Positions 1 to 64,000 of a DNA stretch of 64,000 bases are shown here, piece by piece. Each line of letters starts with the position of its first letter. Positions within the stretch are counted from its first letter, which is position 1. A program made the translations under genes and the position numbers. Origin of the DNA: Ruegeria arenilitoris. GTDB taxonomy: Bacteria; Pseudomonadota; Alphaproteobacteria; Rhodobacterales; Rhodobacteraceae. The notes below the pieces were generated by a model that did not search any database, was not told the DNA's origin, and saw nothing but the letters and a program-made list of their open reading frames with translations. Location of the stretch: positions 248,001-312,000 of the forward strand of contig NZ_WPYP01000004.1 of assembly GCF_013030985.1 (NCBI RefSeq), written 5' to 3'.

Positions 1-332
1 ACATAGTTACCCACCTGGGCACGCGGATCGATATCCGGCTGGCCCATGGTCACGATCTCTTTTTTCAGACGCACTTTCATCTTGCCAAAGGGCGGGTGGT
101 CGGCGGTGGCCTCTTTCCAGTCCAGATCGGCACAGCCCGGCAACGCGCGGATATGCGCCAGCACCGCATCGATCCCGGCACGGGGGCCAGCAATGGTGCC
201 GTTGATCCCCTCTTGCGCCAGCAAAAGCGTGCCCTTGACCGATTGCGTGCGGCACAGGTCCAGCAAAGGGTCGCGCAGTGCGGCGGGATCGGCGAAACGG
301 GTGAAGTGGTAAAGGGCAGCGATCGTGTACAT
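1..332 (-). CDS. trhO: tRNA uridine(34) hydroxylase TrhO, N-terminal part (cut by window edge)
   Basis: Reading leftward from the ATG at 332, the product begins MYTIAALYHFTRFADPAALR and runs about 110 residues to the window edge. The segments KGTLLLAQEGINGTIAG and FGKMKVRLKKEIVTMG are typical of the N-terminal domain of the rhodanese-type TrhO/YceA family. The family hydroxylates U34 of certain tRNAs on the way to 5-methoxyuridine or 5-carboxymethoxyuridine derivatives. The rhodanese domain with its catalytic cysteine would lie outside the window, so activity cannot be judged. The gene is divergent from pncA. The family call is firm from these motifs. The gene is partial only because the window ends. 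Confidence 0.88.
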   Translation of the reverse strand, partial: MYTIAALYHFTRFADPAALRDPLLDLCRTQSVKGTLLLAQEGINGTIAGPRAGIDAVLAHIRALPGCADLDWKEATADHPPFGKMKVRLKKEIVTMGQPDIDPRAQVGNY

Positions 333-448
333 GCCCGTGATCTAAACCTGCAGGTCCAGTGTCGCAAGATGTTGGGTTAAGACCCGGCACAAGATTGACG
401 CGCCCGCCCCCGCGCCGTACCGATAGACAACTCCGAGGAGAAACCGCG

Positions 449-1042
449 ATGACCCACGCCCTTCTTGTAATCGACGTCCAGAATGATTTCTGTCCCGGCG
501 GTGCGCTGGCCGTGCCCGGAGGGGATGAGATCGTCGCCCCCATCAATGCCATGATGGGTGATTTCGACGCCGTGATCCTGACGCAGGACTGGCACCCTGC
601 GGATCATTCCTCGTTCGCCAGCAGGCATGACAACAAGAACCCCTTTGACACGAAAGACATGCATTACGGCCCACAGATTCTTTGGCCGGATCACTGCGTT
701 CAGGGCACCGAGGGGGCCAATTTCCACCCGGACCTGAACACACATGCCGATCTGGTCATCCGCAAGGGCTTTCGCAAAGGTATCGACAGTTACTCGGCGT
801 TTTTCGAAAACGACCAGACCACACCGACCGGGCTGGAGGGGTATCTGAGAACGCGTGGCATCGACAAACTAACCCTTGTCGGTCTGGCCACGGATTTCTG
901 CGTCCATTTCTCGGCCATAGACGCCGCGCGGCTCGGGTTTGACGTGACCGTCCGGATGGATGCCTGCCGGGCCATCGATCTGGACGGGTCTTTGGCTGCC
1001 GCAGAAACTGCAATGCGGGACGCTGGCGTAACGCTGTCCTAG
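449..1042 (+). CDS. pncA: Nicotinamidase
   Basis: A 197-residue cysteine hydrolase of the isochorismatase-like superfamily that converts nicotinamide to nicotinate. The catalytic triad is visible as Asp9 (VIDVQNDF), Lys106 (VIRKGF) and Cys151 (ATDFCVHF). Probable metal ligands are Asp47, His49 (TQDWHP) and His82 (WPDHC). The ATG at 449 is preceded by GAGGAG at good spacing, so the longer in-frame extension upstream is rejected. Its last four bases overlap the stop of the convergent unknown gene. Together with pncB 0.7 kb downstream it supplies two consecutive steps of NAD salvage. Confidence 0.95.
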   Translation: MTHALLVIDVQNDFCPGGALAVPGGDEIVAPINAMMGDFDAVILTQDWHPADHSSFASRHDNKNPFDTKDMHYGPQILWPDHCVQGTEGANFHPDLNTHADLVIRKGFRKGIDSYSAFFENDQTTPTGLEGYLRTRGIDKLTLVGLATDFCVHFSAIDAARLGFDVTVRMDACRAIDLDGSLAAAETAMRDAGVTLS

Positions 1043-1563
1043 GGTGTGGTTCCTTCTGACGCCAGATACCTGAGCACCGCGATCACAACCACAGCCAGCC
1101 CAAGCGCAAATCCGATACGACCTTGGATCGAACGTCTTTTGGGTTTGGGCGCGGCGGGCTGTTGCCGTTTCGGTGCCTTGTCCCGAGCCTCCGAGCGGAT
1201 TTCATCCCGTGGCCGGGCCGTCTTTACATCGTCCAAGAACTGCCAGAGGTCGAACGCACCACAATATTCACCCTTTACACCCACAGCCCTGACATTGGCG
1301 AACAACGCGCGCAGGATACGTTCCCGCTCGACCGTGTCCTGCGCACGGAAATACCCATGTGCAAGATTGCTTTTGGCCGTTTCCAGACCAAACCCGGCTT
1401 CTTCGAATATCAGACGTATTTTGGGAGAGGCCGCGCGCAATGCCTCGGCGGCATTGGCATCACGAAACAACGCACGCACCGTCCTGTCCCCGGACGTTGC
1501 GGAGCCTGACTTCGTATTGTCAGCATCAATCGTTACGATATCAAAGTCGTACTCGAAACCCAT
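1039..1563 (-). CDS. Unknown protein with C-terminal membrane anchor
   Basis: A 174-residue protein I do not recognise. The N-terminal 110 residues look soluble and mixed alpha/beta. Then comes a basic, proline-rich linker (KAPKRQQPAAPKPKRR) and a single hydrophobic segment near residues 150-168 (IGFALGLAVVVIAVLRYLA). That is the layout of a tail-anchored protein with its body in the cytoplasm. It has three cysteine-poor, charged regions and no catalytic motif I can name. It lies between pncA (convergent, 4-base overlap) and pncB (divergent), so a link with NAD salvage is possible but only positional. The frame is preferred over the opposite-strand frame because its composition is protein-like and it ends exactly at pncA. 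Confidence 0.65.
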   Translation of the reverse strand: MGFEYDFDIVTIDADNTKSGSATSGDRTVRALFRDANAAEALRAASPKIRLIFEEAGFGLETAKSNLAHGYFRAQDTVERERILRALFANVRAVGVKGEYCGAFDLWQFLDDVKTARPRDEIRSEARDKAPKRQQPAAPKPKRRSIQGRIGFALGLAVVVIAVLRYLASEGTTP

Positions 1564-1606
1564 TCACCGACTTAACCTTGTACTTCCTTCCCCTTCGTCT
1601 CACTAA

Positions 1607-1640
1607 ACAATGAAAGTATCACATAATATGCTCTCATTGT
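1607..1640. promoter_or_regulatory. Inverted repeat in the divergent pncB control region
   Basis: A perfect 7-base inverted repeat (ACAATGA ... TCATTGT) with a 20-base AT-rich interior lies in the 166-base space between the divergent unknown gene and pncB. A further copy of TCATTG follows at 1652-1657. The position suits an operator for either gene. I cannot assign it to a known NAD regulator such as NrtR or NadQ. Confidence 0.35.
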
Positions 1641-1729
1641 GTCGTGACCTTGTCATTGTCTTCGATCCGGCGACTCTTGCCAATCCACGCACCTATTGAT
1701 CTAACAACGGAAATCGCAGGAGTTCCCCC

Positions 1730-3022
1730 ATGATCGATATTGCGACACGCGTGTACAATCATAAATGGAAGATTGACCCGATTGTCCGGTCTTTGATCGA
1801 CACTGACTTCTACAAACTGCTGATGTGCCAGTCAGTGTTTCGAAATAAGCCCCAAACGGATGTGGTGTTTTCGCTGATCAACCGGTCGAATCACATTCCT
1901 TTGGCCGAATTGATCGACGAAGGAGAATTGCGCGAGCAGCTGGACCATATCCGGTCGCTCAGCCTCAGCCGCGGCGAAAGCACATGGCTGCGGGGCAATA
2001 CATTCTACGGCAAACGGCAGATGTTCCGCTCGGACTTCATGGAGTGGTTCGAGAACATGCGCCTGCCGCCCTACCACCTGGAACGCAAGGGCGATCAGTA
2101 CGAACTGACCTTCGAAGGCAAGTGGCACGAGGTCATGCTGTGGGAAATCCCCGCTCTGGCGGTGCTGATGGAGTTGCGATCCCGCGCGGTTCTGAACGAC
2201 ATGCGCCGGTTCGAGCTGCAGGTGCTTTATGCCCGCGCCATGACCCGTGTTTGGGAAAAGATCGAACAGTTGCGGGAAGTCGACGGCCTGGGCATCGCCG
2301 ATTTCGGAACCCGCCGGCGTCATTCCTTCCTGTGGCAGGACTGGTGCGTGCAGGCGATGATCGAAGGGCTGGGACCGGCATTTACCGGCACCTCGAACTG
2401 TTTGATCGCCATGCGGCGCGAGGTCGAGGCGATCGGCACCAACGCGCACGAACTGCCCATGGTCTATTCCGCGCTGGCCGAAACCGATGAGGCGCTGGCG
2501 CAGGCCCCTTATGACGTTCTCAGCGACTGGCATGACGAGCACGACGGCAACCTGCGTATCATCCTGCCTGACACCTATGGCACGCAGGGATTTCTGGACC
2601 GCGCCCCCGATTGGCTGGCGGGCTGGACCGGTATCCGCGTCGACAGCGGCGATCCGGCGGCGGGTGCGGAACGCGCGATCAAATGGTGGGAATCGCGCGG
2701 CGAAGACCCAATGCAAAAGCGGGTCATCTTTTCGGACGGATTGGACGTGAACAAGATCTGCGAGCTTCACAGCCAATTTGCAGGACGCACCAAAGTTTCC
2801 TTTGGCTGGGGCACCCTGCTGACCAACGATTTCCGCGGGCTGGTGCCCGATGACGCGCTGGCACCGTTCTCTCTGGTCTGCAAAGCCGTATCCGCCAACG
2901 GTCGCCCGACGGTGAAACTGTCGGACAACCCGGAAAAGGCAATGGGGCCACAGGATGAGATTGAGCGCTATAAACGGGTGTTCGGTGTTGGCGCGCAAGA
3001 AGCGATTGAGGTCATCGTTTAG
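1730..3022 (+). CDS. pncB: Nicotinate phosphoribosyltransferase
   Basis: A 430-residue enzyme of the NAPRTase family, which makes nicotinate mononucleotide from nicotinate and PRPP with ATP hydrolysis (Preiss-Handler pathway). Diagnostic segments are the N-terminal SLIDTDFYKLLMCQ, the phospho-histidine region DFGTRRRHSF (His198) and the C-terminal phosphate-binding stretches RVDSGDP and KVSFGWGTLLTND. Length is normal for the proteobacterial enzyme. AGGAGTTCCCCC precedes the ATG. It converges on the aldehyde dehydrogenase with only three bases between stops. Confidence 0.96.
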   Translation: MIDIATRVYNHKWKIDPIVRSLIDTDFYKLLMCQSVFRNKPQTDVVFSLINRSNHIPLAELIDEGELREQLDHIRSLSLSRGESTWLRGNTFYGKRQMFRSDFMEWFENMRLPPYHLERKGDQYELTFEGKWHEVMLWEIPALAVLMELRSRAVLNDMRRFELQVLYARAMTRVWEKIEQLREVDGLGIADFGTRRRHSFLWQDWCVQAMIEGLGPAFTGTSNCLIAMRREVEAIGTNAHELPMVYSALAETDEALAQAPYDVLSDWHDEHDGNLRIILPDTYGTQGFLDRAPDWLAGWTGIRVDSGDPAAGAERAIKWWESRGEDPMQKRVIFSDGLDVNKICELHSQFAGRTKVSFGWGTLLTNDFRGLVPDDALAPFSLVCKAVSANGRPTVKLSDNPEKAMGPQDEIERYKRVFGVGAQEAIEVIV

Positions 3023-3025
3023 ACC

Positions 3026-4477
3026 CTAACCATGGCAGGCTGCCACAGTTTTCAGCTGTGAGAACCCGTAAAGGGCCTCGAACCCTTTCTCGCGCCCGTG
3101 ACCGGATTTTCCGACCCCGCCGAAAGGCAGTTCCACCCCGCCGCCGGCACCGTAATTGTTGATGAACACCTGACCCGAGCGGAGCCGTTTCGCCAGCCGC
3201 ATCTGCCGCGCGCCATCGCGGGTCCAGATGCTGGCGACCAGCCCGTAATCGGTGCTGTTGGCGATGTGGACGGCCTCTTCCTCGGTGTCGAAGGGGATCA
3301 GAACCTGAACTGGTCCGAAAATCTCGTCGCGCGCCAGAACGTGATCCGGGGGGACATCAGCAAACAAGGTGGGCCGGACATAGGCGCCTTGCTCCGGCGC
3401 TTGGTCTACGATCCGCCCCTGCCCCGCGATGTTCAGATCAGAGCCCTTGGCCAAGAACCCGGTCACGATCTCTTTCTGCCGGGCCGAGATCAGGGGACCG
3501 ACCCGCAAATCCTCTTGCGCCGGGCCGACGGTCAGATCGGTATACGCCGCGGCCATTCGGGTTTTGACCTGCTCATAAATCCCGCGCTGCACCAGAATGC
3601 GGGACGAGGCAGAACAGGTCTGCCCCGCGTTCTGAATGCCTGCATTCACCAGAAACGGCAGCGCCGCGTCCAGATCGGCATCGTCAAACACCAGTTGCGG
3701 GGATTTCCCGCCCAGTTCCAGCGTCACCGGCACCACATTGCGCCCCGCCGCCTGCTGCACCAGCGCCCCCGTCGCGACCGAGCCGGTGAACGAGATATGG
3801 TCAACGCCCGGATGTCCGGACAGCGCGGCTCCGGCCTCGGCCCCCATTCCGGGCACCACGTTCAACGCGCCCGCAGGCAGGCCAGCCTCTTGCGCCAGAT
3901 GGGCAAAGGCCAGTGCAGTCAGACAGGCCTCTTCCGCCGGTTTCAAGACACAGGCGTTGCCCATCGCCAGCGCCGCCCCGACCGAGCGGCCAATGATCTG
4001 CATCGGGTAATTCCACGGTACGATATGGCCGGTCACCCCATGCGGCTCGCGCAGGGTATAGACGGTGTAACCCTCCAGATAGGGGATGGTCTCTCCCATC
4101 ACCTTATCCGCAGCCCCACCGTAGAATTCGCAATACCGCGCCAAAGCCACCGCATCCGCGCGGGCCTGGGTCAGCGGTTTGCCCACATCCATCGCCTCGA
4201 TCCGCGCCAGATCATCCACCCTTTCCAGAACCAGCTGGCCCAGCCGGGTCAGGATACGGCCCCGTTCCAACGCGGTCTTGCGCCCCCAATCGCCTTGCAG
4301 CGCAGCCTGAGCGGCCTGTACTGCAGCATCGATATCCGTCGCGCCCCCGCGTGCAATCCTGCAAATCTCAGACCCGTCCGACGGGTTGATCAATGGAATA
4401 TCCGCCTGTGACGCAGGGCTGACCCATTTGCCACCGATCAAACACAGGCCGGGATTGAACCAGAGTGGGTTGGGCAT
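3026..4477 (-). CDS. NAD(P)-dependent aldehyde dehydrogenase
   Basis: A 483-residue ALDH-superfamily enzyme oxidising an aldehyde to a carboxylate. Visible are the nucleotide-binding segment around FTGSVATGA, the general base Glu254 in LELGGKSPQ, and the nucleophile Cys288 in GQTCSASS. It is the last gene of the peptide-type importer operon, 31 bases after the ATPase stop. This suggests it processes an aldehyde from the imported compound, for example from an amine or amino-acid derivative. The substrate cannot be read from sequence; resemblance is to the gamma-aminobutyraldehyde/betaine aldehyde branch, so no symbol is given. No truncation is seen. Confidence 0.9.
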   Translation of the reverse strand: MPNPLWFNPGLCLIGGKWVSPASQADIPLINPSDGSEICRIARGGATDIDAAVQAAQAALQGDWGRKTALERGRILTRLGQLVLERVDDLARIEAMDVGKPLTQARADAVALARYCEFYGGAADKVMGETIPYLEGYTVYTLREPHGVTGHIVPWNYPMQIIGRSVGAALAMGNACVLKPAEEACLTALAFAHLAQEAGLPAGALNVVPGMGAEAGAALSGHPGVDHISFTGSVATGALVQQAAGRNVVPVTLELGGKSPQLVFDDADLDAALPFLVNAGIQNAGQTCSASSRILVQRGIYEQVKTRMAAAYTDLTVGPAQEDLRVGPLISARQKEIVTGFLAKGSDLNIAGQGRIVDQAPEQGAYVRPTLFADVPPDHVLARDEIFGPVQVLIPFDTEEEAVHIANSTDYGLVASIWTRDGARQMRLAKRLRSGQVFINNYGAGGGVELPFGGVGKSGHGREKGFEALYGFSQLKTVAACHG

Positions 4478-4508
4478 TTGGGCCTCCTTTCAGGCTCTAA
4501 CTAAGGGT

Positions 4509-6107
4509 TTATGCGACGTGTGTGCCGATTTCCGGCAAAACGGGCGCGGCTTCGATCAGGGTTCGGGTATAAGGATGTTGCGGGTCGGAAAAGACCTGTT
4601 CGGTCTCACCCTGTTCAACGATCCGGCCCGCCTGCATCACCATCACCCGGTCGGTAATCGTTCGCACAACGCTCAGGTCATGGCTGATGAACAGGTAGGT
4701 CAGGTCGTAGGCGGCACAAAGCTCGGCCAGCAGGTCCAGTATCTGCGCGCGGACCGAGACGTCCAGCGCCGAAACGGCCTCATCAAACAGGATCAGTTCG
4801 GGGCGGATGATTAACGCGCGGGCGATAGCGATGCGCTGTCGCTGCCCGCCCGAGAACTCGTGAATGTACTTTCCCGCGTCGTCGGGGCTGAGTCCCACGG
4901 CTGTCAGCATCTCGGCGATGCGGTCCTGGCGTTCGGACCCCGTGGGAGGGGTGTCCAACAGATGAAACGGTTCGGTGATCAGACGGGCGACACGGTGGCG
5001 CGGGTTGAAGCTGCCATAGGGGTCCTGAAACACCACCTGCATCTTGCGACGCACCGCCGGGTTCGGCCTGTGGCCCGAGAAAACCGGCTGCCCGTCCAGG
5101 CGAATTTCACCGCTTTGGACCTCTTTCAGCCCCAGAATAGCCCGTGTTAGGGTCGACTTTCCACATCCGGACTCGCCCACCAACCCCAGACGCTCTCCCC
5201 GGTTCAAGGTAAAGCTGACGCCGTCCACTGCACGATGATGTCCCGGCGTGCCGAACAGGCCCTTTCGGGGCAGGCGGTAATCGCGGGTGACCTGTGTCAC
5301 CTCAAGCAGGGGGCGTGGATCAGCGGCGTCGGGCAGCGACACCTGATGGCCGGAGGCTTCGAACAGCATCCTTGTATAAGGGTGCCGCATGTTGCGCAGC
5401 AGGTGGGCCGTTGCCCCGCTTTCGACCACCTCTCCGCGGCGCATCACCGCGATCTGATCAGCCATATCCGCCACCACCGCCAGATCATGCGTAATCATCA
5501 GCAGACCCATGCCGTATTCGCGCACCAGCCCTTTGAGCAGGTCGAGGATCTGCGCCTGAGTGGTCACGTCCAGCGCGGTTGTCGGTTCGTCCGCGATCAA
5601 CAGCTTGGGGCGTAGTGCGATGGCCATGGCAATTACCACACGCTGGCGCTGACCTCCGGACAGCTCATGCGGATAGCGGGACAGCGGAAAGCGGTCGGGC
5701 GGCAGGCCGACGCGGGTCAGAACCTCTTGCGCGCGCGCCAGCGCCTGCGGGGGCGGCATGGCTTTGTGGATCAGAATCGTCTCCATCACCTGATCGCCGA
5801 TGGTCTTGACCGGGTTCAGGGCGGTCATCGGTTCCTGAAACACCATTCCGATGGCGGCCCCGCGCAGGGCGCACATCTTAGCCTCGGGACGGGTCAACAG
5901 GTCCTGACCCTCCAGCCGGATCGCACCCTGCGCCTGCGCCCCGCTCGGCAGCAATTTCATTACGGCGAGTGCGGTCATAGACTTGCCCGAGCCACTTTCC
6001 CCAGTCACAGCCACGATCTGACCGGGATTGATGGACAGGCTGACCTTTTTCAGGATGTCCGCGCCGTGGATCGACAGCGACAGGTTTTCGATCTGCAACA
6101 AACTCAT
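4509..6107 (-). CDS. Fused two-domain peptide-type ABC ATPase (DppD-DppF type)
   Basis: A 532-residue protein carrying two complete ABC ATPase domains in tandem. Each has a Walker A (GESGSGKS near 36-43; GESGCGKS in the second half), an LSGGQRQR or FSGGQRQR signature, and a Walker B (LLIADEPTTALD; LILFDEAVSALD). Both end with the oligopeptide-family extension (PYTRMLFEA, PYTRTLIEA). It energises the DppB/DppC-like permeases from the cytoplasmic face. The start at 6107 (MSLLQIENLS) overlaps the permease stop by four bases; in-frame sequence further upstream belongs to the permease in another frame. Fusion of the two ATPases is common in alphaproteobacterial importers of this family. Confidence 0.94.
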   Translation of the reverse strand: MSLLQIENLSLSIHGADILKKVSLSINPGQIVAVTGESGSGKSMTALAVMKLLPSGAQAQGAIRLEGQDLLTRPEAKMCALRGAAIGMVFQEPMTALNPVKTIGDQVMETILIHKAMPPPQALARAQEVLTRVGLPPDRFPLSRYPHELSGGQRQRVVIAMAIALRPKLLIADEPTTALDVTTQAQILDLLKGLVREYGMGLLMITHDLAVVADMADQIAVMRRGEVVESGATAHLLRNMRHPYTRMLFEASGHQVSLPDAADPRPLLEVTQVTRDYRLPRKGLFGTPGHHRAVDGVSFTLNRGERLGLVGESGCGKSTLTRAILGLKEVQSGEIRLDGQPVFSGHRPNPAVRRKMQVVFQDPYGSFNPRHRVARLITEPFHLLDTPPTGSERQDRIAEMLTAVGLSPDDAGKYIHEFSGGQRQRIAIARALIIRPELILFDEAVSALDVSVRAQILDLLAELCAAYDLTYLFISHDLSVVRTITDRVMVMQAGRIVEQGETEQVFSDPQHPYTRTLIEAAPVLPEIGTHVA

Positions 6108-6919
6108 GCCCGCGCCACCCTGATCCTTGGGTCCAGCCAATCGCGCAACCCGTCGCCAAGCAGGTTCAGACCCAGGACGGTGACAATAATCGCCAGCCCC
6201 GGAATCAGAGCCAAATGCGGGGCAAAACTGACCATTGTTTGCGCATCCGCCAGCATCCGGCCCCAGCTGGGTGTGGGTGGCTGCGCGCCAAGGCCGACAT
6301 AGGACAGCCCGGCCTCGGCCAGTATCCCAAGGCTGAACTGGATGGTCCCCTGCACGATCAGCAGGTTCGCCACATTGGGCAGGATATGTTCTGCAGATAT
6401 CCGCGCCGCACCCTTGCCCGAGACACGGGCGGCGAGGATGAACTCCCGCTCCCACAGCGACAACGCGGCCCCACGGGTGATGCGGGCAAACACGGGGATA
6501 TTGAAGATGCCGATGGCGATGATGGCGTTGATCGCTCCGGCCCCGAAAACGGCGGTGATCAGGATGGCGATGACCAGCGAGGGGAAGGCAAAGACCAGAT
6601 CATTGCCGCGCATGATGACCTCATCCAGCCACGATCCCTTGCGCGCAGCTGCGGTCAGGCCCAGGGGCACGCCCAGCGCCATGCCGATGCCCACCGCAAC
6701 CAGCGCCACTGCAATCGACGTGCGCGCGCCCACCATGATCATCGAGAACATGTCGCGGCCGAAATGATCCGTGCCGAACCAGTGCTGCGCATTGGGCGGC
6801 TGCAATTTGTCGGGGATATCCAGCGCCGCGTAATCGTAAGGTGTCCAGATGAAAGAGACCAAGGCCGCCAGCAGAACCAGCGAGGACAACACCGCGCCAA
6901 GGATCAGGTTACGGCTCAT
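6104..6919 (-). CDS. Peptide-type ABC transporter permease, DppC-like
   Basis: A 271-residue inner-membrane permease. It starts with one N-terminal helix and a periplasmic stretch (PNAQHWFGTDHFGRDMFSMIMVGARTS, the hallmark DppC segment), followed by about five more helices. The coupling loop ITRGAALSLWEREFILAARVSGKGAARI is the EAA motif that contacts the ATPase. The start overlaps the upstream permease stop by four bases, indicating translational coupling. It pairs with the DppB-like protein to form the channel. Confidence 0.93.
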   Translation of the reverse strand: MSRNLILGAVLSSLVLLAALVSFIWTPYDYAALDIPDKLQPPNAQHWFGTDHFGRDMFSMIMVGARTSIAVALVAVGIGMALGVPLGLTAAARKGSWLDEVIMRGNDLVFAFPSLVIAILITAVFGAGAINAIIAIGIFNIPVFARITRGAALSLWEREFILAARVSGKGAARISAEHILPNVANLLIVQGTIQFSLGILAEAGLSYVGLGAQPPTPSWGRMLADAQTMVSFAPHLALIPGLAIIVTVLGLNLLGDGLRDWLDPRIRVARA

Positions 6920-7863
6920 GTCCGGCTCCTTAGCCTTGGATCGACGGCGGCATAGGCCAGATCGACCAGAAAGTTCACGGTGATGACGGCAAAGACCAGC
7001 AGCATGACGACCGATTCCACCACGATCAGGTCACGGGCCGAGATCGCCTGAAACACCAGCCGCCCGAGGCCGGGCAGGTAGAACACCTGCTCGATGATGA
7101 TCGATCCCGCCAGCAGGAACGAGAATTGCAGGCCGATGATGGTCAGCACCGGGATCAGAGCGTTCCGCACCCCGTGCCGCCACAACGCCTGGCGGCGGGA
7201 CAGGCCCTTGGCGCGGGCGGTGCGCATGAAATCCTCGCCCAGAATATCCAGCAACGACGACCGCATCACCCGTGCCAGAATCGCCGCCTGTGGCAGGGCC
7301 AGCGCAATGGCGGGCAGGGTCAGGGAATGCAGACCGGTCCAGAGCCCCTGATCCCAGCCCGCAAACCCGCCCGCATTGAACCAGCGCAGGTTGATGGCAA
7401 AGATCAGCACCAGCATCATGGCGAACCAGAAATTCGGCACCGCGATGCCCAGCTGTGTTGCGCCCATGACCGTCAGATCCCCGGGTTTGCCCCGGCGCGC
7501 GGCGGCGTAAATCCCGGCGGGAAAGGCAATCAGCGTCGACAGCGTCAGCGCATAAAGCGCCAGCGGCAGCGACACCCACAACCGGTCCGCAATCATCTGC
7601 GATACCGGCGTGCGATAGGTGTAGGACGTGCCGAAATCCCCCACCAGCATCCCGCCGACCCAGTTGAAATAGCGCTGTGCCTTTGAGACGTCCAACCCAA
7701 GCTCGGCCCGCAACGCGGCCAGAGTATCCTCCTGCGCGTTCACGCCCAGCATGAACGAGGCCGGATCACCCGGCGCGACCTCGATCACCGCGAATATGAC
7801 CACCGAGGCGACGGCCAGGCTGATCAGCAGTGAAATCAGACGTTTGAGGGCATAGCGCAGCAT
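6916..7863 (-). CDS. Peptide-type ABC transporter permease, DppB-like
   Basis: The start MLRYALKRLISL at 7863 gives a 315-residue permease. A GTG at 7881 would add six residues; neither has a clear Shine-Dalgarno, and I prefer the ATG because DppB proteins usually begin this way. It has a first helix, then the periplasmic PGDPASFML segment, five further helices and the coupling-loop region DFMRTARAKGLSRRQALWRHGVRNA. It follows the ion-channel gene by 40 bases on the same strand and is coupled to the DppC-like gene. Confidence 0.92.
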   Translation of the reverse strand: MLRYALKRLISLLISLAVASVVIFAVIEVAPGDPASFMLGVNAQEDTLAALRAELGLDVSKAQRYFNWVGGMLVGDFGTSYTYRTPVSQMIADRLWVSLPLALYALTLSTLIAFPAGIYAAARRGKPGDLTVMGATQLGIAVPNFWFAMMLVLIFAINLRWFNAGGFAGWDQGLWTGLHSLTLPAIALALPQAAILARVMRSSLLDILGEDFMRTARAKGLSRRQALWRHGVRNALIPVLTIIGLQFSFLLAGSIIIEQVFYLPGLGRLVFQAISARDLIVVESVVMLLVFAVITVNFLVDLAYAAVDPRLRSRT

Positions 7864-7903
7864 CGAGGCCACGTTAGGCACACAATACGCGCGGGTCCAG
7901 CAC

Positions 7904-8968
7904 CTAGGGCACCAGCAGATAGATGAAAATCGCGTAGGCGACGATGGCGGCGTAGCCCAGCGGGTAAATCCACTTGATCGCGTAATTGTCCAGCTTTCTG
8001 GCCCCGTCCTCGCGCCCGGATACCTTCAGTTTGCGCAGGGCCACGTTGAACACGATCAGCGCCCCGGTCATCAGGAACATGCATTGCAGGATGAAATCCA
8101 GAAAGGTCAGATATCCAAGCTTGGGCAGATCAGCAGAGATCGCCCAGTTGAAGGCCACGAAAACCAGCAGATTGCCCCCGGCGATCTCGATCCTGCGGCG
8201 GTATTCGTCAAGGAAGAACAGCGCCCAGCCAACAGTGATCAGAACCAGCATCGGCAGGAACACCCGGATCACATAGTAGGTCAGATGCCGCTTGCCCTCG
8301 AAGGCCAGAGCGACCTGATCGCTGTCCCGGCCGGACAGGCCGATCACCGTCGAGCGCTCGACCCGGGGGTTGTCCAGAATCCACTCTTCCTCGCCCAACA
8401 GATCGCCAAGGCCCGAGTACTTCTCGAGCGGGTAAAAGGACACGAATTCGGACGGAAAGACCGAGACGACCTCAAAAAAGAACTCCTGCGTGTCGAACGG
8501 GTATTTGCGGAAATCGAAATGCGGGGCCTGTAAGGTCAGCGAGGATTTCTCGACATAGATCACATGCCCGTCATCGCGCAATGAGGCCGCGGATTCGTGA
8601 ATCCACTTGTTGGATTGCTGGTTATGGATGACGAAAGCGGGCACAATCGCACCCAACCCCCGCGCGTGATCGGCCAGGGCCGGAGGGTTGAAGACCTGAA
8701 TTTCGCGCCCGACCTCATCGCGGTCAAAGGCCAGCGCAGGGTCGGTCCATTCGGCCCTCAGAACAACGACGGCACCATAGTTTTCGGCCTTCTGATCGAC
8801 GCTGGTGACCTGATCGATGCGGATACCAATCCCCACCTTCAGCGGGTTTTCAGGCGTACCAACCAGCGGCCCAACCCCGCCTGCCAGCCCGTTTTGCGCC
8901 TGCGCCCCGCCCCCCGCGGCAAGGAGGCAGGCAACAATTACAAGACAGAGGACGCGAAACAGGTTCAT
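7904..8968 (-). CDS. Pentameric ligand-gated ion channel (Cys-loop/GLIC superfamily) inside the importer operon
   Basis: A 354-residue protein with a signal peptide (about 1-25), a beta-rich extracellular domain to about 228, and four helices: M1 231-252, M2 256-279, M3 288-312, M4 332-353. The signature FDFRKYPFD (151-159) corresponds to the Cys-loop region; as in other prokaryotic members the flanking cysteines are absent. HLTYYVIRVFLPM enters M1, and VAFNWAISADLPKLGYLT matches the end of M2 and the M2-M3 loop of GLIC-type channels. It would form an inner-membrane pentamer gated by a periplasmic ligand or protons. It lies between the peptide-binding protein (55 bases upstream) and the DppB-like permease (40 bases downstream), all on one strand. 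The ligand and ion selectivity are unknown; the family call is strong. Confidence 0.9.
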   Translation of the reverse strand: MNLFRVLCLVIVACLLAAGGGAQAQNGLAGGVGPLVGTPENPLKVGIGIRIDQVTSVDQKAENYGAVVVLRAEWTDPALAFDRDEVGREIQVFNPPALADHARGLGAIVPAFVIHNQQSNKWIHESAASLRDDGHVIYVEKSSLTLQAPHFDFRKYPFDTQEFFFEVVSVFPSEFVSFYPLEKYSGLGDLLGEEEWILDNPRVERSTVIGLSGRDSDQVALAFEGKRHLTYYVIRVFLPMLVLITVGWALFFLDEYRRRIEIAGGNLLVFVAFNWAISADLPKLGYLTFLDFILQCMFLMTGALIVFNVALRKLKVSGREDGARKLDNYAIKWIYPLGYAAIVAYAIFIYLLVP

Positions 8969-8994
8969 TATCAGGCTTACTCGGGAACAGGGGC

Positions 8995-9016
8995 CCGGGG
9001 CCGGTTACAGCCCCGG
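8995..9016 (-). other. GC-rich stem-loop between binding protein and channel genes
   Basis: A perfect 7-bp stem (CCGGGGC / GCCCCGG) with an 8-base loop sits in the 55-base gap after the binding-protein gene, with no T-tract. Such intercistronic hairpins often protect the binding-protein mRNA or damp readthrough, giving more binding protein than membrane subunits. That role here is inference. Confidence 0.45.
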
Positions 9017-9023
9017 ACAGGGC

Positions 9024-10511
9024 TTATTCGGACCAGCTGATCTGGGTCAGGTCGATCGCAGCCGTCGGTGCGTTCATCCAAAGGCCCTGCACTCCGGCTT
9101 TGGCGATCCCCAGCTTGGGCAGCTGGAACAGATAGCCGTTGACGTAATCGGTCGAAATCAGCCGCTGCATGTCGCCCAGCAGTTTCTTACGTTCCTCCGG
9201 GTCGGTGGTCGCGTTCAGCGTCTCCATCAGCGTCTGGGCGTCCAGGCTGTCATACTGGAAATAGTAGTCCGGGCGCGCATAGATTCCGATGTCCATCGGC
9301 TCGGTATGGCTGATGACGGTCAGGTCGTAATCCTTGCCCTTGAACACCGATTCCAGCCATTGCGCCCATTCCACGTTGATGATCTCGGCGGTGATGCCGA
9401 CCTCGGCCAGTTGTGCGGCGATGATTTCACCGCCGCGGCGAGCGTAAGAAGGCGGCGGCAGGTGCAATGTGGTTTTGAACCCCTCTTCATAGCCCGCATC
9501 AGCCAGCAGCTTGGCCGCTTTTTCCGGGTCATAGGCCGAATTTCCGGTCAGATCGACATAAGCCGGGTTGTGCGGTGCGAAATGGGTGCCAATTGGTGTG
9601 CCATATCCAAACATCGCCCCGTCAATAATGGCCTGTCGGTCGATGGCATGAGCCAATGCCTGGCGCACACGGATGTCATCAAACGGAGGCTTCTTGTTGT
9701 TGGTGGACAGGATCGTTTCACCCTCGGTCGAACCGACAAGCACCTGAAAGCGCGGATCGGCCTCGAACTGCGGCAGGTTCTCCGGCGCGGGGAAGTTGTC
9801 GAACACGTCCACATCCTCGGCCATCATGGCGGCGAAAGCGGCGGTCGGGTCCGAGATGAATTTGAACGTTGCAGCCTCCAACGCGGGCTGAGCCCCCCAA
9901 TAGTCCGGGTTTCGGATCAGCGTGATGCTGTCGCCCTGCACCCAGTTACCAAATGTATAGGCCCCGGTGCCGACGGGGTTGGTGGTGATGTTATCAATAC
10001 TGTCGGGGGACACGATCACCGCATCCCCCCAGGCCATGTTGAACAGGAAATTGCCGTCAGGTTCGGACAGGGTCACCTTGACGGTCAGCGGATCGACGAC
10101 CTCAACGCTTTCGATTCCGGCAAACAGCGCCTTTTGCGCGTTGGCGCTGTCTTCGGCGCTGGCGCGGTCGAGGCTGAACTTGACGTCCTCGGCATCCATC
10201 GTGGTGCCATCATGGAAAGTCACGCCGTCGTGCAACTTGAAAGTATAGACGGTGCCGTCCTCGGAAATCTCCCAGCTTTCGGCCAGCCCGGGCACGACCG
10301 AGCCATCGCCCATGAACCGGGTCAGCCCTTCGAAAATGTTGGTGTAAACCACCGAGTCGATCGCCTGCGCCGCAGCGCTGGTCGGGTCAAGATGCGGCGG
10401 CTCAAGCTGCATCGCGATGGTGATATCGGACTTGGCCAAAGCCCCGGTGGCAAAGACACTTGCCCCCAGCGCCAGGGCCGATGCAAAGGATTTCAACATC
10501 TGATTTGTCAT
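9024..10511 (-). CDS. Periplasmic peptide/opine-type solute-binding protein (SBP family 5)
   Basis: A 495-residue extracytoplasmic solute-binding protein with a Sec signal peptide (cleavage near ATGALA/KS, residue 26). Typical family-5 segments are DPTSAAAQAIDSVVYTNIFEGLTRF, GLAESWEISEDGTVYTFKLHDGVTFHDG and DAEDVKFSLDRA. Later come the C-terminal segments RQALAHAIDRQAIIDG and KGKDYDLTVISHTEPMDIGIYARPDYYF. It captures the substrate in the periplasm for the DppBC-like permeases. It is the first gene of the operon, with panB divergent 170 bases away. Substrate (peptide, opine, glutathione-like or other) cannot be set from sequence. Confidence 0.93.
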   Translation of the reverse strand: MTNQMLKSFASALALGASVFATGALAKSDITIAMQLEPPHLDPTSAAAQAIDSVVYTNIFEGLTRFMGDGSVVPGLAESWEISEDGTVYTFKLHDGVTFHDGTTMDAEDVKFSLDRASAEDSANAQKALFAGIESVEVVDPLTVKVTLSEPDGNFLFNMAWGDAVIVSPDSIDNITTNPVGTGAYTFGNWVQGDSITLIRNPDYWGAQPALEAATFKFISDPTAAFAAMMAEDVDVFDNFPAPENLPQFEADPRFQVLVGSTEGETILSTNNKKPPFDDIRVRQALAHAIDRQAIIDGAMFGYGTPIGTHFAPHNPAYVDLTGNSAYDPEKAAKLLADAGYEEGFKTTLHLPPPSYARRGGEIIAAQLAEVGITAEIINVEWAQWLESVFKGKDYDLTVISHTEPMDIGIYARPDYYFQYDSLDAQTLMETLNATTDPEERKKLLGDMQRLISTDYVNGYLFQLPKLGIAKAGVQGLWMNAPTAAIDLTQISWSE

Positions 10512-10681
10512 AAAAATCTCCCACCGTTCTTATGGCTGAACCCGCTGTTTTACGGACCTTTCTGCGAGTAATGTCCCTTTAAACCTCGGGTCAATCAAGG
10601 AAATGTTCGCGCAACCGGGGTTTCTATAACCTTGTTCAATCTGCTATGCCGCGCTGCAACATGAACACCGGAGGAGCGATC

Positions 10682-11521
10682 ATGAGCGCCACCGCCCATA
10701 AAAAAGCCCCCAATGCCGAGGACATCCGCGCCCGCAAAGGGGGCACGCCGCTGGTCTCTCTGACCGCTTACACGACCCCGATGGCGCGGTTGATGGATGC
10801 CCATTGCGACTTTGTTCTGGTGGGCGACAGCGTCGGCATGGTGCTGCACGGGATGGAATCGACGCTGGGCGTGACGATGGAGATGATGATCCTGCACGGA
10901 CAGGCCGTTTCGCGCGGGCTGAACAAGGCGATGATGGTCATCGACATGCCGTTTGCCAGCTATGAACATGACAAGGCCGGGGCGTTCCGCAATGCCGCCC
11001 GCCTGATGGCGGAAACCGGCGCCGGTGCGGTCAAGCTGGAAGGTGGGGTCGAGATGGCCGAGACCATCCGCTTTCTGGTCAAGCGCGGCATTCCGGTGAT
11101 GGCGCATATCGGCCTGACGCCCCAATCGATCAACACGCTGGGCGGCTACAAGGTGCAGGGCCGGGACGAACAGGCCGAGGCCGTGCTGGCCGACGCCCGA
11201 GCAGTGGCCGAGGCGGGCGCGTTTTCGGTGGTGCTCGAGAAGGTGCCGCAAGGTCTGGCCGACCGGATCACATCCGAGGTTGCGATTCCGACCATCGGCA
11301 TCGGGGCCTCGGTTGGATGTGACGGGCAGATTTTGGTGGTCGACGACATGGTGGGCTTTTTCACCGCTTTCAAACCGAAATTCGTCAAACGCTATGCTGA
11401 ACTGGGCCCACAGGCCGAAGCCGCCATCGCCGAGTACGCCGCCGAAGTGCGCGCCCGCGCCTTTCCGGCCGACGAACATGTGTTCGCGGATCAGGCGCCC
11501 TCCAAAGGACCCAAAACATGA
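10682..11521 (+). CDS. panB: 3-methyl-2-oxobutanoate hydroxymethyltransferase
   Basis: A 279-residue enzyme transferring a hydroxymethyl group from 5,10-methylene-tetrahydrofolate to alpha-ketoisovalerate, giving ketopantoate, the first committed step to pantothenate. Recognisable segments are [60 protein letters not shown] and IGIGAS, covering the metal and substrate sites. The ATG at 10682 follows GGAGGAGCGATC, so the 12-residue longer frame is rejected. It overlaps panC by four bases (ATGA), so the two are translated together. Confidence 0.96.
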
Positions 11522-12360
11522 CTGCCCCCATCCTGCGCCGCTTGGCCGACATGCGCGCGCTGACCACCGAATGGCACCGCAACGGTGAAACCATTGGCGT
11601 CGTCCCGACCATGGGCGCACTGCATCAGGGGCACCTGTCGCTGGTCGAGGCCGCAAAGGCAGGCACCGACCGGGTGATCGTGACCATCTTTGTGAATCCC
11701 AAACAGTTCAACAACCCCGAGGATCTGGCCAAATACCCGCGCACCGAAAACGAGGATGCGCAGAAACTGGCCCCCTACGGCGTCGATGCAATCTATGTCC
11801 CCGACCCCGAAGAGATTTATCCGCAGGGCTTTGCCACCAATGTGTCCGTCGCGGGCCTGACCGATGTGATGGAGGGCGAATTCCGCCCCGGTCATTTCGA
11901 CGGCGTCGCCACCGTGGTCGCCAAGCTGTTCCTGCAGACGCAGGCAGATCGAGCCTATTTCGGCGAAAAAGACTTCCAGCAACTGATGGTGGTCCGCCGC
12001 ATGGCGCGCGATCTGGACATTCCGATCGAGGTGATCGGCTGCCCCACGGTGCGCGAACCCTCGGGTCTGGCGATGTCGTCGCGCAACCTGCGCCTCTCAC
12101 CCGACGGGCTGGCAATTGCCGCCAACAAACACCGGATCATGCAAGGCGTGGCCCAGTCGCTGAACGCCGGGGCCGCGTTTGACGCGCTGGCCGCACAGGC
12201 CGAGACCGATCTGCTGGCCGCAGGGTTTGCGCAGGTCGAATATATCCACCTGCGCTGCGCCGAAACGCTGGAGCCTCTGACCCACGCCGACCGCCCCGCG
12301 CGGCTGTTTGCGGCGGCCTGGGCGGATGGCGTTCGTCTGATCGACAATATTCCCGTCTGA
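11518..12360 (+). CDS. panC: Pantoate-beta-alanine ligase
   Basis: A 280-residue nucleotidyltransferase-fold ligase joining pantoate and beta-alanine with ATP to give pantothenate. The ATP site is seen in [18 protein letters not shown] (HxGH) and the KMSK-like loop region [32 protein letters not shown] and [13 protein letters not shown] are also diagnostic. Translationally coupled to panB; the pair supplies coenzyme A precursors. panD and panE are not in the window. Confidence 0.96.
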
Positions 12361-12427
12361 ACGCTCTGGTAGGATTGTCATTGTTTGCGCTAAAGTCCCG
12401 CAAAACCAAACGGGAGGGGCGCGGGGA

Positions 12428-13906
12428 ATGACCTATATTCTCGCCATTGATCAGGGCACCACATCATCGCGGGCCATTTTATTCGACGCAGACATGCAGC
12501 GCGCAGGCACTGCGCAGCATGAGTTCGCCCAGCATTTCCCGCAGGAAGGCTGGGTTGAACACGATGCCGAAGAAATCTGGGAAAGCGTGTTGCGCGTCTG
12601 CCGCGAGGTGATGGAGAGCACCGGCGTCACCCCCGACCAGATCGCGGGCATCGGCATCACCAACCAACGCGAAACCACCGTGGTCTGGGATCGCGCCACC
12701 GGAAAACCGATCCACAACGCCATCGTCTGGCAGGACCGCCGCACCGCCGAGATCTGCGCCCGCTACAAGCAGGCCGGATGCGAGGATGATGTGACCGCCC
12801 AGACCGGTCTGCTGCTGGACCCTTATTTCTCGGGCACCAAGGTAAAGTGGCTGCTGGACAATGTACCGGGCGCCCGCGACCGCGCCGAGGCCGGAGAGTT
12901 GATGTTCGGCACCATCGACTGTTTCCTGATCTGGCGTCTGACCGAGGGGCGCAGCCACGCCACCGACGCCACCAACGCCGCCCGCACCCTGCTGTTCGAC
13001 ATTCACAAGGGCGAATGGAGCCCGGAAATCTGCGATCTGCTGGATGTGCCGATGACCATGCTGCCCGAGGTCCACGATTGCGCATCTGATTTCGGAAATA
13101 CGACCCTAATAGGGGGCGATATCCCTATTTTGGGCGTGGCCGGGGATCAGCAGGCCGCCACCATCGGTCAGGCCTGTTTCCAGCCCGGCATGATGAAATC
13201 CACCTATGGCACCGGCTGTTTTGCCCTGCTGAACACCGGGGACCAGCCGGTTGAATCGAAAAACCGCCTGCTGACGACGATCGCCTATCAGTTGGACGGC
13301 AAGCGGACCTATGCGCTCGAAGGCTCGATCTTTGTTGCCGGGGCCGCCGTGCAATGGCTGCGCGACGCGCTGAAGATCATCGAAACCGCCCCCGAAAGCG
13401 GAGAGCTGGCGCAACAGGCCGATCCGAATCAGCACGTTGTTCTGGTACCTGCCTTCACCGGCCTCGGCGCACCCTATTGGAAACCCGACTGCCGCGGTGC
13501 GGTGTTTGGTCTGACCCGCAACTCGGGCCGCGCGGAATTCGCCAAGGCCACGTTGGAAAGCATCGCCTATCAAACCCGCGATCTGTGGCACGCCATGCAG
13601 GGCGACTGGGGGGCCGAGACGGACGTGACCCTGCGTGTGGACGGAGGTGCCAGCGCCTCGGACTGGGCCATGCAGGGGCTGTCGGACTACTTGGGCGCCG
13701 AAGTGGACCGTCCCGTCATGCAGGAAACCACCGCCCTTGGCGCGGCCTGGCTGGCGGGGATGCGGGCGGGCATTTACCCGGATCAGCAGGGGTTTGCCGA
13801 AACCTGGGCGCTGGATCGCCGGTTCGAGCCGGAACTGTCCGCCGAGGAACGCGACGCCGCCTATGACCGCTGGAGTCGCGCCGTGTCAGCTGCGATGGCG
13901 TTCTGA
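12428..13906 (+). CDS. glpK: Glycerol kinase
   Basis: A 492-residue FGGY-family kinase making sn-glycerol-3-phosphate from glycerol and ATP in the cytoplasm. Family segments include [15 protein letters not shown] at the N-terminus, [68 protein letters not shown] and [14 protein letters not shown]. Length is normal. It stands alone: no glpF, glpD or glpR neighbours are visible, so it is separated from a glp operon. It is convergent with smpB across a strong hairpin. Confidence 0.95.
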
Positions 13907-13912
13907 AACCGG

Positions 13913-13936
13913 TGAAGGATCAGCTGTGATCCTTCA
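13913..13936. terminator. Perfect hairpin at the glpK/smpB convergence
   Basis: A perfect 10-bp stem (TGAAGGATCA / TGATCCTTCA) with a GCTG loop starts seven bases after the glpK stop and contains the smpB stop codon and its last codons. Its symmetry and placement suggest a bidirectional terminator. The following T-tracts are poor, so strength is uncertain. Confidence 0.5.
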
Positions 13937-14402
13937 TCAGCCGCTGTTTCTGACGTGACCAGTCGCGTTTGGCCTGAGTCTCACGCTTGTCGTGCAGCTT
14001 TTTACCCTTGGCGATGCCGATCTTCAGCTTTGCCCGACCCTTGTGATTGAAGTACAGAACCAGCGGCACCAGCGTCATGCCCTTGCGCTGGGTCGCGTTC
14101 CACAGGTTGGCCAGTTCCTTGCGCGACACCAGCAGCTTGCGGCGACGGCGTTCTTCATGCTTGAACACCTTCGCCTGCTCATACGGGGCGATATAGCTGT
14201 TGATCAGCCACAGCTCTCCGTCATCGACCGAGGCATAGCTTTCGGCGATGTTCGACCCGCCCGCACGCAGGGATTTGACCTCGGATCCCTCCAGCACGAT
14301 ACCGCACTCGATATCGTCCTCGATCGCGTAATCGAAGCGCGCACGCCGGTTTTCGGCGATGACTTTGTAATTCGGGTCTGAGTTCTGCTTTTGCTTGGCC
14401 AT
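13920..14402 (-). CDS. smpB: SsrA-binding protein SmpB
   Basis: A 160-residue tmRNA-binding protein needed for trans-translation rescue of stalled ribosomes. The product begins [25 protein letters not shown] and shows the oligonucleotide-binding segments [37 protein letters not shown] and [13 protein letters not shown]. The basic C-terminal tail is [29 protein letters not shown]. The ATG at 14402 is chosen because the longer frame adds non-family residues that run into idi. The tmRNA gene itself is not in the window. Confidence 0.95.
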
Positions 14403-14449
14403 GACGCGTTGATTTAGGCGGCTTGGGCGGCCCTTGCAAGCCGTTGCCG

Positions 14450-14992
14450 TCAGGTCTTGGCCGAGATGATCAGATCGGGACCGAAAATCGTGTCGGCATG
14501 GTTGTGCAAATAGATCTTCAGCCACGGCGTAAACCGCGTCGGATGACGCTGCACTTCGGCCAGCAGATCGTGGTAGTCGATCCAGCGGATATCCATCACT
14601 TCGTCCGGATTAGGCTCGATTTCCAGCGGGCCACGCACATGGGCAAGGAAGACATCGACCACCTCATGCTCGACCATGTTGTTGCCGACATCGGCGTGAT
14701 ATTCCAGCCGGTGACGGTATTCGGGATACAGGCCCGTGATCCCCAGTTCCTCACTCAAGCGACGCACGGCGCATTCCGAGGGCGTCTCACCCCAATCGGG
14801 ATGGGTGCAGCAGGTATTCGCCCACAGGCCCGGCGTGTGGTATTTGCCCATCGCCCGGCGCTGCAACAGAATCTCGGTGCCGCGGACGACAAAGACGGAC
14901 ACAGCCTTGTGTCTGAGGCCCTTTTCATGCGCCTCAAGCTTGTCCACGGGGGTCAATTCGCCATCAACCCAGGCCGGGATCATGATTCCCAT
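14450..14992 (-). CDS. idi: Isopentenyl-diphosphate delta-isomerase, type 1
   Basis: A 180-residue Nudix-fold isomerase interconverting isopentenyl and dimethylallyl diphosphate for isoprenoids (quinones, carotenoids). The catalytic cysteine lies in [14 protein letters not shown] and the Nudix-like helix is [27 protein letters not shown] and [11 protein letters not shown] also fit type 1 enzymes. An alternative ATG three codons in (MIPAWVDG) is possible. It lies upstream of smpB on the same strand with a 47-base gap. Confidence 0.93.
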
Positions 14993-15144
14993 CTGTCGTC
15001 TCCTGCTGCCGATCTGCCTGAAGGGCCAAACGTTCGAAAGTGACTAAGGCCGGATCGGCTTGGCTTTGCGCAATCATGCGGGCAAGGCATGACGGTTCGC
15101 GCAAACCCAAGGTGGCGCTGATCTATCCTGTGATCAAGCGCACG

Positions 15145-15170
15145 AAAGGCCGCAGGGGCTGCGGCCTTTT
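15145..15170 (-). terminator. Rho-independent type hairpin downstream of cytochrome c2
   Basis: An 11-bp perfect stem (AAAGGCCGCAG / CTGCGGCCTTT) with a GGG loop lies 31 bases past the cytochrome c stop in the minus direction. The T-tract is short on the minus strand, though the stem itself ends in TTT. It most likely ends the cytochrome transcript before idi. Confidence 0.6.
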
Positions 15171-15200
15171 GTAACCTTAAGCGATGCGGTGCGTCAGGCG

Positions 15201-15614
15201 TTATTCGCCTGAAACACTGACGATATAGGCATAGACGTCTTCGCCGCCCTTCTTCAGCTTGAAGGTCATCTTGGACTTGGCACCAGTGTCATCCAGATAG
15301 GTTTTCAGGAATGTCTTGGGGTCCTGGGCATATTCGACAAAGGTGGCTTCATCCCAGACCAGACCGTTTTCACCGGCTGCAACGATGCTGTCACCGTATT
15401 TGAAGCCTTCGACGGTGCCTGCGGTACGGCCTGCGATGCCGTAAAGGTTCGGACCAGTCTTGCCGCCTTTGACGATTGCCTCGCCATCGGGGGTAGCGAT
15501 TTGGTGACAGGACTTGCATTTGTTGAAGGTTTTCTTGCCGGCTTCGGCGTCACCTTCAGCATATACGGGTACGGCCAGCAGGCCGACGATTGCGGTAGCG
15601 AGGATGCGATTCAT
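15201..15614 (-). CDS. cycA: Soluble periplasmic cytochrome c2
   Basis: A 137-residue class I c-type cytochrome. A signal peptide (about 1-19, ending VPVYA) directs it to the periplasm. Heme attachment is C33-K-S-C36-H37 and the distal ligand is probably Met116 in KSKMTFKL. TGPNLYGIAGRTAG follows the heme site as in bacterial cytochromes c2. It would carry electrons from the bc1 complex to a cytochrome oxidase or reaction centre. The gene is monocistronic, with a terminator after it. The symbol follows the Rhodobacter usage; close paralogues such as c550 are not excluded. Confidence 0.85.
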   Translation of the reverse strand: MNRILATAIVGLLAVPVYAEGDAEAGKKTFNKCKSCHQIATPDGEAIVKGGKTGPNLYGIAGRTAGTVEGFKYGDSIVAAGENGLVWDEATFVEYAQDPKTFLKTYLDDTGAKSKMTFKLKKGGEDVYAYIVSVSGE

Positions 15615-15702
15615 AGCTTTTGCTCCGATACAAATTGGCTGCGCCGAATGGACCTTCGGCGCGGAAAAGAGTCAACGCGCAGATTGCCGCGCGAGAGCAC
15701 TG

Positions 15703-15723
15703 TGCCACTGCGGCATAGTGGCA
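15703..15723. repeat. Short perfect inverted repeat before cytochrome c2 gene
   Basis: TGCCACT and AGTGGCA form a 7-bp inverted repeat with a 7-base spacer, just past the peptidase stop and about 90 bases upstream of the cytochrome start. It could be a weak terminator for the peptidase or an operator for the cytochrome gene. I cannot choose between these. Confidence 0.35.
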
Positions 15724-15727
15724 GTCC

Positions 15728-16744
15728 TTAACTTATGTCATGTGGCGCGGACCAACACGGCAAAATATCGCCCACCTCCGGGGTCGCCAGGTAGATCGCC
15801 CGCGCGATGGCCCGCGCAAGGCAGACCGAGGCCGCATGGCCGATCAGCCCCAACTCCGTTTCAGCCGCGACCGGGCGCGCACCGGTGCTGACCCCGAACA
15901 CCAGATCGCCGTCACCCGGCGTGTGGGCAGGCAGGATCGCCCGGGCAATACCATCATGCGCAGCCACCGCCAGCCGCTGGCATTGTGGTTTCGACAGCGC
16001 AGCATCGGTGGCAACGATGGCAATGGTGGTGTTGCCCTTGTCCGGTTCGGCCAGCCCCATGGCCTGAGCCTTGAGGCTGGGTGCGGGTGCACCCAACCCG
16101 GCACAGGAATCGGGTCCTAGTCCGCCGAATTCCCCGTCATATTCGAAAGGCGCAGCCCAGAAATGACGATCTCCGGGCGAGGTGACGCTGCCCAGCGGGT
16201 TGGCGGCAACCAACGCGCCAACGGTGATCCCGTTGTCCAGCACCAGCGACGCAGAGCCCAGCCCACCCTTGTGTCGGGAGGTCAGTGCCCCGGTGCCCGC
16301 GCCCGCTGTGCCCAGCGCGAAATCTTCACCTGCGCTGTCAAACGCGGCCCGACCCAGGGCGCGATACGGGTTTTGGTCCCAATCCTTATTGCCGCCATTC
16401 AGCAGATCGAACAGGATCGCTCCGGGCACAATTGGCACCACGGTGTCGCCGACCGGATAGCCCCGGCCTTGCGCGCGCAAAGCATCCGACACGCCCGAGC
16501 AGGCATCCAACCCAAAGGCCGACCCGCCGGACAAGGTTATCGCGTCCACTTTCGAGACGGATTTGTCCGGCGCCAGCAGATCGGTTTCCCGCGTCCCCGG
16601 TGCGCCACCCATGACATGGACCGAGGCTGTGAACGCCTGATCCGCCGTCAGGACGGTGGTGCCGGATTTCAACGCTACGTCCTGCGCATTGCCGACCCGC
16701 AGGCCGGGAACATCGGTGATCAGGTTCCGGGGACCGGGGGTCAT
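15728..16744 (-). CDS. P1 family (DmpA/NylC-type) N-terminal nucleophile peptidase
   Basis: A 338-residue protein of the P1/S58 family, whose members self-cleave to expose a nucleophilic Thr or Ser and then act as aminopeptidases or amide hydrolases. The start LITDVPGLRVGNA is the family hallmark, LSGGSAFGLDACSGV is the oxyanion region, and the cleavage site is Asn238-Thr239-Thr240 in KGNTTIAIVATDAAL. No signal peptide is seen, so it is probably cytoplasmic. It is nine bases downstream of an SDR on the same strand and probably co-transcribed; the substrate is unknown. Confidence 0.87.
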   Translation of the reverse strand: MTPGPRNLITDVPGLRVGNAQDVALKSGTTVLTADQAFTASVHVMGGAPGTRETDLLAPDKSVSKVDAITLSGGSAFGLDACSGVSDALRAQGRGYPVGDTVVPIVPGAILFDLLNGGNKDWDQNPYRALGRAAFDSAGEDFALGTAGAGTGALTSRHKGGLGSASLVLDNGITVGALVAANPLGSVTSPGDRHFWAAPFEYDGEFGGLGPDSCAGLGAPAPSLKAQAMGLAEPDKGNTTIAIVATDAALSKPQCQRLAVAAHDGIARAILPAHTPGDGDLVFGVSTGARPVAAETELGLIGHAASVCLARAIARAIYLATPEVGDILPCWSAPHDIS

Positions 16745-16753
16745 AGATGCACC

Positions 16754-17500
16754 TCAGATACAGCGGCCACCGTCGACCTCCAAGGCTGCGCCGGTAATCA
16801 TGCTGGCCTCGTCCGAGCACAGGAAACAGGCCGCGTTGGCCATGTCTTCGGGGGTCGAGAATCGGCCCAGAGGGATGGTCGACAGAAACTTGGCACGCAT
16901 TTCGGGGGTGTCTTCACCCATGAAGGATTTCAACAGCGGCGTTTCCCCGGCCACCGGGCAGATCGCGTTCACCCGCACGCCAGACGGGGCCAGTTCCACC
17001 GCCATGGTCTTGGTTGCGGTGATCATCCAGCCCTTGGAGGCGTTGTACCAGTTCAGGTTGGGGCGCGGCGACAGGCCCGCAGTTGAGGCGACATTCAGGA
17101 TCGCCCCAGCCCCCCGCGCCTTCATCGCGGGTACAAAAGCACGCGCCGTGAGATAGACAGCCTTCATGTTCACGTTGAAGACACGGTCGAAGTCGTCCTC
17201 GGTGACATCCTCAAGCGGTGTAGGCATATGGGTGACGCCGGCATTGTTCACCAGAATGTCCAGATGTCCGAACCGGTCCCGCACGATATCCGCCATCGCC
17301 TGAACCGAGGCTGCATCCGCCACGTCCACAATCTGGGCAATCGCGTTGGGTCCCAGTTGCTTGGCCTGAACCTCGGCCGCGTCGCCATTGACATCGGCAA
17401 TCATCACACGCGCGCCTTCGGACAGGAATTTCTGCGCGATCCCGGCACCAAAGCCCGACGCGCCACCGGTGACGATTGCGGTTTTTCCCTCTAACCTCAT
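16754..17500 (-). CDS. Short-chain dehydrogenase/reductase
   Basis: A 248-residue classical SDR. The NAD(P)-binding motif TGGASGFGAG is near residue 11, NNAG near 88, and the catalytic Ser-Tyr-Lys is visible as NVASTAG and WYNASKG. An acidic residue after beta2 (IADVNGD) favours NAD(H). The C-terminus TGAALEVDGGRCI is typical. Resemblance is to the 3-oxoacyl-ACP / glucose dehydrogenase branch, but the substrate cannot be set. It lies immediately upstream of the P1 peptidase gene. Confidence 0.88.
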   Translation of the reverse strand: MRLEGKTAIVTGGASGFGAGIAQKFLSEGARVMIADVNGDAAEVQAKQLGPNAIAQIVDVADAASVQAMADIVRDRFGHLDILVNNAGVTHMPTPLEDVTEDDFDRVFNVNMKAVYLTARAFVPAMKARGAGAILNVASTAGLSPRPNLNWYNASKGWMITATKTMAVELAPSGVRVNAICPVAGETPLLKSFMGEDTPEMRAKFLSTIPLGRFSTPEDMANAACFLCSDEASMITGAALEVDGGRCI

Positions 17501-17554
17501 GATCTTGCTCTCCCTTGCGGGATCAGACTAGCAAGGCGCGGCGAAACTACCAGA

Positions 17555-17974
17555 TCAATCTTCCGCGATCTTGCCGCGCAGTGCTTTCACGTCCGAGCGC
17601 GCCTTTTTCGCCGCCAGCCGCCGCTTGACCGAGCCATAGGTGGGTTTGGTGGCAATCCGCCGCTTGGGTTTGACCAGCGCGCGGGCGATCAGCTCGGCCA
17701 GACGGGCGCGCGCAATCTCGCGGTTGCGGGCCTGACTGCGGGTTTCCTCGCACTGGATGATAATCGCGCCATCCTTGGTCCAGCGCCGCCCGGCCAGCCG
17801 TTTCAGCCGGTTCTTGACCGGGTCCGGCAACGACGGTGAGCGCGCGGCCTCGAACCGCAGCTCAACCGCGGTCGAGACCTTGTTCACGTTCTGCCCGCCG
17901 GGACCGGAGGAGCGGACAAAGCTCTCGGTCATTTCCCAGTCTTGCAGGGCGATATCGTCGGTGATGCGCAACAT
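17555..17974 (-). CDS. arfB: Alternative ribosome-rescue factor B (GGQ peptidyl-tRNA hydrolase)
   Basis: A 139-residue class-I-release-factor-like hydrolase that frees peptides from ribosomes stalled without a stop codon. The GGQ motif is at residues 26-28 (SSGPGGQNVNKVSTAVELRF). The C-terminal tail is strongly basic (KPKRRIATKPTYGSVKRRL ... KKARS), as needed to enter the empty mRNA channel. The ATG at 17974 (MLRITDDIAL) is chosen over an 11-codon longer frame. With smpB 3.5 kb away, two ribosome-rescue genes lie in this window. Confidence 0.93.
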   Translation of the reverse strand: MLRITDDIALQDWEMTESFVRSSGPGGQNVNKVSTAVELRFEAARSPSLPDPVKNRLKRLAGRRWTKDGAIIIQCEETRSQARNREIARARLAELIARALVKPKRRIATKPTYGSVKRRLAAKKARSDVKALRGKIAED

Positions 17975-18005
17975 GGGGTGGACCTTATCCGGCACGGGCA
18001 GAAAC

Positions 18006-18035
18006 AAAAAGGGCCGCCCCGGCGGGACGGCCCTT
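18006..18035 (-). terminator. Rho-independent terminator of the micro-ORF unit
   Basis: Read on the minus strand, an 8-bp GC stem (AAGGGCCG / CGGCCCTT) with further inner pairing is followed by TTTTTGTTT. This is a textbook intrinsic terminator. It lies about 70 bases after the 18-codon frame and 31 bases before the arfB start, so it isolates arfB from upstream transcription. Confidence 0.7.
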
Positions 18036-18078
18036 CGAAAGTATAAGGAGGTCGGGTCGGTTAGATCAATCGACCAGC

Positions 18079-18094
18079 CGGAGCGACTGCTCCG
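18079..18094 (-). ncRNA. Hairpin in the 3' part of a possible structured small RNA
   Basis: A perfect 6-bp stem (CGGAGC / GCTCCG) with a 4-base loop lies just after the stop of the 18-codon frame. A second potential stem (GGTCG...CGACC) and the segment ACCTCCTT (18045-18052, minus strand) follow before the terminator. Together they suggest a structured transcript from about 18200 down to 18006. No known RNA family is recognised. Confidence 0.35.
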
Positions 18095-18106
18095 CCAAGG
18101 GCTGCC

Positions 18107-18163
18107 CTAACGGGCGATCCCCCCGGTTGTTCCAACACCTCTCTCCAATCTCTTTCTCGACAC
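18107..18163 (-). CDS. 18-codon reading frame with a perfect extended Shine-Dalgarno
   Basis: A GTG at 18163 opens an 18-residue basic peptide (VSRKRLERGVGTTGGIAR) ending in TAG. It is preceded by AAAGGAGGTGATCCA (18164-18178), a full-length complement of the 16S rRNA tail, with 7 bases between GGAGG and the start, the strongest ribosome-binding site noticed in the window. The codons include three AGA, rare in such GC-rich genes. ACCTCCTT downstream (18045-18052) could pair with eight bases of the ribosome-binding site. It could be a leader peptide, a small protein, or chance. I do not recognise the peptide. Confidence 0.4.
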   Translation of the reverse strand: MSRKRLERGVGTTGGIAR

Positions 18164-18238
18164 TGGATCACCTCCTTTTCTATCTGTTGCGGTTAACCTT
18201 GAGCCTGACACAAGATGCGCCATTCTCAAAGCACTTTT

Positions 18239-18883
18239 TTACGCAGGCTGAGCGGTCAGGCGCGCAACAATCACTTTGAACGGGATCAAGGCGATCAGCG
18301 CCAGCGACAGTTTCACCAGCCAGTCAGCGAATGCCAGCGTCACCCACAGCGGCGCCATCGGGCCGGACAGCATGAACGGCACGGGCTCCCACGCCCAGTT
18401 GATCGCAGCGTCTGCGTTGGCACCGAAGAAGGTGACCGATGCCGAAAACGCGATGGTGAAAAACAGCGCGGTGTCCAGCGCCGAGCCGACCAGCGTCGAA
18501 ACCAGCGGCGCGCGCCACCAGCGGCCACCACGCATCGCATTGAACACAGTGACGTCGGTCAGCTGAGCGATCAGGAAAGCAGTGCCCGAGGCCACGGCAA
18601 TCCGCAGCGGCACGGCGGCATAGGTGAATCCATCGCCCTGCAGCATGATCTGGCTGCCGATCAGCGAGCAGATGATACCGGTGACAAACCCGGCGAACAC
18701 AACCTTGCGGGCCGGACCCACGCCATAGACGCGGTTCATGATGTCGGTGACCAGAAAGGCCAGCGGATAGGTGAAGGCACCCCACGTCAGCAGCCCGTCA
18801 AAGATCAGGAACTGGACCAGGATGTTCGAGGCCACAACAATGGCGGCCATGGCAAGAATGCCGGGAATAAAGCTGCGTTGCAT
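18239..18883 (-). CDS. Queuosine precursor transporter (YhhQ/VUT family)
   Basis: A 214-residue inner-membrane protein with about six helices, of the TIGR00697/YhhQ family thought to import queuosine precursors (preQ0/preQ1) for tRNA modification. Diagnostic stretches are TYPLAFLVTDIMNRVYG, ARKVVFAGF and a late SALDTALFFTIAF segment. The start MQRSFIPG at 18883 is chosen; a 20-codon longer frame lacks family character. The gene is alone on its strand, 91 bases after the esterase-like gene stop. No preQ1 riboswitch was recognised in that gap. Confidence 0.83.
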   Translation of the reverse strand: MQRSFIPGILAMAAIVVASNILVQFLIFDGLLTWGAFTYPLAFLVTDIMNRVYGVGPARKVVFAGFVTGIICSLIGSQIMLQGDGFTYAAVPLRIAVASGTAFLIAQLTDVTVFNAMRGGRWWRAPLVSTLVGSALDTALFFTIAFSASVTFFGANADAAINWAWEPVPFMLSGPMAPLWVTLAFADWLVKLSLALIALIPFKVIVARLTAQPA

Positions 18884-18974
18884 GTTCAGATGCCCGTTTT
18901 GACAAGGTAGCGGCGACTTGGCCAAGGGACCGTCCCAAGGCAAGCCGTGCGTTTAGACCTTTGGGGGACCCGAG

Positions 18975-19856
18975 TCAATCCGGCAGCAGATATTCCACCA
19001 GTTCGGTGCGTTGCAGGGCCAGAAAGTTGTCGTCCGAGATCATCGTGGCCCGCAATCGCCCCTGATCGTCGCGCCAGACCGATAGGCCTTCGAGGTTGTC
19101 ATGTGCGCCGGTGCCGCTGGTGAACAGGGTTTCTTCGGCCTCAGGCCTGTCACCCACAATCTGCCAACGGCGCAGGCGGGTACGGAACCCGGTCAGCGAC
19201 AGGCTGCGTTCCAGCACATAGAACCGGCCATCGGGACCGAAATCGGCGGATACGGGCAGGAACTTGCCCCGCTGCGGCAGCGCAAAGGGCGTCGACCAGC
19301 CCTGCCCGTCCCAGCGATAGACGGGGATGTCGCCCTGCCGGGTGCGGCTTTTCTCGGGCAGGGTATAAAGCTGCCCCCGGTTGTCGATGGCCAGCGCCTC
19401 GAACGAGCCGTTCCGGCTCAGGTCTTCAAACGCCTTGGGGCGCGGCAGCACCCGCGCATTGGCATCGGGGGATGTGTAGCGGGCCACGCGATGCAGCCAT
19501 TCAAATGAGATGTAATAGCTGCCATCCGGCGCGACCGCGATGCCTTCGGAATCCCCCGCGCTGCCTGACAGAATCTGCCCCGTGCTGGACAGAACCGGCC
19601 AGTTCCCGGTGATCCGGAGCCCGGTGATCTGATCCCCATCCCGCGCGATGGTTGCGCGGACAAGAACCGCCCGGTCGCTGAGCGCGATCAGCTGACGCCC
19701 ATTATCCGAGACATGCAGCGCCGAGAACCCACCGAACCACTCGGCCTTATGCCGCCAGGCAAAGCTGTTCAACTGGGCGGCCGTTTTGACCTCGACCGCC
19801 CAGACCGATCCGGCCAGCAGAACAGCAATCAGTTGGATTGCAAAACGGCTGTGCAT
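18975..19856 (-). CDS. Secreted phytase-like esterase / beta-propeller protein
   Basis: A 293-residue protein with a signal peptide (about 1-20, ending GSVWA) and the repetitive beta-propeller character of the esterase-like-of-phytase family. Visible segments are GGFSALHVSDNGRQLIALSDRA, GDSEGIAVAPDGSYYISFEWLHRVARY, NGSFEALAIDNRGQLYTLPEKS and NLEGLSVWRDDQGRLRATMISDDNF. Probably periplasmic, acting on phosphate esters or purely structural; substrate unknown. It overlaps mepA by 28 bases and is the third gene of the UMF1-mepA-esterase unit. Confidence 0.8.
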   Translation of the reverse strand: MHSRFAIQLIAVLLAGSVWAVEVKTAAQLNSFAWRHKAEWFGGFSALHVSDNGRQLIALSDRAVLVRATIARDGDQITGLRITGNWPVLSSTGQILSGSAGDSEGIAVAPDGSYYISFEWLHRVARYTSPDANARVLPRPKAFEDLSRNGSFEALAIDNRGQLYTLPEKSRTRQGDIPVYRWDGQGWSTPFALPQRGKFLPVSADFGPDGRFYVLERSLSLTGFRTRLRRWQIVGDRPEAEETLFTSGTGAHDNLEGLSVWRDDQGRLRATMISDDNFLALQRTELVEYLLPD

Positions 19857-20692
19857 TGCTGAGGCAAATCGGCCAGAACATATTCCCGGCGTTTCTTGGG
19901 CGGCGGCGCGTTTGGATCGGGCGGCGGCGGGTTGAGGATATTACGCACCCATTGCTGCGCCTCGGCACAGCCATCCCCCTTGGGCGGCGGGTCCTGGTTG
20001 ACGCAGCCGCGCGAACCCTTGGGGCATTTCAGGCGCACATGGAAGTGATAGTGATGCCCCCACCACGGCCTGATTTTGCGCAGATAGGCGCGGTTGCCTT
20101 TCTCATCCTTGCACATCTGAGCCTTGGCGCCGGGAAAGACGAATATCCGCGCCACGCGCTTGTCCTTGGCGGCCTCGCGCAGCACAGCGTGGTGCTGTTT
20201 CGTCCAGTTGCCGTTCACATAGGCCCCGTTGGCGCGGCGCAGGGAAATCGACGAGAGCTTCTCGCGCGCCTTGCGCGACAGCCGCATGTTGTCGCCGGGC
20301 AGCATCCAGATATCGATGTCCAGACCCATCTGATGCGACCGATGGCCCGAGGTCATCGGCCCGCCCCGCGGCTGGCTGATATCCCCGATATAGAGACCAT
20401 TCCACCCGGGCTGCTTGGCCGCAAACCGGCTGAGGTCCTGTACATAGTCGACCGCCTCGGGGTGGCCCCAGTTGCGGTTGCGCGACAGGCGCATGGCCTG
20501 CCATGTCGGCCCGGTCTCGGGCAGTTGCACCGACCCGGCGGCACATCCGCGCGAATAACTGCCGAACGCGGCCGGTTTTTGCTGTGAACTTTGCTTTTGC
20601 GCTCCGAACAATTGCTTGGCCAAGGGTTGCGCCCCGGCCGTTCCTGCCAATGTCATCGCGGCGATTATTGCCAAAAAACGTAGTAAAATCAT
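19829..20692 (-). CDS. mepA: Penicillin-insensitive murein endopeptidase
   Basis: A 287-residue periplasmic LAS-family zinc peptidase cutting the D-Ala-meso-DAP cross-links of peptidoglycan. A signal peptide (about 1-21) is followed by the family segments GCAAGSVQLPETGPTWQAMRLSRNRNWGHP, SGHRSHQMGLDIDIW (metal ligands His and Asp) and PWWGHHYHFHVRLKCP (HxH ligands). The C-terminus is proline-rich (NPPPPDPNAPPPKK). The start overlaps the UMF1 transporter stop by four bases. Confidence 0.94.
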   Translation of the reverse strand: MILLRFLAIIAAMTLAGTAGAQPLAKQLFGAQKQSSQQKPAAFGSYSRGCAAGSVQLPETGPTWQAMRLSRNRNWGHPEAVDYVQDLSRFAAKQPGWNGLYIGDISQPRGGPMTSGHRSHQMGLDIDIWMLPGDNMRLSRKAREKLSSISLRRANGAYVNGNWTKQHHAVLREAAKDKRVARIFVFPGAKAQMCKDEKGNRAYLRKIRPWWGHHYHFHVRLKCPKGSRGCVNQDPPPKGDGCAEAQQWVRNILNPPPPDPNAPPPKKRREYVLADLPQQCTAVLQSN

Positions 20693-22056
20693 CTGCTCTG
20701 ATCCCCTTCCGGTTTCACCCAGCGCATTAGGAACAGACCCAGAATAAACAACAGAATGATCGGTGACACCCCCAGACGCGCACTGCCCGTGACAGTTGTG
20801 GCAATCCCGATCAGCAAGGGCGCGGCAAAGGCGGTGGCGCGGCCGGACAGACCATAAAGACCAAAGCTTTCGACCGGGGCCTTGGGATCGGTATGGCGCA
20901 CCATCAGGGATCGGCTGGCCGATTGCAGAATGCCCCCCATACCGCCGATCAGCACGCCGCAGCCGAAGAACACCATATCCGGCAGGCCCGATCCTTCAGC
21001 CAGCGGGATGCCGTAAATCTGCGTCCGGTCCATCGACACCACGGTGATGCAGACGAAGATCAGCACCCAGATCGCCACCAGAATGACCGGTTTAGGGCCG
21101 TATTTCTTGTCCATCTTGCCGCCGACCCAGGCAAAGATCGCCGAGGCCAGAACGCTGACGATCCCGAATATGCCGATCTTGATCAGCCCCCACTCCAGCA
21201 CCAGCCGCGCATAGACACCGCCGAAACTGTACAACCCGTTCAGCGCGTCGCGATAGAACATGGACGAGCCCAGATAGGTCGCCAGACTGACCCGATGGCG
21301 CAGGTCCGAGATCGATTTGCCCAGCAGGCGCAGCGCCTTACCCAGACTGCCCGTTTTATTGCTGTCCGGGTCGTCACGCACCCACAGGAAATAGGGCACC
21401 ATGAACAGGACGAACCAGCCGGCGGTGAAGGGTCCGACGAACCGCGTACCCTCTTGCATGGCGGCGTCCAGCCCGAACATCGGGGCCATCCCGATCAGCG
21501 TCTTGCCGTTGGGCTGTTCGACAAACAGCAACAGCATGATCGCCAGCGAGATCAGCCCGCCAAAGTAACCAAAAGCAAAGCCCGAGCCCGAAATCTCTCC
21601 GACCTCGTTGTCATCACCCAGATCGGGCAGTTGCGAGTTGATGAAGATCAGCGCGTATTCCGCACCCACAAAGCCCAGACCAAAGGCCGACAGCATCAGC
21701 CACATGTTCGAGCCATCCGGCATCGTGAACCACAGCGCCGCCGAACCCACCGCATACATCACCGAAAAGGCGAATATCCAGGGAATGCGCCGCCCGGACA
21801 CGTCGGCCATCGCGCCCAAAAGCGGCGCGCCAAAAGCGATGATCAGCCCGGTGATGGTCAGGCAATTGGCCCAAACCGTCTGCGCCCGCGCCGCTGCAGC
21901 CTCGGCATCCAAACCGGTGCCCGAGAAATACCCCGCCGCAACCCCGGCGAAATAGGGACCAAAGACAAAAGTGACCAGAAGTGTGTGGTAGGGCTGACTT
22001 GCCCAGTCGAAAAACCACCAGCCCCAAATGCGCTTGCGCTTGGAAATCTCTGCCAT
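20689..22056 (-). CDS. MFS transporter, UMF1 (Atg22-like) family
   Basis: A 455-residue inner-membrane protein with about 12 helices. The start KRIWGWWFFDWASQPYHTLLVTFVFGPYFA is the hallmark of the UMF1 family related to yeast Atg22, which exports amino acids from vacuoles; bacterial members are uncharacterised. The helix 2-3 loop carries GAMADVSGRRIPWI, and the middle loop has DPDSNKTGSLGKALRLL. First gene of an overlapping set with mepA, so a role in recycling wall-derived solutes is possible but only inferred from position. Confidence 0.85.
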   Translation of the reverse strand: MAEISKRKRIWGWWFFDWASQPYHTLLVTFVFGPYFAGVAAGYFSGTGLDAEAAAARAQTVWANCLTITGLIIAFGAPLLGAMADVSGRRIPWIFAFSVMYAVGSAALWFTMPDGSNMWLMLSAFGLGFVGAEYALIFINSQLPDLGDDNEVGEISGSGFAFGYFGGLISLAIMLLLFVEQPNGKTLIGMAPMFGLDAAMQEGTRFVGPFTAGWFVLFMVPYFLWVRDDPDSNKTGSLGKALRLLGKSISDLRHRVSLATYLGSSMFYRDALNGLYSFGGVYARLVLEWGLIKIGIFGIVSVLASAIFAWVGGKMDKKYGPKPVILVAIWVLIFVCITVVSMDRTQIYGIPLAEGSGLPDMVFFGCGVLIGGMGGILQSASRSLMVRHTDPKAPVESFGLYGLSGRATAFAAPLLIGIATTVTGSARLGVSPIILLFILGLFLMRWVKPEGDQSR

Positions 22057-22186
22057 GACCGCCCCTGATTATCGTTGCGTTCATAAGACGGGCCTTTGTC
22101 CTGTTTCGCAAGCGTTCTGTTGGCGCGGGCTTGCTCTTTGATGCGGGGGCGCTTAGGTCTCGTCAAACGTACTAACCGGAGGCCCC

Positions 22187-22474
22187 ATGCTGTCGCTGAT
22201 CCAAATTCTGCTGCTGATCCTGGACATTGTCTGGTTCATCATTCTGGCCCATGTGATCATGAGCTGGCTGATCAACTTTCAGGTGCTCAACCTGCATCAA
22301 CAGCTGGTCGCGCAAATCTGGTACGGCCTCAACCGGATATTGGAGCCTATATATGGCCCGATCCGCCGCTTTCTGCCCGCGATGGGCGGGCTGGACCTGA
22401 CGCCTCTGGTGGTGCTGGTCGGCGTCTACGCGCTGCGGATCATCCTGATCAACAATATGGTCTATTTCGTCTGA
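22187..22474 (+). CDS. YggT family membrane protein
   Basis: A 95-residue protein with two hydrophobic spans (ILLLILDIVWFIILAHVIMSWLI and LTPLVVLVGVYALRIILI) flanking the conserved loop LNRILEPIYGPIRRFLPAMGGLDLTP. This is the YggT (CcmB-like/S-layer domain) family, with suggested roles in osmotic tolerance or division-site organisation. GGAGGCCCC precedes the ATG. Divergent from the UMF1 gene and 78 bases upstream of recQ. Confidence 0.88.
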   Translation: MLSLIQILLLILDIVWFIILAHVIMSWLINFQVLNLHQQLVAQIWYGLNRILEPIYGPIRRFLPAMGGLDLTPLVVLVGVYALRIILINNMVYFV

Positions 22475-22552
22475 CCTCTTGTTCACCGAATCTTAGTGTG
22501 TGATTGTCCTGTCTTAAGAGCAGATAAACCTTAAAACAGGGCCACCCCGCAC

Positions 22553-24592
22553 ATGTTCGACGCCGCGCCTATGCTGCGAGATGTCTTTGGATTCGACGAC
22601 TTCCGCCCCGGTCAGGAAGAGATCGTCGATGCCGTGACCGCAGGCGAAAACGTGCTGGCGATCATGCCGACCGGAGGTGGTAAATCCCTGTGTTATCAGC
22701 TGCCTGCCCTGTTGCGCGACGGGGTAACGGTGGTGATTTCCCCACTGATCGCCTTGATGCGCGATCAAGTGCGCGGACTGCAGGAGGCGGGGGTCGAGGC
22801 CGGTGCACTGACCTCGGGCAACACCCCCGAAGAAACCGAGGCCGTGTGGGACGCGCTTGAGGCCGGGCGGCTCAAACTGCTCTACATGGCGCCGGAACGT
22901 CTGGCCGCCGGGTCGGCGCTGGGAATGCTGCGGCGGATCAATGTCAGCCTGATCGCCGTAGACGAAGCCCATTGCGTCAGCCAATGGGGCCATGATTTCC
23001 GCCCCGACTATCTGCGGATCGGAGAGCTGCGGCGCGCGTTGGGCGTGCCGTTAGCGGCCTTTACCGCCACGGCAGATGCGGAAACGCAGGATGAGATCGT
23101 CGAAAAGCTGTTCGACGGCACCGCCCCCCGCAAATTCCTGCGTGGCTTCGACCGGCCCAACATTCACCTTGCCTTTGCCGCCAAGGACGGGCCGCGCAAA
23201 CAGATTCTCGACTTCGCCGCCGCCCGCAAAACCCAGTCCGGCATCGTCTATTGCGGCACCCGCAACAAGACCGAAGTGCTGGCCCAGGCCCTGCGCGCCG
23301 AAGGCCACACCGCCTGCCACTATCATGGCGGGATGGATCCCGAAGATCGCCGTATCGTTGAAACCCGTTTCGCTCGCGAAGACGGGTTGATCGTCGTGGC
23401 CACCGTGGCCTTTGGCATGGGCATCGACAAACCCGATATCCGCTGGGTTGCCCACGCTGACCTGCCCAAATCCATCGAAGCCTACTATCAGGAGATCGGC
23501 CGTGCGGGTCGCGACGGTGGGCCTGCCGAGACACTTACCCTCTTCGGCCCCGATGACATCCGCCTGCGCCGCTCTCAGATCGACGAGGGGCTGGCCCCGC
23601 CCGAACGGCGTATGGCCGATCATGCGCGGCTGAACGCTCTGCTGGGACTGGCCGAGGCGCTGGTGTGCCGCCGTCAGACCCTGCTGGGATATTTCGGTGA
23701 ACAGGCGCAACCCTGCGGTAAATGCGATCTGTGCGACACCCCGCCCGAGGTGTTCGACGGCACCACCCCGGTCCGCATGGCCCTGTCCGCTATCCTGCGC
23801 ACCGAGGAATGGTTCGGCGCGGGCCACCTGATCGACATCCTGCTGGGCAACGAAACCGACAAGACCCGCGCCCGCCGTCATGACAGCCTGTCCACCTGGG
23901 GCATCGGCAAGGACTGGTCGCGCCCGCAATGGCAAGCGATCTTCCGGCAGATGATGGGTCACGATCTGGTGCGCCCGGATCCCGAACGCCACGGTGCCCT
24001 GCGCATGACCGAGGCCGCCAAACCGATCCTGAAAGGCGAAGCACAGATCAACCTGCGCAAGGATACGATCCGAAAGGCCACCCGACGTCCCGCCGTCAAA
24101 ATGATGGTGTCCGAAGAAGACGCGCCGCTGCTGTCCGCGCTCAAGGCCAAACGCCGCGCGTTGGCAGAAAGCGCGCGCGTTCCGGCCTATGTCATTTTCC
24201 CCGATCGCACCCTGATCGAAATGGCCGAAAACCGGCCCGTAACGCTGGATGATATGGCCCGCATCGGCGGCGTTGGCGCCAAAAAGCTGGAACGCTATGG
24301 CGATACCTTTCTTGAGGTGATTGCCGGTGCCGTCGAGGCCGTACACCCCGCCCGCCGCAAGCTGGCCGGGCGCGATCAGGGTGAGATTTACGACCGACTG
24401 CTTGAGGTTCAATCGCAATTGTCGCGCGGTCCCGACGGGATCGACAAACCGCTGACCTGCTCGGCCTCGCAACTGGCCAAGGTCGCGCAGTTGCGGCCCA
24501 ACGATCCACGTGGGCTGGAACAGGTTCTGGGCGATCGCCGTCACGAAAGGTTTGGCGCCGCGTTTCTGGACGTGCTGCAACAGGCGGGCTAG
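22553..24592 (+). CDS. recQ: ATP-dependent DNA helicase RecQ
   Basis: A 679-residue 3'-5' superfamily 2 helicase for recombination and fork repair. Walker A is MPTGGGKSLCYQLPAL, the DEAH box is VDEAHCVSQWGHDFRPDY, and motif VI is YYQEIGRAGRDG. The zinc site is seen in CRRQTLLGYFGEQAQPCGKCDLCD, followed by the winged-helix region and an HRDC domain (about 520-590: LKAKRRALAESARVPAYVIFPDRTL). About 80 residues follow the HRDC domain, somewhat longer than E. coli RecQ. yaaA follows after 33 bases. Confidence 0.95.
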   Translation: MFDAAPMLRDVFGFDDFRPGQEEIVDAVTAGENVLAIMPTGGGKSLCYQLPALLRDGVTVVISPLIALMRDQVRGLQEAGVEAGALTSGNTPEETEAVWDALEAGRLKLLYMAPERLAAGSALGMLRRINVSLIAVDEAHCVSQWGHDFRPDYLRIGELRRALGVPLAAFTATADAETQDEIVEKLFDGTAPRKFLRGFDRPNIHLAFAAKDGPRKQILDFAAARKTQSGIVYCGTRNKTEVLAQALRAEGHTACHYHGGMDPEDRRIVETRFAREDGLIVVATVAFGMGIDKPDIRWVAHADLPKSIEAYYQEIGRAGRDGGPAETLTLFGPDDIRLRRSQIDEGLAPPERRMADHARLNALLGLAEALVCRRQTLLGYFGEQAQPCGKCDLCDTPPEVFDGTTPVRMALSAILRTEEWFGAGHLIDILLGNETDKTRARRHDSLSTWGIGKDWSRPQWQAIFRQMMGHDLVRPDPERHGALRMTEAAKPILKGEAQINLRKDTIRKATRRPAVKMMVSEEDAPLLSALKAKRRALAESARVPAYVIFPDRTLIEMAENRPVTLDDMARIGGVGAKKLERYGDTFLEVIAGAVEAVHPARRKLAGRDQGEIYDRLLEVQSQLSRGPDGIDKPLTCSASQLAKVAQLRPNDPRGLEQVLGDRRHERFGAAFLDVLQQAG

Positions 24593-24625
24593 ATACCCCG
24601 GAACAGGCAAGGAACGAGGGCGGAT

Positions 24626-25396
24626 ATGCTGGTAGTGATTTCCCCGGCCAAGCGGCTGGACTGGGCAGAACGGGACATTGAGGTCACACAGCCCGATTTT
24701 CGGGACGACGCAATCCGGCTTTCGAAAACCGCCCGCAATCTGACGCTGGGCGATCTGAAGAAACTGATGGACCTGAGCGATGATCTCGCGCGTCTGAACC
24801 GCGACCGCTATCGCGCCTTTTCCGATAGCCCGGAGGCCGCCGTGACCCGCCCCGCAGCGCTGGCTTTTGCGGGCGACACGTATCAGGGTTTGGAAGCGGC
24901 CTCGCTGAACGGGGATGAAATGGAGTGGGCGCAGGACCACCTGCGCATTTTGTCCGGCCTTTATGGCGTGCTGCGCCCTCTGGACGCGATTCAGGCCTAT
25001 CGGCTTGAGATGGGCAGCAAGCTGAAAACCCGGCGCGGCAAGAACCTGTATGAATACTGGCGCGATCAACTGAGCAAGGCGCTGAACGCGCAAGGGGATC
25101 AGATCGGCACGGACGTGCTGGTGAACTGCGCCAGTCAGGAATATTTCGGCGCGGTCGATCCAAAGGCGTTGAAACTGCGGGTGGTCACACCGGTTTTCAT
25201 GGAAGACAAGGCGGGCACCCCCAAGATCGTCAGCTTCTTTGCCAAGAAGGCCCGCGGTGCGATGGCGCGCTACATCATCCAGCACCGCCTGACCGATCCC
25301 AAAGGCCTGCTGGACTTTGACACAGGTGGCTATGAATACCGCCCGGACCTGTCAGAGAACGACAAGCCCGTCTTTGTACGCCCCTATCAGGCCTGA
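24626..25396 (+). CDS. yaaA: Peroxide stress protein YaaA
   Basis: A 256-residue member of the YaaA/DUF328 family, which lowers free iron and limits oxidative DNA damage under peroxide stress in E. coli. It opens MLVVISPAKRLDW and carries PAALAFAGDTYQGLEA, LRILSGLYGVLRPLDAIQAYRLEMG, NCASQEYF, PVFMEDKAG and SFFAKKARGAMARYII. The start is preceded by AAGGAACGAGGG. Its position after recQ would couple DNA repair and iron control if co-transcribed. Its 3' end overlaps the convergent VOC gene by 10 bases. Confidence 0.93.
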   Translation: MLVVISPAKRLDWAERDIEVTQPDFRDDAIRLSKTARNLTLGDLKKLMDLSDDLARLNRDRYRAFSDSPEAAVTRPAALAFAGDTYQGLEAASLNGDEMEWAQDHLRILSGLYGVLRPLDAIQAYRLEMGSKLKTRRGKNLYEYWRDQLSKALNAQGDQIGTDVLVNCASQEYFGAVDPKALKLRVVTPVFMEDKAGTPKIVSFFAKKARGAMARYIIQHRLTDPKGLLDFDTGGYEYRPDLSENDKPVFVRPYQA

Positions 25397-25845
25397 TCCA
25401 GCATCGACCTGTCATAGGCAACCAGTTCAACCGTATTGCCCTCGGGGTCTTCAGTGAAAATGCCACGCCATCCGATCCAGCCGAACTGCTCAACGCGGTA
25501 GGGCTGGTCGATTTCGTCGTACCAGCGCATCACGGCTTCTTGTTCCTCAAACGGCAGGGACAGCGCGATGTGGTGCAGCGACGATCCGACCCCGGTCGCG
25601 GGCCTGTCGGCACCGGTCGGGTGCAGCCCGGGGCGCGGGGCAGCCGTATGGTGAAACAGCGCCAGCACCTGCGTGTGGCCACCGAACCCTTCAGCAATGC
25701 GAAAGAATGTGATGGCGCTGTTGTGATCTCCGGTCAGGCGTTCCAGTCCGATCACGTTCTCATAGAACGCGACCATCGCGCCCATATCGGCGCAACGAAT
25801 GGCAATCTCGCCCAATGCGCGAGGGTGAAATCCACGGTTTGACAT
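25387..25845 (-). CDS. VOC (glyoxalase/dioxygenase-fold) family protein
   Basis: A 152-residue vicinal-oxygen-chelate protein with two beta-alpha-beta-beta-beta modules. Possible metal ligands are in LGEIAIRCADM, SSLHHIALSLPFEEQ (His) and EDPEGNTVELVAYD (Glu). FYENVIGLERLTGDH is a typical module junction. It could be a lyase, dioxygenase or resistance protein. Substrate unknown. It is nine bases after the hybrid kinase stop's far side on the same strand (kinase lies upstream in the next unit), and overlaps yaaA convergently. Confidence 0.82.
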   Translation of the reverse strand: MSNRGFHPRALGEIAIRCADMGAMVAFYENVIGLERLTGDHNSAITFFRIAEGFGGHTQVLALFHHTAAPRPGLHPTGADRPATGVGSSLHHIALSLPFEEQEAVMRWYDEIDQPYRVEQFGWIGWRGIFTEDPEGNTVELVAYDRSMLDQA

Positions 25846-25854
25846 GGGCTCACG

Positions 25855-28062
25855 CTAGCTGGCGGTGGCGTCTTCGGCAATGACGGGCAAGGCTTCCTCG
25901 GGCTGGTGATCCAGAATCATCTGATGGATTTTCCGTTTCTGCAGGGGCTTGGTTAGATAGTGATCCAGCCCCGCCGACAGGATACCCTGATCATCCCCGG
26001 CCATGGCATGCGCGGTCAGCGCAACAATCGGCACATACCGCCCTGTTTCGATCTCGCGCCGCCGAATCTCTGCCGTGGCCTGTTTGCCATCCATTTTGGG
26101 CATCGAGATATCCATGAAAATCAGGTCCGGATCGAAGTCCTGATGCTTGTCCACTGCCTCAACCCCGTTGCCCGCGAATTGCAGATCGATGTTCAGGTCT
26201 TTGACCATCTTTTGCAGGATCAACTGATTGGTCCGGTTGTCCTCGGCCGCCAGCACGCGCATCTGCCGTTGGCGTTCGCTGGGCTGCACAGGCGGGGTTT
26301 CCGGTGCCTCCGGTTCCGAATCCGGCCCGGCAGAGATCCGCCCCAGCGTGGTCAGCCGCGAATACAGCTCGGCCCGGGGGATGGGCTTCTGCAACACCCC
26401 TTCGATCAAGTGACGGGCCGGGTCGGCGTGGATGACGCCGGGATTGGCCGACATCACCACAACCGGCAAATCACCCCACCCCCTGTCCTTGAGAGTGGTC
26501 GCCAGCTCCAGCCCGTCCATGTCCGGCAGATCGTGATCGCACAGCAGCAGATCGACGCTGTCATCGACGGCGGCCAGCGCCTCCCCCCCCGAGGCGCAAA
26601 CGGTGACCCGAGACCCCAGCCGCCCCAACTGTTTTGAAAGAATGGCGCGGTTCACGGCCTGATCCTCGACCACGATCACATGGCGCAAGCGATCCGCCAG
26701 ATCGGGCGGCAAGGGTTGCGGGCCTTCGGCCGTGGGCAGCGAAACCCGGAACCCGAAACACGACCCCTGCCCTGGCTCACTTTCCACCCAGACCGTGCCG
26801 CCCATCAGTGTCACCAGCCGCCTGGTGATGGCCAGCCCCAGCCCGGTGCCCTCGTATTCGCGGTTCTTCTCGTCTTCGACCTGATTGAATTCGCCGAAGA
26901 TATGCCCGATCTTGTCGGCCTCGATCCCGATGCCGGTATCCTCGATCGCGACGTGGATATCACAGGTTTTCGTGTCTGAATTCGGCACCCCGGTCACACG
27001 GATCAATACATGTCCCTCGGACGTGAACTTGACCGCGTTGCCCACCAGATTGGTCAGCACCTGCCGCACGCGGCCGGGGTCGCCCACAAACAGGGTCGGC
27101 AGGAACAGGTCATAGTCGACCAGCAACGACAGTCCCTTGTCGCGCACGCTGGGCTGCAACAGCATCGCGACCTCAAGGATACAGCGTTCGAAATCGAACT
27201 GTTCGGGGTGCAGGATCAGCTTGTCAGCTTCGATCTTCGAATAATCCAGCACGTCGTTGATGATCACCAGCAACGCCTCGCCCGAGTTGCGGATGGTGTT
27301 CAGATACAGGCGCTGTTCCTCGTCCAGCGGAGTTTCCGACAGCAGTTCCGTCATCCCGACAATGCCGTTCATCGGCGTCCTGATCTCATGGCTCATATTG
27401 GCCAGAAAGGCGGATTTGGCCCGGTTCGCGGCCTCGGCCCGTTCGCGGGCTGTGTTCAACTCGGCCTCATGCCGGACCGAGGCGGTGATGTTCAGGCCCA
27501 GACTGACCACGTCGCCGCCATTGCCGCGCTGGTCGATCATCTTGAAATACTCACCATTCCACAGCTTGATCACTACCGGTTCGGGATGTGGTCGTGCCCA
27601 GCGTTCCAGCATTCTGGCCTGCCAATCCGCCGCCTTCTCTGCCCCGGTATCGATCAGCCCCTCATCGGTCAGAATCTCGAGGATACGCGCATATGTGATG
27701 CCGGGCTCAACCTCATCCAGCCCGTCAAACAGGCTGAAATAGGTCGCATTGGCCCCGAGCAGCCGGTCTTGGTGGTCAAAAAACGCAAAGCCGTCCTGAA
27801 TGGTCTGCATCGAATGCCAAAGCCGGCGCTCGGCCACTTCGATCTTGGCATTGGCCTCGGTCAGGTCGGATTTGACCTTTTCATTCTCATCCCGGACGGT
27901 TTCAACCTCGGCCTGGGTTTCGCCGATGCGTTTGGTCAGCGCCATCGCATGCAGGCCCAGCTTGCGATTGGCTGCCGAAAGTTCGGCCTGTTTCATCGCC
28001 AGAAGACGCTCGGCCGCCAGCCGGGCGCGCCGTTCCTGTGCCAGTTTGTTTGCAAGACTCAT
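25855..28062 (-). CDS. Soluble hybrid histidine kinase with PAS and two receiver domains
   Basis: A 735-residue kinase without membrane segments. Order: N-terminal coiled coil (about 1-82), a PAS-like sensor (about 83-200, SMQTIQDGFAFFDHQDRLLGAN), HisKA with phosphorylatable His225 (ANMSHEIRTPMNG), HATPase (NLVGNAVKF, EDTGIGI, GTGLGLAI), then two receiver domains. The first receiver carries LLLCDHDLPDMDG and the second LIFMDISMPKMDG, each with the phospho-acceptor Asp and a KP motif. It lacks an HPt or output domain, so signalling must pass to a separate partner. The PAS domain suggests a cytoplasmic redox or small-molecule cue. No cognate regulator is adjacent. Confidence 0.92.
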   Translation of the reverse strand: MSLANKLAQERRARLAAERLLAMKQAELSAANRKLGLHAMALTKRIGETQAEVETVRDENEKVKSDLTEANAKIEVAERRLWHSMQTIQDGFAFFDHQDRLLGANATYFSLFDGLDEVEPGITYARILEILTDEGLIDTGAEKAADWQARMLERWARPHPEPVVIKLWNGEYFKMIDQRGNGGDVVSLGLNITASVRHEAELNTARERAEAANRAKSAFLANMSHEIRTPMNGIVGMTELLSETPLDEEQRLYLNTIRNSGEALLVIINDVLDYSKIEADKLILHPEQFDFERCILEVAMLLQPSVRDKGLSLLVDYDLFLPTLFVGDPGRVRQVLTNLVGNAVKFTSEGHVLIRVTGVPNSDTKTCDIHVAIEDTGIGIEADKIGHIFGEFNQVEDEKNREYEGTGLGLAITRRLVTLMGGTVWVESEPGQGSCFGFRVSLPTAEGPQPLPPDLADRLRHVIVVEDQAVNRAILSKQLGRLGSRVTVCASGGEALAAVDDSVDLLLCDHDLPDMDGLELATTLKDRGWGDLPVVVMSANPGVIHADPARHLIEGVLQKPIPRAELYSRLTTLGRISAGPDSEPEAPETPPVQPSERQRQMRVLAAEDNRTNQLILQKMVKDLNIDLQFAGNGVEAVDKHQDFDPDLIFMDISMPKMDGKQATAEIRRREIETGRYVPIVALTAHAMAGDDQGILSAGLDHYLTKPLQKRKIHQMILDHQPEEALPVIAEDATAS

Positions 28063-28178
28063 CTTTGGTGATCCCGGACCGTTGCATGACCAGCATCCGG
28101 ACAGAGCGTGAAAAAGTGTTTAAGCCGTTGCCGGAGCCGCGCACCCCGTGCCAGAGTTTCGAAAACCGGAGGTCCGCC

Positions 28179-29027
28179 ATGCGCTTTACTCTCGCCACAT
28201 CGGTACTTTGTTTTCTTGCCTCAATCGCATCGGCGCAGGCCGATTGCGCCACGGATGCGCAGGTGGATCAATACGTGCAGGACTATCTGGCCAACACGCC
28301 CACGCCCGCCCTGTCTGCGGCGGGCAGCATCGAGGACGCGTTGTGCACCCAGACCAAGATTGTGTCTGCGTTAGAGCCACATATGGGGCCGGTCATCGGC
28401 TACAAGGCAGGCCTGACCAGCGCCCCTGCGCAAGAACGGTTCGGCGCCTCCGAGCCGGTTCAGGGTGTCCTGTTCCGCGATATGATGCTGGAGGACGGGG
28501 CAACGGCGCCGATCACATGGGGCGCCCGTCCGGTGTTCGAGGCCGATCTGGTTCTGGTCGTCGGGGATACGGGCATCAATCAGGCCACGACACCCGCCGA
28601 GGTCATGCAGAATATCTCGGCCATCCGCCCTTTCATCGAAGTGCCTGATCTGACCTTGGCCGAGGGCGAACCGATCACCCCTGTAACCCTGACCGCCATC
28701 GCGGTTGCACCGAAACTGGGCGTGTTAGGCTCTGAAATCCCCGTTTCTGATTCTGACGCGATGACGCAGGCGCTGGCAGACATGACCGTTACGCTCAGCG
28801 CCGCGGATGGAGAGGTTCTGGCGCAGGCCCCTGGCGCGGCGGTTCTCGGGCACCCGGCGAATGCCGCCTTGTGGCTGATATCCAAAGGGATCGAGTTCCA
28901 ACCCGGCGACCTGATCTCGGTCGGGTCCTTCGGGCCGCTTGTGCCGCCTGCCAAGGGCAAGGGTGGGGCAACGGCCACCTATACCGGATTGCCCGGTGAC
29001 CCATCGGTCAGCGTGGTGTTCGAATAA
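28179..29027 (+). CDS. Exported 2-keto-4-pentenoate hydratase / FAH-like protein
   Basis: A 282-residue protein with a Sec signal peptide (about 1-21, FLASIASAQA) followed by a fold resembling the MhpD/fumarylacetoacetate hydrolase superfamily: KTKI-type start region, GPVIGYKAGLTS, VQGVLFRDMML, RPVFEADLVLVV (acidic metal ligands), PFIEVPDL, VLGHPANAALWL and QPGDLISVGSFGPLVPPAKG. Cytoplasmic relatives hydrate 2-hydroxypentadienoates; an exported version is unusual, so the role here is open. GGAGGTCCGCC precedes the ATG at 28179. It is divergent from the hybrid kinase and ends next to the large membrane-protein gene. Confidence 0.82.
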   Translation: MRFTLATSVLCFLASIASAQADCATDAQVDQYVQDYLANTPTPALSAAGSIEDALCTQTKIVSALEPHMGPVIGYKAGLTSAPAQERFGASEPVQGVLFRDMMLEDGATAPITWGARPVFEADLVLVVGDTGINQATTPAEVMQNISAIRPFIEVPDLTLAEGEPITPVTLTAIAVAPKLGVLGSEIPVSDSDAMTQALADMTVTLSAADGEVLAQAPGAAVLGHPANAALWLISKGIEFQPGDLISVGSFGPLVPPAKGKGGATATYTGLPGDPSVSVVFE

Positions 29028-31070
29028 TCAGCGCCGCCCCTCGCGCAGCCAGCCAGCCAGAAGGAACCCTCCGGCCAGGACCAGGACCAGCCACGGTGGC
29101 AGCAAACCGGCCTGTGTGACGTCGCGCGTCTCATAGGCGTTGCGCGGGGTCAGGCCGATCCAACCGCGACCCGAGGCCGGACGCCCGGCGCGGACATTGC
29201 GGATTGACGGCAACCCGTCCTCCAACCGCATCGCACCGCCGCGCAGCTCGTCCAGCACAGGTTCCAGAACCTCACTGGTGGCAATGGTGCGTTCGAACTC
29301 CTTCGGCGCGGCGGGACCGAGACCGATCACCGCCATCTGTTCGCCTTCCTGCAGGCGATAAAGGCCGATCTCGGGGCCATAATACAGCGCCTCGAACCGG
29401 CCCGGAGACACTTCGTCCAGCGTGATCTCAAGCGTTTCGCCATTGGGAAGAGTGATGGTCACAGGCCCGACCTCATCTTCCAGCGTCTGGCGGATGATGC
29501 GCATGACCTGCCCGTTGGCCTCGGCCCACAGGGCTTCTTCCTCCAGCTCGGGCTCTTTCATCATCCAATGGGCCAGACGACGCAGCAGTTCCAGCTGCGG
29601 GCCGCCGCCCTCGAACCCCCGGCTCCACAGCCAGGCGTGGTCCGAGGCCAGCAGCGCCACGCGCCCTTCGCCCACACGGTCCAACACCAGCAGCGGGCGT
29701 TCATCCACGCCGGTCATCAACAGCTCGCCAGTGCGGTGGTTCACGTCGATCTGACGCAGCCACGCGCCCCAATCCTCGGAATCGCCCAGATTGGTCGTCA
29801 CCGGATGGCGATGGCCCAGATCGGTGACCATGGGCACAAAGCGTTCTTCGATCACCCGCGCCGTGGGCTGCGCCGGCAGGATGGGCGCCAGAGGTGAGCG
29901 GAAGATACTGTCGGCGCTGGCGAAATCCGGCCCGGCGGCAATCAGCACCGCGCCGCCTTCGTTGATATAGTTGGTGACGTTGTCCAGATAGATCGCAGGC
30001 AGGATGCCGCGTCGCTTGTAGCGGTCAAAGATGATCAGGTCGAAATCGTTGATCTTTTCCAGAAACAGCTCGCGCGTCGGGAAGGCGATCAGCGAGAGTT
30101 CGTCCACCGGTACACCGTCCTGTTTCTCGGGCGGGCGCAGGATGGTGAAATGCACCAGATCGACCGAGCTGTCGGATTTCAGCAGGTTGCGCCAGGTCCG
30201 CCCGCCGGGGTGCGGCTCGCCCGAGACCAGCAGCACCCGCAACCGGTCGCGCACGCCGTTCATCTGGATCAGCGCGGTGTTGTTGCGGTCGGTCAGTTCG
30301 CCTTCGGCCTGCGGCACGGTGAATTGGATGACATTGCGGCCGCCATGGGGCAGCGTGATCGGCAGTTCAACATCAATGCCGATGGGGATGTTCAACCGCT
30401 CGGGCTCGGCCCCATCGACCGACAGCTCAAGCGGCGCCGTCGCAGCGCCCGCAGGCGCGGCCCCGCTGTCCTCGATCCGCAGGGTCAGGGTCACGGGTTC
30501 ACCGATGATGGCAAAGGCGGGGGCGTTGCGAACAATCAGGCGGCGGTCCCAGTCGCTGTCGCGCCCGGTCTGCAGCAGGTGCAGCGGCGCGGGCAACTCA
30601 GGCGCCTGATCGACGTCATGCACGATGCCGTCCGACACCACCAGAATACCCGCGATCCGGGCGCGCGGTTCCTCGGCCAGCGCCTCGTTCAGCGCGGCCA
30701 TGACCTGCGTACCTTCGTCACCGTTGCCGTCACCCACCTTGATCCGGCGCAATTCGGTGTTGTCGCGGGAGTCGATCTCGGCAGCCAGATCCTCAGCCGC
30801 CTGCGCAGTCTGCTCGGCCCGGTCCGAGAGCGTCTGGCTGGCGCTTTCATCCTCGATCATCAGCACGATGTCGGTCAGCGGTGCGCGGTCTTCGACCTGA
30901 TAAACCGGCCCCGCCAGCGCGGCGATCACAACCAAAGCCGCCAACCCGCGCAAGGCCCAGCCGGACAGACCGCGCCACAAGGCCAAAAGAACGCCAGCAA
31001 TCGCAATCGCGGCAACAGCGGCCAGAACGGGCCACGGGATCAGCGGATCGAATATGACGGTTCCGGTCAT
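29028..31070 (-). CDS. Large membrane protein with glutamine-amidotransferase-like/VWA-like core
   Basis: A 680-residue protein with two helices near the N-terminus (VLAAVAAIAIAGVLLALW and GLAALVVIAALAGPVY) and one at the C-terminus (PPWLVLVLAGGFLLAGWL). A VWA-like domain between them contains TDIVLMIEDESASQ and RIAGILVVSDGIVHD. A GATase-like domain follows around YLDNVTNYINEGGAVLIAAGPD. It closes the MoxR-DUF58-DUF4159 operon with a 4-base overlap. Such sets are common in alphaproteobacteria and are thought to form a MoxR-driven envelope chaperone or assembly system, but the biochemical role is unknown. Confidence 0.82.
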   Translation of the reverse strand: MTGTVIFDPLIPWPVLAAVAAIAIAGVLLALWRGLSGWALRGLAALVVIAALAGPVYQVEDRAPLTDIVLMIEDESASQTLSDRAEQTAQAAEDLAAEIDSRDNTELRRIKVGDGNGDEGTQVMAALNEALAEEPRARIAGILVVSDGIVHDVDQAPELPAPLHLLQTGRDSDWDRRLIVRNAPAFAIIGEPVTLTLRIEDSGAAPAGAATAPLELSVDGAEPERLNIPIGIDVELPITLPHGGRNVIQFTVPQAEGELTDRNNTALIQMNGVRDRLRVLLVSGEPHPGGRTWRNLLKSDSSVDLVHFTILRPPEKQDGVPVDELSLIAFPTRELFLEKINDFDLIIFDRYKRRGILPAIYLDNVTNYINEGGAVLIAAGPDFASADSIFRSPLAPILPAQPTARVIEERFVPMVTDLGHRHPVTTNLGDSEDWGAWLRQIDVNHRTGELLMTGVDERPLLVLDRVGEGRVALLASDHAWLWSRGFEGGGPQLELLRRLAHWMMKEPELEEEALWAEANGQVMRIIRQTLEDEVGPVTITLPNGETLEITLDEVSPGRFEALYYGPEIGLYRLQEGEQMAVIGLGPAAPKEFERTIATSEVLEPVLDELRGGAMRLEDGLPSIRNVRAGRPASGRGWIGLTPRNAYETRDVTQAGLLPPWLVLVLAGGFLLAGWLREGRR

Positions 31071-33829
31071 TGTCCCAACCTGTCCAATAGCGCAGGCACG
31101 TGAACCTGATCGGATTTATAGTTCCCGGTCAGCACATGCATCACCAAATTGACACCAAAGCGATTGGCCAGCTCGCGCTGACGCTCGCCCGCGTAACCGC
31201 GCCCCACCGGCAGCAGCGCCTGACCGTTGCGATCCACCGCCCAGGCCGAAGCCCAGTCGTTACCGCCAATCACCACCGGGGTCACGTTGTCGTTGAGATT
31301 GCGAAACGGCATCCCTTCGATCTGTTCCGCATCCAGCGGCGCGGCCTCGACCCAGACCTCGGTGCCCGCATAGCGGCCCGGGAAGTCCTGAAGCAGATAG
31401 AACGCACGCGTTAGCACGTGATCACGCGGAACAGGCTCTAACGAGGGGATATTCAGCGGCCCGGCCAGTTGCTGCAACTTGCGCCCGTTTGGGCTGGCGG
31501 CACCGAACCGCGCCACATCCGCATCCCGCGTGTCGAACAGAATCATTCCGCCCGAGCGCAGATAGGCGTTGAGCTTGGCATAGGCCTCGACCGAGGGCTG
31601 CGGCTGGTCCGGTGTGATTGGCCAATAAAGCAGCGGGAAAAACGCCAGCTCATCGCGTTCCAGATCGACCCCGATGGGTTCGATCGGCTCCACCGAAGTC
31701 CGATAGAACAGCGTTTGCGACAGGCCGCGCATCCCCGCGCGTGCCACGTCGTCGACCTGCGCGTTGCCGGTCAGCACATGGGCGAGCACCAGTTCCTGCG
31801 TGGCGTTCAGGGCAAACTCGGTCTCTTCCGGCGTCTGCGCCTGCACGTCGGGCACCAGCAGCACCGCACCCAGCGCAACCGCCGCCGCTTTGGCCAGACC
31901 AAGGCGGCCTGACAAGGCCAGCGAGGCAATCACGTCCACGGTCAGCAGCAGCAGCGCAAGGCTGAGCAGCATACCCCCGATGGGCTTCTCATTGGTCACC
32001 TCCTGCCCCTTGATCGGCACATCCGAGGGCCAGGTCAGCGGGTTCAGCACCGTATCCTCTGACAGGACATTCAACGCCAGCTTCTGCTTGCCGCTTTCAT
32101 ACAGACCAGGCTGCAAGTCCGGGCCGATTGCGCCCGCGAGCAATTCGGTCCCTTCCACCCCGCCAAGGTTACCTGCATCCGACAAGGTGCCGAACCCGTC
32201 CATGACCTGTATCGGCTCCCACGTGGTGCCCTGCAGTTGAGCCTCCTGCCGGGATTTGGCCGCCGAAGCCACGGCCAGACGATCCAACATTTCAACGAAC
32301 AGGCCAGACAGCGGCAGGCTGGACCATTCCGCATCCGCGGTCACGTGGAACAGCACCACCTGCCCCAAGCCCAGCGCCTTGCGCGTGACCAGAGGCGTGC
32401 CGTCCGACAGCGACGCAATGACACGATCTGCCAGATTAGGGTCTGGTTGCGCCATGACCTGCGTGGTGACCGTGACATCGTCGGGCACCTGCAAACCGTA
32501 GAAAGGCGAGTTTTCCGGGAAAGGTGCCAGCCCCTTGGCCTCGCCCCAGCTCATCGCGCCGCCGACCGAGCGGCCACCGCTGCGCAGGCGGACGGGCAGC
32601 AGGGTGTCCTCGGCGTCTCGGCCCATATCACTGGCGGCCATGCGCGGCCCGGCAAAACGCAGCAGCAACCCACCCTGTTCCACCCACTCGACCAGAGCGG
32701 CCTGTTCACCATCGGACAGTTTCGCCACATCGGCCAGAACGATCACATCCGGGTTGGCGGGCAGAACCTCGAGCAACCCGCCTTCGACAAAATCCGCCGT
32801 CGGTTTCAGAACCTGCGTCAGGTAATGCAACGGCGAGAGCAGCTCCAGCCCCTCGCGGTTCAGGGCTCCGGCGATCAGGGCGACCTCGCGCCGACGCAAG
32901 CTGTCATCAGTCAGCGTCACCGCACCGGCCGAACGCTGGCCTTGGATCTCGAACCGGGTGATCCGGGCGCGCAGTTCGGATGGCAGGGCCAGATTCACCT
33001 GCGCCAGGGTTTCTCCGCCGGGGAATTCCATCTCGGCCGATTGCAGAACACGCATCGCACCGGCCGGATCGCGGCCCTGCGCCAGCACCGTGATACGGTC
33101 GGCTGGCCCCGGCACCGCGCGTTGGGCGGTCAACTGGATCACACCGTCCTGATAGGCGGCAGGCAGGATCGCAACCACAGGTGCCTTGGATTGATACACC
33201 GTCACCGCACCCCGCGCCTGTACCGCCGCCAGAATCCGGTCATGGCCGCCATAGGCCACACGGTCACTGAACCAATGGGTATCAAACCCTCCGTCCAGTT
33301 GATCCAGCGCAGCCAGCGCCTGATCAATCTGCGTTTCGGTGGGCTGCCACGGAGTTGGCGTTAGGCCCGGCAGCCGACCGCGCCATGCCTCAGCCGCCTG
33401 AAACACCGGCGTTTCGGGTTCGGTCAGGCGCAGGATGGCCACGGTGCGCCCCGCCCGCCCGGCCTCGGACAGTTGCACGTCGATCTGATCCAGCGTCGAC
33501 GACCACCGCGTCGCCCCCGCCCAGCTGGCATCCAGAACCAGCAAGAGCGGCCCCGTCCCGGTTTCATCCCGCGAGGGGTTCAGGACCGGACCGGCCAGCC
33601 CGATGATGATCGCTGCCGCCGCCAACATCCGCAGCAACATCAACCACCACGGGGTGCGGTCCGAGACGCTTTCGTCATCCTTCAGCCCCAGCAGCAGCGT
33701 CACCGCCGGGAACAGGCGGCGGATCGGGGCAGGCGGCACCGCGCGCAGGATCAGCCACAGGATCGGCAGGGTCAGCAGACCCAGCAGCACCCATGGGGCG
33801 GTAAAGCCGATGCCCGCCAGAACCGTCAT
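31067..33829 (-). CDS. DUF4159 protein with N-terminal BatA-type membrane domain
   Basis: A 920-residue protein. Residues 1-85 are BatA-like with two helices (WVLLGLLTLPILWLILRAV and WWLMLLRMLAAAAIIIGLAG). A large periplasmic VWA/GATase-like region follows, then two helices near 640-690 (GMLLSLALLLLTVDVIASLAL and AAAVALGAVLLV), and a C-terminal DUF4159 domain (about 700-910, TEFALNATQELVLAHVLTG ... GGMILFDTRDAD). The start MTVLAGIGF at 33829 overlaps the DUF58 stop by four bases; an 11-codon longer frame is rejected. Likely the main envelope component served by the MoxR ATPase. Confidence 0.86.
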   Translation of the reverse strand: MTVLAGIGFTAPWVLLGLLTLPILWLILRAVPPAPIRRLFPAVTLLLGLKDDESVSDRTPWWLMLLRMLAAAAIIIGLAGPVLNPSRDETGTGPLLLVLDASWAGATRWSSTLDQIDVQLSEAGRAGRTVAILRLTEPETPVFQAAEAWRGRLPGLTPTPWQPTETQIDQALAALDQLDGGFDTHWFSDRVAYGGHDRILAAVQARGAVTVYQSKAPVVAILPAAYQDGVIQLTAQRAVPGPADRITVLAQGRDPAGAMRVLQSAEMEFPGGETLAQVNLALPSELRARITRFEIQGQRSAGAVTLTDDSLRRREVALIAGALNREGLELLSPLHYLTQVLKPTADFVEGGLLEVLPANPDVIVLADVAKLSDGEQAALVEWVEQGGLLLRFAGPRMAASDMGRDAEDTLLPVRLRSGGRSVGGAMSWGEAKGLAPFPENSPFYGLQVPDDVTVTTQVMAQPDPNLADRVIASLSDGTPLVTRKALGLGQVVLFHVTADAEWSSLPLSGLFVEMLDRLAVASAAKSRQEAQLQGTTWEPIQVMDGFGTLSDAGNLGGVEGTELLAGAIGPDLQPGLYESGKQKLALNVLSEDTVLNPLTWPSDVPIKGQEVTNEKPIGGMLLSLALLLLTVDVIASLALSGRLGLAKAAAVALGAVLLVPDVQAQTPEETEFALNATQELVLAHVLTGNAQVDDVARAGMRGLSQTLFYRTSVEPIEPIGVDLERDELAFFPLLYWPITPDQPQPSVEAYAKLNAYLRSGGMILFDTRDADVARFGAASPNGRKLQQLAGPLNIPSLEPVPRDHVLTRAFYLLQDFPGRYAGTEVWVEAAPLDAEQIEGMPFRNLNDNVTPVVIGGNDWASAWAVDRNGQALLPVGRGYAGERQRELANRFGVNLVMHVLTGNYKSDQVHVPALLDRLGQ

Positions 33830-34701
33830 CGCGTTCCCCCGTCCAAGGCCCGATAAAGCCACAACAGAGCCGCTTGCGCACTGTCACCGGTATGGTGCAG
33901 GCCCAGCTGCCAACCGGTCGCGCGACACAGCTGCGTCAGCGCATCTTTGCGTTTGGCGAGGCGTTCCAAATAGCGGTCGCGCAAATCCCCGGCCTTGAGG
34001 GTTTCATGCCGGACCGAGCCGCCAACGCTTTCAAAGATCGTCCGACCGCGATAGGGAAAGGTCTCTTCGCCCGGATCGAGAACTTGCAGCAGCACGCCCC
34101 GCACGCCCCGGTCGGCGGCTTTGGTCAAGGCCAGTTCGACCTCATCCAAGGGGCCAAGGAAATCGGAAATGAACACGGCACGGGCGTGCGGGATCATGGC
34201 GCGGTGTTCAGGCGGGGTATAGTCGGTGTCGGAATCCTCGGACCAGGCCTGCGCCAGACGGATGACCTGCGCATTGCCGCGCCGAGGCGGCAAAGTGGTG
34301 CCGGTCAGGCCGACCCGCTCGCCACCACGCACCAGCAGGATGGCTGTGGACAGGCCCAGCAGCCGCGCGCGGTCAGCCTTGGTGGGCAGAGACTTGTCCG
34401 ACGCAAACTGCATCGACGCGCCCTGATCGACCCACAGCATCACCGACTGCGCAATCTGCCATTCGCGTTCGCGTACAAACTGCTGATCCCCGCGGGCCGA
34501 ACGCCTGTGGTCGATCATCCGGCGGCTATCGCCGATCTGCGCCGGGCGGTATTGCCAGAAATCATCGCCAAGGCCCGAACGTCTGCGCCCGTGATCCCCC
34601 AGCAGCACCGTTCCGGCTAGATGTTCGGCCCGCGCCAAAAGGGGCGGCAGCCGGGACGCCTCGGCCTCGGATCTTTCGCGAAGGGTCAGCGCGGCATTCA
34701 C
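33826..34701 (-). CDS. DUF58 domain protein
   Basis: A 291-residue cytoplasmic protein of the DUF58 family, usually encoded next to MoxR ATPases. It has the core segment DDFWQYRPAQIGDSRRMIDHRRSARGDQQFVREREW followed by a degenerate VWA fold (VMLWVDQGASMQF; AVFISDFLGPLDEVE). It is coupled on both sides by 4-base overlaps, with moxR upstream and the DUF4159 gene downstream. By analogy it links the ATPase to its membrane partners. Confidence 0.9.
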   Translation of the reverse strand: MNAALTLRERSEAEASRLPPLLARAEHLAGTVLLGDHGRRRSGLGDDFWQYRPAQIGDSRRMIDHRRSARGDQQFVREREWQIAQSVMLWVDQGASMQFASDKSLPTKADRARLLGLSTAILLVRGGERVGLTGTTLPPRRGNAQVIRLAQAWSEDSDTDYTPPEHRAMIPHARAVFISDFLGPLDEVELALTKAADRGVRGVLLQVLDPGEETFPYRGRTIFESVGGSVRHETLKAGDLRDRYLERLAKRKDALTQLCRATGWQLGLHHTGDSAQAALLWLYRALDGGTR

Positions 34702-35705
34702 GCCGCAGCCTCGGTGCGGATCAGGCCGGCCGCGGTCGCGTCGATCAGATCGGCCAGACTGTCACCCCGTGCCCGCGCCGCGAAGTTCAGCGCCATCCGG
34801 TGGCTGAGCACCGGGCGCGCCATGTCCAGCACGTCCTCGGCATTGGGGGCCAGCCGTCCTTGCAGCATCGCCCGTGCCCGCACCGTCATCATCAGCGCCT
34901 GCGCAGCGCGGGGACCGGGGCCCCAGGCGACGGTTTCGGCCACCCGTTCGGACACGCCTGCCTCTTCAGGACGGAAGGCGCGGACCAGATCGAGGATCAG
35001 TTCCACAACCGAATCCCCCACCGGCATCCGGCGCAGCAAGACCTGTGCGGCCAACAATTCCTCTTTGGTGAAAATCTCGTGCGCGTTTTCTTCTTCGACG
35101 CCCGTGGTCGCCAACAGGATATCGCGCTCGGTCTGACGATCCGGGTAGTCCACGTCGATCTGCACCAGAAAACGGTCCAGCTGCGCTTCGGGCAGCGGAT
35201 AGGTGCCCTCTTGCTCAATCGGGTTCTGCGTGGCCAGCACGTGGAACGGCTCACCCAGCGAGCGGTCCTCACCCGCCACGGTCACGGTGCGTTCCTGCAT
35301 CGCCTGCAACAGCGCCGACTGAGTCCGCGGGCTGGCGCGGTTGATCTCATCTGCCATCAGCAACTGACAGAAGATCGGGCCGGAGATGAACCGGAAATGG
35401 CGGCTGCCGTCATCGGCGGTGTCCAGAACCTCGGACCCCAGAATATCGGCAGGCATCAGGTCGGGCGTGAACTGGATACGGTTGCCATGCAGGCCCATCA
35501 CGGTCGAAAGCGTCTCAACCAGCCGTGTCTTGCCCAGACCTGGCAAACCGATCAACAAAGCGTGACCACCGCACAACAGCGCAGTCAGGGTCAGATCCAC
35601 GACCCTTTCCTGCCCGATAAAGCGGCGGGTGATCGAGGATTTGGCCTCTTGCAGCTTGATTTCCAGCGCTTCGATCTCGGACACGAGGTCGGCAGGTTCG
35701 GTCAT
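34698..35705 (-). CDS. MoxR family AAA+ ATPase
   Basis: A 335-residue AAA+ protein of the MoxR group, chaperones that remodel or insert cofactors into partner proteins. Walker A is LIGLPGLGKTRLVETL, Walker B LLMADEINRASPRTQSALLQAMQE, sensor 1 lies in HVLATQNPIEQEGTYPLPEAQLDRFL. The N-terminus before Walker A (RRFIGQERVVDLTLTALLCGGHALL) is typical. First gene of a four-gene coupled operon, divergent from the DUF1285 gene across 52 bases that must hold both promoters. Confidence 0.94.
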   Translation of the reverse strand: MTEPADLVSEIEALEIKLQEAKSSITRRFIGQERVVDLTLTALLCGGHALLIGLPGLGKTRLVETLSTVMGLHGNRIQFTPDLMPADILGSEVLDTADDGSRHFRFISGPIFCQLLMADEINRASPRTQSALLQAMQERTVTVAGEDRSLGEPFHVLATQNPIEQEGTYPLPEAQLDRFLVQIDVDYPDRQTERDILLATTGVEEENAHEIFTKEELLAAQVLLRRMPVGDSVVELILDLVRAFRPEEAGVSERVAETVAWGPGPRAAQALMMTVRARAMLQGRLAPNAEDVLDMARPVLSHRMALNFAARARGDSLADLIDATAAGLIRTEAAA

Positions 35706-35757
35706 GACTTTCCCTTCCGTGGACTATTATGATTGAAGTGTATCGCGCTGAGAGGAA

Positions 35758-36348
35758 ATGGCAAAAGCAATGAGCGGACAAAAACCTGTGACACCTTCAC
35801 CTGATGGCCTGGCCGCATCAGTCAAAGCAGCCAAAACCAAGGGATTGCCCCCCGTTCACCTGTGGAATCCTCCGTTTTGCGGCGATCTGGACATCCGGAT
35901 CGCAAAAGATGGCTCTTGGAGTTATTTAGGCTCGCCCATCAACCGGTTCGAGCTTGTGAAGCTTTTTTCTTCAATTCTTAAGAAAGAAGATGGGAAATAC
36001 TTTCTGGTGACTCCGGTCGAAAAGGTGGGAATCACGGTCGAGGATGCCCCCTTTGTGGCCGTCGATTTCGACATTCAGGGCGAAGGTGAGGCACAAAACC
36101 TGAGTTTCGCCACCCATGTCGGCGACACGGCGGTGGCCGGGCCGGACCATCCGATCCGCATTGTCATCGATCCCGAAACAGATGAGCCATCACCCTATAT
36201 ATTGGTTCGCGCGAACCTTGAGGCGCGGATTGACCGCAAAAGCTTCTATCGCCTCGTGGACATCGCCGAACACAGCGGCGACTGGTTCGGTGTCTGGTCC
36301 GGCGGGCAGTTTTTCCCCCTGATCAAATCCGACGACCTGCCGGGTTAA
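35758..36348 (+). CDS. DUF1285 family protein
   Basis: A 196-residue cytoplasmic protein of the DUF1285 family: PPVHLWNPPFCGDLDIRIAKDGSWSYLGSPINRFELVKLFSSIL is the hallmark N-terminus, with EDAPFVAVDFDI and IDRKSFYRLVDI following. The function is unknown. An ATG at 35770 (MSGQKPV) is a possible alternative start. In related genomes this gene often accompanies the MoxR/DUF58 operon; here it is divergent from it, which supports a shared role. Its last four bases overlap the stop of the convergent DMT gene. Confidence 0.85.
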   Translation: MAKAMSGQKPVTPSPDGLAASVKAAKTKGLPPVHLWNPPFCGDLDIRIAKDGSWSYLGSPINRFELVKLFSSILKKEDGKYFLVTPVEKVGITVEDAPFVAVDFDIQGEGEAQNLSFATHVGDTAVAGPDHPIRIVIDPETDEPSPYILVRANLEARIDRKSFYRLVDIAEHSGDWFGVWSGGQFFPLIKSDDLPG

Positions 36349-37310
36349 GCGAAGCTCGCGACCTTCCGGTCCTGCGCCAGCACAACCGCCATCGCCACGA
36401 TCCCCGCGCCCAGTGCGCGGGTCCAGTTCCACTCTTCCCCCAGCACCAGCATGATGAGCATCACGTAAAACGGCGCGATGTTGATGTGGAACGAGGCCAG
36501 CGCCACGCCCAGCCGCCCCACGGACGAGATGAACAGAACCTGACTCACCCCCATCGCCACCAACGCGTAGATCCCCAACATACCGACCTGCTGACCATCG
36601 ATCGGTGCGGTCGGCATGACCTCCATCCCCATTTGCCCGGCAACGAAGAACAGCAGCAGCGCCGAAACCAGCGCGCCCGTAAAAGTAATGGTGCTGCGCC
36701 CGGTCTGACTGAGTTCGGGAAAATCGCGTGCGGTCGCCATACAGGCCCAGCAGAACAAGCCGGTGGACGCGATGGCGCAGGCCGCCCCCAGCCCCAGTTG
36801 CGCCGGCGCCACAGCGCTGGTGGCGATCACGCCGCCAATGATCGAAACAATCACGCCCAGGGCAAAGTTCCACCGCAACCGCCGCGTTCCCGTCGCCAGC
36901 TCAATCAGTGTCGCAAACAACGGCGCACATGAAGCGATGATCGCTACAGTCACCGGATCGGTCATCTTTTGCGCCAGTATGAGCAGGAACATACCCGCAC
37001 CCAGCATTCCGCCGACAAACAACGCATGCCCCCAGCGCGCCCGCGACACACGGTCCGACCCATCGATCAGGAACCAGATCGGCAGCATGACCGCCACCGC
37101 CACCGCCAGCCGTGCGGCAAGCAACGCGACCGGAGGCCAGCTCTGCAGCAAAACCTCAGCCGCCGGGAACCCGGCCGCCCATGTCAGCATCGAAGCAACG
37201 GCCAAACCATTGCCGGACAAAGCTGAATTGCCGCCACCGGACACAGAGAGAGTGTTCCCGCGCGCGGGGTCAGGGCTCATTGCCATGGGGTTCATACCTT
37301 CTGTTGGCAC
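36345..37310 (-). CDS. EamA/DMT family exporter
   Basis: A 321-residue drug/metabolite transporter with ten predicted helices in two EamA repeats. The first half includes LTWAAGFPAAEVLLQSWPPVALLAARLAVAV and the second GRLGVALASFHINIAPFYVMLIMLVLGEEW, the usual end-of-repeat segment. About 35 residues of charged or glycine-rich sequence precede helix 1, so one of the internal ATGs could be the true start. Probably exports a small metabolite or amino acid; substrate unknown. Confidence 0.87.
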   Translation of the reverse strand: MPTEGMNPMAMSPDPARGNTLSVSGGGNSALSGNGLAVASMLTWAAGFPAAEVLLQSWPPVALLAARLAVAVAVMLPIWFLIDGSDRVSRARWGHALFVGGMLGAGMFLLILAQKMTDPVTVAIIASCAPLFATLIELATGTRRLRWNFALGVIVSIIGGVIATSAVAPAQLGLGAACAIASTGLFCWACMATARDFPELSQTGRSTITFTGALVSALLLFFVAGQMGMEVMPTAPIDGQQVGMLGIYALVAMGVSQVLFISSVGRLGVALASFHINIAPFYVMLIMLVLGEEWNWTRALGAGIVAMAVVLAQDRKVASFA

Positions 37311-37342
37311 GGCGCCGTTGAAATGATTCGCCGTATTATTCG

Positions 37343-37370
37343 GAACGTCCCTGATTTGCGCGGGGCGTTC
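37343..37370. repeat. Imperfect inverted repeat between the DMT gene and hyi
   Basis: GAACGTCCC and GGGGCGTTC form a 9-bp arm pair (one G-T) around a 10-base loop, in the 152-base divergent intergenic region. It could be an operator for either gene. No known regulator consensus is matched. Confidence 0.3.
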
Positions 37371-37462
37371 TGGCCGATTTTCGACAATCTGTCGTTTTTG
37401 ATCCTCTTTCGCTGAAAACGTCTCACCGCTAATCTCCGCGCAGAAACTGACCGAGACCGCCC

Positions 37463-38218
37463 ATGCCCAAATTCGCCGCCAATATCTCCTTGCTCTTTCC
37501 CGAGCTTCCCTATCTCGAACGGTTTCAGGCGGCAGCCGAGGCCGGGTTCAAGGCGGTCGAGATCCTGTTCCCCTATGAGCTGGCCGCCAAGGAAACCCGC
37601 CGCGCGTTGCTGGCCAACGGCTTGGAATTGGTGCTGATCAACGCGCCGCCGCCGAATTACACCGGGGCTGAGCCCGGCTATGCCGCCATTCCGGGTGGTG
37701 AGGCGCGGTTTCAATCCGATATCCGCCACGTGCTGCGCTATGCCGATATCCTGAGGCCGGGGCTGATCCACATCATGTCAGGCTATGCCTCTGGGCCGGA
37801 TGCGCAGGAGAGCTTTGTGCGCAACCTGCAATGGGCCGCAGATTTCGCCCCGCAACAGCTATTCACGATCGAGCCGCTCAACCCGGTGTCGCAGCCCGGT
37901 TACTTCCTGAACGACTACGAACTGGCGGCGCAGGTGCTGGACCGGGTAGACCGCCCCAATATTGGCCTGCAATTTGACAGCTTCCACGCCCATATGATCC
38001 ACGGCGATGCACAAGCGGTCTGGGATCGCTTTCACCCTCGGGTCGCCCACGCCCAGATCGGTGCCGCCCCGGATCGCAGCGAACCGGGCCTTGGGCCAAC
38101 AGATTTCGCTCGTCTGTTCACCGCCATGGATGCGGCGGGCTATTCCGGCTGGGTCAGCGCCGAATACACACCCTCAACACCTCGAACCCCCGACAGTCTT
38201 GGTTGGATGCAGGTCTAG
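37463..38218 (+). CDS. hyi: Hydroxypyruvate isomerase
   Basis: A 251-residue TIM-barrel isomerase interconverting hydroxypyruvate and tartronate semialdehyde in glyoxylate/glycerate metabolism. Characteristic parts are MPKFAANISLLFPELPYLERFQAAAEAGFKAVEILFPYE, the acidic metal ligands in LFTIEPLNPVSQPGYFL and IGLQFDSFHAHMI, and VAHAQIGAAPDRSEPG. Normal length. No tartronate semialdehyde reductase or gcl gene is adjacent. Confidence 0.9.
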   Translation: MPKFAANISLLFPELPYLERFQAAAEAGFKAVEILFPYELAAKETRRALLANGLELVLINAPPPNYTGAEPGYAAIPGGEARFQSDIRHVLRYADILRPGLIHIMSGYASGPDAQESFVRNLQWAADFAPQQLFTIEPLNPVSQPGYFLNDYELAAQVLDRVDRPNIGLQFDSFHAHMIHGDAQAVWDRFHPRVAHAQIGAAPDRSEPGLGPTDFARLFTAMDAAGYSGWVSAEYTPSTPRTPDSLGWMQV

Positions 38219-38280
38219 CTCTGGCCTTTTGACGGAAAATGCAGCACATCAGGAACATCTCGACCATCAGGATGCCTAAA

Positions 38281-38511
38281 ATGATTTCTGCCCGTTACAC
38301 CCGTGCCTTGTTCAGCCTGATCATGTCCGGTCTCATGTCCTGCATCGTGACCGGCATCGCGACCGTGAAAGCCATTGGACTTGGGCCCAACACCGTCAGC
38401 GACTGGATGGCGTCCTGGGCCTTCAGCTGGCCCATCGCCTTCACCGTCATCCTGCTGTTTGGCCCTTCCGTACAACGGCTGGTGAACCGCATGGTCAGTC
38501 CACAGGACTGA
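38281..38511 (+). CDS. DUF2798 family small membrane protein
   Basis: A 76-residue protein with two hydrophobic spans (ALFSLIMSGLMSCIVTGIATV and AFSWPIAFTVILLFGPSVQRLVNRMV), the usual DUF2798 layout. The start MISARYTRALF at 38281 is preferred; ATGs at 38239 and 38272 would add up to 14 residues. Function unknown. It sits between hyi and the convergent polA. Confidence 0.72.
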   Translation: MISARYTRALFSLIMSGLMSCIVTGIATVKAIGLGPNTVSDWMASWAFSWPIAFTVILLFGPSVQRLVNRMVSPQD

Positions 38512-38554
38512 CCCGCTGCGAAGAGGGCCCGTTGGGCCTGATGAGCAGCGCGCC

Positions 38555-41359
38555 CTAGTGCGCCTCGGCCCAGTTGGCACCCTGCCCGGCATCCACGCTC
38601 AGCTTCACATCCAGCTTTACGGCAGGATCAGAGGCGCCTTCCATGACGTCGCGCGCCACGTCAATCACCTGATCCACGGCACCTTCGGCCACTTCGAACA
38701 GCAATTCGTCATGCACCTGCAGCAGCATCTTTGCAGGCAACCCGTTGATCGCATCCGGCATCCGCACCATCGCGCGCCGGATCACATCCGCCGCAGTGCC
38801 CTGAATCGGCGCGTTGATTGCCGCCCGGCGCGAGAAGCCAGCATGCGGCCCCTTGGCATTGATCTCGGGCGTGTGGATTTTGCGACCGAACAGCGTCTGC
38901 ACATAGCCATGCTCTTTGGCGAAGGCGACCGTGTCATCCATATAGCGCCGAATACCCGGGAACCGTTCGAAATAGCGGTCGATAAAGCCCTGCGCCTCGG
39001 CCCGCGGGATGCGCAGGTTGCGCGCCAGACCAAAGCCCGAGATGCCGTAGATCACACCAAAGTTGATCGCCTTGGCCTGACGGCGGATATCCGGCGTCAT
39101 CTCGTCCAGCGGCACATCGAACATCTCGGACGCGGTCATGGCGTGAATGTCCAGCCCATCGGCAAAGGCCTGTTTCAGCGCCGGAATATCGGCGATATGC
39201 GCCAAAATCCGCAACTCGATCTGGCTATAGTCAAGGCTGACCATCACATTGCCCGGCTCGGCAATGAACGCCTCGCGAATGCGCCGCCCCTCTTCGGTGC
39301 GCACCGGAATGTTCTGCAGGTTCGGATCGGTCGAGGCCAGACGCCCCGTATTGGCCCCCGTAATCGAATAAGACGTATGCACCCGTCCCGTATCCGGATT
39401 GATATGGGTCTGCAGCGCGTCAGTGTAGGTCGATTTCAGTTTGGACAGCTGTCGCCAGTCCAGCACCCGGCGCGGCAGTTCATGCTCGGTCGCCAAGTCC
39501 TCAAGAATATCTGCGCCGGTCGAGTATTTCCCGGTCTTGCCCTTCTTGCCGCCCTCAAGCCCCATCTTGTCGAACAGGATTTCCCCCAGCTGTGCGGGTG
39601 AGCCGACGTTGAAGTTCTCACCGGCAAGTTCGTGGATCTCAGCCTCTAACCCGGCCATTTTCTGCGCAAACGCGTTCGACATACGGCTCAGCACATCGCG
39701 GTCGACCTTGATGCCATGCATCTCCATCTCGGCCAGAACCGGGATCAGCGGGCGTTCGAGCGTTTCATAGACCGTCGTCACCTGCACCTGATGCAGTTGC
39801 GGCTTGAACAGCTTCCACAGGCGCAGGGTGATATCCGCATCCTCGGCGGCGTAAGCCGTGGCTTCATCAATCGGAACCTTGTCGAAGGTGATCGCCGATT
39901 TGCCCGAGCCCAGCAACGGTTTGATCGGGATCGGCGTGTGGCTCAGATACCGCTCGGACAGCGTATCCATGCCATGCCCGTGCTCACCGCCATGCATGGC
40001 ATAGGACATCAGCATCGTGTCATCGATCGGAGCCACATCAACACCGTAGCGCTTAAATATCTTGGCGTCATATTTCATGTTCTGCCCGATCTTCAGGATC
40101 GACGGGTCCTCGAGCATCGGTTTCAGCAGCGTTAGAGCCTCATCCACTGGCATCTGCCCCTCGGCCAGCGCATCCGAGCCGAACAGGTCATCCGCCGCTC
40201 CATCGCGGTGGGTCAACGGGATGTAACAGGCTTCCCCGGCCTCAACACACAGCGAAATCCCCACCAGATCGGCGATCATCTCATTGAGGCCAGTGGTTTC
40301 GGTGTCAACGGCCACCCAGCCGCGCTCATAGGTCTGATCAATCCATTTCTGCAGCGCACCGGCATCGCGGACGCATTCATATTTCGACGCATCGAATGGC
40401 AGCGCTTCGGCCTCTTCGACCTCGGCAACAGGGGCAGGTGCATCAGCAATCACCGGAGCCTCGGCCCCCAGCTTGTCAGCGATGCGCTTGGTCAGGGTGC
40501 GGAACTCCATATCCGCCAAAAAGCCCAAGAGGGTGTCGGGATCCGGGTCCTTCACCTCCAGATCATCCAGGGTGAAGTCCAGCGGCGTCTGCTCATCCAA
40601 CTGCACCAGCTTCTTCGACAGCTCGATCTGCTCGCGCTTTTCGATCAGGGTCTGGCGCCGCTTGGGCTGTTTGATCTTCTCGGCATTGTCCAGCAGCGTT
40701 TCCAGATCGCCATATTCGTTGATCAGCAGGGCCGCTGTCTTGACCCCGATCCCCGGAGCCCCCGGCACGTTGTCCACCGAATCCCCGGCCAGCGCCTGCA
40801 CATCGACCACCCGTTCGGGGCCAACGCCGAATTTCTCGAGCACGCCATCCCGGTCGATGCGCTTGTTCTTCATCGCATCCAGCATTTCAACGCCGCCGCC
40901 GACTAGCTGCATCAGGTCCTTGTCGGAGCTGACGATGGTCACACGGCCCCCAGCCTCACGCGCCTGCACGGCGAGGGTGGCAATGATGTCGTCGGCCTCG
41001 TAACCCTCAAGCTCTTTGCAGGCGATGTTGAAGGCGCGCGTCGCCTCACGGGTCAGGGGCATTTGCGGGCGCAGATCCTCGGGCATCGCCTCGCGGTTGG
41101 CCTTGTAGAGATCATAGAGATCGTTGCGGAACGTGTGCGAGCCCTTGTCGAAAATTACCGCCACGTGGGTCGGCGCATCCGGCCCGGCGTTGCCCTCGAC
41201 ATATTTCTGCAGCATGTTGCAGAACCCCGAAACCGCCCCGATCGGCAGCCCGTCCGACTTGCGCGTCAATGGTGGCAGCGCGTGATAGGCCCTGAAAATA
41301 AAGGCCGATCCGTCGATCAGATGCAGGTGACACCCTTTTCCGAATTCGCTCTTGCTCAT
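38555..41359 (-). CDS. polA: DNA polymerase I
   Basis: A 934-residue family A polymerase for Okazaki-fragment processing and repair. The 5' nuclease domain occupies about 1-300 (HLIDGSAFIFRAYHALPPL, SSDKDLMQLV). A 3'-5' exonuclease with intact acidic residues follows (VAVDTETTGLNE), and the polymerase has motif A VSLDYSQIELRILAHI, motif B RRQAKAINFGVIYGISGFGLA and motif C LLQVHDELLFE. The start MSKSEFGKG at 41359 is preferred to a 14-codon longer frame. A secreted-protein gene diverges from it across only 27 bases. Confidence 0.96.
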   Translation of the reverse strand: MSKSEFGKGCHLHLIDGSAFIFRAYHALPPLTRKSDGLPIGAVSGFCNMLQKYVEGNAGPDAPTHVAVIFDKGSHTFRNDLYDLYKANREAMPEDLRPQMPLTREATRAFNIACKELEGYEADDIIATLAVQAREAGGRVTIVSSDKDLMQLVGGGVEMLDAMKNKRIDRDGVLEKFGVGPERVVDVQALAGDSVDNVPGAPGIGVKTAALLINEYGDLETLLDNAEKIKQPKRRQTLIEKREQIELSKKLVQLDEQTPLDFTLDDLEVKDPDPDTLLGFLADMEFRTLTKRIADKLGAEAPVIADAPAPVAEVEEAEALPFDASKYECVRDAGALQKWIDQTYERGWVAVDTETTGLNEMIADLVGISLCVEAGEACYIPLTHRDGAADDLFGSDALAEGQMPVDEALTLLKPMLEDPSILKIGQNMKYDAKIFKRYGVDVAPIDDTMLMSYAMHGGEHGHGMDTLSERYLSHTPIPIKPLLGSGKSAITFDKVPIDEATAYAAEDADITLRLWKLFKPQLHQVQVTTVYETLERPLIPVLAEMEMHGIKVDRDVLSRMSNAFAQKMAGLEAEIHELAGENFNVGSPAQLGEILFDKMGLEGGKKGKTGKYSTGADILEDLATEHELPRRVLDWRQLSKLKSTYTDALQTHINPDTGRVHTSYSITGANTGRLASTDPNLQNIPVRTEEGRRIREAFIAEPGNVMVSLDYSQIELRILAHIADIPALKQAFADGLDIHAMTASEMFDVPLDEMTPDIRRQAKAINFGVIYGISGFGLARNLRIPRAEAQGFIDRYFERFPGIRRYMDDTVAFAKEHGYVQTLFGRKIHTPEINAKGPHAGFSRRAAINAPIQGTAADVIRRAMVRMPDAINGLPAKMLLQVHDELLFEVAEGAVDQVIDVARDVMEGASDPAVKLDVKLSVDAGQGANWAEAH

Positions 41360-41386
41360 GCTGGTGCGCCTCATAAGATCGTGGTC

Positions 41387-41878
41387 ATGTTCAGTCTGCA
41401 CGTTTTATCGGCCATCGCGCCTGTAACCGCAATCGCTCTTGTCGCCACCGCCGCGCATGCTGGCCCGAAATTGCCCGCAGATTGCTTGGCGCATCAAGGC
41501 ACATCGGCCAATTGCGTACCGATTCTGGCCTGTTTGGGCGACAGCGGGATTTACTTCACCGGTCGCGCGATCGGTTGGAGCACGGGCACTTACGCCGGAC
41601 GCACAAGCGCAGAGTTCAGTTGCCACGGCGAGTGGCGCGCCCAGGGTCGTCTCGGGTTCGGAGAAGCCACGCTTGAATGTGACAACGGTCTGACGGGAAA
41701 CGCATTCTTTACCTATCAGCACCCGGAGACAGGCACTGCCAGGGGCCTGGGGCAGCTCAGCAATGGTGAGTCATTCCACGTGTGGTCCGGCGCCAATGTG
41801 GATCAGTTCCTGATCACCAGATATGGCGATGTCGACGCGGGTGCGCTGTGTCGGACCTTTGCCAAACCCGGCACCTGA
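41387..41878 (+). CDS. Small secreted protein of unknown function
   Basis: A 163-residue protein with a signal peptide (about 1-25, ATAAHA) and a mature part of about 138 residues with six cysteines that could form disulfides. It carries PADCLAHQGTSANCVPILACLGDSGIYFTGRAIGWSTGTYAG, GEATLECDNGLTGNAFFTYQ and DVDAGALCRTFAKPGT. I do not recognise the family, though Roseobacter genomes often contain proteins of this style. Divergent from polA; convergent with the zf-CHCC gene. Confidence 0.75.
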   Translation: MFSLHVLSAIAPVTAIALVATAAHAGPKLPADCLAHQGTSANCVPILACLGDSGIYFTGRAIGWSTGTYAGRTSAEFSCHGEWRAQGRLGFGEATLECDNGLTGNAFFTYQHPETGTARGLGQLSNGESFHVWSGANVDQFLITRYGDVDAGALCRTFAKPGT

Positions 41879-41885
41879 CGGACAA

Positions 41886-42101
41886 TCAGCCCTGTTCGGC
41901 GCCTTTCAGGGCGTATTTGCAATCGCAATAGGGGCACTCGACCCAGCCACTATCCTCGGGGATTTGCAGCCAGACGCGCGGATGGCCCAATGCGCCTTCG
42001 CCGCCATCACAGGCAACACGGGCGGTTTCCACGATCTTGGTTTCCGGCGCTTCGATTGTCACGGCTTGCGATCCTTCTTCGGTTGTCGGCCTCGCGGGCA
42101 T
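41886..42101 (-). CDS. zf-CHCC zinc-finger protein (NDUFS6-like)
   Basis: A 71-residue protein whose C-terminal half holds a Cys-His-Cys-Cys zinc site: VACDGGEGALGHPRVWLQI ... WVECPYCDCKYAL. This is the zf-CHCC fold of the mitochondrial complex I accessory subunit NDUFS6, whose alphaproteobacterial homologues associate with respiratory NADH dehydrogenase. The N-terminal 25 residues look disordered. The start is the ATG at 42101, 15 bases from the divergent ABC ATPase start. No nuo genes are in the window, so the complex I link is from family knowledge only. Confidence 0.87.
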   Translation of the reverse strand: MPARPTTEEGSQAVTIEAPETKIVETARVACDGGEGALGHPRVWLQIPEDSGWVECPYCDCKYALKGAEQG

Positions 42102-42116
42102 GTAATAGGTGCGTTT

Positions 42117-43142
42117 ATGAGCGATGAGCAAACCGGGGGCAAGGGTCACATGCGTGATGCGGCAATCAGGATCGACGGGCTGCGCAAGACCTATCGCGGC
42201 AGCAAGGGCCAGCCTGAAAAACACGCGCTGAAGGGCATTGACCTGACGGTGCCGCGTGGCTCGGTGTTTGGCCTGCTGGGGCCGAACGGGGCCGGAAAAT
42301 CGACGCTGATCAACATTCTGGCCGGGCTGGTGGTGAAATCTGCGGGCAAGGTGTCGATCTGGGGCTTCGATCAGGACCAGAACCCACGCCAGTCCCGCGC
42401 TGCAATCGGCGTGATGCCGCAAGAGCTGAACCTGGACCCGTTTTTTACCCCACGTGGCGCGTTGGAGGTTCAGGCCGGGCTGTATGGCGTACCCAAGGCG
42501 CAGCGCCGCAGCGATGATATTCTGGAACTGGTCGGCCTCAGCGACAAGGCCGAGGCCTATGCCCGCACCCTGTCCGGCGGCATGCGGCGGCGTCTGCTGC
42601 TGGCCAAGGCGCTGGTACATCACCCCAAGATTCTGGTGCTGGACGAACCCACCGCGGGCGTGGATATCGAGCTGCGCCAGATGCTCTGGACCAATGTGCG
42701 CAAGCTGAACGAGCAGGGCATGACCATCATCCTGACCACCCATTACCTGGAAGAAGCACAGGAGATGTGCGACGAGATCGCCATCATCAATCACGGCGAA
42801 AAGATCGCACAGGACAGCACCGCCAACCTGCTCGGCCGCATGGACAGCCGGACCATGGTGATCGCCCCGGACAGCCCGGTCACCGATCTGCCGGTAGCTG
42901 AGGGCGTCGAAGCCACCCTGCGCGACGATGGCAGCCTGGTTCTGCAATACCGCAGCGCCCAGACCAGCGCCGAACAGGTGCTGGAATCCGTCCGCGCTGC
43001 CAACATCCGTATCCGCGACGTCCGCACCGAAGAGGCTGACCTAGAGGATGTGTTTCTCGCCCTCACCTCTGCCCGTGCGGATGACACCCCGGCGGAGGAT
43101 CACGATCAGCCGCGCCGGGGGATGCACCGGGTCAAGCTCTAG
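42117..43142 (+). CDS. ABC-2 type transporter ATP-binding protein
   Basis: A 341-residue ABC ATPase with Walker A GPNGAGKSTLINIL, signature TLSGGMRRRLLLAKAL, Walker B ILVLDEPTAGVD and the H-loop TTHYLEEAQEMCDE. The C-terminal extension of about 100 residues resembles YadG/drug-exporter ATPases. Its permease would be expected directly downstream, but that position holds the convergent DUF1203 gene, so the permease must be elsewhere. An ATG at 42150 is an alternative start. It overlaps the DUF1203 stop by four bases. Confidence 0.9.
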   Translation: MSDEQTGGKGHMRDAAIRIDGLRKTYRGSKGQPEKHALKGIDLTVPRGSVFGLLGPNGAGKSTLINILAGLVVKSAGKVSIWGFDQDQNPRQSRAAIGVMPQELNLDPFFTPRGALEVQAGLYGVPKAQRRSDDILELVGLSDKAEAYARTLSGGMRRRLLLAKALVHHPKILVLDEPTAGVDIELRQMLWTNVRKLNEQGMTIILTTHYLEEAQEMCDEIAIINHGEKIAQDSTANLLGRMDSRTMVIAPDSPVTDLPVAEGVEATLRDDGSLVLQYRSAQTSAEQVLESVRAANIRIRDVRTEEADLEDVFLALTSARADDTPAEDHDQPRRGMHRVKL

Positions 43143-43603
43143 GCGCGGTCGATTCGCGCCTGATAGCAATTGTTCCGGGCTGAGCGGACGTGGATATAAG
43201 CCACGTCCGAACGGGTAAAGATATCTCTGACTTTCGCGCCAATCTGGTCCGTAGGTGTGATCGCTCCGGTGCCATAAACAATTCTGTCATCCTGCCCATA
43301 GCCTTTGATCAGGTAGTCGGGCGAGGAGGTCAAAATTTCGGGCATCTCTTCGTCCTCGTACCGCTCACACGGGGCGGCACACAGAAAGATCGGGCCGGTT
43401 TCGGCATAAGGATGTGTCTCTAAAAAGGGGCGATGGGCCAAAATCAGCATCGCTTCGCCCTCGGGGATGTTTTGCAGGCAATGACGGCAGGGATTGCCTA
43501 GCCCCGTGGAAACGGCCCGCTCTGGTGCGGCACCATAAGCATCCGGATGACCGGCCTGAAGGGCGCGCACCTCGTCGGTTGGCAATGCGGTGATTTTGAA
43601 CAT
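43139..43603 (-). CDS. DUF1203 family protein
   Basis: A 154-residue soluble protein of the DUF1203 family, recognised by GNPCRHCLQNIPEGEAMLILAHRPF, YAETGPIFLCAAPCERYE and SDVAYIHVRSARNNCYQARIDR. Cysteines in CRHC and CAAPC could bind metal. Function unknown. The start MFKITALPTDEV at 43603 is preceded by AAAGGAGGT, so longer upstream extensions are rejected. It lies divergent from dnaE2. Confidence 0.85.
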   Translation of the reverse strand: MFKITALPTDEVRALQAGHPDAYGAAPERAVSTGLGNPCRHCLQNIPEGEAMLILAHRPFLETHPYAETGPIFLCAAPCERYEDEEMPEILTSSPDYLIKGYGQDDRIVYGTGAITPTDQIGAKVRDIFTRSDVAYIHVRSARNNCYQARIDRA

Positions 43604-43681
43604 ATCGGACCTCCTTTTTTCCAACCATGCGCATCTGGAACACCCCAAGCGACCCGTTTCCTGCGCAAAGGACTCGAAAAA

Positions 43682-43696
43682 GAACAAAACGTGAAT
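43682..43696. promoter_or_regulatory. Near-consensus LexA box upstream of dnaE2
   Basis: GAAC-AAAACGT-GAAT lies 17 bases before the dnaE2 start. The alphaproteobacterial LexA box is GTTC-N7-GTTC, which reads GAAC-N7-GAAC on this strand; one base differs here. The A-rich spacer and the match in position to the perfect box upstream of imuB support a real site. Confidence 0.65.
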
Positions 43697-43712
43697 ATAA
43701 TGTGGAATCGCC

Positions 43713-46631
43713 ATGTATGCCGAGCTGTCGATCACATCGAACTTCACTTTCCTCACCGGGGCCTCGCACCCCGAGGAGTATATGGAGCGTGCCGTCACTC
43801 TGGGCCTGCCCGCCATTGCGATTGCCGATGACAACTCGGTTGCCGGGATCGTGCGCGCCCATACCCAAGGACGCGAGATCGCCCGCAAGGTCCGGGAGCG
43901 GCTGGAGTGGGAGACGCAGAATACCGCGATCGGCCCACCCTGCCCCGATCATATCCCGAAACCGCCCTCGTACCCCATCCACGCGGTGCCGCGCCTGATC
44001 CCGGCGGCGCGGCTGATCTTCACCGACGCGCCCACCGTCACCGCCCTGCCCCTGAACCGGCAGGGCTGGGCCAACCTGTGCCGCATCCTGTCCAAGGGCC
44101 GCCTGCGCGCCGAAAAGGGCGACTGCATCCTGCACCTGTCCGACCTGTTGGAGTTCTCTGACGGTCTCCACCTGCTGCTCTGGCCACAAACGGCCCGGTC
44201 TCCGGGCGGCGCGGGCGCATGGCGGACACAGGCACAACAGCTGACGCGCCGCTTTGCCGGGCGGATGCACCTGCTGATGCACCCCCGGTATGATGGCGCA
44301 GATAGCGCATATTTCTCTGCGTTAGAGACTGAATCACAGCAGCTCGGCATCCTCACCCTCGCCAGTGCCACGCCGATGATGCATCACGGCGCCCGCCGCA
44401 AACTGGCAGATGTGGTGACCGCCATCCGCCTGCGCCGCAAGGTGGATGATCTGGGCCGTGAGGCACTGGCCAATGGCGAACAGCGCCTGCGTTCGGAACC
44501 TGAAATGCTGCGCATCTTCAAAGGCCATGAGGGCGCCGTTGCCCGCGCGCATGAGCTCAGCGAACAGCTCATTTTTTCGCTTGATGAACTGCGCTATGAA
44601 TATCCCAGCGAGGGCAGCGAGCAGGAAACCCCGACCGAACGCCTGCACCGTCTGGCGCATGAGGGGCTGAAATGGCGCTATCCGGCGGGCGCGTCCGAGA
44701 AGGCAAAAAAGATGCTCGCCCATGAACTCACCCTGATCGGCAAGCTCAAATACGAACCCTATTTCCTGACCGTCCGCGACATCGTCAGCTTCGCCCGCTC
44801 GCGCGGTATCCTCTGCCAGGGGCGCGGCTCGGCCGCCAATTCGGTGGTCTGCTTTTGCCTCGGCATCACTGAGGTCAGCCCCGAGATGGGCACGATGGTC
44901 TTCGAACGCTTCGTCTCGGAAGCCCGCGATGAGCCGCCCGATATCGATGTGGATTTCGAGCATGAACGGCGTGAAGAGGTCATCCAGCACATCTATGACC
45001 GCTATGGCCGCCACCGCGCGGGCCTGTGTGCCACCGTGATCCACTATCGCGGCAAGCGCGCCATCCGCGAGGTCGGCCGCGCCATGGGCCTGACCGAGGA
45101 CACCATCTCAGCGCTGTCTTCGCAGCTGTGGGGGTTCTTCTCGGCTGCCGGGCTCGAAGCCCAACGCATGCGCGAGATTGGCCTCGACCCCGAGGATCGG
45201 CGCCTGAAACAGACCCTAATGCTGGTTTATGAGATCAGCGGCTTCCCCCGCCACCTGTCCCAGCATGTCGGCGGCTTCATCATCACCGAAGGGCGTCTGG
45301 ATGAACTTGTGCCCATCGAAAACGCCACCATGGAGGACCGCACGGTCATCTGCTGGGACAAGGATGATATCGACAGTCTGGGCATCCTCAAGGTCGATGT
45401 CCTCAGTCTCGGGATGCTCACCTGCATCCGCAAGGCATTCGATCTGATCGGTCAGCACCACCAGACCAGCTATACGCTGGCCACCCTGCCGCCCGAGGAC
45501 CCGGCGGTTTATGACATGCTCTGCAAAGCAGACTCTGTTGGGGTGTTTCAGGTGGAATCACGTGCACAGATGAACTTTCTGCCCCGGATGCGACCGCGCA
45601 ATTTCTATGACCTGGTGATCGAGGTCGCCATTATCCGCCCCGGCCCCATTCAGGGCGACATGGTCCACCCCTATATCCGCCGCCGCAATGGCGAAGAAGA
45701 GGTCAGCTTTCCCTCGGACGAACTGGGCGAGGTGCTGGGTAAAACGCTGGGCGTGCCGCTGTTTCAGGAACAGGCGATGCAGATCGCCATTGTTGGCGCG
45801 GGCTTCACCCCCGAACAGGCCGACCGGCTGCGCCGATCGCTGGCGACCTTCAAGAAACATGGCAATGTCAGCGAATTCCGCGCGTTGTTCCTGCGTGGGA
45901 TGAAGCGCAACGGCTATGCGGACGACTTTGCCGAACGCTGCTTCTCGCAGATCGAAGGCTTCGGCTCTTACGGTTTCCCCGAAAGCCACGCGGCCAGCTT
46001 TGCGCTGCTGGTCTATGCCTCGGCCTGGATCAAATGCCACCATCCCGGCATCTTTGCCTGTGCGCTGCTGAACTCGCAGCCGATGGGGTTCTATGCCCCC
46101 GCCCAGATCGTGCGCGATGCCCGCGAACACGGGGTTCAGATACGCCCGGTCTGCATCAATGCCAGCTTCTGGGACAACGTGATGGAGCCCGACGGCCATG
46201 GTGGGCTGGCCCTGCGGCTGGGGTTCCGCCAGATCAAGGGCCTCAGCGAGGAAGATGCCAGCTGGCTGACCGCCGCGCGCGGCAATGGCTACCATCAGGT
46301 CGACGATGTCTGGCGTCGTGCCGGGTTGGGCCCGTCGGTGATCGAACGGCTGGCCGAGGCCGATGCCTTTGCCGCCTGCGACCTGACCCGGCGCGAGGCG
46401 TTGTGGCAGGCCAAGGCGATTGCCACCGCGAAACCGCTGCCCCTGTTCTCGCAGGATCTGGAGGGCGAGGCGCTGGATGAGCCCGAGGCCTATCTGCCGC
46501 AGATGACCTTGGGCGAACAGGTGGTCGAGGATTATGTCGCCACCCGCCTCAGCCTGAAGGCGCATCCGGTGGCCCTGATCCGGCATCTGCTGACACCCGA
46601 GCCGCGCGACAAAACCACACCTGTTGCGTGA
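43713..46631 (+). CDS. dnaE2: Error-prone DNA polymerase DnaE2 (ImuC), C-terminally short
   Basis: A 972-residue family C polymerase alpha subunit of the DnaE2 type for SOS translesion synthesis. The PHP domain opens YAELSITSNFTFLTGASHPEEYMERA. The polymerase core has GILCQGRGSAANS, the catalytic PDIDVDFEHERREEVI and ILKVDVLSLGMLTCIRKAF, then FGSYGFPESHAASFALLVYASAW. It ends soon after VVEDYVATRLSLKAHPVALIRHLL, so the C-terminal OB-fold region of about 100 residues present in Caulobacter or mycobacterial DnaE2 (about 1,080 residues) is missing. The globin gene follows 48 bases later. imuB is 3.9 kb downstream rather than adjacent. Confidence 0.93.
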   Translation: MYAELSITSNFTFLTGASHPEEYMERAVTLGLPAIAIADDNSVAGIVRAHTQGREIARKVRERLEWETQNTAIGPPCPDHIPKPPSYPIHAVPRLIPAARLIFTDAPTVTALPLNRQGWANLCRILSKGRLRAEKGDCILHLSDLLEFSDGLHLLLWPQTARSPGGAGAWRTQAQQLTRRFAGRMHLLMHPRYDGADSAYFSALETESQQLGILTLASATPMMHHGARRKLADVVTAIRLRRKVDDLGREALANGEQRLRSEPEMLRIFKGHEGAVARAHELSEQLIFSLDELRYEYPSEGSEQETPTERLHRLAHEGLKWRYPAGASEKAKKMLAHELTLIGKLKYEPYFLTVRDIVSFARSRGILCQGRGSAANSVVCFCLGITEVSPEMGTMVFERFVSEARDEPPDIDVDFEHERREEVIQHIYDRYGRHRAGLCATVIHYRGKRAIREVGRAMGLTEDTISALSSQLWGFFSAAGLEAQRMREIGLDPEDRRLKQTLMLVYEISGFPRHLSQHVGGFIITEGRLDELVPIENATMEDRTVICWDKDDIDSLGILKVDVLSLGMLTCIRKAFDLIGQHHQTSYTLATLPPEDPAVYDMLCKADSVGVFQVESRAQMNFLPRMRPRNFYDLVIEVAIIRPGPIQGDMVHPYIRRRNGEEEVSFPSDELGEVLGKTLGVPLFQEQAMQIAIVGAGFTPEQADRLRRSLATFKKHGNVSEFRALFLRGMKRNGYADDFAERCFSQIEGFGSYGFPESHAASFALLVYASAWIKCHHPGIFACALLNSQPMGFYAPAQIVRDAREHGVQIRPVCINASFWDNVMEPDGHGGLALRLGFRQIKGLSEEDASWLTAARGNGYHQVDDVWRRAGLGPSVIERLAEADAFAACDLTRREALWQAKAIATAKPLPLFSQDLEGEALDEPEAYLPQMTLGEQVVEDYVATRLSLKAHPVALIRHLLTPEPRDKTTPVA

Positions 46632-46679
46632 CACCTGAACCGGATATCCGCCTAGAACAGAGTCGAAAACGGACCACAC

Positions 46680-47093
46680 ATGACCCGCCCCACCCTGCCG
46701 CCGCGCTTTCCCGCAACACCGGACCAGATCAACGCACAGGTCCGCGCCTTTTACGCTCGCGTGCGCGCGGACGCCGTGCTGGGACCGGTCTTCAACAACC
46801 ACGTCACCAACTGGCCCGCGCATGAGGGCAAGATCGCGGCCTTCTGGCGCAATGCGATCCTGTTTGAACGCAGCTATGACGGCAACCCGCAGCGGGTCCA
46901 TGCCGAACGGCCCGACGTGAAACCCGAAATGTTCGCCCATTGGCTGGACCTGTTCGAAGAGGTCGCCACCCAGACCCTGCCCCCGGAAACCGCCACCCCG
47001 TGGGTCGCTCTGGCCCGGCGGATCGGGGTGGGGATGAGGGCCGGTGTACAATCGGCGCGCCAACCCAAGGACGCCCCGCCAATCCTGCGTTGA
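46680..47093 (+). CDS. Group III truncated hemoglobin
   Basis: A 137-residue globin of the truncated group III class: INAQVRAFYARVRADAVLGPVFNNHV, WPAHEGKIAAFWRNAILFERSYDGNPQRVHAERPDV (proximal His region in the F helix area), then MFAHWLDLFEEVATQTLPPETATPWVALARRIG. Such proteins bind oxygen or nitric oxide and may detoxify NO or peroxide. Cytoplasmic. It follows dnaE2 by 48 bases on the same strand and could be read from the same transcript. Confidence 0.9.
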   Translation: MTRPTLPPRFPATPDQINAQVRAFYARVRADAVLGPVFNNHVTNWPAHEGKIAAFWRNAILFERSYDGNPQRVHAERPDVKPEMFAHWLDLFEEVATQTLPPETATPWVALARRIGVGMRAGVQSARQPKDAPPILR

Positions 47094-47166
47094 TCTCACA
47101 ACATGGCGGCCATGCGATGTTAGCGATAAATTAGGGGCTATGCGGGCTGTCGAATTGGGTTTACTC

Positions 47167-47186
47167 AGGGGCAAGACAGCCCCTTT
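47167..47186 (+). terminator. Weak terminator-like hairpin after the globin gene
   Basis: AGGGGC and GCCCCT form a 6-bp stem with a 6-base loop followed by only TT, 73 bases after the globin stop. It may end the dnaE2-globin transcript. Confidence 0.35.
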
Positions 47187-47236
47187 GCGCTGCGACGGCA
47201 TAGCGCCACCACACCGACATCACCCGAGGCCAATCC

Positions 47237-48172
47237 ATGAGCACTCAGAACAACACCCTCCGGGGGCTTGGCTATGCGTTTGCAGGCTTTGCCGTCTTTG
47301 CCAGTCATGACGCGCTGATCAAGGTGTTGGGCGGCACCTATTCGGTGATGCAGATCATCTTTTTCGCCACGCTGTTTTCCTTTGTGCCGATGGCGGTCAC
47401 GATCCTGACCGACCGCACGACCGGGAATTTCCTGCCGCGCCATCCGTGGCTGGTGCTGCTGCGATCGGCCCTGGTGGTCACGTCCATGGTCTGCGCCTTC
47501 TACGCGTTCTCTGTCCTGCCGCTGGCCGAGGTTTATTCGCTGCTGTTTTCCTTCCCCCTGATCGTCACCGTCCTGTCGATCCCGTTGTTGGGAGAGATCG
47601 TGCGCGCCCAACGCTGGGCCGCTGTCGGCGTTGGCCTGATCGGGGTGCTGATCGTTCTGCGCCCCGGAACCACCGAGATCACGCTGGGCCACCTCGCAGC
47701 ACTGACAGCGGCGTTCTGCAGCGCCTTCGGCTCGGTCCTCGTGCGCAAGATCGGCAACGAGGAACGCTCAGCCGTGCTGATCCTCTACCCGATGCTGCTG
47801 GCCATTGTGGTGATGAGCCTGATGCAACCCGCGGTCTATCAACCGCCCTCGCTGCTGCATCTGGCAATGATGGCGCTGGTCGGCGTGTTCTCGGTGATCG
47901 CGCAACATCTGATCATCCTTGCCTATCGTGCGGCCCCTGCAGGGGTCGTGGCCCCCAGCCAATACAGCCAGATCATCTGGGCCACGCTGTTCGGCATGAT
48001 CTTCTTTGGCGAGCACCCGGACGGCTGGGTCGCTGTCGGGGCCAGCATCATCATCGCATCGGGCGTGTTCGTGGTCTGGCGCGAGAGCCGGTCGAACGCC
48101 TCGGCCAATACACCGGTTCTGCGGGTTCGGTCGCCGCGGTCAGATACAGGGGCGTCAAGGCCGGGGAAGTGA
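47237..48172 (+). CDS. EamA/DMT family transporter
   Basis: A 311-residue inner-membrane transporter with ten helices in two EamA repeats. It starts GLGYAFAGFAVFASHDALIKVLGGTYSVMQIIFFATLFSF, with PLAEVYSLLFSFPLIVTVLSIPLLGE closing the first repeat and PAGVVAPSQYSQIIWATLFGMIFFGEHPDGW closing the second. The C-terminal tail is basic. It resembles RhaT/S-adenosylmethionine-uptake style DMT proteins, but the substrate is not predictable. Confidence 0.88.
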   Translation: MSTQNNTLRGLGYAFAGFAVFASHDALIKVLGGTYSVMQIIFFATLFSFVPMAVTILTDRTTGNFLPRHPWLVLLRSALVVTSMVCAFYAFSVLPLAEVYSLLFSFPLIVTVLSIPLLGEIVRAQRWAAVGVGLIGVLIVLRPGTTEITLGHLAALTAAFCSAFGSVLVRKIGNEERSAVLILYPMLLAIVVMSLMQPAVYQPPSLLHLAMMALVGVFSVIAQHLIILAYRAAPAGVVAPSQYSQIIWATLFGMIFFGEHPDGWVAVGASIIIASGVFVVWRESRSNASANTPVLRVRSPRSDTGASRPGK

Positions 48173-48303
48173 CGCGCAATCAACCGGGCACAGGTGCAAC
48201 AGAACGGGACCAGCCAACGAAAACGCCGTCATTTAACGTGAGTATTGCAATATGCGCGAATAAACAGAGCGTTGATCGACCCCTGCAATTTAGAGAACAT
48301 CAT

Positions 48304-48894
48304 ATGAGACTTACTTCGACGCTTTTGGCCTTGGTGGTTCCAACCATGTCAGCGATGGCTGCTGACAATACCACGACCAGAATTATCGCCGAACATGATG
48401 GATCCAGATTTTACACGGAACTATCTGTCCAGGAATGCACCCTCACGGAAGAACAGTGGGAAAAACAAAAGGATGGTAGTCGTATTCTCTGGCATTATGC
48501 AGAGTTGGATCTTGTCGGCGCGCAACTCACCCATCCAATGGACGCCATGAGTGACGACATTAAGGCGCAGCTTGCCGAAGCCGGAAATCCAATCCCGGAC
48601 TCCAAGGTTTTTGATGGGCGCGACTCGGACAATCCCTATGTCTCATTCACAATTTCTGCGCGTGACGGTTGGTCCGGCCCACAAGAATACTGGCACGAGC
48701 GCAAAACCGCTCAGAAGAAAATCGAAAAAGGTAAAGCAATCTGGAGCGATCGCAACGGTGGCGATACGCATGTCGTCATTTCATTGGGTCATATTTTGGT
48801 GCTGTTTCATGGCGAGGACACATACTCCAAAACAGAAGAAGTCGCGCTGAGAATTAAATCTTACATTGAAGAAAACTGCGAGTTCCTCGGTTAA
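48304..48894 (+). CDS. Secreted protein of unknown function, AT-rich gene
   Basis: A 196-residue protein with a signal peptide (about 1-20, PTMSAMAA) and a mature domain of mixed charge (DNTTTRIIAEHDGSRFYTELSVQEC ... EENCEFLG). Two cysteines near the ends of the mature chain could form a disulfide. I recognise no family. The gene is visibly more AT-rich than all its neighbours, with codons such as AAA, GAA and ATT frequent, which suggests transfer. It is convergent with the formaldehyde dehydrogenase gene. Confidence 0.75.
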   Translation: MRLTSTLLALVVPTMSAMAADNTTTRIIAEHDGSRFYTELSVQECTLTEEQWEKQKDGSRILWHYAELDLVGAQLTHPMDAMSDDIKAQLAEAGNPIPDSKVFDGRDSDNPYVSFTISARDGWSGPQEYWHERKTAQKKIEKGKAIWSDRNGGDTHVVISLGHILVLFHGEDTYSKTEEVALRIKSYIEENCEFLG

Positions 48895-48915
48895 GTTCGG
48901 AAGGCACAGTGGGAA

Positions 48916-48937
48916 CAGGCCGCGCAATTGCGGCCTG
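48916..48937. terminator. Hairpin at a convergent gene junction
   Basis: CAGGCCGC and GCGGCCTG form an 8-bp perfect stem with a 6-base loop in the 56-base gap between two convergent stops. There is no clear T-tract on either side; it probably acts for both genes. Confidence 0.5.
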
Positions 48938-48950
48938 CAATAACCAGGTG

Positions 48951-50063
48951 TCAGTAAACTACAACCGACCGGATGCTCTCACCTTTATGCATCAGGTCGA
49001 AGCCGTGGTTGATGTCGTCCAGACCCATGGTGTGGGTGATCATTGGGTCGATCTCGATCTTCCCTTCCATGTACCAGTCGACGATCTTGGGCACGTCGGT
49101 CCGGCCACGGGCACCACCAAAGGCTGTGCCGCGCCACGAACGACCGGTGACCAGCTGGAACGGACGGGTCGAGATTTCGGCGCCAGCGGGTGCCACACCG
49201 ATGATGATGGACTCACCCCAGCCTTTATGCGCCGCTTCCAAAGCGGTCCGCATCACGCCGACATTGCCGGTGGCATCAAAGGTGTAATCCGCGCCGCCCT
49301 TGGTCAGGTTGACCAGATAGGGCACCAGATCGCCCTCGACCTCGGTCGGGTTCACGAAGTCGGTCATGCCGAATTTCTGGGCCATTTCCACTTTGGCGGG
49401 GTTCAGATCAACGCCGACGATCTGATCGGCTCCGGCCAGACGCAGGCCCTGGATGACGTTCAGGCCGATACCGCCCAGACCGAACACGATGGCACGGCTG
49501 CCGATTTCCACCTTGGCGGTGTTGATCACCGCGCCGATACCGGTGGTTACACCACAGCCGATGTAGCAGATCTTGTCGAACGGCGCGTCCTCACGCACTT
49601 TGGCCAATGCGATTTCCGGCAGAACCGTGTGGTTTGCGAAGGTCGAGCAGCCCATGTAGTGCAGGATCGGCGTGCCATCCAACATCGAAAAGCGCGAGGT
49701 GCCGTCGGGCATCAGGCCCTTGCCCTGCGTCTCACGGATCGCCTGACACAGGTTGGTTTTCGGGTTCAGGCAGTATTCGCACTCACGGCATTCGGGGGTG
49801 TAGAGCGGGATCACGTGATCGCCCGGTTTCAGGCTGGTGACACCCGGGCCGACCTCGACCACTACGCCTGCGCCTTCGTGCCCCAGAATGGCCGGGAAAA
49901 GGCCTTCGGGATCGGCACCCGACAGGGTGAATTCATCGGTGTGGCAGATGCCGGTGGCCTTGATTTCCACCAGAACCTCGCCCGCCTTGGGGCCTTCGAG
50001 GTTCACATCCATCACTTCCAAAGGTTTGCCGGCCTGAACGGCGACGGCGGCACGGGTACGCAT
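48951..50063 (-). CDS. S-(hydroxymethyl)glutathione dehydrogenase (class III alcohol dehydrogenase)
   Basis: A 370-residue zinc-dependent dehydrogenase oxidising the glutathione adduct of formaldehyde, and often reducing S-nitrosoglutathione. Catalytic zinc ligands lie in [27 protein letters not shown] and the later [10 protein letters not shown]. The structural zinc site is [15 protein letters not shown] and the NAD site is [14 protein letters not shown]. It starts [17 protein letters not shown] at 50063; a 14-codon extension is rejected. The usual partner S-formylglutathione hydrolase is not adjacent. The gene is known as adhI or frmA/flhA in relatives, so no symbol is forced. Confidence 0.93.
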
Positions 50064-50193
50064 GGTGCTTGTCTCCCAGTCAAATTTGCCCCGACCCTGC
50101 GTCAATTGCAGGGTGTTTTCAACTGTCGTTTCGTGACAGATTGGCTAATGACTTGATATTGCAGAAACGACATTGCCGGAAAGAGGAGCGCCA

Positions 50194-50484
50194 ATGCGCC
50201 GTTTTATCCCGATCCTGATCCTGCTGGCCGCTTGCACCCAGACCCCGCCCGCACCCGAGGACGCCCGCCTTGCGCCCGAAGCGGCACCGGTCGATCTGGC
50301 CTTTTGTGAGGGCGACGCCTTTGCCAGTTCCGTTGGTCAGCCGGTTTCGACCATTCAGGCCGCGCTGCCCGAACGCGCGCGCGTGCTGGGACCCGATGGC
50401 CTGGCCACGCAGGATTACCGCATCGACCGGTTGAACGTGTTCGTTGATGAGGGTGGGATCATTCAGCGCCTGACCTGCGGGTAA
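50194..50484 (+). CDS. I78 family peptidase-inhibitor-like lipoprotein
   Basis: A 96-residue lipoprotein with lipobox LAAC at residues 11-14. The mature part has the I78 pattern: FCEGDAFASSVGQPVSTIQAALPERARVLGPDGLATQDYRIDRLNVFVDEGGIIQRLTCG, two cysteines framing a potato-inhibitor-like fold. Family members inhibit serine peptidases; whether this one does is unknown. AAGAGGAGCGCCA precedes the ATG at 50194. It lies directly upstream of imuB. Confidence 0.85.
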   Translation: MRRFIPILILLAACTQTPPAPEDARLAPEAAPVDLAFCEGDAFASSVGQPVSTIQAALPERARVLGPDGLATQDYRIDRLNVFVDEGGIIQRLTCG

Positions 50485-50514
50485 GCGTAGACTCTGCAGG
50501 CGATTCTACGGTAA

Positions 50515-50529
50515 GAACAAAATGGGAAC
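50515..50529. promoter_or_regulatory. Perfect LexA box upstream of imuB
   Basis: GAAC-AAAATGG-GAAC exactly matches the alphaproteobacterial LexA direct-repeat operator (GTTC-N7-GTTC on the other strand) and ends 16 bases before the imuB start. With the dnaE2 box it indicates SOS control of imuB from its own promoter. Confidence 0.8.
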
Positions 50530-50545
50530 ATTTTGATGTCTGCCG

Positions 50546-52198
50546 ATGCCCAAACGCCGAATACTCTCACTGTGGTTCCCCCGTCTGGGGGCTGAACGGC
50601 TGGTCCGCGCCGCGCGGGGCCTGCAGGATGGGCCTTTGGCCGTGGTGGCCGAACAGTCGAACATGCAGGTCATCACCTCGCTGAATACTGAGGCCCACGC
50701 CGCCGGTCTGCGCGTCGGTCAACCGGTGCGTGACGCCCATGCCATGTGTGCGGCGCTGGTGACGCGCCCCCGCAACGCCCCAGCCGAGGCCGCGTTTCTG
50801 ACCGCTTTGCGCCGTTGGGCGGGCAAGTTCAGCCCATGGGTGGCTGAGGAGACGCCGGATGGGCTGATCGTCGATCTGTCCGGCTGCGCCCATCTGTTCG
50901 GCGGTGAAGAGGCGTTGCTGAGCGTCCTTGAAACCGACTGCGCCGATATGGGGCTGAGCGTGCAGATGGGCATCGCCAACACGCTGGGCGCGGCCTGGGC
51001 TTTGGCGCGCTATGCCGGGCAAGAGGCCACCTCTGACCGCAACGGCGACGCCATCAGCCAAGAGGCCCGCGCCACCCGCGCCCGGGCGGGCAAACGGCGG
51101 CACTGGACCAAGGGCGGCGCCGCGCCGCAGGTGATGGCCTTGGGCGGCGGCGCACGCATTGCCGCGCCGGGGCAATCCTATGGCGCGCTCAGCCCCCTGC
51201 CCATTGCGGCGCTGCGGCTGGAGGATCAGGTGGTCGCGCAACTGAACCGCCTAGGCCTGCGCCGGATCGGCGATCTGCTGGGGCAACCGCGTGCCTCGCT
51301 GGCCCGGCGCTTCGGACGCGGGCTGGTGCTGCGGCTGGATCAGGCGATGGGCAGCGCGCCCGAGCCGGTCTCGCCCGCCCGCCCGCCACACCACTTTGCG
51401 GTGCGGATGACTCTGCCCAACCCGATCGGGTTGACCGAAGACGTGATGGCCGCCATCGATCGGGTGCTGCCGACGCTCTGCGCCAAGCTGGAAGAGAAGG
51501 GCCGCGGCGTCCGTACTCTGCGGCTTGAGGCGCATCGCGCCGATCAGGCGGCCGAGATCATCGAGGTCGGACTGGCCCGCCCAACCCATGACAAACACCG
51601 CATTCGCCCTTTGTTAGAGATGAAAATCGACCAGATCGACGCGGGCTATGGCATCGACATGCTGCGGCTCGAGGCGATCCAGACCGAGCCCATCCACGCC
51701 CGCACAGTGGCTGGCCATGCCGAAGCCCGCCGCGTGGCCCGCGAGCGGCTGGAGGGCAACACCGCCGTCGATGACCTGATCGGCAAGCTGGGCGCACGGG
51801 TGGGGTTGGAGGCGATCACACGGCGACACCCCGCAGCCTCGCATATCCCCGAGAAAACCGCGCAAACGCTGGCGGCGGCGTGGTCGGAACCGGCACGCGA
51901 CTGGCCCGCTCCACCGCGTCCGCGCCCCTTGCAGATGTGGCAACCCGAACCGGTGATGGCCCCGGAAACCCCGGACGTTCCAACCGCCTTTCGCTGGCGG
52001 GGCCGCGACTGGCAACTGGCGCAGGCCACCGGCCCGGAACGGATCGCCCCGGAATGGTGGCTGGACGACCCCAACTGGCGCAGCGGCGTACGCGATTATT
52101 GGGTGGTGGTGACCGAACAGGGAGAGCGGCTGTGGCTGTTCTACGGCCATGGCGGCACCCTGTCGGCGGGATGGTTCTGTCAGGGACAGTTTGGCTGA
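50546..52198 (+). CDS. imuB: ImuB, Y-family polymerase-like mutasome scaffold
   Basis: A 550-residue protein of the ImuB/DinB2-like branch of Y-family polymerases. RILSLWFPRLGAERLVRA replaces the catalytic DxD of active polymerases, so it should be inactive and act as the hub linking DnaE2, ImuA and the beta clamp. Other parts are GLIVDLSGCAHLFGGEEALL, GIANTLGAAWALARY, helix-hairpin-helix LGLRRIGDLLGQPRASLARRFG and a long C-terminal tail (RPLQMWQPEPVMAP ... LWLFYGHGGTLSAGWFCQGQFG). imuA, usually just upstream, is replaced by the I78 lipoprotein gene. A LexA box precedes it. Confidence 0.92.
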   Translation: MPKRRILSLWFPRLGAERLVRAARGLQDGPLAVVAEQSNMQVITSLNTEAHAAGLRVGQPVRDAHAMCAALVTRPRNAPAEAAFLTALRRWAGKFSPWVAEETPDGLIVDLSGCAHLFGGEEALLSVLETDCADMGLSVQMGIANTLGAAWALARYAGQEATSDRNGDAISQEARATRARAGKRRHWTKGGAAPQVMALGGGARIAAPGQSYGALSPLPIAALRLEDQVVAQLNRLGLRRIGDLLGQPRASLARRFGRGLVLRLDQAMGSAPEPVSPARPPHHFAVRMTLPNPIGLTEDVMAAIDRVLPTLCAKLEEKGRGVRTLRLEAHRADQAAEIIEVGLARPTHDKHRIRPLLEMKIDQIDAGYGIDMLRLEAIQTEPIHARTVAGHAEARRVARERLEGNTAVDDLIGKLGARVGLEAITRRHPAASHIPEKTAQTLAAAWSEPARDWPAPPRPRPLQMWQPEPVMAPETPDVPTAFRWRGRDWQLAQATGPERIAPEWWLDDPNWRSGVRDYWVVVTEQGERLWLFYGHGGTLSAGWFCQGQFG

Positions 52199-52215
52199 AT
52201 TGACCTGATTAGGGT

Positions 52216-52941
52216 CTATTTTCCGCGATACACCAGCCAATCCGGCAGGTAATCCAGCAGTCGGATCACCCAGGAAAACGGGGCTGGAAAATCGGTACGG
52301 AAGCGACGGCGCGACATTGCTTTGACCACCCGCTCTGCCGCATCCTCGGGCGTCATCAGCATCGGCATATTAAAGTTGTTCTTCTCGGTCAGCCGGGTCT
52401 TGATGAAGCCCGGATTGACGATCCGCACCGTCACCCCGGTGTCCTTCAGATCGAACCGCATCGTTTCGGCCAGCGAGACCAGCGCCGCCTTGCTGGCTGC
52501 ATATCCCACCGCAGCCGGCAAACCGCGATAGCCGGACAGCGAGCCGATCAGCGTGATATCCCCCCGGCCCTCACGAACAAACCGCGGCACCGTCTCGCCC
52601 ATAACCCGCAGCGCGCCGGTGTAGTTCACATCGGTCATTGCCAAGACGGCCTCGGTCTCCCAATCGGCCGAGCGCATCGGCTCATAAGACCCGGCGTTGT
52701 ACACCAACCCATCCACCTCTCCGGCCTCAACCGCGGCACGACGCACCGAGTCCAGATCGGTCACGTCACAGGGCACCGCCTGCGCGTTGGGTAACGCGGC
52801 GCAGATCTCGGCCAGGCGGTCGGCATTGCGGGCAGAAAGAACCAGATGCGCACCCTGACGGCTAAGTGCCTCGGCCAGCGCCCGGCCCAGCCCTTCGCTG
52901 GCGCCGATGATCCAATAGGTTTTTCCGTCAAAACTGCTCAT
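52216..52941 (-). CDS. Short-chain dehydrogenase, likely ECF-sigma controlled
   Basis: A 241-residue SDR with NAD(P) motif GASEGLGRALAEAL near residue 13, YNAGSYE, the catalytic Ser in LIGSLSGYRGLP and Tyr-Lys in GYAASKAALVS. The C-terminus carries a hydrophobic/amphipathic tail (SWVIRLLDYLPDWLVYRGK) that may associate with membranes. Divergent from the flavin amine-oxidase operon; both have a TGATCC-N16-CGTA promoter. SDRs of this kind accompany lipid-modifying amine-oxidase clusters in the RpoE/ChrR regulon of Rhodobacter, which suggests a lipid or fatty-acid substrate. Substrate not proven. Confidence 0.87.
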   Translation of the reverse strand: MSSFDGKTYWIIGASEGLGRALAEALSRQGAHLVLSARNADRLAEICAALPNAQAVPCDVTDLDSVRRAAVEAGEVDGLVYNAGSYEPMRSADWETEAVLAMTDVNYTGALRVMGETVPRFVREGRGDITLIGSLSGYRGLPAAVGYAASKAALVSLAETMRFDLKDTGVTVRIVNPGFIKTRLTEKNNFNMPMLMTPEDAAERVVKAMSRRRFRTDFPAPFSWVIRLLDYLPDWLVYRGK

Positions 52942-52969
52942 GCGCCCATTCCAGTTGCATCTGATCTGG

Positions 52970-52995
52970 TACGGGCGGGGCCAAGCGCTGGATCA
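52970..52995 (-). promoter_or_regulatory. ECF-type (RpoE/ChrR, ECF11-like) promoter for the SDR gene
   Basis: On the minus strand TGATCC (52995-52990) is followed after exactly 16 bases by CGTA (52973-52970), 28 bases before the SDR start. The same pair and spacing occurs on the plus strand 50 bases away. TGATC-type -35 with CGTA-type -10 is the form I recall for ECF11 sigma factors. Confidence 0.7.
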
Positions 52996-53045
52996 CTTCA
53001 CCAGTCCTCACGACATAGTGCGATCGTGAAATCTTCTAATCCGAT

Positions 53046-53071
53046 TGATCCACCTTCGCCCATCCTGCGTA
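53046..53071 (+). promoter_or_regulatory. ECF-type (RpoE/ChrR, ECF11-like) promoter for the amine-oxidase operon
   Basis: TGATCC (53046-53051), a 16-base spacer and CGTA (53068-53071) lie 33 bases upstream of the amine-oxidase start, leaving a short leader with AAAGAGGA as ribosome-binding site. It mirrors the divergent site for the SDR. Confidence 0.7.
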
Positions 53072-53104
53072 TCCTATTGTAAACTGTCGCACAAAGAGGA
53101 TGGC

Positions 53105-54439
53105 ATGTTCGACGAAACTCGGGGCGCACGCAAGAAAATCGCAATAGTAGGGGCAGGTATCTCAGGCCTGTCGGCCGCTTACTATCTTTCTGAAAACCAC
53201 GATGTCACCGTATTTGAGGCCGAACCCCGGCTGGGCGGTCACGCACGCACGGTGATGGCGGGTAAGAACGGGGATCAACCGGTCGATACAGGATTCATAG
53301 TATTCAACTACGCGACCTACCCTTATCTGACGCGGCTGTTCGACGAGTTGAACGTGCCGGTCATGAAATCCGAGATGAGCTTTGGCGCGACCATCGACAA
53401 TGGCCGTATCGAATATGGGCTGAACAACCTGCGCACGCTGACAGCGCAGAAACGCAACCTCGCCCGTCCCGCCTATTACAGGATGATCGCCGACATCCTG
53501 CGCTTCAGCAAAGAGGCCCCTGAGGCCGCGCAGGACGATGACACCACGATCGGAGAGTTGGTCGACCAGCTGCGCCTGGGCTATTGGTTCCGCCACAACT
53601 ACCTGGTGCCGATGTGCGGTGCGATCTGGTCCACTCCGGTAGAGTTCGTGGATCAGTTCCCGGCGCGTTCGCTGGTGCAGTTCTTCAAAAACCATGCCCT
53701 GCTGGCCAGCGGCCGCGACAAACAGCATCAGTGGTACACAGTCAAAGGCGGCAGTATCGAGTATGTCCGCCGCATCGACGCCGCCCTGCGCGCACGCGGG
53801 AGTGAAATCCGGCTGGCCTCTCCCGTCGATCACGTTCATCGTGATGAAACCGGCGTGACCGTTCACAGCCAGGGACAGGGCGATCTGTTTGATGAAATCA
53901 TACTGGCCACCCATTCCGATCAGTCGCTGGCCATTCTGGGTGAGGCCGCGACGGATGCTGAAAAGTCCGCGTTAGGCTCCATTCGCTATCAACCCAACAC
54001 CGCAACCCTGCATTGCGATCCGCGCCAGATGCCGCGTCGTCGGGCCTGCTGGTCCAGTTGGACCTACCGCTCGCAAGCCGGGAATGTCGGGGTCACCTAT
54101 TGGATGAACCGGCTGCAGAACATTCCGGACAGCGATCCGCTATTTGTGACGCTGAACGCGTCGTCGGAAATTCCCGCGGACAAAATCTATGATCAGGTCG
54201 AGTTTGCCCATCCGGTCTTCGACAAGGCAGCCCTGAAAGCACAGGGGCAGATCCGCGAGATGCAGGGACAGAACCGAACCTGGTTTGCCGGGGCATATAA
54301 CCGGCATGGCTTTCATGAAGACGGGATCGCCAGCGCGATGCATGTTGTCGCGCGCATGAACGGCACCCCGCACACGAACGGAGCTGACAATGGCATTCCT
54401 GCAAAACAGCCGGTCCTCTCTGCCCCGGCGGAGTTTTAA
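53105..54439 (+). CDS. Flavin-dependent amine oxidase-like protein
   Basis: A 444-residue FAD protein. The dinucleotide-binding motif KIAIVGAGISGLSAAYYLSE is at the N-terminus, followed by VFEAEPRLGGHARTV and DTGFIVFNYATYPYLTRLFDEL, typical of the NAD(P)-binding amine-oxidase group found next to DUF1365 and cyclopropane synthase genes. The C-terminal FAD segment is TWFAGAYNRHGFHEDGIASAMHVVARM. In Rhodobacter such loci belong to the singlet-oxygen regulon and modify unsaturated fatty acids. First gene of a coupled five-gene operon; the start at 53105 follows the ECF promoter. Confidence 0.88.
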   Translation: MFDETRGARKKIAIVGAGISGLSAAYYLSENHDVTVFEAEPRLGGHARTVMAGKNGDQPVDTGFIVFNYATYPYLTRLFDELNVPVMKSEMSFGATIDNGRIEYGLNNLRTLTAQKRNLARPAYYRMIADILRFSKEAPEAAQDDDTTIGELVDQLRLGYWFRHNYLVPMCGAIWSTPVEFVDQFPARSLVQFFKNHALLASGRDKQHQWYTVKGGSIEYVRRIDAALRARGSEIRLASPVDHVHRDETGVTVHSQGQGDLFDEIILATHSDQSLAILGEAATDAEKSALGSIRYQPNTATLHCDPRQMPRRRACWSSWTYRSQAGNVGVTYWMNRLQNIPDSDPLFVTLNASSEIPADKIYDQVEFAHPVFDKAALKAQGQIREMQGQNRTWFAGAYNRHGFHEDGIASAMHVVARMNGTPHTNGADNGIPAKQPVLSAPAEF

Positions 54440-54935
54440 CATCCTGCGCCCCGCGCTGCTGTCCTTCTGTCTGCTGGTCCCCGGCGGGTTGGCAGCATCA
54501 TCCGGTCTGTCGGAACTGGACGACCCGCAACTGCGCGGCACCGCGACCTTTCGCTATCTCGGGCTGCCTCTGTATGACGCGCAGCTGTTCACTCCGGGCG
54601 GTACGGCGTTCAACTGGAAACAGGATTTCGGCCTGCAGCTGCAATACCGCCGCAACGTGAGCCAAAAGGCGTTGATCAACTCGACCCTAGACGAGATGGC
54701 GCGCATTGGCCGCGCCGCACCTGTACGCGATCAACTTCAGACCTGTTTCAGGGCGGTCAAAAAGGGGGATCGCTATCTGGCGGTCTCCGAGGGGCCGAAT
54801 AAAGTTTCCTTCTGGCTGAACGGACGCAAGACCTGCACAATGGCTTATCCCGGCATCAAACGCAGCTTCATGTCCGTTTTCCTGGGTGAAAACACCCGCT
54901 CCGCCGCTTTCACACAGAGATTGCGCGGACAGTGA
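54390..54935 (+). CDS. Secreted chalcone-isomerase-like protein
   Basis: A 181-residue protein with a signal peptide (about 1-35, LSFCLLVPGGLAASS) and a chalcone-isomerase-like fold: LRGTATFRYLGLPLYDAQLFTPGG, FGLQLQYRRNVSQKALINSTLDEMARIG and NKVSFWLNGRKTCTMAYPGIKRSFMSVFLGENTR. Bacterial members are not flavonoid enzymes; many are thought to bind fatty acids. It overlaps the amine-oxidase gene by 50 bases and the MFS gene by four, so it is tightly coupled in this lipid-related operon. Confidence 0.8.
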   Translation: MAFLQNSRSSLPRRSFNILRPALLSFCLLVPGGLAASSGLSELDDPQLRGTATFRYLGLPLYDAQLFTPGGTAFNWKQDFGLQLQYRRNVSQKALINSTLDEMARIGRAAPVRDQLQTCFRAVKKGDRYLAVSEGPNKVSFWLNGRKTCTMAYPGIKRSFMSVFLGENTRSAAFTQRLRGQ

Positions 54936-56158
54936 TGCTGTATCCGAGGGTCAGTCTCTATGCGTTGATGCTGGCTGCGGCGGGTATCCCGCTGTATATC
55001 CACCTGCCGCGCTTTGCTGCTGTAAATCTTGGCATCGGGTTGGGTGTGATCGGCACCGTTCTGCTGGTGATCCGCATCATCGATCTGGTGCAGGACCCGC
55101 TGATCGGATGGGCCATCGACCGCTGGCCGGGGGCGCAAATGCTGTTTGCCGCTGCGGCTGCAATTGGTTTGGCGGTTGGGTTTCCGTTACTGTTCGGCCT
55201 GCCCCAAGAAGCCAATATCACTTTGTTAGTATCTGTTTTGGTACTTTTGTTCTCAGCCTACAGCCTCGGCACCATCCTGCTCTATGGCCGCAGTGCGACG
55301 CTGGCCAAGCAGGCTGACGCGAATGAACTGATGACACTGGCCGCCTGGCGTGAGGGTGGGCAACTGACCGGAGTCATTCTTGCCGCCAGCGCGCCGGCCC
55401 TGTTCGTGGCTTTTGGGGCCAGTGCGCAGGGCTATCCGGCCTTTGGGCTGTTTTTGGGCCTGCTCGCCGTCCTGACCCTGATCCTGACCCTGCCCATGTG
55501 GCGCCGCACGCCGATCACCGGTCAGGGCCTGTCCTTTGCCGGGCTGGGTCAGGCCGGAGCACTGCGCCTGCTGTTTCTGGCGCTGGTCAACAGCCTGCCG
55601 GTCGCGATCACCTCAACCCTGTTTCTGTTCTTTGTCGAGGACCGGCTGCAACTGCCCGGAAAAGCCGGACCGCTGCTGATCCTGTTTTTCCTCAGCGCCG
55701 GAGCCAGCGTGCCGCTCTGGGCCAAACTCGGTAACCGGATTGGCCCGAAACAGACCCTGATGATCGCCATGCCGCTGTCAATCGCAGGGTTTATCGGGGC
55801 GGCCACTTTGTCAGCCGGTAACCTGGCCGGATTTGCGGTGATCTGTCTGACATCCGGCGCAGCGCTTGGGGCGGATATGGTGGTCCTCCCAACCATGTTC
55901 TCCGTGGTGTTGACGCGCGCGGGGCTGAACGCATCCGCCGCTTTCGGCATCTGGTCATTTGCAGGCAAGCTGGGGCTTGCGCTGGCTGCCTTTTTCACAT
56001 TGCCGCTGCTGGAACGCAGCGGGTTTACTCCGGGGCAAGCAAACTCGGCCGAGGCGTTGCGCACACTCAACCTCGCCTATGCCGTGCTGCCCTGCATCCT
56101 GAAACTCGGCGCGTTCGGACTGGTCCTGACGCTGCCAACCGAGGTCTCAGCCAAATGA
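54932..56158 (+). CDS. MFS transporter, GPH-like
   Basis: A 408-residue inner-membrane protein with about 12 helices. The early loop LVIRIIDLVQDPLIGWAIDRWPG is typical of the glycoside-pentoside-hexuronide:cation symporter group. The start is GTG at 54932 or the next codon ATG at 54935. Coupled by 4-base overlaps to both neighbours. In the amine-oxidase/DUF3833 operon it more likely moves a lipid or lipid-derived substrate than a sugar, but this is inference. Confidence 0.85.
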   Translation: MMLYPRVSLYALMLAAAGIPLYIHLPRFAAVNLGIGLGVIGTVLLVIRIIDLVQDPLIGWAIDRWPGAQMLFAAAAAIGLAVGFPLLFGLPQEANITLLVSVLVLLFSAYSLGTILLYGRSATLAKQADANELMTLAAWREGGQLTGVILAASAPALFVAFGASAQGYPAFGLFLGLLAVLTLILTLPMWRRTPITGQGLSFAGLGQAGALRLLFLALVNSLPVAITSTLFLFFVEDRLQLPGKAGPLLILFFLSAGASVPLWAKLGNRIGPKQTLMIAMPLSIAGFIGAATLSAGNLAGFAVICLTSGAALGADMVVLPTMFSVVLTRAGLNASAAFGIWSFAGKLGLALAAFFTLPLLERSGFTPGQANSAEALRTLNLAYAVLPCILKLGAFGLVLTLPTEVSAK

Positions 56159-56772
56159 CAGTCGTCACGATCCTTCTGCTCGCCATCCTTGTTCTGATCA
56201 TCGCCCACCGCCGGTTTCTCAGCTTCCGGGCGCAGGCGCCAACGGACTACGCGGCCACCGGACCTGCCTTCATCATGAAGGAAAACCTGAACGGAGAGAT
56301 CCTGTCCGAAGGATTGATCTATGGGCCCAACGGCAAGATGTCGAACAGCTTTGTCGCCCGTATGGTGGGGGAGTGGGACGGAAATACCGGCACGCTGGTC
56401 GAGTATTTCACGTATTCCAACGGCAAGAAGATGACCCGCAAGTGGTATCTGACACTGGGCACCGGCAACACCTTCACCGCCACGGCGGATGATATCGTGG
56501 GTGAAGGTCACGGCACCATTTCGGGGTCGACCGTCAAACTGACCTACCGGATCATCCTGCCCAAGGATGCGGGCGGGCACACGCTGGATGTCACCGACTG
56601 GATGTACCTGACCGAGAACGGCGTGGTCATGAACCGGTCCGAGATGCGCAAATTCGGCCTCAAGGTGGCCGAGCTGGTCGCCACCATGCGCCCGGCGCCC
56701 GAGGTGAAGTCTGCCCATGTCAGCGGCTCGAACGGCTATGACGCCACGGCCGAGACGAGGACATTGCAATGA
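56155..56772 (+). CDS. DUF3833 family protein, membrane-anchored copy
   Basis: A 205-residue protein with one N-terminal helix (VTILLLAILVLIIAHRRFL) and a DUF3833-type beta-rich domain: FIMKENLNGEILSEGLIYGPNGKMSNSFVARMVGEWDG, LVEYFTYSNGKKMTRKWYLTLGTGNTFTATADDIVGEGHG and DWMYLTENGVVMNRSEMRKFGLKV. The domain resembles lipocalin-like lipid carriers. It overlaps both neighbours by four bases and is a diverged duplicate of the next gene, anchored differently. Function unknown. Confidence 0.82.
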   Translation: MTVVTILLLAILVLIIAHRRFLSFRAQAPTDYAATGPAFIMKENLNGEILSEGLIYGPNGKMSNSFVARMVGEWDGNTGTLVEYFTYSNGKKMTRKWYLTLGTGNTFTATADDIVGEGHGTISGSTVKLTYRIILPKDAGGHTLDVTDWMYLTENGVVMNRSEMRKFGLKVAELVATMRPAPEVKSAHVSGSNGYDATAETRTLQ

Positions 56773-57311
56773 TCACCCGCCGGATTCTGATCCTGGCCCT
56801 CGCTGTCATCGGGCTTGCCGCGCTGGCAGCCTGTTCGGCCAAGCCGCGCGTGCCCAAGACCTTCCTGTCCGACCGGCAGCTGAACCTTGAGGAATTCTTT
56901 GAGGGCAAAACCGTCGCCTACGGTCAGTTTCAGGACGTGCTGGGAAATGTACCCCGCCGCTTTAATGTCGATATTGACGGCACATGGGACGGCGAAACCC
57001 TGACGCTGGTCGAGGATTTCATCTATGACGACGGCGCCACCGAGCAACGCATCTGGACCCTGACCAAAACCGGCGAAGATAGCTGGACCGGCACCGCTCC
57101 GGGTGTGTTGGGCACCGCCAGCGGGATCGAGCGCGGCGATACGTTCAACTGGAAATACAAGATCGACCTGCCCGTGAAAGACGGCACCATGCGGGTAAAT
57201 TTCGATGATTGGATGTGGTTGCTGAGCGACGACCGGCTACTGAACCGCGCCTATGTCTCACGCTATGGCGTGCGGCTGGGCGAGGTCATTCTGTATTTCG
57301 AGAAACTGTAA
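56769..57311 (+). CDS. DUF3833 family lipoprotein
   Basis: A 180-residue lipoprotein with lipobox LAAC (about residues 19-22) and the DUF3833 pattern: LNLEEFFEGKTVAYGQFQDVLGNVPRRFNVDIDGTWDGETLTLVEDFIYDDGATEQRIWTLTKTG and MRVNFDDWMWLLSDDRLLNRAYVSRYGVRLGEVILYFEKL. The usual DUF3833 protein in such clusters is a lipoprotein like this one. Last gene of the ECF-controlled operon; convergent with the TonB gene 12 bases away. Confidence 0.86.
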   Translation: MITRRILILALAVIGLAALAACSAKPRVPKTFLSDRQLNLEEFFEGKTVAYGQFQDVLGNVPRRFNVDIDGTWDGETLTLVEDFIYDDGATEQRIWTLTKTGEDSWTGTAPGVLGTASGIERGDTFNWKYKIDLPVKDGTMRVNFDDWMWLLSDDRLLNRAYVSRYGVRLGEVILYFEKL

Positions 57312-57323
57312 GCCACCGGCGGT

Positions 57324-58484
57324 TCAGTTGCTGGAATAGACAAAAGACAGCGACCTGCTGACACCCCCAGGAGGTTTCGGGAAAGGAGAGGCCGCCTGGA
57401 CCTGCGCCTTGGCCGCTCGTTCAAGATCCGGTGATCCATTGGTGTCCACGACTTCGACATAGGCCAGGGTTCCATCCGGGTTGATCACGAAAAACACCCG
57501 CGCAAAGCCCCGCGCCGCCGTGTAAACGATCGGTGCACGGTTCAGGTGCACCAGCACTTTCCCGTTATAGTTGGTTCGATCCGAATTACCGGGACCCCGC
57601 CCGCCCGAGCGTGTTCCGCTGTTGCCTGATGTGAACAGATCCTTGCCCTGACGCCGATAGGTGGTCAGGGGCGATTCGACCTCTTGCGTCGGATATTGCA
57701 GGTCACTGAAATCCCGTGCGCCGCGCAACGTGGCCGGAGGCTCTGGCTGCGCACGCCGGTCCGGCAGGCGTGGCCGGATCGACGACGTCAGCGCCTGCTC
57801 TGCTTCTTCACTGTTTTCATCAGCGTCGGGCACAGGCTCAGCCGGGGTAGCGGGAATATCAGCTTCGATCGTCTCACTTTCAGAAGGCACGACCGGTGCA
57901 ATCGAGGGCACCGGGTTTTCCGATGGCTCGGGCAGTGCAGCAATCTGCTCGGCCTCGATGGGCTCGGGTGCGGCCGCGGTTTCTTCTGCAGGTTCCGTGG
58001 CTTCGGGACTGCCTTCTGGCGCTTCAGCAACCTCGGCCACCTCGACGGGCGGGGTTTCCTCGACCTCATCGCTGGCGGATTTGTCGCCATCCGTGGTGTC
58101 CCGCGATTCGGGCGCCTGGGCCTCGACCGGCTCGGGCGCCACCGGTTGCAGAATTTCGGACGTGCCAGTGTCGGGGGAAAAGGTTTTCTGGGGGTCGTCC
58201 GAGGCCACATGCACCTCGCTGGTCGGAATCTCGGCCGGTTCCGGTGCGGGTTCCGGGGGCTCTTCCACCGGGGGTTCCGGCGCCTCGGGCGGTTCGGATT
58301 CCACCGGTTCGGCGACCGTGTCCACAAGATCCTCGAAACTGTTGCTCAGCTCAACCGAATCCCCCCGGCCTGCGGCATCCGGCTGCTGTATCAGTCTGGG
58401 TGCGGTCAGACCCAACCCCATCAGATGCAAGAGCAGCGACAGCAGCGCGGCAAGGGCCGCGATAACGATCGAGCCCCGGATCAT
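57324..58484 (-). CDS. TonB family energy-transducing protein
   Basis: A 386-residue protein with an N-terminal helix (SIVIAALAALLSLLLHLMGLGL), a long Glu/Pro-rich periplasm-spanning region (about 60-230, many EPVE/PEPV/PEAP units) and a C-terminal TonB domain (about 295-386: NYNGKVLVHLNRAPIVYTAARGFARVFFVINPDGTLAYVEVVDTNGSPDLERAAKAQVQAASPFPKPPGG). It transmits proton-motive force to outer-membrane receptors. It overlaps exbD by four bases in a complete module. No TonB-dependent receptor is in the window. Confidence 0.9.
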   Translation of the reverse strand: MIRGSIVIAALAALLSLLLHLMGLGLTAPRLIQQPDAAGRGDSVELSNSFEDLVDTVAEPVESEPPEAPEPPVEEPPEPAPEPAEIPTSEVHVASDDPQKTFSPDTGTSEILQPVAPEPVEAQAPESRDTTDGDKSASDEVEETPPVEVAEVAEAPEGSPEATEPAEETAAAPEPIEAEQIAALPEPSENPVPSIAPVVPSESETIEADIPATPAEPVPDADENSEEAEQALTSSIRPRLPDRRAQPEPPATLRGARDFSDLQYPTQEVESPLTTYRRQGKDLFTSGNSGTRSGGRGPGNSDRTNYNGKVLVHLNRAPIVYTAARGFARVFFVINPDGTLAYVEVVDTNGSPDLERAAKAQVQAASPFPKPPGGVSRSLSFVYSSN

Positions 58485-58858
58485 TCCAGCGCCTTTTCAG
58501 TCACGACAAACACGGAATCCGCCCCCAGGCGACGCAATTCACCAGTGACCTCGATCAGCCGCGCGCCTGAGGCCTCGCGATCCGGTACGATGCGCACCGG
58601 CCCGGGATCACGCCCGGCCATATAGGTTTCCGGCCCTATCGGCGTACCGCGAAAGCTGAGCGTGCCGTCCCGGTGCAGCACCAGCGCGTCCGGGGGCTCG
58701 CGCCCGTCAAGTTCCGAGGTGTCGACCAGGTTCAGATCGGGGTCCAGCGGCGTGGCCACCGTGCCCGCGATCAGAAAGAAGATCAGCATCAGGAACACGA
58801 CATTGATCAGCGCAATGGTCGAGTCGCGTTTGCGGCGGGGGCGGTTATAGCGGATCAT
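58481..58858 (-). CDS. ExbD/TolR family protein, second copy
   Basis: A 125-residue protein with one N-terminal helix (STIALINVVFLMLIFFLIAGTVA) and a periplasmic domain. The conserved membrane Asp of ExbD is replaced by Asn in ALINVVFLMLIFF, whereas the neighbouring copy keeps LIDVIF. Coupled by 4-base overlaps to TonB and the other ExbD. The two may form a mixed complex with ExbB. Confidence 0.87.
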   Translation of the reverse strand: MIRYNRPRRKRDSTIALINVVFLMLIFFLIAGTVATPLDPDLNLVDTSELDGREPPDALVLHRDGTLSFRGTPIGPETYMAGRDPGPVRIVPDREASGARLIEVTGELRRLGADSVFVVTEKALE

Positions 58859-59220
58859 TCCAGCACCAGAACGCTCAGACCCTCACGCCCACGCAACAGG
58901 ACCAGCAGATCCACCAAACGCTGTGCGGTCGTGTCGGGATCAAGGCTGACCAGCACCTGCCCGGTGGTCACCTGTGTCGTCAGCTCCTCCAACGTGATGG
59001 GCGCGCCGTTCAGCACCAACCGCTCAGCCCCTAACTGGACAAAGGCGCGGTCTTGGGGCGTGTCCGTCGTTGCACCTCCGGTCGTGGCGCTGCTCAGCTC
59101 GATCTCGCCGTATTTCGAAAAAGTCGAGGTTAGCATGAAGAACAGCAACAGCAGAAAGATCACGTCGATGAGCGGTGTCATCGCCATGGGCCGTCTGGCA
59201 AAGGGTGCGGGGTTACGCAT
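58855..59220 (-). CDS. ExbD family protein, first copy
   Basis: A 121-residue ExbD with the single helix MTPLIDVIFLLLLFFMLTSTFSKYGEIEL containing the proton-carrying Asp (LIDVIF), followed by a periplasmic domain (VLVSLDPDTTAQRLVDLLVLLRGREGLSVLVLE). The start MRNPAPFARRPMAM at 59220 overlaps the exbB end by eight bases; a 30-codon longer frame is rejected. Confidence 0.9.
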   Translation of the reverse strand: MRNPAPFARRPMAMTPLIDVIFLLLLFFMLTSTFSKYGEIELSSATTGGATTDTPQDRAFVQLGAERLVLNGAPITLEELTTQVTTGQVLVSLDPDTTAQRLVDLLVLLRGREGLSVLVLE

Positions 59221-59878
59221 GTCCGGGCGTGGCCGCCATAGGTTGTGCATCCTCGGCCAGCGGAATGGCCTGCCCCGGAATAAGCACCGTGCGCAGGGCC
59301 TTGTCGGCAAACACCCGTTCGCGCGCAGTACGGCTTTCGAACCAGGACAATACCATCGAGGTCGGCATCGCCACCGCCAGCCCCACAGCCGTTGTCACCA
59401 GCGCCACCCAGATCCCGCCCGCCAACAGCGACGGATCAACCGAAGAGCCCGCGGATTGCAGGCTGCGGAACGCCTCGATCATGCCCAGAACGGTGCCGAA
59501 CAGACCCAGCAAAGGGGCCAGCTGCGCCACTGTGTCCAGCAGGCGAAACCCACGTTCCAGACCGGCCAACGCCAACCCTGCCTCGGCATCCAGACGCTGA
59601 TCCAGACCGGGCGCATCCGGCGCGTCCATCGCAACCCCGACCAGCGGTGCAAGATAGCTGTGGCTTTTGGCCAGACGCGCGCGGGCGGTCTGTTCGTCAC
59701 CGGCATCCCAGGCCTCCAGCGCCTGCGACAACACCCGGTGCCGCCCGACGCCCGAGGCAGCGAACTGCCAGAGCTTGTAAAGCGTCACTGCCAGCGTCAC
59801 CACGGACATGGCGATCAGGATGGCGACCACCGGCCCGCCAAGGGCCAGGATTTCTCGCAAGGCGTCAAGAATACTCAT
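59213..59878 (-). CDS. ExbB (MotA/TolQ/ExbB) proton-channel family protein
   Basis: A 221-residue inner-membrane protein with three helices: GPVVAILIAMSVVTLAVTLYKLWQF near the start, then LLDTVAQLAPLLGLFGTVLGMIEAFRSL, the conserved ExbB/TolQ signature, and GGIWVALVTTAVGLAVAMPTSMVLSWFESR. With the two ExbD proteins and TonB it forms the energising motor. Overlaps the upstream small secreted-protein gene by four bases. Confidence 0.92.
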   Translation of the reverse strand: MSILDALREILALGGPVVAILIAMSVVTLAVTLYKLWQFAASGVGRHRVLSQALEAWDAGDEQTARARLAKSHSYLAPLVGVAMDAPDAPGLDQRLDAEAGLALAGLERGFRLLDTVAQLAPLLGLFGTVLGMIEAFRSLQSAGSSVDPSLLAGGIWVALVTTAVGLAVAMPTSMVLSWFESRTARERVFADKALRTVLIPGQAIPLAEDAQPMAATPGHA

Positions 59879-60303
59879 CCCAAAAGCTCCACTTCTGTTC
59901 GGCTGTTCAAGGTTGGTGTCTGGTCGCAGATATCGCTGTCGGCGCCCCCAACGGTGCAGCTGCTGACACCATTGATCAGAACACGCCCGATGTTTTCGCA
60001 GGTGGTGCCCCGGATATCAAACTGGCGCACCCGAGGGCGTTCTGCCGGCAGGTCCCGGAACCCGAAAAGGGTGATCCGTTCGAAAACACCTGCGGCATCG
60101 AAAATCACCACTTGATAACTGGCACTGTCGATCGAGGTTGAGGTTTGGTTTTCGACCAGAAAGGTCAGACGGCAGGCGCCTTCGACCTCTTCCACCGCAT
60201 TCAGCTCGACCATCAGGCCCGGCGCGTCTTGCGCCGTTTCAGCCAGAGCCGCAAATGGCAGCGCGCAGAGGATGGCGGCAAGGGCCGGACGGCGAAACTT
60301 CAT
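59875..60303 (-). CDS. Small periplasmic protein encoded at the head of the TonB module
   Basis: A 142-residue protein with a signal peptide (about 1-21, ALPFAALA) and a mature beta-rich domain: ELNAVEEVEGACRLTFLVENQTSTSIDSASYQVVIFDAAGVFERITLFGFRDLPAERPRVRQFDIRGTTCENIGRVLINGVSSC. Four cysteines could form two disulfides. Unknown family. As first gene of the exbB-exbD-exbD-tonB operon, coupled by a 4-base overlap, it is likely part of the same system. Confidence 0.78.
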   Translation of the reverse strand: MKFRRPALAAILCALPFAALAETAQDAPGLMVELNAVEEVEGACRLTFLVENQTSTSIDSASYQVVIFDAAGVFERITLFGFRDLPAERPRVRQFDIRGTTCENIGRVLINGVSSCTVGGADSDICDQTPTLNSRTEVELLG

Positions 60304-60466
60304 AGATGCGCTCCTGATTGTTCAACGCAGGCAGGGTTTTGGCGGTACCACTCCCGTCATATCCAAGACCGCTGGGGCGCGAAAGGCTTGCCGACACCAT
60401 TGTGATAAAGGGCGATTTGCGGCCCGTTCAACCCTGCCGCCGCGTGAGTTCAATCGCGGGAACGCG

Positions 60467-63016
60467 CTACTGCGAGGGCTCGGGGCCGTGCTGATTGACC
60501 AACGCGCAGGCCACCAGCCACTCCAAAGCGTTGGACTTGATCCCATGTTCGGCGCAGATTGCGATGCTTCGGCTTTCGAATATCTGCGCATAGATGGGCC
60601 AGTGATCCTGTTCGGCCGGGAATATCGCACCGGCGGTCTTGCGCTGCTCCCACTGATGCAGCTTGCCGCCCGCCACGCCAAAGCTGATCTGCCCCGGGAT
60701 CGGAGGATCTTCGTTTGGGTCAAGCATCAGCGGGTCCGAGAAGTCCCGGTGTCCCAACCCCTGAACAAAACTGGTGTTGGACGGGTTGCAGCCCAGTCCG
60801 AACCACATCCCTTCGGCCACGGCATCCGCCATCTGAGGGGGAAGCTCGCCGTTCACGGCGTGATACAGCGCGAATTCCCCGGCCCGCCAGTTTGACCCGG
60901 GCCCAAACCGCAGCCAGCCGCGCCCCCAAGGATAGGTGTCAGTGCTGTGCAGGCCGTAGTCGGCCCCCATCCGGTCGGATCGCTTGGCGCGGTACCCGAT
61001 CCACCCTTCGATAGCCGCGACAATCTCGGGGTCCGTCAGCCTGCCATCCCGCGCGGCCAGCACATATTCGGCATAGGCGTGCGGGTAGTGCCCCTTTTTG
61101 ATCCCCTGAGCCGGGGTGTCGGATCGCGGCACAAAGGGGTTGTGGCCTTCAAACACATCGCGGGCCGCCGTATCCCCGCTGGCGCGGTACAGTACCGCAG
61201 CAGCCGCCACGCGTGCCTGCGCTGTGACTTCTTCCGCCTCGGGATCGCGCGCGCCGCGCTTTTCGGACAGAAAGTCCTGTTCCGCCCAGCGCCATGCCTG
61301 AGCGGCCTCTTCCATCAGCGCATCACCCAGAATGGGATCACCGCAGGTGTGTTTGATAACATGCCCAAGTTTCGCGGCGCTCAGGGCGAAATTGTAGGCG
61401 GCCCAGTCCTCGGGGCCATAGGCATAGGCGATCTGCACCGGGTTCCACGACACCGAGCCAAAAATCCCCGGGTTCGAATACTCCACGCCACCGATCACTG
61501 CACCGTCGGCGCCCTGCGTTCTGCGCCACAGAGAGATGCCCCACAAAGCCTCATGGATCAGGTCCGGCAGAACGGTCATCCCGTCACCCCGGTCCGCTGC
61601 GTTCTTGCGGGCCAGCACATCGGGGTGCGCAAAAGGTTTGCCGCTTTCGGGCAGGTTCAGATGCAGGCTGCGGGTATGGTCGAACAGCTCGACGATATCG
61701 GCCATGTGAAAGACGACATCCATGTGCTGAATGCGCCGATCCCAGTCCCCGGCATCGTGCCACCCGCCCCAGGCGTCGGGATTGGCCTGCGCCCGCGCCG
61801 AGACGGGCACTCCGTCCAGCCCGGTCACCCCGACAGGCTGTTCCGACAACAGCTGGGTCGCGCTGGTTTTGCCGTAGCCTTCTCCGGTGTCACCAAGCCT
61901 CACATCGGTCTGCCAGACAGTCAGCCCGTCCTCGGGGTGGCCATTGCGCGGGCGGGTCCGGCCTTCGCCGTAAGGTTCGGTGATTTCACACCCCGACCTC
62001 TGGTGAAAATACCAGCGCGCCGCCAGCCGCAACGCCTCGGCATAGGGCGCTGCTGAGATGCGAAACGGAAACGATTGGCCGAACCCGTCAACCTGCAGGA
62101 TGTATTCGCCCTCGGTATCAATACCCGAGAAGTCGGCCTCGTAGATATCACAACCGTTGAAGTTCTGACCTTTGCGATGCGGGTCAGAGGCCGGTTTGGC
62201 CAGCATCAGACTGCCGCTTTGCACCTTTGCCCCATCGGCGGTCGAAATGACCGTCCAGGTGGTTTCCGGCGACAACAGCGCGTCACTGCTGCCCGATCGA
62301 CCATCGGCGTCATGTCCCCACCAGGCCCCGACATAGGCCTTTTTCGGACCGCTCAGCGGATAACCGGCGTGACACACATGCAGCGCCTCGTTGAAAAGCT
62401 TGGGTGACCTACTTTGTTTGACCGCCGGTATGGAGGGTCCTTCGAGCAGCACCTGTGCCCCATCCGGGATCGCACGATCCAGCACCAGTGTCAGATTGTG
62501 CCGCTTGGTGCTTTGCCATTCACGTTTGGCCACGGCCAAGGTCCGGATCGGAACGGTCTTGCGGTAAACCGACACGACGCCAGCGGGGTCTCCGTCAATG
62601 GTGACTCGCCATTCACCGGGCTGATCCACCGGCGCGCCGCGCTGGAAAAACCCATTGCTGGCGTTGAAGCCAGTCCATTGGCTGTCCGGGACAATCCTGG
62701 GCCATGCTGTAAAGCGCTGCGGCTGCGACGGGTTGGTGTCGCCCGAGAAATACCCCTCGACCCCATTAAACCGCCCCATCGCGCCAAAGCTGTCAAACGG
62801 ATCAGGCGACCACCTGCGGTCGTCCTTTTGGGAAACCGACACAGTCGGAGAGGTATCAAACAGCGTATCAATGACGGTGAGCTGAACGATATTATCTCCG
62901 ACAAAACCAACCGCGCCATTGGAGTCAGTTCCGGCAAGCGCCATCGGACCCAGAAACGGAACGGACGCCAATATCGCAGTGCCCTGAAGCAGCACTGCAC
63001 GTCGGGAAAATGCCAT
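60467..63016 (-). CDS. Glycoside hydrolase family 9 (endoglucanase-like) with Ig-like domain, Tat signal
   Basis: An 849-residue exported hydrolase. The N-terminus SRRAVLLQGTAILASV fits a twin-arginine signal. Residues about 30-200 are of unknown beta character; an Ig-like CelD_N domain covers about 205-325. The GH9 catalytic domain begins after it, with the nucleophile-base motif DAGDWD at 421-426 (GGWHDAGDWDRRIQH) and the acid Glu near 823 in AEHGIKSNA. GH9 enzymes cut beta-1,4-glucans or related polysaccharides with inversion. It is four bases from a glycosyltransferase gene on the same strand, suggesting polysaccharide turnover or export editing rather than plant-cellulose feeding. Confidence 0.87.
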   Translation of the reverse strand: MAFSRRAVLLQGTAILASVPFLGPMALAGTDSNGAVGFVGDNIVQLTVIDTLFDTSPTVSVSQKDDRRWSPDPFDSFGAMGRFNGVEGYFSGDTNPSQPQRFTAWPRIVPDSQWTGFNASNGFFQRGAPVDQPGEWRVTIDGDPAGVVSVYRKTVPIRTLAVAKREWQSTKRHNLTLVLDRAIPDGAQVLLEGPSIPAVKQSRSPKLFNEALHVCHAGYPLSGPKKAYVGAWWGHDADGRSGSSDALLSPETTWTVISTADGAKVQSGSLMLAKPASDPHRKGQNFNGCDIYEADFSGIDTEGEYILQVDGFGQSFPFRISAAPYAEALRLAARWYFHQRSGCEITEPYGEGRTRPRNGHPEDGLTVWQTDVRLGDTGEGYGKTSATQLLSEQPVGVTGLDGVPVSARAQANPDAWGGWHDAGDWDRRIQHMDVVFHMADIVELFDHTRSLHLNLPESGKPFAHPDVLARKNAADRGDGMTVLPDLIHEALWGISLWRRTQGADGAVIGGVEYSNPGIFGSVSWNPVQIAYAYGPEDWAAYNFALSAAKLGHVIKHTCGDPILGDALMEEAAQAWRWAEQDFLSEKRGARDPEAEEVTAQARVAAAAVLYRASGDTAARDVFEGHNPFVPRSDTPAQGIKKGHYPHAYAEYVLAARDGRLTDPEIVAAIEGWIGYRAKRSDRMGADYGLHSTDTYPWGRGWLRFGPGSNWRAGEFALYHAVNGELPPQMADAVAEGMWFGLGCNPSNTSFVQGLGHRDFSDPLMLDPNEDPPIPGQISFGVAGGKLHQWEQRKTAGAIFPAEQDHWPIYAQIFESRSIAICAEHGIKSNALEWLVACALVNQHGPEPSQ

Positions 63017-63019
63017 TTG

Positions 63020-63982
63020 TCAGTGCCTCCCCTCGGGTTTCCCTGGCCCAACGGTACCTTGTTTCGCGGATCGGTCCAAACTTTGCAGGAACCGCCAGAT
63101 CAGCTTGGGCCGAAACAGGCTGTCGGGGTATAGAGCCGCGCCGCACAGCCCTTCGAACAGGGCGGTGGACTTGCGGCCGTATTGGTATTGGTTGCGGACC
63201 CCGGACCAGAAGATATCGATCTGCCGGGCCCGTAGCAGGTGGCGCAGCCGTGGCCCGTATTTTTCCCGCATGGCCGGATTGGCCGCCACTTTCTGCAGGC
63301 TGGGCACCCCGCGCGCGAAGACCGAGCCGCGCGCCTGATGATTGGCACCGCTGGCCACCTGACGGTACTGCAGCAGCGGCGGTCCCACGACCACTGCAAA
63401 CGGCCCCAGCAACGCAACCCGGCACCAGAACTCCCAATCCTCGCCCTTGATCAGGTTTTCGTCATACCCACCGGCCTGCCGAGCGATATCGGTCCTGAGC
63501 GCCAGCGCCCCGCCGTTGACCACAAAATTCTTGCACAGCAGCGCATCCAGTTGATCCTGCGCCGGTATAAGCGTCCGATTGTCCGAGCCCCGCATTGGAT
63601 GGCCATCGATATCCATGCGCTGCACACCAGCCACCGCCCCCACCGCAAAGCTGCCTGTCAGGGTGTCATAATAGGTCTGCAGCGCCTCGGTGTGCAGCAG
63701 GTCATCGGCGTCCAGAAACAGCACAAACGGCGTTTTGGCCCATGTCAGACCCAGATTCCGGGCCGCGCTGACGCCTTTGGCCGGGCCCTGCACGGCTTGA
63801 AACCGGGCATCGCGCTGCGCGTAGCGGTCAAGGATGTCGCGCGTGCCATCGGTCGAACCGTCATCGATACACTTCACCTCGAACGCCCCAAGACTCTGGG
63901 CACATACGCTGTCGAGTGTTTCCGCCACGAACCGGTCCGCGTTGCGGGCGGGGATGATGATCGAAAACACGGGCTGGTCCAT
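63020..63982 (-). CDS. Family 2 glycosyltransferase
   Basis: A 320-residue GT-A fold transferase. The N-terminus FSIIIPARNADRFVAETLDSVCAQSL and FEVKCIDDGSTDGTRDIL carry the nucleotide-sugar site, VSAARNLGL follows, and the metal motif is FLDADD. GEDWEFWCRVALL is the acceptor-side ED motif. No membrane helix is obvious, so it probably works at the cytoplasmic face on an exopolysaccharide, O-antigen or lipid-linked sugar. It begins 18 bases from the window end and likely belongs to a longer polysaccharide locus beyond it. Confidence 0.9.
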   Translation of the reverse strand: MDQPVFSIIIPARNADRFVAETLDSVCAQSLGAFEVKCIDDGSTDGTRDILDRYAQRDARFQAVQGPAKGVSAARNLGLTWAKTPFVLFLDADDLLHTEALQTYYDTLTGSFAVGAVAGVQRMDIDGHPMRGSDNRTLIPAQDQLDALLCKNFVVNGGALALRTDIARQAGGYDENLIKGEDWEFWCRVALLGPFAVVVGPPLLQYRQVASGANHQARGSVFARGVPSLQKVAANPAMREKYGPRLRHLLRARQIDIFWSGVRNQYQYGRKSTALFEGLCGAALYPDSLFRPKLIWRFLQSLDRSAKQGTVGPGKPEGRH

Positions 63983-64000
63983 CTCAGCGCCCTCCGACCC

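Follow-up and report, generated by a model that had tools for sequence, protein, structure and literature searches.

A pentameric ligand-gated ion channel gene between the binding-protein and permease genes of a peptide-type ABC importer in Ruegeria: a probable exchangeable accessory

Bacteria possess relatives of neurotransmitter receptors, and as of 2016 no microbial member had been studied in vivo, according to the available part of PMC4795631. Solved structures include sTeLIC (PDB 6fl9 and kin) and DeCLIC (PDB 6v4a, 9ftg), the latter classed as cation-selective on the basis of two acidic rings in the accessible part of PMC9897478. In the available text of Tasneem et al. 2004 (PMC549065), channel genes adjoin stand-alone binding-protein genes in predicted ART-LGIC/PBP-II operons, and cooperation between channel and PBP-II protein was proposed; the words Ruegeria and Silicibacter are absent from that text, its figure aside.

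The channel and the importer locus

We analyzed a 64,000-nt stretch of DNA from Ruegeria arenilitoris, hereafter the window, in which a channel gene lies within an importer locus with the following features:

9024..10511, minus strand: SBP_bac_5 (peptide/opine/nickel-type) periplasmic binding protein (SBP), 495 aa; SBP_bac_5 E 7.7e-96, GGGAG ahead of the ATG
8993..9018, minus strand: GC-rich hairpin with an 11-bp stem directly after the SBP stop, without a T run (from folding of 8960-9030)
7864..9023, minus strand: slot from the SBP stop to the DppB ATG, exchangeable by comparison with relatives, occupied by the channel in this genome
7904..8968, minus strand: pentameric ligand-gated ion channel subunit, 354 aa, sTeLIC/DeCLIC type (Pfam, sequence and fold matches)
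7871..7899, minus strand: promoter-like element, TGGACC (7899-7894), 17 nt, TAACGT (7876-7871), followed after 7 nt by the DppB ATG (7863)
6916..7863 from the ATG (alternative start GTG 7881), minus strand: DppB-like permease, BPD_transp_1 E 7.4e-39
6104..6919, minus strand: DppC-like permease (BPD_transp_1), overlapping DppB by 4 bases
4509..6107, minus strand: ATPase, 532 aa, with two ABC_tran stretches in one protein (DppD-DppF fused)
3026..4477, minus strand: aldehyde dehydrogenase, 483 aa, under the cut-off of every NCBIfam family listed

The preliminary description had placed the channel between the SBP gene and the DppB-like permease on one strand, 55 bases from the former, with the permease, ATPase and aldehyde dehydrogenase genes coming next on the same strand, and the coordinates, strand, order and spacing were all reproduced. 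The 40-base gap that it gave to DppB holds with ATG 7863 as the start and becomes 22 with GTG 7881; 97 of 98 loci have the ATG at this position, and the remaining one reads N. Its range of 6104-10511 covers the SBP, channel and permease genes but omits the ATPase (4509-6107) and dehydrogenase (3026-4477) genes.

The assignment to the GLIC/Cys-loop type also stood, with an intact ORF and a score of 44 bits against a cut-off of 26 for Neur_chan_LBD (PF02931); the cut-offs of NCBIfam LGIC_1 (90.4 of 500 bits) and TIGR00860 (84.9 of 280.2 bits) were missed. The nearest solved relatives by sequence were sTeLIC 6fl9 (E 2.2e-77) and DeCLIC 6v4a (E 2.2e-69), and a Foldseek search with the AF2 model of the channel (pLDDT 73.8, pTM 0.60) returned sTeLIC, DeCLIC and then GLIC as top matches. 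The model predicts an all-beta extracellular domain (eleven strands, each 3+ residues long, within residues 1-227) and four membrane helices, corresponding to long helices at 229-252, 256-278, 289-316 and 320-352; a hydrophobic stretch is found at the N-terminus. With sTeLIC, the channel shares 42% identity, TM 0.75/0.85, the same domain plan and the lack of an extra N-terminal domain. DeCLIC belongs to the same subfamily, and its acidic residues in M2 align with E255 and E261 of the channel, but it has a large extra N-terminal domain that the Ruegeria channel lacks. The conserved loop proline, which the available part of PMC4795631 gives as a feature of Pro-loop channels, is P157 within FDFRKYPFDTQ (151-161) and was invariant across 30 aligned rows. 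Because the median dN/dS of slot channels was 0.21 over 477 pairs, the channel gene is, as judged from coding sequences, under purifying selection; the interrupted channel of L075 was left out of the dN/dS, channel tree and distance calculations.

The combination of SBP_bac_5, two BPD_transp_1 permeases and two ABC domains identifies a peptide/opine/nickel ABC importer. The locus resembles Dpp/Opp/Nik importers in these parts, with an SBP_bac_5 protein that we take to be a member of PBP-II, and differs from them in its fused ATPases and linked aldehyde dehydrogenase. No named substrate could be assigned, as the SBP and permeases, like the dehydrogenase, fell below the cut-off of all NCBIfam families listed; the ATPase passes some nickel/opine cut-offs, but its score sums its two domains. 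A structure model of the SBP was discarded as a substrate clue (pLDDT 41.5, 11-row alignment). The genome holds 13 SBP matches, of which the other 12 are at ≤34% identity. The tags of the importer genes are presumably SPO0097-SPO0101. In the accessible part of the literature SPO0098 is listed as a peptide/opine/nickel ATP-binding gene, and it is only a candidate orthologue of the ATPase. As in the operons in the available text of Tasneem et al. 2004, the Ruegeria channel gene adjoins a stand-alone binding-protein gene, but its place is an exchangeable slot between the SBP and permease genes, and the importer locus around it is complete.

Transcription signals around the slot

The slot lies between the hairpin 3′ of the SBP gene and the promoter-like element before DppB. 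Stretch 8960-9030 folds at -23.8 kcal/mol (z -2.2), and in 88 of 98 loci the 60 nt that follow the SBP stop have a folding energy below -15 kcal/mol, a count made without a shuffle control; four of the ten weak ones are loci carrying an unrelated 339-aa protein, X339. The element TGGACC-16/17-TAACGT was found 6-8 nt ahead of the DppB ATG in 80 of 97 loci, whatever the slot content, compared to 1.1% of 2910 shuffles, the motif being derived from the same loci. It was absent from the other 17 and present in 4/4 later loci. A generic sigma-70 scan called no site in 3000-10800, the DppB element included. Since the element ends 7 nt before the ATG, the DppB transcript is possibly leaderless; such transcripts receive a passing mention in one Caulobacter paper. 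Together, the hairpin and the DppB element suggest two transcription units, not one, and the opposite-strand slot genes of some relatives make a single sense transcript less likely.

No DppB-type motif preceded the channel in 49 loci (0/49; start codons were picked by rule and a few look internal), and thus the channel may depend on SBP transcription. The loci of Tropicibacter and Falsiruegeria (L063-L065, L077) lack the element, and with only 10 nt between the channel stop and the DppB ATG the channel there may be joined to DppB.

Distribution and exchange of the slot gene

Among the 54 genus genomes examined, 38 had the channel, and in 38/38 the SBP gene was upstream and the same-strand order was kept; in G043, other genes spanning about 6.5 kb precede DppB. 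The SBP-then-channel order was also found in other genera, e.g. Leisingera, Tropicibacter and Falsiruegeria. Because the order recurs in this way, its occurrence in one genome only, which the preliminary description had named as the refuting case, does not apply, and the position is conserved. Median spacings in the SBP-channel-DppB order were 61 and 40 nt (n=49 loci).

The importer is far more widespread than the channel. Across 394 genomes of the family Rhodobacteraceae, the SBP was found in 241 at E≤1e-150, and the channel adjoined it in 13 of these; any channel match (E≤1e-3) was found in 29 only. When 40 SBP regions were taken, from as many genomes lacking a close channel, a channel match was found in 0/40. 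The SBP is retained in all 16 genus members that lack the channel, so the importer does not always come with the channel. In these 16 the slot held X339 (nine), an opposite-strand 108-aa ORF (four), nothing (two) or an assembly gap (one). Across relatives the occupants were X339, the opposite-strand 108-aa ORF, HDAC-like, cupin and other genes, or nothing, and the unrelated genes lie on both strands (9 loci with SBP but without DppB in the stretch and 4 duplicate rows were dropped). X339 relatives are also present outside the slot. Ruegeria offers a natural comparison between sister species whose importer locus is otherwise conserved but has the channel, X339 or no gene in the slot, and this allows the 2004 proposal of cooperation between binding protein and channel to be tested directly.

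Slot channels formed one clade (51 rows, SH-aLRT 97), and every slot-clade channel in the tree was downstream of the same SBP and on the importer strand, with none outside the slot. The trees were quick ones with long branches flagged, and L217 was left out of tree-change and motif counts (N gap). The channel tree agrees in large part with the flank tree. In the flank tree, AU tests rejected the nine X339 loci as a single clade (p 0.0008) and the channel-less loci as a single clade (p 4e-6), values that are optimistic because the groups were chosen once the trees were seen. Channel and flanks also conflicted at L058 and L056, the only two conflicts tested. At the level of sequence phylogeny, these tests show that the slot gene moves apart from its flanks. 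Channel divergence tracked the SBP more than other neighbors (partial rank correlation 0.49), as co-adaptation or linkage would produce. No residue of the SBP, DppB, DppC or ATPase was associated with channel presence beyond phi ~0.5, except one five-row column.

Readings of the channel-importer association

We favor, with a probability of roughly 0.58, the reading that the channel is an exchangeable accessory and not an obligate part of the importer. A real, selected sTeLIC/DeCLIC-type channel would once have entered a permissive slot in an importer locus that is common among Rhodobacteraceae, and would since have been kept, lost and re-exchanged there. Transcription from the SBP promoter would run on through the hairpin and yield the channel at a low level together with the binding protein, and DppBCDF and the dehydrogenase would start from their own promoter. 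The earlier notion that the channel and the surrounding operon form a single functional unit is not supported, given the 16/16 channel-less genomes with SBP, the gene replacement, the separate DppB element, the opposite-strand slot genes and the absence of a tracking residue. Since close relatives carry different slot genes and transcription of the pump genes appears to start separately, a direct partnership of channel and importer is only possible. Such a partner would sense the periplasmic substrate or dock the loaded SBP, giving ion flux or a change in membrane potential. The place after the SBP, kept in 38/38 channel-bearing genus members and in slot-clade loci of other genera, the differing genomic places of non-slot relatives, the tracking of SBP divergence and, as far as the available text of Tasneem et al. 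2004 (PMC549065) goes, the cooperation proposed there speak for it, as does the distant channel L101, which comes after a second binding-protein importer (genes named by eye). However, the importer mostly occurs without a channel, sister species have unrelated genes in its place, DppB has a separate element and no residue closely tracks channel presence, and we consider this partnership unlikely.

Pure hitch-hiking, with the SBP-DppB junction as a safe landing site and the function and expression of the channel unconnected with the importer, would account for unrelated slot genes on both strands and for X339 and channel relatives elsewhere, but the slot-clade channels in the tree are never outside the slot and are all on the importer strand, and the missing motif before the channel indicates a possible dependence on SBP transcription; this explanation also appears improbable. 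More doubtful is the idea of a dedicated exchange site, at which each Ruegeria species would have one exported accessory out of several alternatives, either the channel or the unfamiliar X339, each tuning or reporting on the same SBP in its own way. If so, a channel of the Cys-loop type and a periplasmic protein of different ancestry would be interchangeable in function at one importer.

Outside the slot, no SBP was recognized beside the channels of the close subfamily at L085, L087, L088, L090 and L225 (genes named by eye); L073 is a 3.2-kb contig only. Some 8 kb away from the L087 channel, one partial ORF resembles a binding protein.

Gene order in the window and occurrence of the channel

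The preliminary description had placed a GLIC/Cys-loop-type channel inside a peptide-type importer operon, and the claimed gene order was present on the minus strand as read.

Genes of the importer locus in the window, in order of transcription, with Pfam families
9024-10511, minus, periplasmic binding protein (SBP), SBP_bac_5
7904-8968, minus, channel, Neur_chan_LBD
6916-7863/7881, minus, permease DppB, BPD_transp_1
6104-6919, minus, permease DppC, BPD_transp_1
4509-6107, minus, fused ATPase, two ABC_tran stretches
3026-4477, minus, aldehyde dehydrogenase, Aldedh

A divergent panB/panC-like pair upstream and a convergent pncB-like gene downstream, all named by eye, served as flank markers. 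Among 394 genomes of the family, nearly one per genus, 29 gave any channel match (E<=1e-3), and in 14 of these the channel lay within the importer locus. It was intact in 11 (G000, G043, G073, G038, G228, G389, G087, G005, G193, G204 and G213) and interrupted or cut by contig ends in G110, G296 and G220, where the SBP side falls off the contig. Within the genus, 38 of 54 genomes carried the channel (E<=1e-50), and in all 38 it was placed after the SBP, so the arrangement was not confined to one genome; the locus was assigned directly for the window, G043 and G429, by equal coordinates on named contigs for 31, and by further locus look-ups for four. Other genes separated the channel from DppB by ~6.5 kb in G043 (locus L058) and by ~1.3 kb in Leisingera. 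At L058, sarcosine oxidase subunit-like genes and an AraC/GlxA-type regulator (by eye) lay between the two, ~1.4-7.6 kb past the SBP stop.

The close channel subfamily was rare beyond the genus and family, with one match in 385 genomes of the class (E<=1e-40), the own genome, and two in 398 of the phylum (E<=1e-30), the own genome and G1053. The latter, from another family, had a channel without any part of this importer locus nearby. One genome held two close-subfamily channels (L087 (G213) and L086), one between SBP and DppB and one elsewhere. Channel genes in Jhaorihella, G296 and G007 looked interrupted (L075/L089, L092/L095, L090), and thus the gene appears losable.

The channel protein

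The nearest solved proteins were sTeLIC and DeCLIC, followed by GLIC. Modelling with AF2 on 30 aligned rows (pLDDT 73.8, pTM 0.60) gave a domain built wholly of beta strands plus four long helices, and Foldseek placed sTeLIC and DeCLIC at the top. The loop proline was P157. When M2 of the channel (DEYRRRIEIAGGNLL) was aligned with that of DeCLIC (KDYGRQLEVASGNLL), E255 and E261 coincided with acidic residues of DeCLIC, which PMC9897478 classes as cation-selective on account of two acidic rings. By analogy, the Ruegeria channel would pass cations. The channel was constrained yet evolving faster than the importer, because its median dN/dS was 0.21 (477 pairs, dS 0.1-1.2) compared to 0.11 for SBP and 0.07 for DppB. 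Across 46 loci, variation was greater in the extracellular domain (mean p-distance 0.30) than in the membrane part (0.19).

Exchange of the gene between SBP and DppB

The SBP was found in 241 of the 394 family genomes (E<=1e-150), including 13 of the 14 with an importer-locus channel. A sample of 40 genomes that lack a close channel, six of which had a distant channel elsewhere, contributed one SBP region each, and none of these regions gave a channel match (0/40). DppB was visible within the stretch in 32 regions. Of their gaps, or slots, between SBP and DppB, 11 were free of genes, 10 contained a cupin gene, an HDAC-like gene or both, and the remaining 11 contained other genes. An opposite-strand HDAC-family gene recurred there in several genera (also at L061, L062, L155, L161, L163, L166, L167 and L181); Pfam was run on two.

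HDAC-family genes in the gap with a Pfam Hist_deacetyl match
L170:3072-4208, minus
L060:11096-12418, minus

Taken with the aldehyde dehydrogenase, this gene could point to acetylated amines as substrates.

All 16 channel-less genus members retained the SBP, which speaks against the proposed operon as one unit with a channel required by the importer. Their slots held X339, an unrelated 339-aa protein, in nine, an opposite-strand 108-aa ORF in four, nothing in two and an N gap in one. X339 had a signal peptide by eye, and Pfam and NCBIfam searches of it gave no match. It was matched strongly in 10 of 54 genus genomes (11 at E<=1e-10), nine times in the slot and once elsewhere in G429, whose slot held the channel. 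The 108-aa ORF was matched in five of 54 genomes, four times in the slot; neither an SH3-like impression nor the working label 'Sel1' was backed by a family search. The place of the channel is taken by X339 at L207:2631-3650 (plus strand) and in the slots of eight more Ruegeria loci. X339 has weak relatives (L221-L223), which had a lepA-like gene (by eye) downstream of them.

On a tree of SBP, DppB, DppC and ATPase (98 rows), a minimum of 16 changes was needed to explain channel presence, and 32 when all slot states were counted. In topology tests on 49 Ruegeria-centred rows, the flanks rejected a single clade of X339 loci (p 0.0008) or of channel-less loci (p 4e-6), as well as the channel-tree grouping of L056 and L058 with L054/L055/L072 (p 1e-8). 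Conversely, channel data rejected L058 (p 0.0009) and L056 (p 0.008) with their flank kin; a control group, L045/L049/L071, formed a clade in the channel tree to begin with (support 85). Because the two trees reject each other's groupings, the slot gene, as read from these phylogenies, was swapped between lineages at least in the tested cases, with recombination in the conserved flanks as the probable route. Elsewhere the trees agreed in grouping, e.g. in Tropicibacter and Leisingera. Since the slot channels formed one clade (51 rows, SH-aLRT 97), with L085, L087, L088, L073 and sTeLIC outside, the simplest reading would be a single entry into the slot.

Transcription signals and the link to the importer

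A GC-rich hairpin without a T run directly followed the SBP stop, and in 88 of 98 loci the first 60 nt past the stop had a folding energy under -15 kcal/mol, a count without shuffle control; four of the ten weak folds were X339 loci. Ahead of DppB, 80 of 97 loci carried TGGACC-TAACGT at a distance of 6-8 nt from the ATG (at least 9 of 12 matches; motif derived from these same related loci), and 17 lacked it. The spacer was 17 in 76 loci and 16 in four. The element was present in 45 of 51 channel-bearing loci and in 4/4 of a small hold-out of later loci; the 9-of-12 threshold was reached in 1.1% of 2910 shuffles, and a stricter form occurred once in the 64-kb window. Because the distance to the ATG is so short, the DppB transcript may be leaderless. 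No such motif preceded the channel in 49 loci, with starts picked by rule and a few looking internal. The 17 loci without the DppB element count against it, as does a generic sigma-70 scan of 3000-10800, which called no site. In L063-L065 and L077 the DppB element was lost and the channel ended 10 nt ahead of DppB.

Channel divergence tracked SBP divergence most closely (Spearman 0.83), and after accounting for five other genes the partial correlation was 0.49 for SBP, 0.32 for panB and 0.02 for the dehydrogenase. This could be read as co-adaptation of channel and SBP; however, physical linkage alone could give the same correlation. No residues of SBP, DppB, DppC or ATPase tracked channel presence beyond phi ~0.5, one column with five usable rows being set aside. 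Judged from sequence, the channel is a genuine, conserved and selected gene in a shared, exchangeable position; it is likely co-expressed with the SBP and is not likely to be an obligate importer function.

The general idea of a channel linked to a binding protein is already in print, since Tasneem et al. 2004 (PMC549065) described fusions to binding proteins as well as predicted operons in which the PBP-II gene stands alone, and proposed chemoreception. None of the matches listed among openly licensed PMC papers described this locus or the slot exchange. Distant channels (~25% identity) in three genera (L099, L100, L102) lay between a urate-hydroxylase-like gene and two tamA/tamB-like genes (by eye). 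At L101 (~487-9863), an importer related to that of the window was followed by a TRAP-type binding protein and permease and then a distant channel (by eye).
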